From contig NC_060028.1 of the NCBI RefSeq assembly GCF_021134715.1, positions 1,696,501 to 1,760,500 on the forward strand: 64,000 bases of DNA, given 5' to 3'. The position numbers and the translations under genes are program-made. Below the pieces are notes generated by a model. That model did not search any database. It worked only from the letters and a program-made list of their open reading frames with translations, and had not been told where the DNA came from. Of the stretch, positions 1-64,000 are shown one piece after another (positions within the stretch are counted from its first letter, which is position 1; each line of letters opens with the position of its first letter). The DNA is from Daphnia pulex (taxonomy: Eukaryota > Arthropoda > Branchiopoda > Diplostraca > Daphniidae).

Positions 1-3000
1 TACTAAGCCTGTGATGTGACCGTAAAGTCTTGAAATCACAAAATTGATGGCAGAAAGAACTTCAAATGAACATAACTTTTGAAATTTATTTTGGTATTTC
101 AATATTTTGGACCTAGGTAATAGAGGACATTCCCCTGAACCTTTTGAGACTTAGTTTTCATTTTGGTGTTGAGTACTAAGCCTGTGGTGTGACCGTAAAG
201 TCTTGAAATCACAAACATTATTGCATAAAAAATTTCAAATGCTCATAACTTTTGAAATTTATTTTGGTGTTTGAATATTTGGGACCTAGATAATAGAAAA
301 CATTCCTCTGAACCTTTTGAGACTTAGTTTCTATTTTGGTGTCGAGTACTAAGCCTGTGGTGTGACCGTAAAGTCTTGAAATCACAAACATTATTGCAGA
401 AAAAAAATTCAAATGCTCATAACTTTTGAAATTTATTTTGGTGTTTGAATATTTGGGACCTAGATAATAGAAAAAAAATTCCCCTGAACCATTTGAGACT
501 CAGATGTTATTTTTGTGTTGAGCACTAGGCTTGTGGTGTGACCGTAAAGTTTTGAAATCACAAAAATTATTGCAGAAAAAAATTCAAATGCTCATAACTT
601 TTGAAAATTATATATTGGTGTTTGAATATTTGGGATCTAGATAATAGAAGACATTCCCCAGAACATTTTGAGACTTAGTTTTTATTTAGGTAATGAGTAC
701 TAAGCCTGTTATGTGAGCTTAAAGTCTTAAAATCAAAAAATTATTGCAAAAAAAAAATTCAAATGCTCATAACTTATGAAATTTATTTTGGTGTTTGAAT
801 ATTTGGGACCTAGATAATAGAAGACATTCTCTAGAACTATTTGAGACTTCGTTTTCATTTTGGTGTTGAGTACTAAGCCTGTGATGTGACCGTAAAGTCT
901 TGAAATCACAAAAATTATTGCAGAAAAAAATTCAAATGCTCATAACTTTTGAAAATTATATATTGGTGTTTGAATATTTGGGATCTAGATAATAGAAGAC
1001 ATTCCCCAGAACATTTTGAGACTTAGTTTTCATTTTGGTGTTGAGTACTAAGCCGGTGGTGTGACGGTAAAGTATTGAAATCACAAAAATTATTGCAGAA
1101 AAAAATTCAAATGCTCATAACTTTTGAAATTTATTTTGGTGTTTGAAGATTTGAGACCTAGGTAATAGAAGACTTTCCCTTGAACCTTTTGAGACTTAGT
1201 TTTCATTTTGGTGTTGAGTACTAAGCCTGTAGTGTGACCGTAAAGTCTTGAAATCACAAAAATTATTGCAAAAAAAAAACTTCAAATGCACATAACTTTT
1301 GAAATTTATTTTGGTGTTTCAATATTTGAGACCTAGGTAATAGAAGACATTCTTCCGAACCTTTTGAGAATTAGTTTACATTTCGGTGTTGAGTACTAAG
1401 CCTGTGATGTGACCGTAAAGTCTTGAAATCACAAAAATTATGGCAGAAAAAAAATTCAAATGCTCATAACTTTTGAAATTTATTTTTGTGTTTGAATATT
1501 TGAGAAGTAGGTAATAGAAGACATTCCCCTAAACCTTTTGAGACTTAGTTTTTATTTTGGTGTTAAGTACTAAGCCTGTGGTGTGACCGTAAAGGCTTGA
1601 AATCACAAAATTGATGGCAGAAAAAAAATTCAAATGAACATAACTTTTGAAATTTATTTTTGTGTTTCAATATTTTGGACAAAGGTAATAGAGGAAATTT
1701 TTCTGAACCATTTGAGACTCAGATTTTATTTTGGTGTTGAGCACTAGGCTTGTGGTGTGACCGTAAAGTCATGAAATCACAAAAATTATTGCAGAAAAAA
1801 ATTCAAATGCTCATAACTTTTGAAATTTATATTGGTATTTGAATATTTGGGACCTAGATAATAGAAGACATTCCCCAGAACCTTTTGAGACTTAGTTTTA
1901 ATTTTGGTGTTGAGTACTAAGCCTGTGATGTGACCGTAAAGTCTTGAAATCAAAAAATTGTTTGCAGAAAGAACTTCAAATGAACATAACTTTTGAAATT
2001 TATTTTGGTGTTTCAATATTTTTGACATAGGTAATAGAGGACATTCCCCTGAACCTTTTGAGACTTAGTTTTCATTTCGGTGTTGAGTACTAAGCCTGTG
2101 ATGTGACCGTAAAGTCTTGAAATCACAAAAATTATTGCAGAAAAAAAATTCAAATGCTCATAACTTTTGAAATTTATTTTGGTGTTTGAATTTTTTTGAC
2201 CTAGGTAATAGAGGACATTATCATGAACCTTTTGAGACTTAGTTTTCATTTTGGTGTTGAGTACTAAGCCTGTGGTGTGACTGTAAAGTCTTGAAATCAC
2301 TAACATTATTGCAGAAAAAAAATTCAAATGTTCATAACTTTTGAAATTTATTTTGGTGTTTGAATATTTGGGACCTAGATAATAGAAGACATTCTCTAGA
2401 ACTATTTGAGACTTCGTTTTCATTTTGGTGTTGAGTACTAAGCCTGTGATGTGACCGTAAAGTCTTGAAATCACAAAAATTATTGCAGAAAAAAATTCAA
2501 ATGCTCATAACTTTTGAAAATTATATATTGGTGTTTGAATATTTGGGATCTAGATAATAGAAGACATTCCCCAGAACATTTTGAGACTTAGTTTTTATTT
2601 TGGTAATGAGTACTAAGCCTGTTATGTGAGCTTAAAGTCTTAAAATCAAAAAATTATTGCAAAAAAAAAATTCAAATGCTCATAACTTATGAAATTTATT
2701 TTGGTGTTTGAATATTTGGGACCTAGATAATAGAAGACATTCTCTAGAACCTTTTGAGACTTCGTTTTCATTTTGGTGTTGAGTACTAAGCCTGTGATGT
2801 GACCGTAAAGTCTTGAAATCACAAAACTGATGGCAGAAAAACTTCAAATGAACATAACTTTTGAAATTTATTTTGGTGTTTCAATATTTTGGACCTAGGT
2901 AATAGAGGACATTCCCCTGAATCTTTTGAGACTTAGTTTTCATTTTGGTGTTGAGTACTAAGCCGGTGGTGTGACGGTAAAGTATTGAAATCACAAAAAT

Positions 3001-6000
3001 TATTGCAGAAAAAAATTCAAATGCTCATAACTTTTGAAATTTATTTTGGTGTTTGAAGATTTGAGACCTAGGTAATAGAAGACTTTCCCTTGAACCTTTT
3101 GAGACTTAGTTTTCATTTTGGTGTTGAGTACTAAGCCTGTAGTGTGACCGTAAAGTCTTGAAATCACAAAAATTATTGCAAAAAAAAAACTTCAAATGCA
3201 CATAACTTTTGAAATTTATTTTGGTGTTTCAATATTTGAGACCTAGGTAATAGAAGACATTCTTCCGAACCTTTTGAGAATTAGTTTACATTTCGGTGTT
3301 GAGTACTAAGCCTGTGATGTGACCGTAAAGTCTTGAAATCACAAAAATTATGGCAGAAAAAAAATTCAAATGCTCATAACTTTTGAAATTTATTTTTGTG
3401 TTTGAATATTTGAGAAGTAGGTAATAGAAGACATTCCCCTTAACCTTTTGAGACTTAGTTTTTATTTTGGTGTTAAGTACTAAGCCTGTGGTGTGACCGT
3501 AAAGGCTTGAAATCACAAAATTGATGGCAGAAAAAAAATTCAAATGAACATAACTTTTGAAATTTATTTTTGTGTTTCAATATTTTGGACAAAGGTAATA
3601 GAGGAAATTTTTCTGAACCATTTGAGACTCAGATTTTATTTTGGTGTTGAGCACTAGGCTTGTGGTGTGACCGTAAAGTCATGAAATCACAAAAATTATT
3701 GCAGAAAAAAATTCAAATGCTCATAACTTTTGAAATTTATATTGGTATTTGAATATTTGGGACCTAGATAATAGAAGACATTCCCCAGAACCTTTTGAGA
3801 CTTAGTTTTAATTTTGGTGTTGAGTACTAAGCCTGTGATGTGACCGTAAAGTCTTGAAATCAAAAAATTGTTTGCAGAAAGAACTTCAAATGAACATAAC
3901 TTTTGAAATTTATTTTGGTGTTTCAATATTTTTGACATAGGTAATAGAGGACATTCCCCTGAACCTTTTGAGACTTAGTTTTCATTTCGGTGTTGAGTAC
4001 TAAGCCTGTGATGTGACCGTAAAGTCTTGAAATCACAAAAATTATTGCAGAAAAAAAATTCAAATGCTCATAACTTTTGAAATTTATTTTGGTGTTTGAA
4101 TTTTTTTGACCTAGGTAATAGAGGACATTATCATGAACCTTTTGAGACTTAGTTTTCATTTTGGTGTTGAGTACTAAGCCTGTGGTGTGACTGTAAAGTC
4201 TTGAAATCACTAACATTATTGCAGAAAAAAAATTCAAATGTTCATAACTTTTGAAATTTATTTTGGTGTTTGAATATTTGGGACCTAGATAATAGAAAAC
4301 ATTCCTCTGAACCTTTTGAGACTTAGTTTCTATTTTGGTGTCGAGTACTAAGCCTGTAGTGTGACCGTAAATTCTTGAAATCACAAAAATTATTGCAGAA
4401 AAAAATTCAAATGCTCATAACTTTTGAAATTTATTTTGGTGTTTGAATATTTGGGACCTAGATAATAGAAGACATTCCCTAGAACCTTTTGAGACCTCGT
4501 TTTCATTTTGGTGTTGAGTACTAAGCCTGTGATGTGACCGTAAAGTCTTGAAATCACAAAACTGATGGCAGAAAAAACTTCAAATGAACATAACTTTTGA
4601 AATTTATTTTGGTGTTTCAATATTTGAGACCTAGGTAATAGAAGAAATTCTTCCGAACCTTTTGAGACTTAGTTTTCATTTTGGTGTTGAGTACTAAGCC
4701 TGTGATGTGACCGTAAAGTCTTGAAATCACAAAAATTATGGCAGAAAAAAATTCAAATGCTCATAACTTTTGAAATTTATTTTGGTGTTTGAAGATTTGA
4801 GACCTAGGTAATAGAATACATTCCCCTAAACCTTTTGAGACTTAGTTTTTATTTTGGTGTTGAGTACTAAGCCTGTGAGATGACCGTAAAATCAAAAAAT
4901 TGTTGGCAGAAAGAACTTCAAATGAACATAACTTTTGAAATTTATTTTGATGTTTCAATATTTTGGACAAAAGTAATAGAGGACATTCCCCTGAACCTTT
5001 TGACACTTCGATTTCATTTTGGTGTTGAGCACTAAGCCTGTGGTGTGACCGTAAAGTCTTGAAATCACAAAAATTATTGCAGAAAAAAATGCAAATGCTC
5101 ATAACTTTTGAAATTTATATTGGTGTTTGAATATTTGGGACCTAGATAATAGAAGACATTGCCCAGAACCTTTTGAGACTTAGTTTTTATTTTGGTGTTT
5201 TTTTGGACAAAGGTAATAGAGGACATTCCCCAGAACCTTTTGAGACTTAGTTTTCATTTTGGCTTTCAGTACTAAGCCTGTGGTGTTACCGTAAAGTCTT
5301 GAAATCACAAAAATTATTGCAGAAAAAAATTCAAATGCTCATAACTTTTGAAATTTATTTTGGTGTTTGAAGATTTGAGACCTAGGTAATAGAAGACTTT
5401 CCCTTGAACCTTTTGAGACTTAGTTTTAATTTTGGTGTTGAGTACTTAGCCTGTAGGGTGACCGTAAAGTCTTTAAATCACAAAAATTATTGAAAAAAAA
5501 AACTTCAAATGCACATAACTTTTGAAATTTATTTTGGTGTTTCAATATTTGAGACCTAGGTAATAGAAGACATTCCCCTGAACCTTTTGAGACTTAGTTT
5601 CTATTTTGGTGTTGAGTACTAAGCCTGTAGTATGACCGTAAAGTCTTGAAATCACAAAGATTATTGCAGAAAAAAAAACACATTCTCATAACTTTTGAAA
5701 TTCATTTTGGTGTTTGAATATTTGCAACCTAGATAATAGAAGACATTCCCCAGAACCTTTTAAGACTTAGTTTTCATTTTGGTGTTGAGTACTAAGCCTG
5801 TGATGTGGCCGTAAAGTCTTGAAATCACAAAATTGATGGCAGAAAAAACTTCAAATGAACAAACTTTTTGAAATTTATTTTGGTCTTTCAATATTTTGGA
5901 CCTAGGTAATAGAGGACATTCCCCTGAATCTTTTGAGATTTAGTTTTCATTTTGGTGTTGAGTACTAAGCCTGTGGTGTGACCGTAATATCTTGAAATCA

Positions 6001-6018
6001 AAAAAATTATTGCAGAAA
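1..6018. repeat. 173-bp tandem satellite array
   Basis: About 34-35 head-to-tail copies of a roughly 173-bp AT-rich monomer. The landmark 'gagtactaagcctg' recurs at 171, 344 and so on. Each monomer carries a variable A-run (gcag followed by 5-10 A). The array runs off the left edge of the window and ends sharply near 6018, after which the sequence is unique. Minus-strand open frames inside it are read-throughs of the repeat and not genes. A pericentromeric or heterochromatic satellite is the usual interpretation, but the sequence alone does not show its location. Confidence 0.97.
1015..4297. repeat. Higher-order repeat within the satellite (1.91-kb period)
   Basis: Block 1015-2387 recurs almost base for base at 2925-4297, an offset of 1910 bp or 11 monomers. 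Neighbouring monomers inside a block are visibly more different from each other. I saw only occasional single-base changes, for example near 1519 versus 3429. A looser match at offset about 1913 also links the monomers near 660 and 2573. This indicates amplification of multi-monomer units. Confidence 0.85.
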
Positions 6019-6431
6019 TTTTCGAAGCTTTATTCCAGGAAACTTTTCACTACCATTGTTCTCATCAGAATTATTACTCATTTTGATTTCTCCTTAATCT
6101 TCGACCTCGTTATTAGTAACAATTCAAAAAATAAAAATTCATGAATCATGATCTACTCCTCCCTCAACTTGCTGCTAAAAAAAACTCGCAAGTGCAACAC
6201 CACGTGCAATACATGCGGATCTGAAAACAAATTTACGTCTGTTTTCATCCTGATGCCTTATTATTATCAGGCCGCTAGGGGCGCTGTGACCTGACATCCG
6301 CAATCCGCATCCGACTTTGTTCGAATTATAAACGAAAAAAAATATGCCAGTTCATTTAGGATTTTAGGAAAGATATGACGGTAATATAACATGATGCATT
6401 CAACTTTAACGATGCCATAGTCGTAAAATAA
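6019..6431. other. Unique spacer between satellite and tRNA genes
   Basis: No coding exon seen. At 6270-6290 it carries a short copy of the motif gccgctaggggcgctgtgac, the reverse complement of which is the core of the minisatellite at 32400-32705. Confidence 0.5.
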
Positions 6432-6504
6432 TGCCCCGAGTGAGGTTCGAACTCACGACCTCGAGATTATGAGACTCGCGCGCTGCCTACTGCGCTATCG
6501 AGGC
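6432..6504 (-). tRNA. tRNA-Met (CAT), elongator type
   Basis: On the minus strand a 73-nt cloverleaf begins GCCTCGATAGCGCAG. It has anticodon loop CTCATAA (anticodon CAT), a B-box GTTCGAACCTC, and an acceptor stem GCCTCG pairing with CGGGGC. A T-rich stretch (ATTATTTTA) follows the 3' end and can serve as Pol III terminator. A second copy is at 14903-14975. Confidence 0.93.
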
Positions 6505-6976
6505 TTGTATACTAATTTTCCAGCTGAGTATGAAACATTATTTGTTTGTAGTCTGTTTTAGGAAACTAACAAACGGAACTTTCAACCTTTCAGGTTTTTG
6601 ACCAACACGCCAGAGAACTCTCCCTCACTGATTAATACCGGCCCACTTATTTCCTTGTACACAAGTATGACGTAAACTCTCCTTTATAGGGTCAGTAGGC
6701 GTAAAAAAGCGAAGCGGCTGTTTGCACGGGAGCCTTTAAGTAAACGCAAATGTGAAATGACCAAGTTGCCTCAATGATTATGCTAGCTGTTGTAGTCTTG
6801 TAGAAGAAATCTATCCAAGGGTTGCGCAACTCATATGAGCAAATAAAAAAAGAAAAGAAAAAAAATAAATAAAGGGGAAAAAAAGGAAATTTCAATGCGT
6901 AATAATCAGTGGCAAAAGTCATCATTTGATTTGATTTGACGTGATACGATTTTAACACAATTTCAGGAAATTCGTA

Positions 6977-7049
6977 GCCCGGTTAGCTCAGCTGGTAGAG
7001 CGCGGGACTTTTAATCCTGAGGTCAAGGGTTCAAGTCCCTTATCGGGCG
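6977..7049 (+). tRNA. tRNA-Lys (TTT)
   Basis: A 73-nt cloverleaf starts GCCCGGTTAGCTCAG, with anticodon loop ACTTTTAATC (anticodon TTT) and B-box GGTTCAAGTCC. Acceptor stem GCCCGGT pairs with ATCGGGC. A TTTT terminator lies about 6 nt downstream. Confidence 0.95.
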
Positions 7050-7338
7050 GTTATATTTTGTAAAAGTGCAATTAAATAAAATGCTAAAATGTGCTAATAA
7101 GATCTGAAAGAAACGAATTTTCTATTTTTTCTTATGGTTTGGCAGTTTGCAAAGAAAACATGAGAAGAAATGTAGATTGAAGGTGGAGGAGTGTTTTAGG
7201 ACCGTCTAGCGATCAGTGAAAATAACTTGGGAGACTTTTGCTTACAGAATCGTGTATTCTCGTAATACATCAGTGGCAAAGGTCATCATTTAATAATTGA
7301 CGTGATATGGAACTAACACAATTTTGATTAAATCCGTA

Positions 7339-7411
7339 GCCCGGTTAGCTCAGTTGGTAGAGCGCGGGACTTTTAATCCTGAGGTCAAGGGTTCAAGTCC
7401 CTTATCGGGCG
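7339..7411 (+). tRNA. tRNA-Lys (TTT), second copy
   Basis: Differs from the copy at 6977 by one base in the D-loop (GTTGG instead of GCTGG). Same TTT anticodon, intact acceptor stem and downstream TTTT. It is the second half of a 362-bp tandem duplication. Confidence 0.95.
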
Positions 7412-7726
7412 GTTACGTTTTGTAAAATTGCAATTAAAGAAAATGCTTAAATGTGCTTTTAAGATATGAAAGAAACAAATTTGCTATTTTTTCTTATGGT
7501 TTGCAAAGAAATGTTGATCGAAGGTAGAGAGGAGTGATTTAGGAGCGTCTAGCGATCAGTGAAAAGAACTTGGTTTATTTTTGCTTACAGAAATCACGTA
7601 TTCTCATGACTTGACATCGAAAAAAAATTTGAGTAGCGATTGAAATTATACGTACAAAAAGATAATGGAATTTCACTGGGAATCGGGATTGGGAACTATG
7701 AAGGAGAAAGATGTATACTTTCTTTT

Positions 7727-7732
7727 TTTATT
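7727..7732 (-). terminator. Polyadenylation signal of the CLCA gene
   Basis: Minus-strand AATAAA, 27 nt beyond the stop codon of the CLCA-family gene. This is a usual position for a poly(A) signal. Confidence 0.5.
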
Positions 7733-7758
7733 GTGCTTCTTTGATGAGATGTTAAAGT

Positions 7759-10700
7759 CTAATCGGGGAGTCTAATATTTTCCGACGATTGCAATTGCTG
7801 GAAGGTTGGTGCTGACGGCGATAGGAATATGGGGACTGGCGTGTCTTCCGCCCGTCTGGTCGCTGAGTCGTTGGACGAGAACAGATTGCGCATCTGTCGC
7901 TTTCTGCGCTTGGCTTCGACTGGGCAGCAACAGCGGATGAGGACGATGACGAGGATGATGACAACCAGGGCGATGAAAGTGCCAATGATGGCCCACAGTC
8001 CAGCCGTGGATAATCCGCCGGTCGAAGGAGCTGGGCCGGCCAACGAGACGACGTTGGAAACTTCGCCGTAATTGAGCGAAGAGTCCCGGCCCTGCACCCG
8101 ATACTTGACGTACTCGCCCTCGTTGACGGAAGGCACCTGGACCGTCAAATTCACTGTTCCGTCCACTATGGCAAGAGATGGATAGTCCGTCGTTACGGTT
8201 TCTCGCGTATCGATGGATCGTTCCAGCCGGTAATATGTAACTGGATAGAAAAAATCAATCGGATATAATTATTTGGGAAAATTAATATGGAGAGAAATTT
8301 AAGCATGGACCGAAATCGCTCGTTCCGTAATTGTCTTTGGAGGCGGTCCATCCAAGGATGGCCGTCCTGCTGGACGAATCGTAGGAGAGGATGGTCAGAT
8401 CGGTGATGCGCTGCGGTGGGATCAGGTCGACTCCGTTGGTTGAAACAGACGTCAATTGAAAGCTCGGCCCGTATTCGAAACGGTTGAATTGGATGGCGGC
8501 CGGAACAGGATCCGACATCGGGATCACACTTCCGGTCGTCGGTTGTCGGCTGTACACTCCTACAAAAAGACAAGTTTGAAATTAAGTTTTCAGTTCGAAT
8601 GGCAATTAATTGGGTTAGGTTACCATTGTCGACCTCGGCCAAGCTGTTGACGCCGTACGCCCGGTAATAGACGGAATAGGAGAAAGAGGAATTCGACGGC
8701 TTGGTCATGATACCGGAATAGATTCCGTCACCGGACGTCACATCTAATAATAAGGGTATAAATGATTTAACAATTCAGCGCTGCTGGAACTTTTGGAGTT
8801 ATACCTGAAATTCCTTCGTCCATCAAAGGAATTTCGGCCAGCAAACTGGAAGTCGATCCGGTACTGTCGCTGACGTAGACGAAGGCCGAGACATTGGCTC
8901 CTCGAATTGGCTTGTTGTCCTGCGTCAGCTGGGCGTAGAGGCCGACCGGTGCTTTAGTGAAATCTAACGGCTGATTATCCAGGGCGCTGTTCCACGTCCG
9001 CAGCTGGATTTGGGACGAATTGGCAGATTCAGCCCAGATATCCAGTCGTTTATCCGGCAGGCTGGAAGTGGACTTTACAAAAATGATTTCAAAACGCCAC
9101 AGACCCTGCAAAGAAAATAAAAATTAAATGAATAAAAAATTACTTGTTTTCACTGCGAATTTCAGAGTTTTCGAAATTCAAATTCGAATTTACCTGAGGA
9201 AGGGGTTCAAGTGCAGATTCCAAGGTAAATGTATAGAAATCATCGAAAGAAATTGCTACGTCCATTGTGTCGTTTCTCAGTCCGTTCGGTTGGATGAGGG
9301 TGAACGATCTGACGTAGACGGCATCGTTATCGGCGTCGAGGGAGTAGAGCGAAACCAGCAACCTGGACGCTGGGCTGTCCAGATAAAAAGTTCCCGTCTT
9401 GTTCAAGTCGGAGGACGAATCGTGAACGACAGACTGCTCAAAAATCTAATCAAATCAAAATATAAAAATGAGTTTATCGATTGATAAGAGAATTAAAATT
9501 TGATTTGATATTACTTTAGCTCGGTGAGTTCTCGTTTTCCCGTAAATGGACTGAAGGATATTGACAGCCCATGAGTAGGCACTCATTGCGCGGTTGTTGA
9601 TGATATTCGGCACGAAATTCGAACTGCCGTAACGAGTCAGCTGGGCGATGTCCACCTTGGTCGTCGACACTCCGAAATGAACGAGATGGGCGTTGACTTT
9701 GTTATCATCGTACGACTTGACCCAAGTGCTCAGACTTGAAAAAGTCTGAACGGCCGTTAAAATGATGACGTCCTGCCCGCTATAGGCTCTCTGTTAAAAA
9801 TCGAATGAAATTATTTTCCAACCCATTTCAAATTGACAATTATATCTATACCGATTGAGCTCTTGAGAGAGCATCGCCAAATTTATCGGTACTGCTACCG
9901 ACGTATTCCAAAGATGCTATTTTGACCAACAACTCGTTTTTGATGAACCTGTCCAGCACCATTGGCGGTTGTAACTCGATGACATTGTACCCATTGTACA
10001 CGTCGACGGATAACCAAATGGGATCCAAAAGGAAACTGATGAATTGCATCAGAGACGATCTGGCCGTCTCAAACTAACGCAAACGGACAGAATTAAGTTC
10101 ATTCGCTAAAGTTATAATTGAAGACATCAAATCAATTCGATTACCGATTTCGCGTCCTTGAATGACGCCATATCCAGGACGACGTGGTAGCCGCTGAACG
10201 GGTTCTGGATAACGTTGAACGTGATATCGGCCGAAGTGTTAGCCGGCGTGACTACGGGACTAAATTTAAATCATTCAAAAATTGTCACAAAATTCTTGAT
10301 TCTATTTGACAGAGTTTAAAAAGTTGTTTTTTTCTTACTTGAAATCAGAGTGCTTGTAAATGACTTCGGAGGCGCTGAGACGGCCGCAGTGATAACTGAG
10401 TTTGCTCGGCAAGCTGTCATCGTGATTTTCCTTGGTACAGAACTTCTCCATCTACAGGCAGACAACATAACTTCAACTTTTTTTTTACAGCATTCAAAAT
10501 AGATGGTTTCTCCCGCTTGTAAAAATTATTACGTGATCCAAATCCGGGCGATACATCAGCGATGACCGGATGTCCGGATTGTAGACATCAGCGACGAATT
10601 CGCAAGTGGAGTCGGCAATTGAAGTCGATTGACAATTTTCACTGCAACAAATATTTGATTTCCATTTTTTTATCGCCATCCATTATAACAAAAATTGCAT

Positions 10701-11541
10701 GAATATATACCTGCTCCAGCTTCCGGCGGGCGTTTTGAGATCTGAGCAAGTATTGGGTCGCAAAATCTTGTCGGAACTTTCTGTTTGGTACGTCAAATAA
10801 CCGGACGGGTGACGTTGGTCGCTTGGCATTCCGCCCTCGTCGAACACACCGTAACGATAATGAGCCCATTCTCGAGCCATTCTCGTTCCTAAAATTACGC
10901 AACCATCTTAGATTGCTAGCCATTTCAACACGAGGAAGTCCGGGGAGATAAATGAATTTATCACTTGTTTTTTTATTTTACCTTTGGCTAAAACGGTGTC
11001 GCTAGTGAGAAATGACGATGGCACATTGATGGGGAGGCCGGACTGTTGGCACAGGCCGTACTGGAACGAGTGCGGCTGCCATCCAAAGACCAAGTGATCC
11101 GGCGTTATCCGGATGTCGGCACGGTGTCTCCTGGCCCACGGCAAGTCGCTGACATTGGTTGACGTCAGCAGCGGACTGCAAAGAGGATTGGCCGCCCAGG
11201 AGTCGGGAAAGATTATGGTGACGTTGCCAAAATAAGCCGGCCGTTCCAGGGCTTGAGCGAAACTCTTGGAAGTGTTTCGAATCATTTCCTGCTCATATAA
11301 CGCACAAGGGTTGGCAATGCTGTCGAGTTTATACTTAATACTTGGCAATTTTTACCTTGACGGTGTCGAGTCCTTCCTGGCAGCTGGCAAATCCGGAGTT
11401 TTCTTCGATGGAAACGACAACGTTTTGGTAGCCATCTCTGGTCAGAGTGACGTAAGATGACGTCACATCCGATGTGGCGGGTAGGACTAAAGCCAGGGCC
11501 AGAATAACGAGGAAACTTAATCCAGTATTGCGCTTCTCCAT
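7759..11541 (-). CDS. CLCA-family protein (calcium-activated chloride channel regulator-like)
   Basis: Thirteen exons: 11356-11541, 10982-11288, 10711-10888, 10533-10641, 10339-10451, 10145-10259, 9852-10073, 9515-9790, 9194-9445, 8805-9105, 8624-8743, 8311-8559 and 7759-8240. Phases agree, giving 969 aa, close to the usual CLCA length. Residues 1-25 are a signal peptide. The N-terminal CLCA metalloprotease-like domain is clear (FGNVTIIFPDSW; EWAHYRYGVFDE; then the cysteine-containing stretch EFCT-type, here EKFCTKENH). A von Willebrand A-like region follows (VVLDMASF onward), then a beta-rich/fibronectin-type region (RITDLTI, GWTASKDNYG). Near the C-terminus is one membrane segment (GLWAIIGTFIALVVIILVIV) followed by RCCCPVEAKRRKR. 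Unusual points: the zincin motif HEXXH reads REWAH, and the metal-binding DxSxS of the vWA domain reads DMASF. Vertebrate CLCAs are secreted or membrane-tethered modulators of chloride channels, and self-cleave through HEXXH. This copy probably does not self-cleave (inference). Confidence 0.9.
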
Positions 11542-12102
11542 TTTCCTCCGACAGCGAATCAGTAGTCAGCAGCACTTGATGAATGGCACTTGTGCTAAAC
11601 AGTTATTTACGACCGATAGGAAAAGAGATGCAATTTTTAGATATAAATCAATCGTTTTAATCAATGGGGATTAGTGGAGCGACACAAAATCCAAGTGTCG
11701 TTTGAACTATTTCTAGATCAACTTAAGTACTGTCACCACTCGGCTTATCGCCTGAACGGTATCTTTTATCTCGTTTACATTGAGGGGATGGGAACGGCGT
11801 CCATCTATCTTTGATGCAAAATTGCCTTTCATGACAATGTTAAAACCTGATTTTAAAATAGTTGAACGATATCGAATTTGTTATTTTGTCTTGTAATTGA
11901 TAAGAAGACATTTTATCTAGTGATCATTGAAATTAAGAACTTAATTGACTCTTGAGTCTTGATTGCAGAATTATTCAAATGAACTTCAAGTCTGAAATTT
12001 TTTACATCGAAGAAAAAGTATTCAGGTAACGATTGAAATTATTCCTTTACAAAAAGAGAATGGGATTTCACTGGGAACGGGGATGATGATGGGCAGAGTA
12101 GT
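11542..12102. other. Intergenic: CLCA 5' flank and cuticle-gene 3' flank
   Basis: No additional exon seen. It should contain the CLCA promoter and 5' UTR (next to 11541) and the 3' UTR of the upstream cuticle gene. No clear TATA box could be assigned to CLCA. Confidence 0.4.
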
Positions 12103-12725
12103 TTACAGGAGTCCGCGAGCTCTCAAGTCTGCGAGCATCTTGACGACGTGTTCGGGCATCGGGGGAGGAGTGGGCAGGTGATCGCCAGCGGCCTGGAATC
12201 CATTTTCATCGGCGGTCCAGTTGATGGAGAGGACAACGCCATCCGGAGAAGTGTAAGAGTAAGAGCCCCTGGAAACGGTGCCAATATCCTCGGGTTTAGG
12301 TCCGACTTTCTTTTGGTTTCCGCTCTCCTGGACTCTGGTGCCATCAGCAGACTCGAAACTATAAAATTTTGAATTCATTATTGGATAATTTTAGACAGAT
12401 GTGATGTAGTTGGTAATAAACATTAAATTACTTACTCGAAAGAGTAGCTGCCATCGGCGTTCATTTCGCTGTTGGATGAGATAATGGCAATGGGTTCTCC
12501 CTCCGGAGTTTTGATTCCTGGACGCTGCGCTTGGGGTGAAGCTTGAGGACGGCGTGGGGCAGTCAAAGTACTCTGGGGGCGACGCTGGGGTGCGGCCAAA
12601 GCCACGGCCAAAAAGGCGAACAGAATAATCTATAGAATGAAAAGTGTTTGAAAAAAGCTCACAGTTAAATTTTGAATCGATGCGAAATATTTCTTTATAT
12701 AGTTAAATCAACTTACGAATTTCAT
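12103..12725 (-). CDS. Cuticle protein with RR-1 chitin-binding (Rebers-Riddiford) domain
   Basis: Three exons: 12717-12725 (only ATG AAA TTC), 12436-12629 and 12103-12358, giving 152 aa in matching phase. The intron splits the signal peptide after codon 3, a hallmark of arthropod cuticle genes. The signal peptide (MKFIILFAFLAVALA) is followed by a Pro/Gln/Arg-rich linker. The RR consensus then reads DGSYSFDFESADGTRVQESG, continuing with GSYSYTSPDGVVLSINWTADENGFQ and ending GDHLPTPPPMPEHV. This is the soft-cuticle RR-1 form. The product is secreted and binds chitin in the exoskeleton. A TATA box lies about 80 bp upstream of the start. Confidence 0.94.
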
Positions 12726-12804
12726 TTTTTGATGAGGATTATTGAAGTTGTCTTGGAGAGGAGACAGGAGAGTGTGATACCATTGGCTCATCTTCCTTGG
12801 TCTT

Positions 12805-12810
12805 TTTATA
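12805..12810 (-). promoter_or_regulatory. TATA box of the cuticle gene
   Basis: Minus-strand TATAAAAAG lies 80 bp upstream of the ATG at 12725. An initiator-like TATCACAC is about 30 bp downstream of it. Cuticle protein genes typically have TATA promoters. Confidence 0.7.
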
Positions 12811-12811
12811 C

Positions 12812-14902
12812 CGCGCGCTTGTCGATTTCATTGGGAGATTGTTCGTGATCTTCAGGATCACGACTAGATCGAGTCATCTTCTCATCCCCATGGAGGTCAG
12901 CAAACACACCCCGTGACTCTGTTCCGTATATAACAGACGCGAGTGAAAGTACTATACTATACTTCAAAAAAACGGGTTTACTTGTACACACGTTATGGGC
13001 ATAAAGCACATTTCCATTAAGCCTTGCGCGCACAAGGCGGATGAGCGGTTTTGAGAACTCAGTTCCTGATTCTCGGAATCTTTATAGTTTTGTTTTTATT
13101 TGATTACACGCCTAAACTATATACGGGAGGATGCAATCGCTTTACTTTCTCTTTTAACTGTGCGCATCCTTGAGATTTTTTAAGGTCTCATTTTGTTCCA
13201 GTGCATAACAGGAATAGATATTATAACTTGATGTGAAAATGTCATCAAAGCCCTTCCTTATTCGGTGAAACAGCTGGGAAAAAAACGCTGGCTTTGTATG
13301 AGAACTTCCATAGTCAATATAGCTGATTCTTTCTTATGACTATAAAGAAGCTCCAAGTTGAAAGTGAAAGGAAATTCACGAGGGCAAGTTTTTTTGGGAA
13401 ATTGATGCGAATCACCTGGTGGTCAGGAAATATTCCTGGGAACAGCATCATAGTAATTTGAAGTTGAGATATTGAAAAATATTCACACCCAACCCCGATT
13501 CCAAAGTGAAGGGTCGTATTTGAGCTTGCTTTAGATTTTTCTCTCTCTCCTTCTATATGTTCTATAGACGTGAAAATGTCCTTAGTTACACAACTCAAAC
13601 GCATAAAAAAGGAATTTATAATATCTGTGAATTAAATTATTGTTTAATAATTGATCATTACGAAACGCAACAATGTGAAACTGTATATTTCGTAAGGGCC
13701 AGCTTGTTGCCATTCCGGTTTCAGCTCAGACCTTTCAGGTGAATCTATCCGTGAATTTCCTGTCAGGTATAAATGGCGGTAAATATGCATGGCTTCAAAT
13801 TAAAGTTGCCGATCAGCAAATGGTTGGAAGAGAAAATAATAAATAAATGGTGTAAATGGAAATGACTATACTGATCGAATATATAATGGCCATCATTCAA
13901 ATTCTATACCGAACCGATTGGCGTTCATTTAGCGTGAAAACCAGCAGAAATATGGTCGTGAAATAGTTGAGAAACAGGTTTGGCAGCGTATCCGATATGC
14001 GCATCGCCGTGAACGAAAGGAAAAGGCAGAAAGTGAAAGAGAATGCATGCAGCTGTGTCCTATTAATATATACGCTGCACATAAGGCCAATGCCACTAAA
14101 AATGCCAATAACGTCGAGGGATCCGGTCAGCACTGGCAATCGAAAGTAAAGAGCTATATATACGTATATGCGCGATTTAATGGACTATTATTCCAGTAAC
14201 AGGAGAATCCCCCTGTATGCCTATAAATAAATGCGCAGAGAACAAATACTTAAAATGTTTAAAATATAATTTAGTCAGCCCAATAAACACATTTGAAAGG
14301 CATACTTATTTGTCAATTCAATTGGGGAATTAATTCGCTTGGGGAATGACTGCATAAATACGAGAATATAGCTGGCCTATAGGACACAATTGCGTGAAAA
14401 TCTAACCTGATTTTATTATTTTGATAGTTTGGAATGACAAATCAATTCAAGGGGAAATTGTGCCCTACTTTATTATTATTGGTGAATTAATCAGTTTACA
14501 ACAAATTTTCTGTCATTCTTTTTTCCTTTTCCTGTCAATACATTTGCTGTGTTACTTCAGTTTACGAAAAATCCCCGTCATCCTTAATAGGAGATTATAA
14601 ATTTTCATTCTCAATGTTATCTATACTGCAAAAAAAAAATCGAGGCATTTTTGTGTTATCAGGCAGCCAGCAATATTTAGGCTTACGTACATGTCTAGAA
14701 TGAGACGTAGGTGGGTTATTTATTCCTGTTTTATAGAAAGAAAAAATCATTTCACTTATACCATCAGCCATCAGCACACAAAGAGGATATTCATGTTGAG
14801 TAATAGCCTCGAGAAGAAGAAGATATGGGTTGCATATACGTAACAGAATCTCCCGAGATGAAAACAGAATCCAACTTTGACGATACAATGGTCGTAAAAT
14901 AC
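12812..14902. other. Intergenic, no gene recognised
   Basis: About 2 kb of AT-rich DNA. Open frames at 13314-13604 and 13897-14139 have no recognisable domain, start context or splice structure. A second TATA-like 'gtatataacag' lies at about 12927 with no coding exon behind it. Confidence 0.4.
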
Positions 14903-14975
14903 TGCCCCGAGTGAGGTTCGAACTCACGACCTCGAGATTATGAGACTCGCGCGCTGCCTACTGCGCTATCGAGGC
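14903..14975 (-). tRNA. tRNA-Met (CAT), second copy
   Basis: Identical in sequence to the minus-strand tRNA at 6432-6504, with CAT anticodon. About 20 bp of 3' flank (gtcgtaaaatac) also resembles that copy, so the two come from a dispersed duplication larger than the gene itself. Confidence 0.93.
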
Positions 14976-15211
14976 TTATACAACATCTATCCAGAAAACT
15001 CAAAATGCTATTTGTTTTGTGGTCTGGTTCAGGAAATTAGCCTTCCAACGAACTTAGTATAATAGTTTCTCCTTTTAAAATTTGATCAAAGAAAGCCTCG
15101 TTTAAACCACACCTGCTAATAAAACAAGTTTTTAAAAAAAGAAACGCATAACACGATAATTTCAACTTGGAAAAATAAGTTTACGAATAAATACCCATCT
15201 ATTTTCATCGT

Positions 15212-15217
15212 TTTATT
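15212..15217 (-). terminator. Candidate poly(A) signal of NOG2
   Basis: Minus-strand AATAAA about 165 nt after the NOG2 stop codon. Confidence 0.4.
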
Positions 15218-15380
15218 TCAGACCCCACTTACATAAAAGATGTTCAAAATAACTGAATCAATCGGCGAGAAAGAGAAGAATCGAGAATGTGTGTATCGGC
15301 CCGTGGTGGCAATTAGAATCAATCAATCGTTATAATCAGCTCATAAAGAAGATTAGACAATCACAAAAGCAACTCCCACA

Positions 15381-17807
15381 CTACTTCTTACAGTGACCCC
15401 TAAAGGCCTTGGCCATCTCCAAGAAACCCTTCTTCTTCGACTTGTTTTTGACGTTGACCACTTCGTAAAAGTGAGTGCCGATCTTCTTCTTTTTCTGATC
15501 GCGATCGATCTTTCTCCTCTCTCTCGAAGTCAGCTTCCAGCGCGGGTTTTCCGGTCGGTCGTCCTCGTCACCGCCGCCTCCTTTCTTGGTCGATCGCGAC
15601 GTGGGCGTCACGGAAAAGGCCCCGCTCTTGGTGATGGTTCTCGCTTTGAGTTTCAGGGTCTTGGCTTGTTTCTTCTTGGCCGCCGCATCCACGTCGCTAT
15701 CTTCCTCTTCTTCTTCGTCCATCTCATCCTCGTAATCGTCTTCCTCGTCGTCGAGACCTTCGTGGTCTTCCCCTTTGGACACATCAGCCGATTTCGACTC
15801 TTCCGTCGCTTTGTCGGTGGCCACATTCTCCTCTGCGTCTTCATCGTCTTCCGCTTCGTCGGCCGAAGGGTCGTCCATGAAGTCCGGCTGGGCCTCCAAA
15901 GGCTGGACGTCGTCACCTTCGTATTTCAGATCCACCCGAATTTTACTGAAATCCTGGGCCAATCTGGGCTCGAATTTCTTCTTGTCCTTTTCAGTCTCCT
16001 CTCCCGACTCTTCAACAGCGGCGGCTGTGGCATCTCCTTCGGTTTTCTCCTCCACTTTGGCCGCATCCGGATTGACAGGGGCGACGAAGAAAGGCAATTT
16101 GCCTCGCTGCCAATCGTTCAAGACCATTCGGGCCACGGCGTTGTTGTCCGGTTCTCCACCCTTTAGCAGCCTGCCCGTTCGGCGGGCCATCTGGTCGAGA
16201 AAGTCGGTGGCATCTTTCCAGTCGTTCAACCTGTAGACGCGGCTCAAATACTCTTTCTTCACCCGTTCCAGCACAGCTGGAATAAAGTCTTCGGGCGTTT
16301 TCAGCTTTTCCACTTGAACGACACCCTGAAAGAATAGAGCAATCGTATTAGAATTTGCAATCAGGTAAATCAAATTGCGATCGGTTTACCTTCAACACTT
16401 TTTCCTCGTCCGTCTCTCCGGTGGGAAATACAACTCCCGGGCAGTCGATGAGGAAGATTCGACGCATCAGCGTGATGTACTGCCAGACTTTGGTCTCACC
16501 GGCGATGGGCGCCACCTTGCAGACTTTCTTGCTGCGCAGGGTATTGATGACGGACGATTTTCCAACATTCGGGTAGCCGATGAAACCCACGCTGATTTGT
16601 TTCTTGTCGCTGTGAAGCTTGCCGAACTGGCGCAGCAAATTGATCAACGAACCTTTACCAAAGGGATGGGTCATCGAAGAACGGAAGGCCATGGTGGGGT
16701 ACTCGGAGCTGAGCGTCTTGACCCAACGTTGGGTAATCCAAGTTGGTACCAAATCCACCTAGAAAGAAGCATGGAATGAGGCCAGGGGTCTAAATTATCT
16801 TGGGAATGACTTTGCTTACCTTGTTGAGCACGAAAAACAATTGCTTGTGGCTTTTTTCTTTACGGATATAAGCTTCGACTTGCTTGCATCGAGTTCCCAA
16901 AGGATCACGGGCGTCCAAAACCTTTTCAAATTAAACATTTAGTACAATTGAACTCAAATAAATGATTTGGTATAATTCAATACCTGGATAATGACGTCCG
17001 AGCAGTCAATCACTTTGTACAATTCTCCCCAGATTCGTTTGCTGAGGCCAGCCTTCATGATCCACTCTCGAGTCAGTTCGCGATCGTCTGGCAGATCACG
17101 AACCAAAGCTCCGTCCTTTTCGATTTCGTAACCGTCACCGAATTTTTGGGCTGAGGATACGTAGCTGTCCAAGTCACCGGTGGCAAGGCTCGGCCGCTTT
17201 CGCTGTTTCTTGGGGCCAAAAGTGTTTTCAAAGCTTTCAGTTTCCAGCAAGTGAACTCTTGCGAATTTAGAGGATTCCTTCAGCAGAGTGATGGGCAGCT
17301 TTGTCTGACGCATTACTACTTGATAGGGATCCTTGATGGCCTGTCCAAGTTCTTCTTGGAATTTCTGGAGTGCTGATTGGCCAACCTAAATATAGTCACG
17401 TAGATTAAGATATTTGATCACTATCAAAGAAATGGTGAAGTAGTAATTACGATCACATACCACTCTGACATTTCCAAACCAGCGCCGGTTAGGTTCCACA
17501 CGTGCAACAGTACCAGATGCAAATTTGGATTGAAAAGGTGCTGGGCGGATGACTTTGCCTGATTCATCACGCTTGGCCTTAAAGTTACGGTACATCTGCA
17601 ATCGTTTGATTGTGGCCTTATCTCTTGCCTTGCTCACTCCCCTCAGACCAGAAATTTTTCGATCTGGGTTCATACTGCATCAGAAGATTTTATTAGCAAA
17701 CATTTAGTATATTAGTGACAAATAACAAACCTGTGTCCGGATCGGTTAAATCCATCTTTTCGTCCGGCCTTTTTGACCGGATCGGTCTTACGGACAGTCC
17801 TAGCCAT
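15381..17807 (-). CDS. Non2: Nucleolar GTP-binding protein 2 (NOG2/GNL2)
   Basis: Six coding exons (17731-17807, 17461-17674, 16984-17385, 16820-16921, 16390-16758, 15381-16325) give 702 aa, similar to other NOG2/GNL2 proteins (about 730). The NGP1NT N-terminal domain ([15 protein letters not shown]) precedes a circularly permuted GTPase. Its motifs come in the order G4 (NKVD, spanning the exon 4/5 junction), G1 (GYPNVGKSS), G2 region ([14 protein letters not shown]) and G3 (DCPG). The C-terminus is a long acidic tract ([17 protein letters not shown]) followed by a basic Lys-rich tail. The protein acts in the nucleolus and nucleus in late assembly and export competence of the 60S pre-ribosome. 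The open frames on the opposite strand (15393-16236) are shadows of the acidic tract. The gene symbol follows the Drosophila orthologue and is by homology only. Confidence 0.96.
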
Positions 17808-17935
17808 TTTGAGGAAGTACGATGCTTAAACCTGTTTTTAACATTTGAAAACATTGCTATTCAAAACACGAAAATACTGAAAATAAATATACGACCTACC
17901 ACTCAGAATCAGTAGCTTCAATATCTGTAACGTAA
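17808..17935 (-). other. NOG2 5' UTR with an intron
   Basis: Minus-strand 5' UTR stretch 17808-17831 follows a good acceptor (taaaaacag). A donor (gagtg|gtaggt) ends a likely non-coding first exon whose 3' edge is at 17900. This UTR intron is inferred from the splice consensus only. Confidence 0.5.
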
Positions 17936-18100
17936 ACAGATCAAATGCAAACTACTTTTATAAAAAAACAAAATTTGTCATAAACTTTAAAGCGTACAAC
18001 TTTTCGTACTTCTTTTCACACGTGTTGTCGTGAAAAGTCTCTCAAGAAAACGTCTGCTATTTGAGCTGACATCTAGGAACAAATTCCAAAGTTAAAACGT

Positions 18101-18115
18101 GCTGCCATCTAGCGG
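18101..18115 (-). promoter_or_regulatory. CTCF-like motif
   Basis: Minus strand CCGCTAGATGGCAGC matches 14 of 15 positions of the insulator consensus CCASYAGRKGGCRSY. It lies about 200 bp upstream of the NOG2 5' UTR, between NOG2 and the GPCR. Occupancy is not shown by sequence. Confidence 0.45.
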
Positions 18116-18129
18116 TAAAAAATTCACAT

Positions 18130-19021
18130 AGTAAAAAAAAAAAATTATCATTCCATGTCGCCTATCGACGTAAAATGCCCAGTGGCAGAATGACTAAAGA
18201 AAAAACCTGTTTGACTAGCTCAGCCTATCCCTTTGGTAACAGCTTATTACTTATCGGAACACAAATCACATCCTCTTCTTTTTTTTTTAACTCTGCGTGT
18301 CATTGACCGACCAACCAACACACAAAAAAAACCACTTTGAATCCTCTCCATCCCTATAAGGATTATATAGGCGGGTTCGATAATATTTTTCTCCTTCTTT
18401 CTTTAAAAAAAAATCAACCAATATAGTATACATGCACTTGTATACGAACACACACAGTTATAAAAGAAATTTAAAAATTTCCGAGTCGTGAAGTTACATG
18501 AAATGTGTATACAACATCATTTACGAGGAACCGTGCGTACAAGACACAAGAAATATTTAAAAAAAAACACACACACACAAACTTGTCTTTTTTGAAAATT
18601 TTTCTATCTTTCATATTTCTTTTTTTCTTTTCTTTTTGTTGTCTGCTTTTCGATATGATGTGCTAAAAATGTAAATGAAGTTCTCTCGCCCGTCGGCGGC
18701 TTCTTTCTCTGCCAGGAGAATACATGTAGTATAAAAGACATGGTAATAATTTCATGCGACATCTCAATGACATTTCGGCAATTTTTCCCACCAAACAAAA
18801 AAAAAATTCAAAAATTTCCGCATTGGATTTAAAAAACAAACAAAAGTCGATAGCAAAAAATCGCGCAGAAATATTTTAAAAAAGAAAAAATTCCCATTCT
18901 GTTCTACATCTAAACAAATGAAAGAGAGAACAACGCATATGTACACTGGGTTCAAATTTTGTGATTTTCCCTGGCCAATTTAATTAATTTTTAAAATGGC
19001 GGAAATGTCTAGATTGCGCAT
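18130..19021. other. AT-rich spacer between NOG2 and the GPCR
   Basis: Low-complexity A/T runs and short CA repeats (about 18570). No exon seen. The right part should hold the GPCR 3' UTR; an AATAAA on the minus strand lies at 19022-19027. Confidence 0.4.
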
Positions 19022-19035
19022 TTTATTCGTTCATT

Positions 19036-21338
19036 TCAAGCCCTGGCCAGCTGCTGATCGCCATCTTCTTTGTGGTTGGCATTGTTGGTCGTCGTGTTGG
19101 TGGTGGATCGGATGACTTTGACCTTTTCGGCGTGAGCCGTGTAATGGAGCATGTCGGTGAGGAAAGTGCGGCCGGAAGAGCGCGACGTTTGAGTCTGCGA
19201 GGTCAGCCGGGCCGAGCGCGAAGATCCGCAGAGGAGCTGGCGGTAGGCCGATCGGTACTGCCGGTTGGAAAACGCGTAGATGAACGGGTTGATGACACTG
19301 GACGCCCAGGCCAGGATGGAGGCCATCACGTGAATGACTGGCACTTTTGTCTTTTTCTATGGAATTAAGAAATTAAAAATCAAATCAAATCATCCCAATC
19401 ACAATGATAATTTTTGTTCACACGAACCTCGTCGTCGGCCACGTTGACCACCATGAGCGGCAGGAAGCAGAGGAGGAAGCAGCAAAAGATGATAAGCATC
19501 ATACGGGTGAGTCGCAGGTCATCCCGTCTCTGGTGCTTCTCCGACGTGCTCTTCTTGCCCGGCTTTTTATTCACCGATTTCATCACCGGAACATTGGCCT
19601 GATGCTCTTCCGCTCTGTTGTTGCCACCACTCGTTCCGGGGCTGAAATTCAAATGAAACCCATTTTTTTTTAATTTCCCGCCAAAATTTAAATGGGCAAT
19701 TTATTGATTTACCTGTGGGCCATGACGTTGCGTCTGGACTGTTTGACTTTGACGAAGATGCACGTGTAGGAGACGATGATGGTCAGACAGGGGATGAGAA
19801 AGCCGAAAGCGAAAAAGAACTTTTTCGGCGACTTGCCATTCTCCCCCGGCAGGATGGTGCAGGAGAAAGTGGCGGGATTGAGGCCCAGGTCGCCCCAGAT
19901 GCCCAGCAGCGGTGGCGTCATCATCAGGAAGCTGAAGAGCCACGAGCCGAGGATCATCAAGACGATCAGCGGGCGCCGGTAGATCTTGTCGTACCAAGAC
20001 GGCGAAGCTATCAGAATATACCTGGGAATTTTGCAAATTAAATCAAAATTAAATCCCCTGGGATCAGAAATAGACCAGCCGGCTGCTGCTGGACAGACAG
20101 TACAATGAGATGCCTATACCGATTGATGGTGATGAGGACCATGCTGAAGAGAGAGGCTGCCACATTTCCGTAGAAGAAGAAGGGAAATAGACGACAGAGC
20201 GTGTCGCCCAGGATCCACGACTCGTAGATGTAGCGCGAGGCCGTCAGCGGCAGGTTGAAGGCGCAGAAGAGGAGGTCGGAGCCGGCCAGACTCAGGACGA
20301 ACGCCGTCGTGGCGTGCGACCGCAATTTACGACTACGCACCAACGCCGCCACCGTTAGCGAATTACCTAAGTAAAAAAGGAAATTCAAAATTTTTCAAAA
20401 TTGGCGGGCTATTATTTTCGGACTATTTTGGACTGGGCGAAATGAGGAAGTCGGGAAAAATTCAATTTCTATTTGATTCGATGTCGAGTAAAACCACTTC
20501 CACATCCGCAGCGGATGGAAACGGCTCTTTGATTGGTTATTGCCCCACGGGCGAGAAAATCATCAATCACGACCAAGTCGATGAATATTGAATAATATAA
20601 CAAATCACCAAATTCCATTTCTTTATAGCGGACGTTATTATATGTTATACAAGTTTGATGGGTCAAACCGCGCCCACAATACATAGCTACTCAGGGGGTG
20701 GTGGAAAAGGTTTTTTAAAAATATATTTTCTTCTCTAATTTTATTTCCGTTAAACGTGTCGGGGGGTTGTAAATGTAAATCGACTTCTCGTCTCTCTCGA
20801 CTAGACAACACACACAAAACTGGGGTGCCGCCCATTTCGAACTATTGCGCGAGAAAATGATCAATCCGGAAAAAAATAAAAATAGAAAAATGATGGATGA
20901 ACGCCTGGGGCTAAGTTATTATTTAAAAAAAATAAAAATAAAATATCGAATTCATATCGAAGATTTATTTATTTTTTTTCGGCTCGTCATTCCCGTCACG
21001 ATTGGGAAGGCCAAAAAATAGAAAATAAAATTACAAAATGAAATCCGCATCTTATATAAAATTACCCTTAGGTCTTTCTTGGTTTTTTTTTAAATAATTT
21101 TAATGGGAGGTGATTAAAAGAAAATGAATTAATTTTTTTTTTTAAATTTACCTCCGATGCCGATGAAGACGAAGAGGATGGCGCAGGCGGCCGCAAAGTA
21201 GGAAGCTTCACGCGGGTAGCGGATTGGATGATGAGCGGATGTGACGCTCTCGTTATAGACATCCGCCGTAGTAATTAACGAGTCGTTATTGTTCATGTTA
21301 TTCCATTGGCTGGCGGCCGCCGAACTCATCTCCTCCAT
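19036..21338 (-). CDS. Rhodopsin-class GPCR of the Moody/Tre1 type
   Basis: Five exons (21152-21338, 20120-20366, 19713-20021, 19428-19641, 19036-19356) give 425 aa in matching phase. Seven membrane segments can be traced. TM1 contains GGNSLTVAALVRS. TM2 is FVLSLAGSDLLFCAFNLPLT. TM3 ends INRYILIA, so the usual DRY is NRY. The CWxP-type TM6 is replaced by FCCFLLCFLPL. TM7 is SSVINPFIYAFSNRQYR (NPxxY). The stretch LLGIWGDLGLNPATFSCTIL in the second extracellular loop and NESVT in the N-terminus resemble Drosophila Moody and Tre1, which act in blood-brain-barrier glia and germ-cell migration. The exon junction inside NR|Y is typical of this group. The long third intracellular loop is basic. Ligand unknown. 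Confidence 0.88.
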
Positions 21339-21512
21339 AATGACGCCGCCGTGTGTAAATCAAATCTTCCGGTTTTTATAATTTCAACCCAAAAATTTGA
21401 TCGGGAAAACTGAACTAAAATATGTCGAATCACTTGTAGCTAGACGATAACCGATTATAAAAACAGTAACTGAAACCCCTCTGCTCAAAACAACAACTAT
21501 CACACAAAGTCA

Positions 21513-21532
21513 ACACACACACACACACACAC
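21513..21532. repeat. (AC)10 microsatellite
   Basis: Uninterrupted AC dinucleotides just upstream of the GPCR first coding exon, within its probable 5' UTR or promoter. Confidence 0.9.
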
Positions 21533-23109
21533 GGTTGTTGTTGGCTGCTCAGATGTTGGAATATAGCTTGCGGGCAACACTTTTATTTTGAAAAAATAAT
21601 ACGGAGAGGGACTAAATACTCTGCTGCTGTGGTCTCGACGGTGGTTGGACCAAGACTGCGACTCAAGCCCACCGCACTAACAGGCTTATATCTATTCCGA
21701 CCCCTTCCGGAGGGCTTTTCTTTTAAAAGAATTTGGATTTTTATTTTATTTTTATTTTTTCTCACACACACACGAGCGCAGAGGGCTTGTATATTTGTAT
21801 GTTTCCACTCTTTCTATACAATATATTTTTATTTTTTAAAAAAAGGTTTAGTCGCGGCGACTTTTTCCTCCCCTTATTTTATTTTTATACTCAATTCTAT
21901 ATTCTCTCTGGAGGCGTCCAGACTTTCCGTCCTCTTTTAAATTTCCCTTTTTTTTAAATAAAAAAAAATTTTGATCTTGAACCACTCCAAAAGACCTTAA
22001 TTGAAACTGTTGCGCATGGCTGTACACACTTAAAACTGGCTTTTTTTTTTTGCTTTTTGATTCCAAAATTAATTTAAAGTAAAAAATAACCTTTTTAGTC
22101 ACCCAGAAAAATTCATTCGGTATATCTTCCGTGTGTATTGTTTTAAAATTAAATTAAAAAAAAGGGTAACTCGATGCGCGGATTCAATTTGTGTGGGAAC
22201 ATTTCCCCGTTTCTCCGCAGTGTGCATAGCCGCAAACAACAACCGAAAAAGGCCCCTTTTGTATTGTTTAGCTCATTTTTTTCCAAAAACAAAAACCTCA
22301 TGTTCTTCTTTTGTTCTCATCCGGTCGTATTCACTCCTTTTTGACTTTGTTTCGTGCATGTCGCTATATAGGACATGTTCAAAATTATTCCATGAGAACC
22401 GAAAAAAGAAAATGTCAGGTATATCCTGACACATGTGGAAATGATCGAATTAGATATCGATCGCTGTCATCTTTTTTGGTTAGTATCCTAGTAGGTTCAC
22501 ACGTTTATACAGTCGTATTTTTAAAACATATATGCGCATAGGTTATATTATAATAGACACTTTTGACAAATAGTCTGGCGACATGGACATTTTCTATGTC
22601 GTCATTATTCACAACATGTGATACCCTTAGATTGTGTTGGGCGAGCTATTGTGTCATTCCAGACGATTTTATACGATTGTTCCCAAGTTTCTTTTTGTTA
22701 TATAGTCTACGAATTTATCTGCGTGACACTCATCTACCGTTAAATTTGACTCTCAATTCACCGCTCCAAGTGTCTGGAAAAAAAAAATTAAAAAAAAAAA
22801 CCTTTTATAATTTTATTTTTTTCAAAAAGCCCGCCGCGCGTTGGAAAAATCAGCGGTTTGACTCTATAAAAACTAAAAATAATTCAATTGAATTTTTTCT
22901 TTTAAATCTTTCAACGAAAAAATAAAAATATAAACGCGCATGAACCCTTCCTCCGCATTTGTTATAATTTGTTCTATTTTTCCTAATCAGTAATAAGATG
23001 TCATATGTCAGAAATCATAATTTCACTTTTGTTAATAATAAGATGTCACAATTGGCACATGTCAGAAATTGTATCATTAATCCAAGAATTGTATTAAAAA
23101 TAGAAGAGA

Positions 23110-23485
23110 ACTGGTGGGTTGGTCGGATAAAGGATTGATCTGTTGAGCTGCTCCGGAGAGGTTCCGAGTTCGATCCCACCTAGAGGATCAAAATCAAATA
23201 TTGAGACTACCTCATGACAGCATACTGTGGTTCGCCACGCCACCGAATGATGACGTGGTGAACCATGGATCAAGATTCCTCGGGTCAAGATTCGTATGGG
23301 TCAAGATTCCAGCCTCCGTAATATGGAGGACCGGTGGGGGAGTCGGATGATGATTAACTATCCGACGCTTCGGTAGAGATAATTGGTTCCACTAGGTGGC
23401 GTTGGCATAATACCAGGTTCTCAATCCAGTGAACCAAATTTCACTTTTGTCTAGGTGGAATTGTATGGCAAAGGCGTGAAATTGT
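23110..23485 (+). repeat. tRNA-like SINE-type repeat (tentative)
   Basis: Begins ggtgggttggtcggataaag (A-box-like). About 40 bp later comes a B-box-like gttcgatccc. A related head, ggtgggggagtcggatgatg, recurs internally at about 23331, and another, ggtgggtgagtcggataagc, at 32134. The pattern fits a tRNA-derived short interspersed repeat. No poly-A tail or target duplication could be fixed. Confidence 0.4.
23389..23403 (+). promoter_or_regulatory. CTCF-like motif inside the SINE-type repeat
   Basis: CCACTAGGTGGCGTT matches 14 of 15 positions of CCASYAGRKGGCRSY. It sits within the tRNA-like repeat at 23110-23485. Confidence 0.45.
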
Positions 23486-26400
23486 ATTTGACTTTATTTA
23501 ATTTTTTTTTTAGTAATCTTCTTAATCAACAACAACAACAACTGGAACAACAACGCTATTACAACCCACCCACCTTGGTGGAAAACATAGAAAAATGGGT
23601 GAAGATGACGCGACAAGAAACAAACTGTTGAACATTTCCCACGGACGGACAGGACAGCAAGGCCAGCAAGCAGCAGCAGCACATGGCCATTATCCTGCCA
23701 GAGAACTATAATGCGATGCATATGCGCAGCAGGCCAGTCTCAGCCACTTTCACTCTCGTCGACTTGATTAAGATATGCCAAACATTTTTTTTTCTTTTTC
23801 TTTTTTTGGAAATTGCCAAGCAACTGGGCAGGGATTCGTCCTGAAATTTTTCAGCCGAAAAACACAACAACAATGCGCGTGTACCCCGTCATCACCATAA
23901 ATCTCGACGGCCCCCTTTCGTCCGGATTGAAGAATCGGTGTCGGTGAGTTCGTGACCAAACGAGCGCAGCGTGAAACCGCTCACAAAAAAACAAAAGCGA
24001 TTTGAATAATAAATTTTTCGCCAAGTACAGTTATATTCATTCACTATACCCAAAACAAGGGAAACAAAATGTTCGTGCGAGATTTAAATATATCGAGGGA
24101 AAAAAAACAAAAAAACAAACGAAATTTAAATTTTTAAAAATAAAATAAAATTTGACGAAAAGCAACTGGTTGTCCGAAAGTTTTGAAGGGGTGAAAAACC
24201 AAAAGTCTGGCGCGGTAGATTATTACGTTTAGCGCACAGCAATTAGCGGCCTGCACCGCCAGCGCATCGCGGAACACTTGAAAGGAATACAAGACACAAA
24301 GCGACGGAGGGGTGCGGCTGGAAAAGCATCTGGTTGCCATAACAACCCTCCTAGCTGCTGCTCTTTTACAGCTAGCGCCAACCGTTTGCGCGAGTTCTAA
24401 CACACAACCGCGCGCACAAAAAGTCGCTTATATATAATAAAATACAAACGGACATAATAATGTACGATATTCTACACGCTTTGCCAGAGTTTTTCTTTTT
24501 CCGTATATACGCGCATTAAATGGGCCTATAAATTTCCAGCTCCGAGTTTTAAAAACTTGACTCTCTCATGACGAAAAAGATTTGCTTTGTCCATCTCCGC
24601 CAGTGAGAGAGAGATGCTAACATATAGAGAAAAAAAGAGTCTCCTGTTTCTTTTTTTTTTCAAAAACTTCTAGGCGACGTGAAACCCGATCTTTCACGCT
24701 TTCCTTTCTCTCATTTCCTTTCAAATGGCCAGGGGAAAAAGAAGAGGGACAAAAAAAGTTGGAATTAAAATAAATTTTCATTTTGAAATTGATAAAATGG
24801 TTATGTAACAGCATGCGTGTCTATCCTTTTTAAATGGCCACATTTATACCATGTTCAACTTTAAATTCTTAACAAAAAAATTATTTTTCAGCCGCCGGAA
24901 TAAACATCCAGGCGGCTGTCATCTATAGACAGTCCCATATGCAAATCAAATAGATTCAAATTTTTTTTTTGGCTTAATAATAATAATATCCCGCCGATAT
25001 ACACACACGAAAAAGGAAAAGAATAAAAATTGATGAACCAAATGAACTTTTACGGCCAGCAATAGCCCACAGGGCTGATGAAAACTCATCCGGAATATTA
25101 TATATATAATACAAAGTGGTTGGAGGGTGAAGACTTGGCGACACGATGGCAGCGCAGCACTTATATTCATCAAAGTATATTGTCGCGTCTCGTTTCTTTT
25201 TGTTTGAAAAAAAACAAAAACACATCAGACGGCCAGGCTGTGTGACGCCGAAAAAATAAAAGCGCTCAAAGCTCAAAGATATTTAGACCTGGAAAAATGA
25301 ACGTTTGGGGGGGAAAGACGAGAGATGAGATGATCGTTGTTAAAATATAATGGGGCGACTGTCTCTGCTGTGTTGATGCTGAACTGATGCCCATTGCCTT
25401 CTTATATTTTCTTCTTCCCTTTCGAATGTTATTGCTTCAACTCGAATTTCCCCCTAGAACTTTTTTTTTTCTTTTAAAAAAGCTGGAACAGCTTCACAGA
25501 AAAATATAACCATGCAGGCCAACTAGGGCGGGGTTTTTTGTATATAGGCTTCAACATTTGACTGTATACAAGACACACGTCGAGTGTTTTACAACCCTCG
25601 CCCTTTCACCCCCACAGTCTCTCCCCTTACTTTTGGTGGGGGGTTGAAAAATATATAAGGAAACGCCCTCATCATATCAGCATTATCGTTATGGTCATTA
25701 TTCATAGAGGCAAAAAATATATGTCTATCGGCTACAGAGATCTATTTAGACAAACGTGTGTCGAGCGCACATGTCAGGAGAGCAGTCATCGGCCCGTGGA
25801 TGACGTATACGAATTTATATTTTAGCCGCCAGCGCAAAGTTATTTGATTCGTCCAACTTCTGGATTTCTCGTTCCAGCAATCGCCGGACCATCATGCAGA
25901 TAAGGCGGTTCTAAAGCCACAAAGACAAACAAGTACGTCTGCTGTAATCATCAAGGGACATTCTTTTCGTGTTCAAAAGAGAAAAAAAAGCCCGGTAAAA
26001 ATGTCGAGGTTTGAACATACATCATTAACTATTTAGCGCGGGGTATTCAAAATTATTAGAATTGAAATTTTCTGACCTGTTGGGAGTGTGGACTGACTGC
26101 TGCTGCTGTCTTGCATTAGAGCCTGCTGGCTGGCTATCCTATAGATGTGTGTGGTGGCCATCTGGTCACAAGTGTTGAGCCTGGGTGTGAGAATTCAATG
26201 GAACACAGTACGGGGCAATGTGTTTGACTTGTCAGCGCCCTTTTTTATTTTTGTAGAAAAAATATTTCGGGGGTTTAATTTCTTAATAAAAAGAAAACGT
26301 TTGTTTGACGGATGTCATCGGCCTTTTTACACAGCAACACTCGCTCTATATATTTGAATAGCCCGCTCTTATCTATATCTAGCCTATTGGTAGTAGTACA

Positions 26401-27242
26401 TTTCCTGGCCGTCTATACTACACACACAAAAGTTTACATAAATAATAATATCTCGTCTTTTAAATGATGATGGACATGAGAGAGCATTTCAAATGTTTAT
26501 ACGTCTCTCTAAAAAACTGATTGATGTTTATGTATTTCGACTATATATATACATGATGAGTTGACGGCCAATGAGATAATATACAGTCAAACGGGTGCGA
26601 ATGTAAACTGGCGGACATCATCATATAGCTAGTGTTGAAATGCCGATTTTGATCTTTTGGCGTCTCATGTCAGCTGGGCCAAGTGCGTATATAAAGGGGG
26701 GGATATCCATCACCCAGAATGTAATATATAGCCTACAGGGCTTTTGACGTAAGAGTGTGAGCAAGATAATAATGTTATTATATATATACAGCACAGTGCG
26801 CACCGAACCGAAATTCTAAGGATAGAAGGAAATAAGATGGATGGAAAGACCCCCAGTTGTTATATACGCGCATATAAATCTGCCGAGTGCTGTTCTGCGC
26901 CTACATATGCAATATGCAGATGGAAGAGAAAACTAGGGTGATGAAACTCGATCGCGTCATCATCCCTTAACTTTCCATCTCTTGAATCGGATTGTGACTA
27001 CCAATAAATAATAAATTTAAAGGACATTTAATGTCGTTTATAAAAAAAAATATTAAATTAAAAAGGTTTTTTTCGTTCAGGGTTCATCATCTCTCATACC
27101 GGTCTATTACAGCAGTAGCCAACCTTCGAGTACTACGGCGTACAAGAATGTCCCACGTCTTACGATGATAATCGATCCGACTTGCCCCAACGAATTTATC
27201 TCAAATTTTTTGTTAATTTTAATATGCCGCGCATATCAATTG

Positions 27243-27340
27243 TTAGTAGTTAGTTGGTGTTGGTTAGTAATTAGTAGTAGTTGTTGGTGTTAGTTAGTAA
27301 TGAGTAGTAGTTAGCAGTAGTAAGGGTTAGTACATACATA
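27243..27340 (+). repeat. GTTAGTAGT-rich low-complexity tract
   Basis: Imperfect repetition of GTTAGTAGT, GTTGGTGTT and TAGTAATGAGT units over about 100 bp. Confidence 0.7.
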
Positions 27341-27401
27341 GTTATATTATATACAGGGCGATATGGGGAACATGTAATGTAGAGGAGGGAGGGGGGACAA
27401 T

Positions 27402-27473
27402 GTGGCGGAATTGGGAATCGAACCCGGGACATTTGAACACAACACTAGATGCTATAACCATTATACCATGATC
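27402..27473 (-). pseudogene. tRNA-like relic
   Basis: Minus strand carries an A-box (ggtataatggttatagca) and a perfect B-box (gggttcgattcc) at tRNA spacing. The anticodon arm does not pair and the acceptor ends do not match. A tRNA pseudogene or the head of a tRNA-derived repeat is more likely than a working tRNA. Confidence 0.5.
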
Positions 27474-27563
27474 GCATATCCTGATCAAACTATTTCCGGA
27501 AGTAGATCAGGTCTTAAAAAAGAATTGGCTTAGATCATAATAATTTTTTGTTATGATTTAATA

Positions 27564-27635
27564 TCTCCACATAGCGTAGTGGTATAGACTTCACCTGGCA
27601 CGCCGGAGTCCAGGGTTCAAATCCCATCAAAGACA
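27564..27635 (+). pseudogene. tRNA-like relic (Gly/Ala-like)
   Basis: tctccacatagcgtagtggt resembles the 5' half of tRNA-Gly (A-box), followed by a B-box agggttcaaatccc. The anticodon stem is mismatched (loop region ctggcac). It lies 91 bp from the minus-strand relic at 27402-27473, so the two are arranged divergently. Confidence 0.45.
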
Positions 27636-28476
27636 TTTTTATTTGAGTCATCATCTCATTCAACTATTTTCGCAACTTTTGCATGATAAGAAAGAGCGAA
27701 AGCATACACCTACTCAGGTTCGATTTTATTCTATTTACTCTCTTCTTCGAAACCAGAGTCATCCTGTGGTTGCAGCAGCATTGCAGAAGGAAATAGCATA
27801 GGTCTTATTCTTTTATGTTTGTTTTTTAAAACCTTGCTAGCGCAGCGCAGGTAGAAGAAGCTGACAATTTTATTTCTTCCGCGTTCGACTGGTTTGTTTC
27901 GCCATCTATGGGCAACAACAGGCCATTCATCATCGAAATGAAAAACCCCAGGGAAAAAAAAAATAAGTAAAAATAAAATAAATAACAAATTTCCTGTTTG
28001 AAAATTTCTCGTTATAAATTGCCTTTGAACCTGAAAGTGCGGAGAGATGACCCTTCGTTCTCAAATGTTGGTGGTGATGTACAACTGGAATCTTCTTATA
28101 CACTATCGCCATCAACCGACACTTCCTCTCGGTTGCCGAGAGCTATTTAGGCCAGCAGCGCGCGGTCCAGCATAGAGCCAAGATGGAAATAAAGTTCAAT
28201 AGGTCGATTGCGATTGCGATTGGCTTGTATTATTATTATCATATTTATACACATGTAAACAGTTACAGCAGTCACTGGGCGATTCTCCGCTGCTGCTGCA
28301 GCTGCTGCTGGCGCAATAATAAATTTTTGAAATTTAATTATTTCTTTAATCTTTTGATGAGTGTGACGATGTGTTATTGAACATTTTGGTCCGGCTATAG
28401 TCCACACGGCGTTCATATTCGCGCTGGACGGAGGAGGTCGTCAGTGAACGACATTCTTACGCCAGGGGCAGTCACC

Positions 28477-31400
28477 ATGAAATTATCGGTGAGTAACATC
28501 TTTTTTATTTTTAACTCTAATTTGAATTTCTTGAGAAAAAATTTGAAAACTTTTGATGACGTGACATTTTCTTTCACATGGAATTTTTCGCCAGTTTTTC
28601 GTGTTTCTTGTCGGTTGGATCGCTGCGATCCAGTCGTCCGTTTTGCCACCGTCATCAATCAACGCTGCCAAAGGTGCTGATGCAATTTACCAATTAAAAT
28701 TTGAAAATGTATAACATTTAAAATAATTTGATGATTATAGAAGTTGAAGTGGCCGAGCAGGAAAGGCCGAGCATTCGCCTCTTACCCGACGAATCCGACA
28801 AGATTTTCAAAACTGGCGTCACATTCCAAATCATCTGCGAAGCCGATTTCAATCTCGACTGGAAACTGCCCAGCATCTTGGAGACCCGAGATTACGTAAT
28901 CCACAACAAATCTCCCCCACAAAAAATCCAATTCCAATTTTAATTTGTCTATAAATAAAGGGAGTCGTCCTGAAGAACGAGCTGGAAGATCGCATCTCCA
29001 TCGAGGACATTCAACTTTACGACGTCGAAGATGAGTCGGCCAATCGCGACGGACTATTCGCTTATCCTTATCGGTCCATCCTGACGGTGTCGGAGGCCAG
29101 TTACACGGACACCGGCTATTACGCCTGTCACAATCGCGACAACGACGACGGCGATGACGGCATCAGGACCTACATTTTCGTCGAAGGCGAGTTGCTATTT
29201 TCCTTTTTATTTTAAATTAAAATTTGAATTAACAACTGGCGCCATTTTTGAATCTCCCAATTTTGAACAGACGAGGACAATCTGATTGTGCAACACAGAC
29301 AAGTGATGATGTTTTCGCAGAGATTGTCCCGCTACTCGGTCATCGTTCCGTGTAAACCGTCTCATCCCGACATTGAGATGTCGGTCATGATCGACAAGGA
29401 CACCAAAGTACATATCAATTTAATATTCAAATTGGAATTTTTTAAAAATTTATTTTGGCGGGTTATTTGAAATAGGCGGATTGGGTGTACGACCCTCACG
29501 TCGGATTCTACGTCGATAACGATTTCCTCAACTCGGCGGCCAACAGTAATTTGCCCGTGTACCGGTGCTTGGCCCGCCACCCAAAAGGATTCGAGGCCGA
29601 TAATCCCGTCTACATCTGGCAGCCATTCAAACCACGTACGTTCCATCCTATCCTAAAATTAATTAACATCTTCCGGAGAGATCTTACACTCTCTTATTAA
29701 TTTAGTCATTGCGATGGAGTCGGACGTGCTGATCCAGATGCCCACCAGACGACTTGTCGTCAGTTCTCACTTCCAGCTCAATTGTTCCACCACATTTTAC
29801 CAGAGCCAAAATTTAACCGTCGAATTATTCTGGATGGTCCCTCAACTTCAAGGCATCGACGTGAGTTTTTGTTACCCATCAAATTAAATTTTTTTAGAGG
29901 CTCAATCAGTTGAAAAATTGAAACGACAGGGCAGGAGAGTTCGGTCGGAGAAAGTCGTTTTGAACGCGACGCCGAGAGGTGGAAAGAAGCGGACGACGGT
30001 GAGGTCCTCCCTGCGAGTCGTCAACGCCACCCTGGACGACAGCGGTTTGTACATGTGCGCCAGCCACCAAAGCTCCAAAGAAACCAGCACGATGGAATGG
30101 GCCGAAGTGTTTGTCAACATCCATCGTATACAAAAAAAAAATTTAATTCATTTAAAATGATTAATTTAATTTAATTATTTGGTGATTGCAATCACAGATA
30201 AAGAAGATGAATCGTTTCTACTGGTATCGACGCCGTACAACGACGGCCCACGAGATGTGGAGGCCGGCAAAACGGCGACGTTCGTCGTCTACGTCGACGC
30301 CCGCCCGGACCCCGCCGTCGACTGGTACAAGGACAACGAAGCGGAGCCGATCAGGCCGTCGTCCAAATACGTCGTCCACCGCAGTTGGGGCAAAACTTAC
30401 CTGAAGATCAGAGACGCAACGGTGGCCGACAACGGTGTCTACCGTCTAGTCGCCACTTCCGGCAAGCAGCGCAAGAGCGTCAACTTCACTCTCGTTGTCG
30501 ATGAACGTAAAATTTGAATTAACATTTTCTACCCGATTCATTTAAAAAAATAACGATTGACGTAAACATAGAGCGGCCGCAAGCGATGATGATGAGCTGG
30601 CGCTATTCCTTCGAACTCGTTTCGCCACTTTTCTGGATCAATTCTCAGCCGCCCATCGTCGGATTCTCGTTCCTTCAGTGTCGGCCTCCGCTCCCGTGTC
30701 AGACGTTCACCCGTCGATCCAGCGAAAATGTAATTCCATCCATTTTAATTAAATAAGGTGTTTGATTTTAATTTGATTTTCAGGATGAAACCGTTTGGGA
30801 TGTCGATACTTCCCGGCAAATCGATCGCAAAGGCCACATCGTCCTGGAACCGTTGACGATTTACATTAAAAGCGTCGTGGAAGGTGAGTGATCCTAATTA
30901 ATTATCCTGTCGAATCAATTCGAATTTGAATTGATCAATTTAATATAAAGATTCAACTAACGAGACGGGCAACGAGCCGGAACGGTTCTTCTATTTGGGT
31001 TGGGTCGTCAACACGTTTTACAACACCAACGGCAGCGGTTTGTGGCTGTGGACCCAAGCGGATGGAACAACTCTTCCGCTCGACTTATCCAATCCGCCTT
31101 CAGGTTTTATTCAGTTTAAAATAATTGTATTAAAATATACGTGATAATTAAAAAATGACCTGCGGGAAGCAGGTTTCAATATTTCTAAAAGGCATTGCTT
31201 AGATAAAAGGGGATACTGTTACAGAATTAAAGGAATCAACACGAATTCGGATCAACTCGGTCACAGTGTCGTGGCCGGAGAAGTTTTCACCTGGACGTTT
31301 CACTCCTCGGCGGACGGGTCCCGCATTGCCATTCCCATCCAGATTCAAGGTAATATTTTCTAATGGCTAATTGTTTAAAGAATTTCAATTCAAATTTTAT

Positions 31401-31702
31401 TGGCGGGGAATTTCAAAGATGCGCGAGAGCCGGTGATCATCAAGAGCAGCGATTCGACGGTGTCAGTTGAACAAGGGAAATCGACAGAACTTTTTTGTCT
31501 GGCCGACGGCCTGCCCAGTCCGGGTTATCAGTGGCTGTTGAACGGGGATCCTGTTCCGGATGAATGGATCGAACCGACGGCCGACGGAGTTCGATTGAAA
31601 ATTCTAGCGGCCGACAGCTCCGTGAACGGTGGCGTTTACACTTGCCGTTTCGATAACGTCGCCGGCACCACTGAACAGAGTTTCAATCTTCAAATTTTAT
31701 AA
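28477..31702 (+). CDS. Secreted Ig-repeat protein related to the PDGF/VEGF receptor (Pvr) ectodomain, no kinase
   Basis: Fourteen exons: 28477-28488, 28595-28673, 28741-28895, 28961-29186, 29271-29407, 29476-29635, 29706-29860, 29930-30125, 30198-30506, 30572-30729, 30784-30883, 30951-31103, 31173-31349 and 31419-31702. They splice in phase to 766 aa. A signal peptide is split after codon 4 (MKLS|FFVFLVGWIAAIQ). Ig-like domains follow: Ig1 with DTGYYAC; Ig2 with SVIVPCKPSHPDIE and YDPHVGFYVDN, the PDGFR/VEGFR second-domain signature; Ig3 with DDSGLYMC; Ig4 with PDPAVDWYKDN but no second cysteine (DNGVYRLVA); diverged Ig5-6; and a final Ig with SPGYQWLLNG and NGGVYTC. The frame stops at FNLQIL just where a receptor would enter the membrane. 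I see no transmembrane or kinase exon in the next 10 kb. Role inferred: soluble ligand trap or co-receptor. The acceptor of exon 13 has a weak pyrimidine tract. Confidence 0.85.
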
Positions 31703-31901
31703 TTAATATTATTACATATATCTAGAATCCCCCCTTCTTCTTACACACGTATGCATGACACTTTCTTGTAAATAGATATTATCACACTAAATTGGGAAAC
31801 GAGAATCACACGCTAAATTTGATGTGACAACGGTTTTGGCTACTACATATCCACATTTTATGCCACGTCCGAAATCGGAATTCAAATTCACTAACTGACC
31901 C

Positions 31902-31907
31902 AATAAA
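31902..31907 (+). terminator. Poly(A) signal of the Ig-repeat gene
   Basis: AATAAA, 199 nt downstream of the stop codon at 31700-31702. It supports a real transcript end here rather than a skipped kinase exon. Confidence 0.55.
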
Positions 31908-31909
31908 AA

Positions 31910-32399
31910 TGACGGTAAAAAAAAATTTAATTACCATTCAAATGAGTTAATTTTATTCAAAATCGAGCAAAAAATAATAGACTTTAAAGAACAGGAAAAT
32001 TGAATTTAAAAAATGACCATTTACATGATGAGATCCATATAGAGAGGAACGCTGTTTGAAAATCGCAGATCACAACATGGATGCCAAATGTCAAAATGTT
32101 TGTGGAAAATAAAAAGAATCAAATTAAGAGTCCGGTGGGTGAGTCGGATAAGCCTCCGGGTGATAATTGAAGCACGGTTGTGAGTTGTCCCGTAGGTCGT
32201 GAGTTATCAACTCTCCGGGATAACAAGGTTATTACTTTACTTCAAAGTTCAAACACTATATTCTTCCCTCGACGTTACAGAAAGATTTTCATTTCTACAC
32301 TTCAACTTTAACTACATTCTATGCAGACTGTGCTGAAATTGTACAGTACAATGCAAATATTAAAAAAAAACAAAAAAAATATTATGAATAAGGTAATAG
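31910..32399. repeat. AT-rich spacer with a second SINE-type head
   Basis: Mostly A/T-rich. At about 32125-32235 is ggtgggtgagtcggataagc, related to the tRNA-like repeat at 23110, followed by 'gtgagttgtcccgtaggtcg'. No gene seen. Confidence 0.35.
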
Positions 32400-32705
32400 A
32401 TCCCCGATTAAATGTCACAGCGCCTCTAGCGGCCTGACGGTTCTGGTACACGGTACGGACGCGGTACACCCAGCCGTCAGAAAGGGGAAGGGTTATTCCA
32501 GCCGTCAGATAGGGGGAGGGCACACCCGGACGTCACAGCGCCTCTAGCGGCCTGACGGTTCTGGAAAGGGTAGGGTCCGGGAAGGATAGGGTCCGTACAC
32601 CCAGCCGTCAGAAAGGGGTAGGGTAGCTCCAGCCGTCAGATGTAGAGACAAGAGAGGGGAGCCCCCAACCGTCAGCCGTCAGAGCGCCCCTAGCGGCCTG
32701 ACGGT
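32400..32705 (+). repeat. GC-rich minisatellite
   Basis: Interleaved repeats of two cores. Core 1 is gcgcctctagcggcctgacgg, at about 32420, 32538 and (with a 'cccc' variant) 32684. Core 2 is cagccgtcagaaagggg, near 32470, 32500, 32600 and 32630. The block is much more GC-rich than its surroundings. The reverse complement of core 1 also occurs near 6270. Confidence 0.75.
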
Positions 32706-32920
32706 ACAATAGACTCGACCGTTACGATCACCTAACGTGCCATCCTCAATTTTGCCAAGTGTAAAATTAAATAGGCTAGATTACCTGTAAATTTAAACAA
32801 GCATAATAACCATGAAAAACTTGGGGAATTCAAGCTGGAATTACCAGTTTAACTTTCATGATGGAAAACGTCGAATTTTCTCTTGAAAGTCTGAATCTAA
32901 TGGCTTGCCAATGAAGACAC

Positions 32921-32934
32921 GCGCCATCTGGTGG
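32921..32934 (-). promoter_or_regulatory. CTCF-like motif
   Basis: Minus strand CCACCAGATGGCGC fits all 14 available positions of the insulator consensus core. It lies between the single-copy gene block and the repeat-rich half of the window. Confidence 0.5.
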
Positions 32935-33025
32935 ACCAAACAATAAGTTTTATCACGTGATTTATCACGTGACTGGCAGTTTCACAATATTTTCCCCTGA
33001 GACTGTTCTGGTTGAATAGGCCATA

Positions 33026-33396
33026 GGGTCCTTGCATGAATAAGGGATTCCTTTGAAACAAATATCATTAGAATCAGTTTTTCACGTTGATTCTCATGGT
33101 ATTTTTTTTTTTATTTTTAAAATAATAATTTCCTCCCGTAATCTCACTTAAAAGTTGAGTTAGGCTCCCCCCATTTTAAAACGGACCCCACGCCATTTTT
33201 GGTGGGTGGTCCTTAAAATGGGATAAATTTCCCCCCTTTTTACCCTTTTCGTCTTTCGCCTTTCGGCCCTAAGGGCAAAAGAGGGGGTACAGGCAGCACG
33301 AAAAAGGGTGAAAAGGGGGGAAATTTGACAATCAGCGTGAAAAACTGATTCTAATGATATTTTTTTCAAAGGAATCCCTTATTAATGCAAGGAACC
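33026..33396. mobile_element. Foldback MITE (about 370 bp, TA target site)
   Basis: The left end (gggtccttgcatgaataagg, through cagtttttcacgttgatt) is the inverted complement of the right end (caatcagcgtgaaaaactg through cccttattaatgcaaggaac), giving terminal inverted repeats of about 70 bp. The interior is also palindromic (aaatttcccccctttt at 33226 against aaaaggggggaaattt at 33312), so the whole unit can fold back. It is flanked by TA on both sides. No transposase. A non-autonomous Tc1/mariner-type derivative is the simplest reading. Confidence 0.8.
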
Positions 33397-33499
33397 TATT
33401 CTTTCCCGCCAATGTTACTGAAACTCGTGATTTATTTTACATAAGTGTTCTCGTAAGATATTACAATTTATAAATTAAGATTAAACAATTTTATGATAT

Positions 33500-33844
33500 T
33501 GTCACGGGCAGTTCTGTTGGGTTGCTGTCGCCGATCAGAAAGAGTGTTTTCCGCACTGTCACTGTCGTCACTACACTACTTCGACGACAGTGCCCATCAC
33601 CCAATAAGTAACTACAAAGAGAACAAAAGATCTGACGAGGGATCAAGACAGTAAAAGACTAACTCCTGGTGGAAAGTGAAGCTGGATTATATAGGGAGAG
33701 GAACAAGGTGACCTACATACGTCTCAAGTCCGTCGTCGTCTTACACAATTATAATCACATTACATTTTATAAACAACGCACTTAAGATAGATTTCTACTT
33801 CCGACGACATTCCGTCGTTCCCCTTGTACGTTTTGTGCGCGACA
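33500..33844 (-). mobile_element. LTR of a Ty3/Gypsy-type element (left copy, solo)
   Basis: Starts TGTCACGGGCAGTTCT and ends GCGCGACA. It matches the LTR at 41145-41585 but lacks two internal segments (about 40 and 57 bp). Flanked by ATAT on both sides, a plausible 4-bp target duplication. No internal TE sequence adjoins it, so it looks like a solo LTR. Confidence 0.75.
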
Positions 33845-33879
33845 ATATGATGTTTAATCTGATAAAAACAATCCTATTT

Positions 33880-36315
33880 TAAGCGTAGGATAAGCAGGCA
33901 TTACTTGTAAAATTCGTGTCGTGTGATAGTCGGATTCGGCACTGAAAGACATCATTGAAAAACGTTCGATTGAAAAAGTTCTGCAACCGAAGTCTCTTGA
34001 AGAAGCACTGACCTTTTCCAAGCACTTGTTCTGGATAAAGCTGCAAGTTGTGGAGGTCTTGCACAATAAAGGGCCTATAGCTACTGAAGAACCACCTGCT
34101 GTTGACAAAAGTTGTGTGGGTCAGGTAATGAAGCTTTTTATTTAAAAGTTGGGACATAATTAATATTGAAAATAAGCTTACTCTTTTGTAGGCTGCTCTG
34201 TTCCAGTAAAGATACACTATATGCTTAATTAAACTTGAGTCTAAAAGCCTGTAGTGGAAAATGCCGGCACATACTTGGCCACCAGGTCATAATAATCCTC
34301 CACCCCTAAGCTTGTTGTTCACATTCGTGTGAGGTTACCAGTAACTAATGAAACCAATTCACTTTTGCAACCTCTGCTCACTCAGTCATCACCATCACCT
34401 AATCCCGGTGACGTTGTCGCCGAAGAAGAAAAGCGAAAAAGGAGATTGGCTTGCCAACGAGAAGCTTACCATCAAGCCTCCTGGGGAAACTTAGACCTCA
34501 TTAATCAATCAATTCCCTGGATGGTGCTGGATTTATCCCCGAAAAGGAGCTGGAACGCGTCAGGATTGACGGCCATTTTGCCATTAAATTAAAGGATCAT
34601 CAAGTCAAAGGAATTAAGTTTATGTGGGATAACTGTTTTGAATCAGTCGAAAAATCAGAGAGAACGCTGGATCTGGATCCATTCTAGCCCATTGCATGGG
34701 ACTAGGGAAAAGTCTGCAGGTGGTCACCATAGCACATACAGTGCTGAATAACAGACTTTGCCTGGTGTGTTCTTTATTCTGCTTTTAGCTTCAGATTAAA
34801 ACAGTAATTGATTCATGATTTTTACTTCTTATTCTTAGGTGGACCGTGTGCTAGTAGTTTGCCCTGTAAGCACCATTTTCAATTGGATTAATGAGTTCAA
34901 GCTTTGGCTTCCAACATCTTCGGTCGTCAAGGTGTATGAAATGGTGAACAGCAAAGACAATCCCTCACGAATGGGCGTGCTACGCAGTTGGATGGAAAGT
35001 GGAGGAGTCATGGTTATAGGATATGAGATGTACCGTATTCTAACCGACAAAACCAACCCCAAGATTAATGTTGAAGACCGAGTAGTTATCACATTTTCTC
35101 TAGTCGATCCTGGGCCTGAGCTCGTCGTTTGCGATGAGGGGCACACACTAAAAAACGAAAAATCCGCTAGCAAGATTTCGACGCGACGAAGGATTACCTT
35201 AACTGGGACTCCAATACAGAATAATCTTCTTGAGTACCATGCTATGGTACAATTTGTGAAACCACTTTTGCTTGGGACTGCCGCACATTTCACTGATTTT
35301 TTTGCCAAACCCATAAATAACGGGCAGTCCGCCAGGGCTAGCGGATTTCCATGAGTTGGAACGGATCTGCACACATCCCAAGGCACTGACCGATACTCGA
35401 ATTACCGATAACGAAGAAAATCATGAAACGGAAGCTCCTATCCAGCGCCGATCCAGCACCTGGTGGTCTCGACTGTTCAGAGACGAAGATATGTCGAGGA
35501 TGGAACATAGCGCGAAAATTACTTTACTTGTCGATATTCTTCGCCGGTGCAAGATGAGCGGGGAGAAAGTCCTGGTTTTTAGCCAGTTTCTTCATACTTT
35601 GAATTTTATCGAGGAATTTCTCGCAGGCGAGGATGAAAGAAACAGAACGATCCCGGAAAACAACGAAGTAAGTTTGGTTTCCAGCAATCAGTAGGCCTAC
35701 CAGTAATAATTTCTTCACAGCACGCCATTCACTCCATTCCAGACTATTTCTCATTTCCACTAAAGCTGGTGGCGTCGGGATAAATTTGGTAGTCGTAAAC
35801 CGTGTCATTCTTTTTGACGCGTCGTGGAACCCGTCGCAGGATGTCCAAGTATCTTCCGCGTTTATCGGTGCGTAATTAATTTCTTTCCATGTAAACCCCT
35901 TCGGATGACGCGAATTTCTTTTTATTATTGCCTGCTCAAGTTTGGGTCAAACGAAACCATGCTTTGTTTATCGCTTCATCGCACAAGGGACAATTGAAGA
36001 GAAAATTTATGATCGACAAGTAATATGACAGTTCAGTAATGAATCATCACTGTTTGAATACTAATTTTTTTTGTTTTGAAATCTAGGTCACAAAGCAATC
36101 GCTATCATGCCGAGTGATCGATGAACATCAAATTAAACGTCATTTCAGTAAGGGGGACTTGAATAAGTTGTATACATACAATCCCAACAGTCACCTAAAT
36201 CGACCATCTTCACCGAAGCCAAGAGACAGTCTGTTGGCTGACCTCGCCCTCGAAAGAAAGGACTGGCTTCTTGCTTTTCATGAACACTTCATTTTTAACA
36301 TTTCTCATCGCTAGG
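33880..36315 (+). pseudogene. ATRX/XNP-like SNF2 helicase, broken copy A1
   Basis: Intron-containing, so duplicated as DNA and not retroposed. Visible in order: an exon KDIIEKRSIEKVLQPKSLEE (from about 33940); [11 protein letters not shown]-like sequence (34600); motif [11 protein letters not shown] (34690); VVCPVSTIFNWINEF (34857); GYEMYRIL; motif II DEGH (35133-35144); LTGTPIQNN (35200); motif V KVLVFSQFLHTLNF (35560); and [12 protein letters not shown] (35984), leading to SCRVIDEHQIKRHF. These match ATRX specifically (DEGH box and C-terminal block). Breaks: a frameshift just before motif I (about 34668), and loss of the exons between NNGQSA and the LERICTHPKAL segment. ATRX remodels heterochromatin with DAXX and histone H3.3. 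This copy cannot make a complete enzyme. Confidence 0.8.
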
Positions 36316-36322
36316 TGGCAGT
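36308..36322 (+). promoter_or_regulatory. CTCF-like motif (left duplicate)
   Basis: TCGCTAGGTGGCAGT matches 13 of 15 consensus positions, at the 3' end of the ATRX-like copy. It is repeated at 44055-44069. Confidence 0.3.
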
Positions 36323-37899
36323 TCGGTATGTTTATTGTTTTGACACGAAGAGTCAAATTTCAACAAAGTTTTTGTCTGCTTAAAATTGCGTTTGAAAAAA
36401 ATAAAATAAACTAGCGAAAATACGTTCGGCAATTTTTGTACATTTTGTATGACAATGAATTCCTTGAAAACTTAATCATTTTGCCAAACCCTCTTTCCAC
36501 CGAGATTGTACGACAGTAATCAAATGATGAATAACAGATAATACAGCGCCAGGGTGAGCCTTTTCGAGGATGCTTGAGCCAGGGCCATTAAATCGTCTTT
36601 GTTGGTCTCTCTCTTGAACAACTCTTCCAAATATCTGCAATCCAGGCAACAGAATATTGCTTGACATGTTCATATTTTGAAAATACATTAACCTCTTCGA
36701 CTTACTTATGTTAATCTTCCCAATGTTGCAGTGCTTCTGGTTCTTCATCATATCAGGGAATTGCAGTTTCATCAGGGCATCAGAGAACCATTCAAGAAGT
36801 ATGTTTACTGCTTTGTTCAAAGTCTGTGACTGGACTTATGCATCTTCAAGCCGTTAACAACTGGTGTTTGAAGGTTTGGAAACATTATCCCAGTTGACTT
36901 CCAGTTCAGACACTTGGTTTTGAATGGTCTCTTTATCCTCATTCACTAGCGACTGCCATGATATCCTTTGCCTTTTTTGGACTTGCTCTGCCTTAGCAAA
37001 TCAGCTATAAAGCTCTTCTTTAAATTCACTGTGTTGTTCTTACAATGCCATCACAGTGTCCAAATCTCCATGAGTGTGATCTTCAGCCTAATTTATGCAA
37101 TTGGTTTTTCATAACCAGTCGACTAACACCTATGAAATCAAGCATATAGCCAACAAAGTGTAGAGTAAATTTAACTGTTTCTAAATTAAAGAAACTTACT
37201 TTAACAGCTTCCTCCATTGGCTAAAGAAGAGCAACCCTTCTTTTAAATGTTTCCTTCGGCAGTCAACTAGTTTGTTCTAATTGTGTTGCGAGTGTTGACC
37301 AGTGTTGCCTGTGAAAAAAAAAGTCTTGGATAGTTGACTGCGAACAAAAAGTTTTGGAGAATTCGCAGTCAATTATCCAAGACTTCACAGTCAACACTCG
37401 ATAATATATTTAAATGTACTGGAGATCAAAATATTCCAAACGACAAATTTAATTCTAACTTACTTGGTTGGTTCAAAGCATATTGTATGAAAGAAGCATA
37501 TCACATTGATCAGGCTGCAATATGCCAAAAGCCTTAGAGGCTTAGACTGTTTGTTACAGTCAATAATTAGCCGGCCAAAACACACAAGGACACAGGGGAG
37601 TATTCTATTTACCGTTTTCCAGGGGTAGAAAATATGCCGTATGACGTATGTCCGTATGGGTAGCCAGCGTGGGGTAGTCAGTGTCGAGGTAGCCAGTGTC
37701 GACCCCCCCCCCCGGGTAGTTAGTGTCGAAAGTAGCAGGTGTCGTTTTCGCGGTGAGTAGGGTTTTTTATTTTGTTGCGATATTGAATGATTGTGCGCTT
37801 ACAACCGTTTTCATTGAAGATTTCTTTCTTCTAGATGGGCAGACCACAATAATAAAACTGCACACAAACGCGTGCAATGCAGTTACAAATCCACCCAGT
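36316..37899. other. Non-coding part of the duplicated segment
   Basis: No convincing exon. At 37645-37745 is a patch of gtagccagtgtcg repeats, the reverse complement of the gacactggctacc repeats at 63400-63580. Also present at 45385-45480 in the second copy. Confidence 0.5.
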
Positions 37900-39030
37900 C
37901 TTCGTTTCTGACTTGTATAATTTCAAACAAAGCTGGTGGCATCGGGATAAATTTGGTGTTCGTGAACCATGTCATTATTTTTTACGTATCGTGGAATCCT
38001 TGACAAAAGTGCTAAATTTTTGAATTTGTAAAAACTCCTGGACTGTATTATTAAAACCAAAGGGAGCTAGCATTGACCTTCCGGTGCATGTTGAAAATGA
38101 TTTTGTTCCACAAGATATTCTTTAAATTTCCTGGACTGAATAGAAGGTAAGGTTGGAAGAACGAGCAGTTTTCGGGTGTTCTCTAGTAGATCCTTGGTCT
38201 GAGCTCGTCGTTTGTGATGAAGGGCACATACTAAAATTAACGAAAAATCCGCAGCTGCGATAGCGCTTAGTAACATCTCAACGCGAAGAAGAATTGTGTC
38301 AACTGGAACTATAATACAGAATAATCTTCTTGAGTAGGAGAGAGTTTGGTAAATTGGGACAGGTTTTTTATTAATGCTGTAGTAACTTCCGAATAAACCA
38401 ATCGATTTGATTTATTTTCTTTTTTATGTTTTCTGTGCTTATTTCCATTCCCAGGAATTTTGTTGTTAATTTTAGAAGAAACGGTATATCCTGTACCGAT
38501 TTTAAAGTTTTTGAAGAAATTGAGGGAGGAGCTTATGGCATTGGGTGAATTGGGACACTGGGGTGGGTGATGTGGGACAGGCTCAGTTTAGCCTTTTAAA
38601 ACAACAGGATAAATATTAAAAAAAAAATAAAAACTATCCGTTTTTAACTATTTTTCCTCCCGCTGTCCCATTTGGCAAGCGTTCCATATCACTCTTCCCG
38701 CCCCTACTATGCTAAAGTAAAATTATGAAACCGTTTTTGATTGGGACTGTCGCACAGTTAATTGAATTTCTTGTGAAACACATAGGGCAGTCAGCCGATT
38801 CATTTGAATCTGATGTAAGAAAGTGATGAAACTTAGATCCCATGTGTTGCCCGAAATTCTCGATGGTAGATTATATATTTTTTAACTGCAATCTATAGAA
38901 AATTTGTCTAAATTCAGAAATCGTCCAACGATTTGATTCGTATATTTATGTCCTCATTCCTACCTCCAAATTACGAGAATGTTTTGTACTTGAAGATATT
39001 TGATTTGAAGAGGAAGCTTTACCAGCAGTA
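37900..39030 (+). pseudogene. Second, more decayed ATRX-like fragment (A2)
   Basis: Retains VVCDEGHILK (38205-38235), then stops; KPFLIGTVAQLIEFLVKHIG (about 38728) and NYENVLYLKI...KRKLYQQYL (about 38971), which correspond to ATRX exons missing from copy A1. It is cut off at 39030 where retroelement sequence begins. A stretch at 38330-38700 is unrelated and inserted. Confidence 0.65.
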
Positions 39031-39086
39031 TTTGTCGCTACTTCAACAGGAAAAATACTGCCCAGTACGGTCCCTTTGTTAAGCCA

Positions 39087-39743
39087 CTAGTCGACACGAG
39101 AAAAATTTACTACTTGAATTTCGACGGTATCTTTTAATTCTTCATTTGGTAACAAGAGATGACCTACCGAGACGCCCTTGTCAATTAATAGTTTATTGGT
39201 GGGTTCGATCATCTGACGCGTTTTGGATGTATAAGACGGCTTTTTATCGACTTCCATGGTAACGGTAACTATGGAATAGGCGGGTATTACTCGGGATTCT
39301 TCGCTCCTAATCGTTCCCATCTCACCTTTCTCCCCCTGCACGTCGAGCTCGGTTCCGGGGTTAGCTGAAAATATCGTCGCTTGTTCCCTTTCGTATTCGA
39401 TTTTGATTACATCAAGTTGCCGTAACGCGTCGTTTCCCAATATCACTTTATAGCCGTTTATCGGAAAGACCGCCGCTTCAATGTAAATAGGGGTTTCTTC
39501 TACAAAAATTTCAAGACTAACGGAAGCTTCCGGAGTAATAACTGCCCCATTTGCCATCAAAAGTTTCGGTCCTTCCCATCGCTCCTTAGGTACAAGTTTT
39601 AAAAATTTACAAAATTCAGGGGAAATCACAGAAATTCCCGCTCCTGTATCCACAATGGCTTCGAAATGATGATTTTTACATACTGCTTTGGTAAAGACAA
39701 GGTTCGATCGATTCTGTGGGGGCTGCGGTGGAACTCCCCCCAT
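39087..39743 (-). pseudogene. Retropepsin region of the retroelement
   Basis: The aspartic protease motif IVDTGAGISVIS (catalytic D within DTG) is near residues 30-40. A flap-like region and GYKVILGNDALRQLDVI (the second conserved ILGxD block) follow. It lies in the same frame as gag, separated from it by a UAG codon, and ends at another UAG after FSRVD. Sequence beyond that stop stays open in the same frame (WLNKGTVLG) up to the truncation. Retropepsin processes the Gag-Pol precursor. Confidence 0.8.
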
Positions 39744-39755
39744 CGTCCACCGTTT

Positions 39756-40796
39756 CTAGTTTTTTGTTGAGTTGGATGGTCCTGGTTCGGCTTTTGGATT
39801 GGTGGACGGTCCATCCTTTCCCCCAGCATCGTTGCCCTTACCGCAAAATTGAGCAATATGTCCCGGTTTGCCGCACGCGTTGCAGATAGGCCGCCCATCC
39901 CTGGTTCGTTTATTTCCCCGATAGTTAGCTGGTTGTCTTCCTTGATCGTTTCGGTTGTGGGGCGGCCCGTGTCGATTCACTTGTTCAATAGCTTTTGTTA
40001 CATTCTCTAAGATTCTTTTTTCTAACTGTTTCAGCTCGTCCTTTGTAACGCCACTCGTTTCCTGTTGGCTACTGGACGTACTGGATTCTTCTTCTTTTAA
40101 AAGCAGGACGGGTTGTGTCTGTGGTACGGTGTCCGGTTGGGTTTCCCGTTTGGAGGTGATATCCTCCCCTTGAAGAAAAATTTGGGCCTCCCTAAACAAG
40201 TCATTCGTCGTGCTATCCGGCGTCATAAAGCGATAAATTCCCCGAACGGTGGCTGGCAACAGTCCTCGAAATAACTGTCCAATCTTCCCTCTTTCAGACA
40301 TGCCAGGATCAATTCGGGAACACATAAACATAACATCGTGAAAGTAATCGATAAAGGACTCTTCACTTCCCTGGACCCTTGACCGTAGCTTTGTCTCTAA
40401 ATGATCCTCGTAATTGACGGATTTAAACGCGCTAAGCAGCTCCTGACGCAAGGCATCGAAAGTTGCCGGCGGCCGTGCTCGCGTCATTAAACCACAGTAC
40501 CACTTTTCGGCCACACCTTCAAAACACATTCCGATATGTCTCAAACGTTGGCCCGGATCCCAGTGGTTATATTCCGCTATTTGTTCAAACCTAAACACCC
40601 AACTGACCACGTCTTCCGCGGCAGTACCACGAAAAATCGGAGGGTCCCTGTAGCGAGGCTGGAAAACCGGCTGCTCAACATTTCGTTCCGGTGCCAGCGG
40701 GTTGGGTTCTATTATGTTTGCGACGTCGATATCAGCATTCGCCCTCCTCCCTCGACCACGACCGGCCCCTAAACCTCTAGTCTCGCGACCAGCCAT
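39756..40796 (-). CDS. Retrotransposon Gag polyprotein with CCHC knuckle
   Basis: 346 aa, intact. The basic N-terminus (GAGRGRGRRAN) is followed by the Ty3/Gypsy gag domain (PIFRGTAAEDVVSWVFRFEQ; AEKWYCGLM; ETKLRSRVQGSEESFIDYFHD), a Ser/Gln-rich linker and a predicted helix (KDELKQLEKRILENVTKAIE). One zinc knuckle CNACGKPGHIAQFC lies near the end. It forms the intracellular particle and binds element RNA. The start codon is about 330 bp inside the LTR, as expected. Confidence 0.88.
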   Translation of the reverse strand: MAGRETRGLGAGRGRGRRANADIDVANIIEPNPLAPERNVEQPVFQPRYRDPPIFRGTAAEDVVSWVFRFEQIAEYNHWDPGQRLRHIGMCFEGVAEKWYCGLMTRARPPATFDALRQELLSAFKSVNYEDHLETKLRSRVQGSEESFIDYFHDVMFMCSRIDPGMSERGKIGQLFRGLLPATVRGIYRFMTPDSTTNDLFREAQIFLQGEDITSKRETQPDTVPQTQPVLLLKEEESSTSSSQQETSGVTKDELKQLEKRILENVTKAIEQVNRHGPPHNRNDQGRQPANYRGNKRTRDGRPICNACGKPGHIAQFCGKGNDAGGKDGPSTNPKAEPGPSNSTKN

Positions 40797-41129
40797 ATTC
40801 GATTCTAAACGCTAGGTTGAACAAGTACCATAAAGTTTTAACAAAGGCAAAAGTAAGACAATAAAAAGAAAAGATAACTTATAAATGGTTTTCGTTTGTA
40901 GCGTCGCTCCGTCGCCGTCCGATGTTGTCAATCGTTGGCCAGGATGTGTAATCAAACCCGTGGCGTCAAGGTCGTCTCCTCTTTCACGTTACGATGATCG
41001 GGAATAAATCGGCAGACAGCTGTCTGAGTCGCCCATTTCCGTGTTCGCGCTCACTCCAAGGTTTTTTTTTGTGTTCACTTAATCAATGTTGATCTGGCCG
41101 GACCACAGATTAGCAATCCCAAATACCCT

Positions 41130-41141
41130 GCATCTCCACCA
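41130..41141 (-). other. Primer-binding site, tRNA-Ala type
   Basis: On the minus strand TGGTGGAGATGC lies 3 nt after the LTR end. It is complementary to the 3' end of arthropod tRNA-Ala (GCATCTCCA plus CCA). It supports the element's minus-strand orientation. Confidence 0.7.
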
Positions 41142-41144
41142 AAA

Positions 41145-41585
41145 TGTCACGGGCAGTTCTGCTGGGTTGCTGTGGCCGATCAGAAAGAGTGTTTTCCAGT
41201 GCTGGCTCGAGCTTGGAAATAGCGCAGTCTCCGCAAAACACTGTCACTGTCGTCACTACACTACTTCGACGACAGTGCCCATCACCCAATAACTAACTAC
41301 AAAGAGAACAAAAGATCTGACGAGGGATCAAACAGTAAAAGACTAACTCTGGTGAAAGGTGAAGCTGGATAATATAGGGAGAGGAACAAGGTGACCTACC
41401 AGTCGGAAGGGTCACCTACAAATCAAAAACGTTTTTTCCACCACCACGCATATGTACATACGTCTCAAGTCCGTCGTTGTCTTACACAATTATAATCACA
41501 TTACATTTTATAAACAACGCACTTAAGATAGATTTCTACTTCCGACGACATTCCGTCGTTCCCCTTGTACGTTTTGTGCGCGACA
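41145..41585 (-). mobile_element. LTR of the Gypsy-type element (5' LTR, right copy)
   Basis: 441 bp, TGTCACGGG to GCGCGACA. It keeps two internal segments missing from the left LTR. It is joined on its right to the same sequence (atatgatgtttaatctg) as the left LTR. Confidence 0.8.
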
Positions 41586-41619
41586 ATATGATGTTTAATC
41601 TGATAAAAACAATCCTATT

Positions 41620-44061
41620 TTAAGCGTAGGATAAGCAGGCATTACTTGTAAAATTCGTGTCGTGTGATAGTCGTATTCGGCACTGAAAGACATCATTGAA
41701 AAACGTTCGATTGAAAAAGTTCTGCAACCGAAGTCTCTTGAAGAAGCACTGACCTTTTCCAAGCACTTGTTCTGGATAAAGCTGCAAGTTGTGGAGGTCT
41801 TGCACAATAAAGGGCCTATAGCTACTGAAGAACCACCTGCTGTTGACAAAAGTTGTGTGGGTCAGGTAATGAAGCTTTTTTTTTAAAAGTTGGGACATAA
41901 TTAATATTGAAAATAAGCTTACTCTTTTGTAGGCTGCTCTGTTCCAGTAAAGATACACTATATGCTTAATTAAACTTGAGTCTAAAAGCCTGTAGTGGAA
42001 AATGCCGGCACATACTTGGCCACCAGGTCATAATAATCCTCCACCCCTAAGCTTGTTGTTCACATTCGTGTGAGGTTACCAGTAACTAATGAAACCAATT
42101 CACTTTTGCAACCTCTGCTCACTCAGTCATCACCATCACCTAATCCCGGTTACGTTGTCGCCGAAGAAGAAAAGCGAAAAAGGAGATTGGCTTGCCAACG
42201 AGAAGCTTACCATCAAGCCTCCTGGGGAAACTTAGACCTCATTAATCAATCAATTCCCTGGATGGTGCTGGATTTATCCCCGAAAAGGAGCTAGAACGCG
42301 TCAGGATTGACGGCCATTTTGCCATTAAATTAAAGGATCATGAAGTCAAAGGAATTAAGTTTATGTGGGATAACTGTTTTGAATCAGTCGAAAAATCAGA
42401 GAGAATGCTGGATCTGGATCTGGATCTATTCTAGCACATTGCATGGGACTAGGGAAAAGTCTGCAGGTGGTCACCATAGCACATACAGTGCTGAAAAACA
42501 GACTTTGCCTGGTGTGTTCTTTATTCTGCTTTTAGCTTCAGATTAAAACAGTAATTGATTCATGATATTTTACTTCTTATTCTTAGGTGGACCGTGTGCT
42601 AGTAGTTTTCCCTGTAAGCACCATTTTCAATTGGATTAATGAGTTCAAGCTGTGGCTTCCAACATCTTCGGTCGTCAAGGGGTATGAAATGGTGAACAGC
42701 AAAGACAATCCCTCACGAATGGGCGTGCTACGCAGTTGGATGGAAAGTGGAGGAGTCATGGTTATAGGATATGAGATGTACCGTATTCTAACCGACAAAA
42801 CCAACCCCAAGATTAATGTTGAAGACCGAGTAGTTATCACATGTTCTCTAGTCGATCCTGGGCGTGAGCTCGTCGTTTGCGATGAGGGGCACACACTAAA
42901 AAACGAAAAATCCGCTAGCAGCATTTCGACGCGACGACGAATTACCTTAACTGGGACTCCAATACAGAATAATCTTCTTGAGTACCATGCTATGGTACAA
43001 TTTGTGAAACCACTTTTGCTTGGGACTGCCGCACATTTCACTGATTTTTTTGCCAAACCCATAAATAACGGGCAGTCCACCAGGTCTAGCGGATTTCCGT
43101 GAGTTGGAACGGATCTGCACACATCCCAAGGCACTGACCGATACAATAATTACCGATAACAAAGAAAATCATGAAACGGAAGCTCCTATCCAGCGCCGAT
43201 CCAGCACCTGGTGGTCTCGACTGGTCAGAGACGAAGATATGTCGAGGATGGAACATAGCGCGAAAATTACTTTACTTGTCGATATTCTTCGCCGGTGCAA
43301 GATGAGCGGGGAGAAAGTCCTGGTTTTTAGCCAGTTTCTTCATACTTTGAATTTTATCGAGGAATTTCTCGCAGGCGAGGATGAAAGAAACAGAACGATC
43401 CCGGAAAACAACGAAGTAAGTTTGGTTTCCAGCAATCAGTAGGCCTACCAGTAATAATTTCTTCACAGCACGCCATTCACTCCATTCCAGACTATTTCTC
43501 ATTTCCACTAAAGCTGGTGGCGTCGGGATAAATTTGGTAGTCGTAAACCGTGTCATTCTTTTTGACGCGTCGTGGAACCCGTCGCAGGATGTCCAAGTAT
43601 CTTCCGCGTTTATCGGTGCGTAATTAATTTCTTTCCATGTAAACCCCTTCGGATGACGCGAATTTCTTTTTATTATTGCCTGCTCAAGTTTGGGTCAAAT
43701 GAAACCATGCTTTATTTATCGCTTCATCGCACAAGGGACAAAATTGAAGAGAAAGTTTATGATCGACAAGTAATATGACAGTTCAGTAATGAATCATCAC
43801 TGTTTGAATACTAATCTTTTTTGTTTTGAAATCTAGGTCACAAAGCAATTGCTATCATGCCGAGTGATCAATGAACATCAAATTAAACGTCATTTCAGTG
43901 AGGGGGAGAATAAGTTGTATGTATACGATCCCAACAGTCACCTAAATCGACCACCTTCACCGAAGCCAAGAGACAGTCTGTTGGCTGACCTCGCCCTCGA
44001 AAGAAAGGACTGGCTTCTCGCTTTTCATGAACACTTCATTTTTAACATTTCTCATCGCTAG
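41620..44061 (+). pseudogene. ATRX/XNP-like SNF2 helicase, broken copy B1
   Basis: Duplicate of the copy at 33880-36315 with the same exon order, the same missing exons and the same frameshift zone before motif I (an extra GGATCT unit at about 42415). Additional damage includes a 2-nt insertion before the KxYDRQV motif (43741) and VFPVSTIF in place of VCPVSTIF. DEGH and LTGTPIQNN are still readable. Its extra lesions show independent decay after duplication. Confidence 0.8.
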
Positions 44062-44069
44062 GTGGCAGT
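44055..44069 (+). promoter_or_regulatory. CTCF-like motif (right duplicate)
   Basis: Second copy of TCGCTAGGTGGCAGT, conserved between the duplicates. Confidence 0.3.
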
Positions 44070-45639
44070 TCGGTATGTTTATTGTTTTGACACGAAGAGT
44101 CAAATCTCAACAAAGTTTTTGTCTGCTTAAAATTGCGTTTGAAAAAAAAAATAAACTAGCGAAAATAAGTTCGGCAATTTTTGTACATTTTGTATGACAA
44201 TGATTTCCTTGAAAACTTAATCATTTTTCCAAACCCTCTTTCCACCGAGATTGTACTACAGTAATCAAATGATGAATAACAGATAATACAGCGCCAGGGT
44301 GAGCCTTTTCGAGGATGCTTGAGCCAGGGCCATCATATCGTCTTTGTCGGTCTCTCTCTTGAACAACTCTTCCAAATATCTGCAATCCAGGCAACAGAAT
44401 ATTGCTTGACATGTTCATATTTTGAAAAAAACATTAACCTCTTTGACATACTTATGTTAATCTTCCAAATGTTTTAGTGCTTCTGGTTCTTCATCAGATC
44501 AGGGAATTGCAGTTTCATCAGGGCATCAGAGAACCATTCAAGAAGTATGTTTACTGCTTTGTTCAAAGTCTGTGACTGGACTTATGCATCTTCAAGCCGT
44601 TCACAACTGGTGTTTGAAGGTTTGGAAACATTATCCCAGTTGACTTCCAGTTCAGACACTTGGTGTTGAATGGTCTCTTTATCCTCATTCACTAGCGACT
44701 GCCATGATATCCTTTGTCTTTTTTGGACTTGCTCTGCCTTAGCAAATCAGCTATAAAGCTATTCTTAAAATTCACTGTGTTGTTCTTACAATGCCATCAC
44801 AGTGTCCAAATCTCCATGAGTGTGATCATCAGCCTAATTTATGCAATTGGTTTTTCATAACCAGTCGACTAACACCTATGAAATCAAGCATATAGCCAAC
44901 AAAGTGTAGAAATTTAACTGTTTCTAAATTAAAGAAACTTACTTTAACAGCTTCCTCCATTGGCTAAAGAAGATTAACCCTTCTTTTAAATGTTTCCTTT
45001 GGCAGTCAACTAGTTTGTTCTAATTGTGTTGCAAGTGTTGACCAGTGTTGCCTGTGAACAAAAAAGTCTTGGATAGTTGACTGTGAACAAAAAGTTTTGG
45101 AGAATTCGCAGTCAATTATTCAAGACTTCACAGTCAACACTCGATAATATTTTTTAATGTACTGGAGATCAAAATATTCCAAACGACAAATTTAATTCTA
45201 ACTTACTTGGTTGGTTCAAAGCATATTGTATGAAAGAAGTATATCACATCAGGCTGCAATATGCCAAAAGCCTTAGAGGCTTAGACTGTTTGTTACAGTC
45301 AATAATTAAACGGCCAAAACACACAAGGACACAGGGGAGTATTCTATTTACCGTTTTCCAGGGGTAGCAAATATGCCGTATGCCGTATGGCCGTATGGGT
45401 AGCCAGCGTGGGGTAGTCAGTTTCGAGGTAGCCAGTGTCGACCCCCCCGGGTAGCTAGTGTCGAAAGTAGCAGGTGTCGTTTTCGCGGTGAGTCGGGTTT
45501 TTTTATTTTGTTGCGATATTGATTGATTGTGCGGCGTGCGCTAACGACCGTTTTCATTGAAGATTTCTTTCTTCTAGATGGGCAGACCGAAATAATAAAA
45601 CAGCACACAAACGCGTGCAATGCAGTTACAAATCCACCC

Positions 45640-47640
45640 AGTCTTCGTTCCTGACTTGTCTAATTTCAAACAAAGCTGGTGGCTTCGGGATAAATTTGGT
45701 GTTCGTGAACCATGTCATTATTTTTTACGTATCGTGGAATCCTTGACAAAAGTGCTAAATTTTTGAATTTGTAAAAACTCCTGGACTGTATTATTAAAAC
45801 CAAATAAGGGAGCTAGCATTGACCTTCCGGTGCATGTTGGAATTGATTTTGTTCCACAAGAGATTCTTTAAAATTCCTGGACTGAATAGAAGGTAAGTGT
45901 GGAAGAACGAGCAGTTTTCGGGTGTTCTCTAGTAGATCCTTGGTCTGACGAAAAATCCGCAGCTGCGATAGCGCTTAGTAACATCTCAACGCGAAGAAGA
46001 ATTGTGTTAACTGGAACTATAATACAGAATAATCTTCTTGAGCAGGAGAGAGTGGGGTAAATTGGGACAGGTTTTTTATTAATGCTGTAGTAACTTCCGA
46101 ATAAACCAATCGATTTGATTTATTTTCTTTTTTATGTTTTCTGTGCTTATTTCCATTCCCAGGAATTTTGTTGTTAATTTTAGAAGAAACGGTATATCCT
46201 GTACCGATTTTAAAGTTTTTGAAGAAATTGAGGGAGGAGCTTATGGCATTGGGTGAATTTGGACACTGGGGTGGGTGATGTGGGACAGGCTCAGTTTAGC
46301 CTTTTAAAACAACAGGATAAATATTTAAAAAAATTAAAAACTATCCGCTTTTAACTATTTTTCCTCCCACTGTCCCATTTGGCAAGCGTTCCATATCACT
46401 CTTCCCGCCCCTACTATGCTAAAGTAAAATTATGAAACCGTTTTTGATTGGGACTGTCGCACAGTTAATTGAACTTCTTGTGAAACACATGGGGCAGTCA
46501 GCCGATTCATTTGAATCTAATGTAAGAAAGTGATGAAACTCAGATCCCATGTGTTACCCGAAATTCTCGATGGTAGATTATATATTTTTTAACTGCAATC
46601 TATAGAAAATTTGTCTAAATTCAGAAATCGTCCAACGATTTGATTCGTATATTTATGTCCTCATTCCTACCTCCAAAGTACGAGAATGTTTTGTACTTGA
46701 AGATATTTGATTTGCAGAGGAATCTTTACCAGCAGTAATTCAGTAATAGATAAAACTTAGACTGCATGCATAATCGCCCTGGGCATTTAGCTGATTTTTT
46801 TTATGAGTTGTGACGTACCTGCACCCAACCCAAAGCCCTTGTCGATAGTCGAATTGCTGATAACGTGAAAACGTAGAAAAGGATGAAATAGTAGTGGCTA
46901 TACCATCCAGCGAAAAACCAGCACCCGGTGGTCTCTGTAAGTCAGAGACAAAGATATGTCCAAGATTGAGCATAGTGGCAAAATTACGTTAATTATCGAT
47001 ATTCTTCGTCGTTGCAGTTGTGAAAAAGTCCAGGTGTTTAACCAGTCTCTTCATTCGTTGAATTTGGCCGAGGAATTTCTCGCTGGCGAGGACGAAAGAA
47101 ACAGGGTGAGCCTGGAAAACCACGAAGAAAGTTTAAGTTTTGTTTCCAGCAGTAATTATATACCAGTAATTTCTTCACAGTACCTTGCTCTTGATATAAT
47201 GCAAGATCGTTTCTGGGCATGGCGTTTAGGGCTGGATTACTGCGCCTAGTTGGGCAAACCACACTGGAAGAACGTAAAAATGAGTGCAATGTATTTAACA
47301 ACCTATGCAATCTACGTTCAAGACTAGACGGTATAAATTTTGTTGCCGCGATCCGTGTAATTCTTTTTGACGCGCCGTGAATCCGTCACACGATGTCTTC
47401 ACAGAAGCAAACAGACAGCGTATTGGTTGACCTCGCTCTCGAAAGAAAAGACTGGCTTTTAACATTAAACGAACATGATCCACTGCTCGACCACAAGCAT
47501 TATTTAATTGCTCGACATCTAGATTATTTAATTGTTGTTTGCTGGCTACTACCATCTCGTCCGAATAATAGATCGGTTCATTCAACTTGTTTCCGTTCGA
47601 GTTTTTCCGTTTTCCAAAACTTGGTGTGGTAACAAATAGT
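45640..47640 (+). pseudogene. ATRX-like fragment B2, extending past the duplication
   Basis: The left part repeats fragment A2. After 46737 it continues with exons resembling CMHNRPGHLADFFYEL, CTQPKALVDSRIADN (about 46835), KITLIIDILRRCSCEKVQV (46977), and ERKDWLLTLNEHDPLLDHK (47437), the ATRX C-terminal block. Interrupted by stops and frameshifts. Forms one arm of an inverted repeat with 49424-51000. Confidence 0.7.
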
Positions 47641-48232
47641 TTTGTATCAAAGTGACTTAGATTTTGAAATGACTACACCTACTGAATTTTATCGTGCGTG
47701 TAAAACTGAAGAATTTTACATAGTAAAGCAACGTGTGTTTAAAGAGTACTTTGCAGTAGAAAAATGTTAAATGGATAATTTTCTGTTTCCTACAGTGAAT
47801 TTACCAGAGCGAGAGTCAGTTCAACGCATGGTAAAAGTTGGCAAACTTCGCAGACATAAGTTATTAAACTTTTGGATGTGCCATGGCCGCTCTGTGTTTT
47901 TTGCCCACTGGATAACTGCTACCATCTTAAAGAAAAAAATTGGAAAGTGCATAGCGTCCAATAAATTATAGAAGAAATTAAACATCTGCTGTCCTTATCC
48001 AGCGAAGAACGTTGGAAATTTCACAATATCAGGGTAAATGATGTTTTAGCTCAAACGAAATGGTATGTAATTGATACTTCGTAATATTGATACTTTGTAA
48101 TATATGTATAGTTATGGTGTGTATTTGCAATGCTTTAAGTCGGTTTTTCATAAGGGTCGGTTCGAGGTGTTGCAATTTTTGCAATGTCTTATTTATTTCT
48201 ATGTTGTTTTCATTTATTTTTTATGCCTTTAG

Positions 48233-48427
48233 GCGTATCAAGGAAAACTACATGTTTGGTGTCTTGGAAATTGTAAATTCCAAGTCATTCAAACCTCAAT
48301 TTCGGATCATTGGTACGTCAAAGAAAAAGCTAAAATCTGCCAATATTGTGGGAAAGATATTCCTCAATTTCATAAACACATTGCTGATGTCAATGATGTT
48401 TTTTTAAATGGGTTTTCCTCTAGTTGA
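48233..48427 (+). pseudogene. Unrecognised zinc-finger-like exon
   Basis: A 64-codon frame after an acceptor (atgcctttag) contains WCLGNC and CQYCGKDIPQFHKHI, suggesting a Cys/His metal site. Upstream fragments (47670-48065) are open in pieces only. I do not recognise the family. It lies in the spacer of the ATRX inverted repeat. Confidence 0.3.
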
Positions 48428-48859
48428 CCCACGAAGCTCTCCTAAATGGATGAAATAATATGTACATTTTGTATATAACGTGTATAATGCATATATTATA
48501 TACCACTTATAGATTTTGGTTCGGTATTTCAGTGTCTTCCACCATCATTACCTATGAAAATGACGATCGTGAAATTAACATGAAGTAGACGGAAATGAAA
48601 ACATATTTTTTAAATACACACCTCTTTGTCGGGTAACGATGTTTCCTCTGGTTGAACCGCGGAGATGTTCTAGAGAGATAATATGAAATGTATATTTTGT
48701 ATAAAATGTTTGTTATGCATATAATATATACAATTACTATATTTGGGGGATCAGATTGCTCAGTTTCATTGACACCGAGCTAGAAAGACATGTATAGAAT
48801 AATTAATGGTGAATACAAAACTACAGAAAGATATTGGCATGTATGTGTTTACCCTCTTC

Positions 48860-49065
48860 TTTGAAAAAACCTGCGTGGTGTAGACCACGTTTTCGTTTGT
48901 CCACTTGGGAACGTATTCGTTCGGTTGATGCCAGGATAGGGTCATCAAGACGCCACCACAATATTTGTAGGTGTACCTGTACGCCTTTAGAATGCACCCC
49001 TTGCAATCTGAGAAATCAGACCATGTGACATCCCAATTCACCACCATTTTTTGGCCAAATTCTAA
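48860..49065 (-). pseudogene. PA14-like domain remnant (tentative)
   Basis: An exon-like minus-strand frame after acceptor ttccattag reads EFGQKMVVNWDVTW and later LKAYRYTYKYCGGVLMTLSW. The pattern 'Y-x-Y-x-GG-x(3)-L-SW' resembles the end of PA14 carbohydrate-binding domains. No flanking exons could be joined, so this is a weak call. Confidence 0.25.
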
Positions 49066-49123
49066 TGGAAAAGCAATAAAAAATGAATTCTTTAATTTTG
49101 TAAAGTATCTTTTTAATCCAGAT

Positions 49124-49339
49124 TTATAGTATCGAAATTGGCGTACCAAGACATTCAAATTTACCCAATTCAGTGGGGATGTCAACTGATTTCAATAACC
49201 AGGCGTTACGTGTTGGGCAGTTTCCAAATTTATGCCCTTTCACATTGCAGTAATTGCAGCGCATAGTAATGGTTCCTTTTTTAGGCGCCGTTCAATATTT
49301 GGCGTGATAGCCGACTACATCGCAGTTGTGACACACCAT
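49124..49339 (-). pseudogene. Double CCHC zinc-knuckle remnant
   Basis: The minus strand encodes a first knuckle CHNCDVVGYHAKY whose final Cys is replaced by a TGA stop, then an intact second knuckle CNYCNVKGHKFGNC (CX2CX4HX4C). A tail ending GTPISIL and a stop follow. Double knuckles occur in Gag-like and CNBP-like RNA-binding proteins; the family cannot be fixed. Confidence 0.45.
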
Positions 49340-49423
49340 GCCATGATATATTTATTCTTTAATTTCTCCCTGCCAATGCACAGCAGGCGACGAGACCTCA
49401 CCTGAAATTGGGCGAAATCTAAG

Positions 49424-51000
49424 TCACTTTGACACAAAACTATTTGTTACCACACCAAGTTTTGGAAAACGGAAAAACACGAACGGAAACGAGTTGAATG
49501 AACCGATCTATTATTCGGACGAGATGGTGGTTGCCAGCCAACAACAATTAAATAATCCAGATGTAGAGCAATGCTTCTGGTCGAGCAGTGGATCATGTTC
49601 GTGAAATGCTAAAAGCCAGCCTTTTCTTTCGAGGGCGATGTCAACCAATACGCTGTCTGTTTGCTTCTGTGAAGACATCGTGTGACGGATTCCACGACGC
49701 GTCAACAATAATTTCACGGATCGCGGCAACCAAATTTATACCGTCTAGTCTTGAACGCGGATTTATAAATAGGTTGTTAAATACATTGCACTCATTTTTA
49801 CGTTCTTATAGTGTGGTTTGCCCAACTAGGCGTAGTAATCCAGCCCTAAACGCCATGCCCACATCTTGCATTATATCTTGCATTATTTGAAGAGCAAGGT
49901 AATGTGAAGAAATTACTGGTATATAATTACTGCTGGAAACAAAATTTACTTCCTGGTTTTCCAGGCTCGCCCTTTTTCATTCGTCCTCGCCTGCGACAAA
50001 TTACTCGACCAAATTCAAAGAATGAAAAGACTGGTTAAACACCTGGACTTTTTCACAACTGCAACGACGAAGAATATCGATAAGTAACGTAATTTTGCCA
50101 CTATGCTCAATCTTGGACATATCTTTGTATCTGACTTATGGAAAGCACCAGGTGCTGGATTTTTGCTGGATGGTATATAGCCACTACTATTTCATCCTTT
50201 TCTACGTTATCAGGTTATCAACAATTCGACTATCGATCAGGGCCTTGGGTTGGGTGCATATACGTCCCAAATCATAAATAAAATCAGCTAAATGCCCAGG
50301 GCGATTATGCATGCAGTCTAAGTTGTATCTATTACTCAAGTACTGCTGGTAAAGCTTCCTCTGCAAAGCAGATATCTTCAAGTACAAGATATACTCGTAT
50401 TTTGGAGGCAGAAATGGGGACAGAATATTTTGAATAATCAAATCGTTCGGGCGATTCCTGAATCTAGACAAATTTTCTAAAGATTGCAGTAAAATAAGCA
50501 AAAATGTAATCGAACTTTGAGAATTTTGAGCAAAACATGGTATTTGAGTTTCATAACTTTTTAAAGTCAGATTCAGATCAATCGGTCGACTGCCCGTTTT
50601 TTATGGTTTTCGCAAAATATTCAATGAACTGTGCGACAGTCCCAAGGAAAAAAACGGTTTCACAATTGCACTATAGCATGGTACTCAAGAACATTATTCT
50701 GTATTGGAGTTTTAGTTACAACAATTCTTATTCGCGTTGAGATGTTACTAAGCGCTATCACAGCCGCGGATTTTTCGTTTTTTGGTATGTGCCCTTCATC
50801 GCAAACGACGAGCTCAGGCCCAGGATCTACTAGAGAACCCTCAAAAACTGCTCGCTCTTTCACACTTACCTTCTATTCAGTCCAGAAGTTTTAAGAATCT
50901 CGTGTGGCACAAAACCACTCCAACGAAATTTTTTCCGAGAGACACATTAAATTTGAAAAAAATTTTATTTTTTTTCTCTTAATTTTAGTATAAGTCATTA
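49424..51000 (-). pseudogene. Inverted ATRX-like fragment D
   Basis: Reverse-orientation copy of 45640-47680 (coordinate sums about 97079). The minus strand reads GSLVDPGPELVVCDEGH (50800), KNEKSAAVIALSN, then YEYILYLKISALQRKLYQQY (50400) and HLADFIYDLGRICTQPKAL (50270). The last two are the ATRX exons missing from A1 and B1. At the far end (49600) is the C-terminal SVLVDIALERKGWLLAFHEH block. It is less decayed than fragment B2 in places. Confidence 0.7.
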
Positions 51001-51599
51001 TTTTTTTGAATTTCATCGGTCCTGAGCCTATTGCTAGACATCAACAAGACATGCCATTACCAGTGCGAGAACCAAAAATAAAAGTAAAGACCAACAATTA
51101 AAAAAACAACAGAATCAACCGTAGATGACAATTCATCTCAAATTCTTGGCAGCCCTCATGTTGGTACTATTTCATAGTTTGTTACACAAACTGGGTCATT
51201 ACCGAATAATTTCATTTGGTCGTGTCCAGGCGTGTGCATCAATAGCTGGTAAATCGGAGACAACCAGGTTTTTACTTCGGGTTGTTACCAAGCCAAAAGT
51301 GATCGTTTTCCAGCAGTAAGCTGTGCCAGCTGGGTCACATTAATATTCCTGTCCTGTCTGATGATAATTTTCTTCCACCTGAAGGTACCTGAAGGTAGTC
51401 TACAAACTAGACTCAGACTTTTCCTGGATAGATTGTTAATAGAATGTTTTAATAGACAGGTGTATTTTTACGGTTGTTTGTTCCCGCCCTGATGGTGTTG
51501 ACGCTTTTCAGACTCTTTTTTATTCTCGTACGCTGAAGTGTGATATTCTTGCCCGTCTCGACTTGATAGTCTTGTATTCATTTACAGTGTGGGGATCTT
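51000..51599. other. No gene recognised
   Basis: AT-rich sequence with short open frames only. No domain or repeat match within the window. Confidence 0.4.
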
Positions 51600-52360
51600 A
51601 TGATAGAACCAAGACACAACAAATATCTCTTTAAAATGTTGAGAATACTATCGGCATCCCTTTCGGCATTGTCGAGATGAGTTCACGAATCCACCAGAGC
51701 CTTGAATATGGGCGAGTTTGCATCCAAATAGGCCAATCTCCTTCCGGCCAGAATGTGAAGTGGAGTTTAGCCACTATCGTCTTTAGCGTTAGGATCAGCT
51801 CTAAGTCGTAGAAACAGTTGAATTATGTCAAGGTCAAGTATTTTGGTTTCTATTGTGGCTACTGCGACGTGAAGAACAGTAGGTTGGAGTTCTACAAAGT
51901 AGTTTCGGATGTAATTCGAAAGATAACGTTCACAATTGCTGCTTGTCATGGTTGTTTAGGTTTGGGGTCATTGACTCCAGATCAGAAACCAAATCAAAAA
52001 TGATTTTCCCGAAACCGTGGTAGGATTCTATGGCAGTACATCATGAATTCAGGAATTTATTCAAAATCAATGTAATGTTCCAATTCAATGGAAGACATCC
52101 AGGCTAGATGATTTGGGAAAAACCTTGCAATCTTGCCGATGAATTTTTTAAGGGCCAGTAGGTTGGTGCGGGAAAGAATTTCTTCTCTTCCTGGATATCC
52201 AAGCGGTTTCTTTGCCATAAAGCCTAACCAGTCAGACGTAAAAGCAAGTGTTTTTTCGAAAATATCAAATGATTTGCGGAGAAGCAGTTGTGGATCGAAT
52301 CCATCAGTCACTTGCTTCAGGATGAGCAGGAAAGTGTTAAACCCAATCCCATTCATCACA
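51600..52360 (-). pseudogene. Ankyrin-repeat protein remnant
   Basis: Minus strand: a hydrophobic/helical stretch (52057-52359, KPLGYPGREEILSRTNLL), then QPTVLHVAVATIETKILDLD and LFLRLRADPNAKDDSG, followed by a stop and TPLHILAGRRLAYLDANSP. The TPLH and ADPNAKD signatures are ankyrin repeats. Two in-frame stops break it. The layout resembles large arthropod ankyrin (fem-1-like) families; that assignment is tentative. Confidence 0.55.
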
Positions 52361-54576
52361 GTATATAATAGCGTGCGATCTCGATAACATTTTCATCTTC
52401 ATCTTCGAATTTATCTTCATCTTCATCATCTTCTTCGTTATTTTTTAAACTTTCTCTAACATACTCGTACAAACTTAAGATGTAGCGCGCATTAGAATGT
52501 CCGTGATTGGTTTAGCTGGCGATTCTTTGAATTACGAGAAGACATTGACGTTTCAGCAGATTGATACACCTTAGTCGCCCTTCCTCATCACGTTCAACTA
52601 CGTCACACATAAAATCTCCTTCAAACAGGTTCAACTCTTCCATTGTCATGACCTTCACAGCAGTTCCGAAAACCACAAGAGATGCCACAGATGTATCACC
52701 CCCATAAGGTTTCTTTGGCAGAAGTGGCTCACCATCAACAGGAGAGTAACTTTGACGTTAAAAAATTCATGGGGATTTTTGGGCTCTCCAGCACCAAAAC
52801 ATCACTGCAAAAGAGCCTTCATAATTTTTTGGAAGAGAAGCACAACCAGTTCAAGAGCAGTAATCTTTTCTGACCAAGATAAAAAGGCGGACCTTAAGAC
52901 AACTTGATTGAATAAATTCAACCAGTTTCATCCTTCTCTTTGATTAGCTGCTCAATCAACTTAACAACTGGGAGGGCGGGATGAACTAGTTGCAATGGCC
53001 TCAGACACTGCATCAAACTCTGCAACTGAACGATCACATGTGTCCAGAAACATAATCAAGACATGAGTAAATTAAATATTTCCTTGTATAATGGCAATCC
53101 CTAGGCGTGTTTGGTTGTTCTCGTTGCGTTCTAGTGACCTGCCAATACTCGAGTATGACTGTAAGAAGCTGTTAATTTTTCTTAGCTACGTGTTAGGTAT
53201 GGCGTGAAACGAATTTCTGTAAGAAACTGAATTAAAAACCAAGTGAAATGTTTTTTAAATTGGAAACAAATAGGTTTGTGATATTTATTTCTTGCTGATT
53301 TACAATCATTACAGTTATACAATTATTTCTTCTACTATTACTTACAAACCGTCCAACTGAGTTATTTTTTTTTCTATTTCTCTAAGAAGTTTCATTTCTA
53401 AGCTATTGATTTGAAGTTCTGCACAAGGAAAAACACTGTAGCTACTTTTAAACGTTGAAACGCAATAATTTTGACCATGCATACATGTAACAGCTCACTT
53501 GCACCTTGATATTCAGTCATAAACGCAGGATTGCAACGCAAGGAATAGTTCCTGTACATATGGTAACTTTATTACTTTGTTAGACAGGTATGCGATGAGA
53601 TTATCGAGGTTGAAGGTTATGATTGATTCACCACAATTAACTGAAAATGTGTTTCAAAACAATTTCAATCAAGCTTCTAACAGGAATTTTCAGCTGCCCA
53701 TAAAAAAACAAGTATAACGGTTGGGAGAAAACTCATGAAAGCTGTGTTGAGCTAAAACATTTAATTTTTTTTACTCTTACATTTCCCTTTAACTGAAACA
53801 CATACTTTTAACACTTACAATCGTGCTAAATAAACATTGGTTGAACTTTAGGAAGCAAAATTTTTGTAAAGGGAAACATACAATCACTATATCAATTAAA
53901 GTGTTTGGCACACAAGAGCTTGGAACTGTCCTTAACGACATAGCCTAGAAGGCAAAGTTCGAGTAGATGTTTTCATAATTCGTTTGTTTTTCCAATTTTA
54001 ACATTGGACTTACTCATCTCTCTTTTCTCCGGTTTGGACGTTCATTCAAACAAAGCAAACAGAAATGCAAATTCCCTCTATACCTGAGTATGACACTATA
54101 ATTATCCAAAAGCTCCATATTTGAATCAAGTTTAGCATCATAGAACTTGCTACTGCTAGTACTGCATCTGCACAGGCCCTTCTTAGTACAAAAAAATATA
54201 AGATATTTTTTTCCCGTTTAGATACCACTCAAAACCTTCTGTAGATAGCTTTATGAAATCTGTATTGCGCTTCAAAGGAAATATTTTTTTCTAGCTTCTT
54301 CCCATATAACCAAAGCCAACAGAGAATTAAGTAATTCTACGCCCATTTCTTTGAAGCTCGTTGATTATGTAATATATGGAGCATATATTGATGTTGTAGA
54401 AGACTTGTACAGTGGAACTCCATCGGTGTTCACTTATGGAAGGTCAAAGCATATTGACCAATAAATTTTGTGCTTTCAAACTAAAGGCATAGCATCGTAA
54501 ATATCTGCAAATCCTCCTTTACCGGTGGGTGGATTAAGTTGTATAGGAAATACAATATCATTGTTTTGTAATAGGA
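52361..54576. other. No gene firmly recognised
   Basis: The minus strand near 52850-52690 has a short helical frame (SEKITALELVVLL) that may be the upstream part of the ankyrin remnant. From 53000 to 54576 only AT-rich DNA with short frames is visible. Confidence 0.35.
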
Positions 54577-54855
54577 TTACAAGCTGTGGCTCAATGTTAA
54601 GGTGAAGGTAGGCTTCCTTAAGCATGAAGTACTACAATATGCTTTAACTTTATTTTCCTGATTGCAGACACACTGAAGCAATTTGTTTTCAATTTTTCCA
54701 TAAAACTGGGCAATAATATTGCGGTCTAGCTTTTCAACAGCGAAGTATTTCTTCAAAAGATGGAATGTTCGTGGGAGTGTACAGTCTTCGCCAGGCAATA
54801 CCAAAGAAAATATGTCTAGCAGTTGTTGTGTAACACTTCTCTGGTCAAACACCAT
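54577..54855 (-). pseudogene. Transposon-type uncharacterised frame (tentative)
   Basis: 92-codon minus frame with LLDIFSLVLPGEDCTLPRTF and HLLKKYF, then a Cys-containing stretch. The 'LP..TLP.T...LKKYF' pattern is familiar from N-terminal regions of transposase-derived proteins in animals. No catalytic domain is visible. The frame at 54816-55034 may be its upstream part. Confidence 0.25.
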
Positions 54856-55641
54856 ATATTAGAAAAACTAACAAGTAACAAGATTGTTTTAAGTTTTATT
54901 ATTGAACAGCTTTGATATAATGGTTTTTTCCATTCCTCACTGTTTTCATTTAATTTATGTTGATCAAAGTCTGCAGTGTTAGTGTTGCGAAGTCTTTCAG
55001 TAAATAAATACAAAGTCGAGATTGGACTTTTCAAGTTATTTTGGTTTCATCAAAGTTTTCCATTAAAACCAAATCAGATTATAGCAATAATCGCAAATTA
55101 AATTTTCCTTGTGATATTGCTGTATTATTTCGACGATGTTTTTTCTCGTTTCTATCAATCTTTTCTGCTGTCATCGTTGGAATTGCGACTGGTAATCTAG
55201 GCTTCAGAGCATGCACTCTTTTTCAGATTTATTCTCACAATGGTGATGATACTGGCAAAAAAATTGTGTCAGCGTTTGCGAACAATTGCTGCCATTGCAC
55301 TCTTGCAATTGCTGGACAGTCATGTAGGACCTATTTAAATTGCACATATTTTTTTTTATTGAACACGTTGGAAAAATATGTCCGCCAATAGCTATTTTAT
55401 ATTATCTTGCGATAAACACCCTTTAGTGTTTCCCTCAAAATTCCCGTTCAAGAGAAAAAAATATGTGTTGGTGTTTATTTTGAAATGGGATCACCCAACG
55501 TTGGTAAAACCATCCACCCCAGTGTAACATGTTTCTATGCCTCAAATAATATTAAGTACAGAAATTGATGCCCTACATCCTCGACCAAGCAATATTTAAG
55601 GACGCGCTGAAAGAGGGTAAAGAAGACTTCAAAAAGATTGG
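54856..55641. other. Spacer up to the inverted repeat
   Basis: Open frames on either strand have no recognisable domain. Ends at the outer edge of the large inverted repeat. Confidence 0.35.
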
Positions 55642-55790
55642 CGGAGATATAGGACCGGTCGAAATAGGCCCCGACGAAATAGGCCCGGCAAATAGGACCG
55701 GACGAAATAGGACCCTACGAAATAGGCCCACTTTTAAAATATTTTTAAAGCGGTCCTATTTCTCCGTCAAAGTGGGCCTATTTCTCCCAA
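55642..55790. repeat. GAAATAGGNCC repeat cluster with hairpin
   Basis: At least five direct copies of (G)AAATAGGMCC-type units. Two inverted copies (ggtcctatttctcc, gggcctatttctcc) follow after an A/T stretch. The segment ataggcccactttta can pair with caaagtgggcctat, forming a stem. Mirrored at 61397-61545. Confidence 0.8.
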
Positions 55791-56500
55791 TTATTTCTAA
55801 GTTCCATAAGGTACTCTGAAATATTTAAAAAATAAATTCGACCTACTCTACATGAGCGAGAAGGCGGAACAATCTACGAGAGATCCGCCACCGTATATAT
55901 TCATTGCCGTAACTCAAACCACGATGATTGATTTCACACATTGCCGTTTCGTTTTTCACATGTTAGGCAGCTGATTCCCGTCTTTATTTTTTTATTAACG
56001 TATTCCCCTTTATCTTAACTGTAAAATTCATTTTTTACAAACGTCGTTTTCACTTATTAACTATCGCTAATTTAAAAAAATGAACAAATTTCCGTGTTTT
56101 CTTCGCCATTTATTTGTTCCGTAGCTCGATCCCCCCTTCAGCGGCTCAGCCTTGAACGCGTCTCTCCCCTTTCAGCGGCTCAGCCTTGAACGCGTCTCCC
56201 CCCTCTACCTATGCCAGTACTCAGGTGAAGTAGGAAATGAACATGTTTGATGAAATAAATCTTACGGATTGATTTCAAACATATCCATAACAATTTCATG
56301 TTTTTTTTTTAAGCAACAAACGCATATCACTTTTAAGTTTCTTGTTTTATGGGGCTGACGCGAGGTGCTGCTCAAGCCGGCCAGAAGGGTGGTCGAGCGG
56401 GGGAGGCTGCACGCACTCATGGGAGAGGGGTGAGTGAAGGGGGGTTTACCTGGGCCATACCATACACGCCCATGTTTTCCCTTCTCCGTATATGTTAAAG

Positions 56501-56569
56501 GATGGACTAGTAGTTAGCAACTCGGGCTATGAATCTCTAGCGCCGGTGTTCGAATCTCGGCCATGTCGA
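56501..56569 (+). pseudogene. tRNA-like relic in the inverted-repeat arm
   Basis: gatggactagtagttagca (A-box-like) and ggtgttcgaatctc (B-box-like) lie at tRNA spacing. There is no clean acceptor pairing. The mirrored copy is at 60618-60686 on the minus strand. Confidence 0.45.
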
Positions 56570-57226
56570 TAAAGATTTTTATTTACAAAATATTTTAGAA
56601 AATTAATAGCTCAACAGCATAAAGCGGTGTGGAACTATCCTGGCGAAATTGATGGTTTTTTCTTTTTTTAATTGATTTAATATACAGCACGAAAAGGAAA
56701 TTTCTATTATAGTTGAATACCAAATGTGGTTTTGAAGATTTCCATCTATCGGTGATAGTAGCGTCACTAGCGTGGTTCAATAGCGTCATGAAGATGGCGT
56801 CATCTGCTCATCGTCAACTTCAGCGTTTAATTTACAAATAAGAAATAGAAATCTTATAAAAAAATTAAAATAGCTTCAAGATGTGTACATTTTATTTTTA
56901 ATCATTTTAAAATTTGAATTGCAATTTTCGTTACATTTGATCTGTAAGAATTCGATTCTGAATCATTCTCATTTCAAATCGATTCACACACATAGCAGAC
57001 GCTAACACATCAAGCGTCATCAATAGCGTGGTCTATGGTGCAATGCTATCACTGGAGTAAGGCGTTTATCTTCTATTCGGGTATGTTAGAGAACTCTTAT
57101 CATGTTATTTTCAATCTTTAGTTTCTAATATTGTAATTATCAACTTGTGTGGATAGGTAGCGTCATGATTGGCCTACCCTGATGGCGTCATGATCGCTGC
57201 TGATTGCCTTTCAAATAGGTTTTCAG

Positions 57227-57968
57227 CATTCTGCTTACACCTTTGGCATAGAGTCACATATTTCACAATCCAACATCAATTGGTACCAACAGCAGCCCTT
57301 CTCTCCATCATCCAGAAGGGTCTGAGATCAGTGTTGGAGATGTGTGTGACAATTTTAATATGATGAAATTTATCTACCACCAAATTTTTACTCGTGTATG
57401 TTTTTGTTTTTCAGGATGGTTCGGAACAACCCATGGAAAGCTTATCACTCATTGATGCTGTGATGCCTGATGTTGTTGCAAGTCGTCAACAGCAAACACA
57501 GAACAAACAGAAACCACAAGTGGTAAAGACAGAACCACCAAATTCCAATGGAGATGAACCCATGCATTCCAATCGTAAGATAGTCACTACTTTTTTTTGA
57601 TCCCCTGAACTGCTTACTTATTTTCCCTGCAACTATTTAATGAAGGCTGGGAAGAGGAAACAGGAGTAGAGATACCTGCCAGCAAATCAACTGTACTTCG
57701 TGGCCATGAATCTGAAGCGAGCAGGCTGAGTCTTGAGACACTGGCAACAGAAGTTCGAGAATGGAAATCACAGATTGATGACCTTCAGAAGGAATTGTTA
57801 GTTGCAGATCCCGATCTTATCGATTTTATGAAAGGTCTGTTAATATTTTTACTGGAACGTGTAATTTCTTTACTTAATTTTTACACTTTTTTCTCAGGAT
57901 TTCTAGTTGAAGCAAAGGAGAAAGTGTTGGCAATGCAGAATGCATTCATGGAACAATTAATCATTTAA
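57227..57968 (+). CDS. Unrecognised coiled-coil protein gene, 5' part not identified
   Basis: Four exons splice in phase: 57227-57319, 57415-57574, 57646-57834 and 57898-57968, giving about 170 aa to a stop. The product starts with a Ser/Gln-rich part (YTFGIESHISQSN, YQQQPFSPSS). A polar linker follows (QNKQKPQVVKTEPPNSN, with a VKTEP SUMO-consensus-like site). It ends in a helical C-terminus (LETLATEVREWKSQIDDLQ; FLVEAKEKVLAMQNAF) likely to form a coiled coil. No start codon is visible upstream in the arm, so first exons are missing or not recognised. The VKxE site and Gln-rich composition suggest a nuclear protein (inference). It converges tail to tail on CCDC22, 290 bp apart. Confidence 0.6.
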
Positions 57969-58258
57969 TTCAACAATTCCAACGTAATACGAAGGAAACC
58001 TGATTTATGGCTTATTTAATAGCTTAGCTTATCGTCGTTAGTAAATTGCATCGTAACGAATTAATTTTTTGGTAGCTTCTTGATTGTTTAAACGAAGTAC
58101 AAGGTTACAATCAATGCATTATAGTAGCGTTGTATAATGTACAATCCACTTAATGGCCACTGAATGAGATGGAATATTGGAATGTTAAACTTTATTGAAG
58201 TGAGAAAAATTTAATTTGAACAAAGTGAGACTGACTGGAAACAAACTAAGATGAATAA

Positions 58259-59469
58259 TTAAATTTTAGTACCGACTCGTTCTTCTAAAATCTGATTTTC
58301 CGTGCGTATCTGTTCGAGGTCACTTTGCAGTCGCCTAATTTTGGTAGCAATATTCTTACGTAATTCGGTCTCCGCCTGATTACGAAACAAACAGCATCAT
58401 TATTTGACATTATTTGACAATAATGCAAACAAACAAACAAAAATTAGCGAAACATACTTGATCTTCTAAATCCTTTATCTCTCGTGACAAGTTGCCAGAT
58501 TCTTTCACTAATTTTTGGATGTCAGAGCAATCAGTTTGCAATGAAATCAAATACTTGTAAATACGCCAGGCAGTCTCATCCGATTTGGCCATCTAATAAA
58601 AAAAGAAAAAGGTAACAACATTTTTTTATTAATAATATCAGCATTTTGATAGTAGTAATAGATACCCGAAAAATAATTTCATCCGTAACGGTAAACGTGC
58701 GCTCAACTTTTCCCTGTATTGAATTGATTTCACGCTGCACACTTTTTACATCTTCAAGTACCCGATGCATTTCTTCATTTTGTTTTTTGACGTTGGCTAC
58801 GATACTCAGTATTCTTTGAGTATAAAATGTTCTAAAAAGAAAGAGATACAACTATCTCGTTACTCAAGTGGATAACAAAAGTTTATTACCTTGTTAGTAC
58901 TGAAGGTGGCATAGATTCGATATGCGTTTGAAGTTTTTGTATAGTATCTTCTTTAGTACGAATTTCTTCTACAATGCTTCTTAAGGACGTCACTGTATGT
59001 TCAAGTGCAGCTTTAAGCTTCTCGCCTGCACTCTGTTCAGATAAAAAGAAGAAAATCAGAAACAAAAAATATTAATGTAGAGATACTTAATTACATTTTC
59101 GTGACGAAGAATTTTAGAACACATTATCTTATTTTTATTGATGTATAAAATGTATTGGCACTAGTTACCTGAATAGCATTCAGGTTCCCAATCTTTTGCC
59201 TTGTCAATTGTTTCAGTCTTTCTTTAAAACTTCTGTTCAGTTAACCCAGCAAATACCTTGAAATGAAATAAAATTAAAACAAATCGAATGAAATAGTAAA
59301 ATAAAACTTACACTTCCGTCAAAAGCATTTGCTTACATACACATTACATTACACATAGCATTACATAGCACAACTTACATACCAGTCAAGTGAGGTGACA
59401 TCTTTGTTGCTCGGAACTTCAGTTCCACCCTTCTGAATGTTGTTGGGTTCAGGCGCAGACAGATGAAAA
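58259..59469 (-). pseudogene. Ccdc22: CCDC22, 5'-truncated and frameshifted
   Basis: Minus exons: 59379-59469 (partial), 59169-59256, 58890-59032, 58666-58831, 58458-58592 and 58259-58375. The C-terminal coiled-coil region is clear: FYTQRILSIVANVKKQNEEM, ERTFTVTDEIIFR, DETAWRIYKYLISLQTDC, then REIKDLEDQ and a final helix to the stop. FTVTDEIIFR is characteristic of CCDC22, a COMMD/CCC-complex subunit acting with retromer/retriever in endosomal recycling. Exon 59169-59256 is 88 nt where phase 0 at both splice sites calls for 87. A TTTT run (about 59224) has one extra T. The N-terminal half, including the NN-CH domain, is absent: the right inverted-repeat arm begins directly upstream. A functional copy may exist elsewhere. 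Confidence 0.75.
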
Positions 59470-59960
59470 CTTCAGATTCATGGCCACGAAGTACAGTAGA
59501 TTTGCTGGCAGGTATCTCTACTCCTGTTTCCTCTTCCCAGCCTTCATTAAATAGTTGCAGGGAAAATAAGTAAGCAGTTCAGGGGATCAAAAAAAAGTAG
59601 TGACTATCTTACGATTGGAATGCATGGGTTCATCTCCATTGGAATTTGGTGGTTCTGTCTTTACCACTTGTGGTTTCTGTTTGTTCTGTGTTTGCTGTTG
59701 ACGACTTGCAACAACATCAGGCATCACAGCATCAATGAGTGATAAGCTTTCCATGGGTTGTTCCGAACCATCCTGAAAAACAAAAACATACACGAGTAAA
59801 AATTTGGTAGTAGATAAATTTCATCATATTAAAATTGTCACACACATCTCCAACACTGATCTCAGACCCTTCTGGATGATGGAGAGAAGGGCTGCTGTTG
59901 GTACCAATTGATGTTGGATTGTGAAATATGTGACTCTATGCCAAAGGTGTAAGCAGAATG
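59470..59960 (-). pseudogene. Truncated inverted copy of the coiled-coil gene
   Basis: Contains exact copies of exon 1 (59868-59960), exon 2 (59613-59772) and the first 72 nt of exon 3 (59470-59541). It then breaks off into CCDC22 sequence in mid-exon. It cannot encode the C-terminal coiled coil. Confidence 0.8.
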
Positions 59961-60617
59961 CTGAAAACCTATTTGAAAGGCAATCAGCAGCGATCATGAC
60001 GCCATCAGGGTAGGCCAATCATGACGCTACCTATCCACACAAGTTGATAATTACAATATTAGAAACTAAAGATTGAAAATAACATGATAAGAGTTCTCTA
60101 ACATACCCGAATAGAAGATAAACGCCTTACTCCAGTGATAGCATTGCACCATAGACCACGCTATTGATGACGCTTGATGTGTTAGCGTCTGCTATGTGTG
60201 TGAATCGATTTGAAATGAGAATGATTCAGAATCGAATTCTTACAGATCAAATGTAACGAAAATTGCAATTCAAATTTTAAAATGATTAAAAATAAAATGT
60301 ACACATCTTGAAGCTATTTTAATTTTTTTATAAGATTTCTATTTCTTATTTGTAAATTAAACGCTGAAGTTGACGATGAGCAGATGACGCCATCTTCATG
60401 ACGCTATTGAACCACGCTAGTGACGCTACTATCACCGATAGATGGAAATCTTCAAAACCACATTTGGTATTCAACTATAATAGAAATTTCCTTTTCGTGC
60501 TGTATATTAAATCAATTAAAAAAAGAAAAAACCATCAATTTCGCCAGGATAGTTCCACACCGCTTTATGCTGTTGAGCTATTAATTTTCTAAAATATTTT
60601 GTAAATAAAAATCTTTA

Positions 60618-60686
60618 TCGACATGGCCGAGATTCGAACACCGGCGCTAGAGATTCATAGCCCGAGTTGCTAACTACTAGTCCATC
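60618..60686 (-). pseudogene. tRNA-like relic, mirrored copy
   Basis: Exact reverse copy of 56501-56569 in the right arm of the inverted repeat. Confidence 0.45.
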
Positions 60687-61545
60687 CTTTAACATATACG
60701 GAGAAGGGAAAACATGGGCGTGTATGGTATGGCCCAGGTAAACCCCCCTTCACTCACCCCTCTCCCATGAGTGCGTGCAGCCTCCCCCGCTCGACCACCC
60801 TTCTGGCCGGCTTGAGCAGCACCTCGCGTCAGCCCCATAAAACAAGAAACTTAAAAGTGATATGCGTTTGTTGCTTAAAAAAAAAACATGAAATTGTTAT
60901 GGATATGTTTGAAATCAATCCGTAAGATTTATTTCATCAAACATGTTCATTTCCTACTTCACCTGAGTACTGGCATAGGTAGAGGGGGGAGACGCGTTCA
61001 AGGCTGAGCCGCTGAAAGGGGAGAGACGCGTTCAAGGCTGAGCCGCTGAAGGGGGGATCGAGCTACGGAACAAATAAATGGCGAAGAAAACACGGAAATT
61101 TGTTCATTTTTTTAAATTAGCGATAGTTAATAAGTGAAAACGACGTTTGTAAAAAATGAATTTTACAGTTAAGATAAAGGGGAATACGTTAATAAAAAAA
61201 TAAAGACGGGAATCAGCTGCCTAACATGTGAAAAACGAAACGGCAATGTGTGAAATCAATCATCGTGGTTTGAGTTACGGCAATGAATATATACGGTGGC
61301 GGATCTCTCGTAGATTGTTCCGCCTTCTCGCTCATGTAGAGTAGGTCGAATTTATTTTTTAAATATTTCAGAGTACCTTATGGAACTTAGAAATAATTGG
61401 GAGAAATAGGCCCACTTTGACGGAGAAATAGGACCGCTTTAAAAATATTTTAAAAGTGGGCCTATTTCGTAGGGTCCTATTTCGTCCGGTCCTATTTGCC
61501 GGGCCTATTTCGTCGGGGCCTATTTCGACCGGTCCTATATCTCCG

Positions 61546-62790
61546 GCTTCCCTTCAAAAAGCTTACAGCAGAAATCATGAACTTCTGCCAAAGTAGACAA
61601 GAGTTCACGACATGCAGCCACACAGGATTCAACACTACATAACCAGCAATTTTCAAAGCCAAAAAGATTGCCGGTATAAATTTGTAACATTGCAAAGATT
61701 TCACAACTAAATTGTTTCTAAATTTCAGGTACTTTCGCTCGTTTTTCTGAACGCAAAATTGCCAGCATTAAGCGAGACCTATGCGGGACACGGGGCTAAA
61801 ACGTACAGGGAAGTTTTGATATGTACGATTTGTTTTAAAATGCTGAAATTAAAAAAGCGTATTGAAAATGATGTTTTTTTTATCCTCTAAACTTCTTTTC
61901 CTGAATTTCTGATTAATTTTGCGAGTTTTTTGGTAAAAACAAAAAAATGGGAATCGGACAAAAATTTTTGGACTTTTAGTTTCCAATTTTTTTTATACTT
62001 CTATAAATATTTTTATAAAACCCAGACAGCTATTTGATAGGGTTTTCTTTCTAGTTTAAGATAGTATTTTTATTTTATAAAAAATGTGTTTCTAAGTATT
62101 TGATAATTTAGTTTATTTGATGTTGTTGGGGTCTGGGTTAAATGGTACAGCCATCTGTTGCCAGGTAAACGACCAAAAAAGATCGAAAAAAAAACCTCTT
62201 TACTTTTTTTATTGTATCTCCACTTATACTCAATAGAATGAAAAAAATTACAGTAATTCTGAAAGAGAAATGAATTTCCTTTTCATTAGTGCGTATTTCA
62301 ATATATTTAATCCATCCGTTGCAGAGAAAAATGGTGTTTCGTTTTGCCCCTGGCTCTGTTCCGTTTAACGCTAAAATTTTTTTTTTCCTTAATTTTTTCC
62401 TCTTTACATTTAATAAAATAACTATTACATAGTTTAACGAAAAAATATGAAAAAATTACCTAATGTAGAGAAATGCATGGGAATCACTCCTATATTTTTA
62501 TTTTAACTTAATTCCCAACACTTAAATTTTTTGTTTCATCATTCACAAGAAGAGAAGAAAAATTATGAATTCGATGAGATTAAAGATGATGGACAAAGAA
62601 GAGAACGAGGAGAAAAAATCAAACAAAGGATGAAACTGCAACCGCTTCAAGTGACAAAGGTAAAATAATTAAAATAGGTTGAATTTTAGAAAAAGAAAGC
62701 TTTGAAGATGAAATTGCAGACAGAGAAAAAGCAGTTTAAGAAGGTGGAGCAGGAGAAGAAGAATATCACCAACGAAGAAATCAACAACCT
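61546..62790. other. AT-rich spacer, no gene recognised
   Basis: Long A/T runs. The segment 62570-62790 is rich in GAA/AAG codons (lysine/glutamate) but broken by stops. No domain identified. Confidence 0.4.
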
Positions 62791-62794
62791 AGCA

Positions 62795-63255
62795 CCCTAC
62801 TAGCACAGAGATATCCATAGGATATACCATGTATGTCAGAGCCGATCCAGTTGTATATCCCAGTTGAACGTCCTATGGATGTTTACAGGATATACTAATG
62901 TCCTCTCCTGTGGACGTCAAACTTGGATATCCATGGACGTCCAAAAAACGGACGTCTTTGGGATCAGTTAAAAATTTGGGAAAAATTAAAAATTTAATCT
63001 CATCGGGGATCGAACCCGGGACCCCTGAATGCCGTGCCAGTGTTATGCATCCATGCTACACTTGTTTTTATTAATTTGAAACAAAGGGGATATTGCAGCT
63101 CCCCTACTAGCACACAATGTCCACAGGACGTTCTATGGATATCCTGTGAACGAAAACCCGTCCCCGTTTAGCGTCAGCTACGGATATCCTATTGATAGAA
63201 TGTTTGGATCAAGAAAACGGGTCCATACTGGGATGTCCTATGGATGTCCATCGGT
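62795..63255. repeat. Repeat cluster of GGAYRTCC / ATCCATAGGA motifs
   Basis: More than ten short palindromic units, such as gatatccataggatatacc, gaacgtcctatggatgt, ggatatccatggacgtcc and gatgtcctatggatgtcc. The start 'ctactagcacagagatatcc' (62797) recurs as 'ctactagcacacaatgtcc' (63103), giving a 306-bp tandem arrangement. Confidence 0.75.
62999..63063 (-). pseudogene. tRNA-like relic inside the GGAYRTCC repeat
   Basis: Minus strand carries gggttcgatcccc (B-box) and an A-box-like gtagcatggatgca. The anticodon region cactggcacggc does not form a proper arm. It resembles the relic at 27564 in the 'ctggcac' segment. Confidence 0.45.
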
Positions 63256-63399
63256 AGCAATCTCCGACATTTGCTCACACATTACTTTGCATGTTTTTAC
63301 ATGCTTTTCATTTCTTTATGATATGATAGTAGTTAATATACGCGCTGAACATCTGAGCGATCTCTCTGAACGCAAGCAGTGTTAAACGGGTGTTCAAGC

Positions 63400-63590
63400 T
63401 ACGTCTCACGAAACTGATACCAGCTACCTTTTTCGAGACTAACTACACGGCGGGTCGACCCTGGCTACACTGGCACTGGCTACCCCACACAAGCTACCCA
63501 TACGACCGACACTGGCTACCCAGACACTTGCTCCCCGGCAGTGACTACCTATCGATTTTCGTGAAACGACACCAGCGGTTTTTCAACAAA
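63400..63590 (+). repeat. GACACTGGCTACC short tandem repeat
   Basis: Imperfect repeats of gacactggctacc / cactggctacccc. The same motif occurs in reverse orientation at 37645-37745 and 45385-45480. It ends 10-20 bp before the Topors-like exon. Confidence 0.65.
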
Positions 63591-63598
63591 ATCCCGAC

Positions 63599-64000
63599 AT
63601 GACTTATCGACTCATTCCCTGGCTGAACTGTGAATTGAACATTTTAATAGACGACCCCGAGATTCGATTGTCGGACGTGATGGAGAAGATTCTAGGACTA
63701 CTTACTAAACATCCTATCCGTAGTCGACCCTTCAAAGCAGCCATTAAATCTTACTTTTGGTCAATTCAAAAAACAAATCACTTCATTCACGAGTTCTTAA
63801 ACTTTGCCCATTCACCCAATAATATTGCCGAGTTCGATGATAATGCCGTCTACGTGACCAAAAATGTTCTCCCACTACCACTACCAATTAAATCGAAAGG
63901 TACAAGCTAATTGAAACACTATATATCCTTTCTTTACTTTTTACACTCGACCCCTTTATTACTATAGGTATCATAGAACAATCGAAGACATTCTTCTTAA
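63599..64000 (+). CDS. Topors-like protein fragment (runs off the window)
   Basis: Exon 63599-63899 ends at a phase-1 donor (cgaaag|gtacaag). The next exon starts at 63968 after ttactatag and stays open to the window edge. The first exon begins MTYRLIPWLNCELNILI and contains HPIRSRPFKAAIKSYF, NHFIHEFLNFAHSPNNIAEF and DDNAVYV. This matches the conserved block downstream of the RING in E3 ubiquitin/SUMO ligase Topors ('PWL.RELN', 'RS..F', 'HFIHEL.NFARSPFDM..YD'). No RING domain is seen upstream, so this is a partial or truncated paralogue. The start codon is the first ATG and is uncertain. Confidence 0.6.

Follow-up and report, generated by a model that had tools for sequence, protein, structure and literature searches.

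The window analysed here, a 64,000-nucleotide stretch of the Daphnia pulex genome (NC_060028.1, positions 1,696,501 to 1,760,500), contains two inverted arms of 2,076 bp each (55642-57717 and 59470-61545) flanking a 1,752-bp spacer. A first-pass annotation had described the mirrored arms and the spacer, and both coordinates were re-found; the single mismatch it had noted between the arms proved to be two, at 57378 (C/T) and 57689 (A/T). The outer boundary it gave holds for the repeat arms and not for the element itself, which occupies 55636-61551, i.e. extends 6 bp past the arms at either end. Chance is excluded as the origin of the inverted repeat. On the left, the native terminal region (55643-57097, forward strand) carries AATAGGNCC clusters and is homologous to another locus, L016, as far as element coordinate 1462, where L016 departs from the family; its inverted copy on the right spans 60090-61544 (reverse strand). 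Each arm includes a 34-bp tandem repeat, seen as two units at 56132-56199 on the forward strand of the left arm and located at 60983-61050 on the reverse strand of the right arm. The searches lend no support to a tRNA-like nature of the arm: ARAGORN detected no tRNA in the element, and an Rfam search of 55600-58000 returned just two matches, both under the families' cut-offs.

Some 110 bp (57098-57207, forward strand) separate the native end from the first stretch of host-gene homology, a captured segment of TBL1/ebi (57208-57717, forward strand) with an exon at 57415-57573, an intron and part of a further exon at 57645-57716. This segment matches the TBL1 locus L024 at 88%, its exons are recovered by tblastn, and it matches the TBL1XR1 structure 5naf_A in PDB (E=3.8e-5). 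At a 4-bp microhomology it is joined to a piece of a formin (FH2) exon (57714-57942, forward strand), which matches positions 5658-5432 of L029 at 96.5%; the formin/CCDC22 locus on C4 gives an FH2 match with E=2.3e-74. The 3' flank of the formin and the C-terminal exons of CCDC22 follow at 57945-59111 on the reverse strand (94.9% to L029 4896-3734; Pfam CCDC22_CC, E=7.5e-51; PDB 8f2u_T, E=1.3e-39). Further TBL1 segments lie on the right side (59250-59979, reverse strand), namely a piece at 59250-59333 and exons at 59382-59438, 59438-59542 and 59614-59772. The element thus carries pieces of three host genes, TBL1/ebi in both arms and end pieces of formin and CCDC22, two genes in convergent arrangement, and its interior is host-gene DNA that retains introns and flanking sequence, as expected of a Pack-TIR. 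The convergent gene tails recognised in the first pass are those of formin and CCDC22. CCDC22 was not truncated on site, as had been suggested; its end was copied in from a source resembling the C4 locus. TBL1 within the arms had been left unnamed.

All eight exon queries find their match at a TBL1 locus on C11, in the same order and with no stop. Other TBL1 exons are present in the sister copies L013, L014, L021 and L031; as the queries were mostly taken from L013, L014 and L031 themselves, the independent matches are L024 and L021. In the window, TBL1 and formin form an in-frame fusion (ORF 57609-57968) that is produced by a deletion relative to L009. Such a reading frame could mark a domesticated chimeric gene in which the fusion, or the captured CCDC22 end, makes a functional product, and some animal Pack-TIRs are transcribed (PMC8277862). 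However, the translated fusion has no Pfam family at 1e-3 and the TBL1 exons of the related copies L013 and L014 contain stop codons, and we judge domestication to be highly improbable.

The element is bounded by a perfect 9-bp target-site duplication, CTTCAAAAA (55627-55635 and 61552-61560; 9/9 matches). Inside it lie the outer heptamers, GATTGGC at 55636-55642 on the forward strand and GGCTTCC at 61545-61551 on the reverse strand (GGAAGCC read inward), which are asymmetric, neither being an inverted copy of its partner. The left terminal pattern, GATTGGCGGAGATATAGG, occurs 9 times exactly in the genome, with 0 and 1 occurrences at up to 2 mismatches for the reversed-pattern control; the right one, GGAAGCCGGAGATATAGG, occurs 14 times exactly, the corresponding control giving 3 and 2. 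When the flanks of the window copy are joined, the expected empty site results (one assembly searched). The GGC previously proposed as a target duplication belongs to the terminal heptamers, and the real duplication, of 8 bp in the family and 9 bp here, lies outside them.

At least 51 matches to the arm were found in the genome, counting both arms per copy plus fragments; this is a lower bound, 40 of 191 candidates having been scored. Facing end pairs within 10 kb number 17, of which 15 were read: nine copies of the window's family including the window itself, one sister (L030), a hybrid (L031) with arms derived from two families, three that belong to a second family, and L041, a pair of 227 bp. 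A flippase fragment is carried by a sister family. Arm length across the family is about 1.2-2.3 kb. Of the 15 pairs read, 11 show an exact 8-bp target duplication, whereas L011, L046 and L041 have none. Seven of the eight other two-ended copies of the window's own family have an exact 8-bp duplication, each different, and both heptamers are exact in 8 of the 9 family copies, the right end of L011 reading GGTCTCC. Termini constant across copies and a target duplication of fixed length are the marks of a TIR DNA transposon. No recognised transposase is encoded by the window copy, no element with both ends of the window type plus a transposase was found, and the one ORF scanned in the interior of L018 gave nothing convincing. 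The feature belongs to a non-autonomous DNA transposon family that is present in many copies and has long inverted ends.

The near-identity of the arms and the presence of real gene ends in the spacer would also suit a host locus that was recently duplicated in inverted orientation, or an error of the assembly, without any transposition. Yet copies at unrelated loci share near-constant termini with differing exact target duplications, and the loci akin to the captured genes are on other contigs, observations with which neither origin is compatible and which leave this account with very little probability. An artefact in particular is very unlikely because eight more two-ended copies have flanks of their own, seven with exact and differing 8-bp duplications. 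The same body of evidence (many copies whose termini hardly vary, duplicated target sites, and loci of related genes in other places) supports the other proposal made in the first pass, that of a TIR element of very large size with captured gene ends.

Within a copy, the two arms differ by 0-8 substitutions in the non-hybrid elements. Partner arms are closer to each other than to any arm of another copy in 9 of these 10 elements, the exception being L013 (2/1453 differences within the copy, 1/1083 to L018). As arms match their own partner better than the arms of other copies, they have been homogenised copy by copy; one arm may have served as the template for its partner, either in gene conversion or within a hairpin.

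The superfamily of the element was approached through its relatives. L016, on C3, has an end 93% identical to that of the window over 1.46 kb, leading in the right orientation to a gene with the KDZ-associated CxC3 domain (E=4.8e-28); at this one locus the characteristic cysteine cluster is present, PF18758 gives no match, the catalytic core was not seen in three forward frames, and the gene may sit in a nested KDZ element. L048 has a KDZ domain (PF18758, E=2.6e-8); a related right end lies some 6 kb downstream of it, and no left end was found in the 7 kb upstream at up to 3 mismatches. KDZ signals near ends amount to 2 of 60, and 36 of 2,000 local shifts give at least as many; in this weak count the L016 entry is circular, the query having been taken from L016 itself; the odds for KDZ were lowered on this ground. 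PF18758 matches alone occur at 1 of 60 ends (L048), a number that 190 of 2,000 local shifts attain. We rejected L045 as evidence that the second family is KDZ, because its KDZ part looks nested (about 275-3731 of L045r) and has its own CAACTTGATC ends, quite unlike those of the window's family; the 8-bp repeat ctatttct flanking this nested element is weak evidence, as the motif is also repeated in the surrounding arm. The 8-bp duplication agrees with KDZ transposons, although other superfamilies share such a length. Zisupton and Dileera make 8-bp target duplications and Kyakuja makes a 7-bp duplication and is devoid of TIRs (PMC12730594), target duplications are absent for Pristionchus Zisupton (PMC9297572), and a table of Daphnia magna transposable elements already includes Zisupton (PMC8594854). 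We read the family as a Pack-TIR of the KDZ superfamily, a membership that is somewhat more probable than its opposite.

The same kind of gene-capturing transposon with long TIRs could instead belong to MULE, hAT, P or Merlin, superfamilies whose duplications measure 8-9 bp, in which case the KDZ-type gene of L016 would be a chance or nested neighbour. P and Merlin make 8-bp duplications and MULEs 9-bp ones (8-10); the window copy has 9 bp. An 8-bp duplication is also that of hAT (PMC12730594), MULE and foldback elements typically have long TIRs and capture genes (PMC8277862), and the neighbourhood count for PF18758 alone is weak. Against this, the duplication is exactly 8 bp, not 9, in those 11 of 15 copies, and the 6.5 kb examined at L016 show no inverted repeat that begins at the junction, though a partner end could lie farther out. 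Near related ends a single P-like gene was met, in L032 and with weak Pfam matches; it sits between its own 193-bp inverted repeats, and the P superfamily was set aside on that account as far as it rested on L032. A superfamily other than KDZ is, in our estimate, unlikely, though well short of negligible.

We thus favour, with a probability of about 0.7, a non-autonomous cut-and-paste transposon whose inverted ends are very long. It would be a Pack-TIR in many copies, moved in all likelihood by a KDZ transposase. The interior of an ancestral KDZ element would have been swapped for host DNA via template switching or gap repair, the palindrome may later have been extended inward, bringing TBL1 into both arms, and copies would be mobilised by a transposase provided in trans. 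More tentatively, and with the odds against it, the KDZ lineage could be a serial gene-capture machine, its palindromic arms taking up host DNA and growing inward while, copy by copy, one arm is remade on the template of its partner, a foldback hairpin being one conceivable route; were this so, captured genes would join the inverted ends and spread along with them.

That TIR transposons duplicate genes is well established for plants, whereas for animals the matter has been called almost unexplored (PMC8277862). The window's family provides a multi-copy animal case with related source loci identified; the lineage of the window copy went through at least two rounds of capture, and there are copies that keep intermediate states. 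Because it combines copy-by-copy homogenisation of kilobase-long arms with a two-family hybrid, models for the origin and persistence of long TIRs become testable.

Galileo, a Drosophila element of the P superfamily, has foldback-like long TIRs, 7-bp duplications and a P-type transposase; its long TIRs resemble those described here, whereas the P-like gene met in this genome has inverted repeats of its own. Animal Pack-TIRs (Tan et al. 2021, PMC8277862) are, like the window's family, non-autonomous TIR transposons with captured host DNA and breakpoint microhomology, and their multi-copy cases were attributed to template switching followed by transposition. Among them 323 of 370 are hAT or TcMariner and none is from insect reference genomes; KDZ, Zisupton and Daphnia go unmentioned in the main text. 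The window's family, also multi-copy, is distinguished by its serial captures and by captured DNA inside the arms. Drosophila Ssk-FB4, a foldback FB4 element, shares long TIRs (about 700 bp there), gene capture and several insertions with distinct duplications; it has 9-10 bp duplications and a MULE assignment, in contrast to the 8 bp, probable KDZ membership and arms of about 1.2-2.3 kb found here (PMC8277862). Plant Pack-TYPE elements and Pack-MULEs (PMC8903248) also have non-autonomous ends bearing host coding DNA, in a plant rather than an animal genome and in a different superfamily. In the literature searched, with partial coverage, no KDZ element carrying host gene pieces is named in Daphnia. 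The KDZ transposons Zisupton and Dileera share 8-bp duplications with the window's family, one end of which is followed in L016 by a CxC3-type gene, whereas the family stands apart from KDZ elements in its very long TIRs, its asymmetric outer heptamers and its captures, which are unrelated pieces of host genes and not TET/JBP (PMC12730594).

We placed the window at C12:1696501-1760500 of the searched D. pulex assembly (133,188,837 bases in 13 contigs, each denoted C plus a number) and found at least 51 genome matches to its repeat arm, a count that includes both arms of each copy as well as fragments. The inverted repeat in the window is a member of a multi-copy family, not a single duplication. 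Its arms (55642-57717 and 59470-61545; 2,076 bp each, around a 1,752-bp spacer) were borne out, as was the near-identity described in the first-pass annotation, although two differing sites were found where one mismatch had been reported. Beyond the arms, copies of the window family carry near-fixed terminal heptamers that are unlike each other, GATTGGC at the left end and, reading inward, GGAAGCC at the right, both exact in eight of nine copies (L011 deviates at the right end). The corresponding heptamers are GAATGGC/GGTAGCC in the sister member L030 and GATTGGC/GGTAGTC in a second family (L045, L046 and L047). The GGC earlier proposed as a target duplication is part of these heptamers, and the actual duplication sits farther out. 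The window copy is flanked by a duplication matched at 9/9 positions, CTTCAAAAA, which could alternatively be read as 8 bp plus an additional C. From the heptamers and the duplication beyond them, the window element therefore spans 55636-61551 (5,916 bp).

Loci were extracted for reading (20 + 14), and 15 two-ended copies were compared: nine of the window family (the window copy, L009, L010, L011, L012, L013, L014, L017 and L018), the sister L030, the hybrid L031, the three second-family members and L041. Another two facing end pairs lie at C2:6919040-6920604 and C8:11410497-11412475. An exact 8-bp target duplication lies outside the heptamers in 11 of the 15 and is absent from L011, L046 and L041, the last consisting of two diverged ends that face each other within 227 bp (C5:5066418-5066644) and resembling a miniature relative. 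L018 (C11:5613800-5621000), which has an exact 8-bp duplication, has 1.7-kb arms of 99.9% identity that enclose an interior of about 1.6 kb. At L022 (C9:5105000-5110000), a degenerate short repeat that forms long open frames adjoins a solo end of the window family. Elsewhere in the window, positions 1-6000 show a G+C content of 31-32%, against 35-47% in the remaining 2-kb steps, with positive GC skew, and tRNA genes, two for Met and two for Lys, lie at 6432-7411 and 14903-14975.

The native part of the arm reaches element coordinate 1462, counted inward from the end. When substitutions alone were counted in this part, the two arms of one copy differed by 0-3 substitutions per 1,418-1,453 positions in eight copies, by 0/1082 in L018 and by 8/1173 in L017, whereas the closest arm from another copy differed by 8-30, except for L013 against L018 (1/1083). 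Within-copy identity exceeded the best between-copy identity in 9/10 non-hybrid copies, L013 being the exception; we read this pattern as homogenisation of the arms within individual copies. The hybrid L031 (C3:5088261-5093207) has an L030-type left arm and a window-type right arm, 66.8% identical to each other, and is nonetheless flanked by an exact 8-bp duplication.

About 110 bp separates the native arm from TBL1/ebi homology, which begins at element coordinate 1573 and was identified by matches to PDB 5naf_A (E=3.8e-5) and to WD40 exons of a C11 locus (L024), where eight of eight TBL1 exon queries match, in order and without stops. Exon queries also matched L013 (e1-e7), L014 (e1-e3, e7, e8), L021 (e2-e5) and L031 (e7); because most queries were taken from L013, L014 and L031, the independent matches are L021 and L024. 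The centre of the window element matches a locus of convergent formin and CCDC22 genes on C4 (L029; FH2, E=2.3e-74) in two blocks, at 96.5% and 94.9% identity, and its captured piece matches CCDC22_CC (E=7.5e-51) and PDB 8f2u_T (E=1.3e-39); the 535 bp that lie between these blocks at the C4 locus are absent from the element. Since intron and intergenic sequence is retained, capture was from DNA and not mRNA. When the spacer was searched against the genome, its formin/CCDC22 portion (roughly the initial 1,394 bases) had matches nowhere but in the window, L009, L010, L011, L012 and the C4 locus. TBL1 was probably captured before formin/CCDC22, because the TBL1 tract is more diverged (about 12-13% from L024 over 549-581 bp compared, versus about 3.5-5%) and TBL1 pieces are present also in copies without formin/CCDC22. 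The window copy lacks 318 bp of L009, with 4-bp microhomology at the join, where a 119-aa chimeric ORF (57609-57968) sets a TBL1 exon in frame with a formin exon; this fusion is an accidental outcome of the 318-bp loss. The cargo of the sister L030 includes a fragment of a phospholipid flippase (PDB 6k7g_A, E=1.3e-25), and the interior of this copy matches C9:3376181-3378172 and C12:5257365-5257939. At L043 (C2:7576900-7579900), a ubiquitin-hydrolase-like ORF (UCH, E=3.3e-13) several hundred bases inward of a second-family left end is either a captured gene or the element's own.

No transposase was recognised in the window copy. A relative, L016 (C3:3396190), has a terminus one letter different from that of the family and aligns with the window up to coordinate 1462 at 93% identity (91-95% for other copies); some 0.5 kb farther lie two ORFs, one of 149 aa and a second of 92 aa that contains CxC3 (E=4.8e-28), a domain associated with the Kyakuja-Dileera-Zisupton (KDZ) superfamily. 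The catalytic domain PF18758 had no match at this locus, and no catalytic core was seen by eye in three forward frames. At another locus (L048), a PF18758 match (E=2.6e-8) is followed about 6 kb downstream by a right end in fitting orientation that shares 84-85% identity with the second family across 434 bp. KDZ-type matches inward of an end, within 10 kb and in fitting orientation, were found for 2/60 ends, a number reached in 36/2,000 local and 9/2,000 unrestricted shifts and partly circular, because the L016 match came from a query derived from L016; PF18758 alone gave 1/60 (190/2,000 local, 98/2,000 unrestricted), no strong support for KDZ.

Two further links were rejected. The KDZ part of L045 (C7:5014830-5020508) appears to be a nested KDZ-type element with CAACTTGATC ends, on the reverse strand at about 275-3731 of this second-family member; L050 (C1:489500-496800), which is related to it, also has a KDZ domain match. 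The P-like gene of L032 (C2:8716000-8722000) was likewise set aside as nested, its transposase pieces (weak Pfam matches) lying between 193-bp inverted repeats (3130-3322 and 5701-5893). Positions 1167-3659 of L046 (C2:9970581-9974943) hold an 831-aa open frame, which we take to resemble a LINE-type reverse transcriptase. With a weak end count and two links discarded as nested, the KDZ case therefore rests on L016 and the 8-bp duplications, a length that Zisupton and Dileera produce (excerpt of PMC12730594) and that is not unique to KDZ. We put the chance that a KDZ superfamily transposase moved the window family at roughly two in three.

A literature search of partial coverage found no KDZ gene-capture family in Daphnia; the Daphnia magna TE table, in an excerpt of PMC8594854, already includes Zisupton. 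Judged from excerpts of PMC8277862, the nearest published kind to the window family is the animal Pack-TIR; in that paper hAT or TcMariner make up 323 of 370 elements and, per a figure legend, four among 281 are multi-copy cases.
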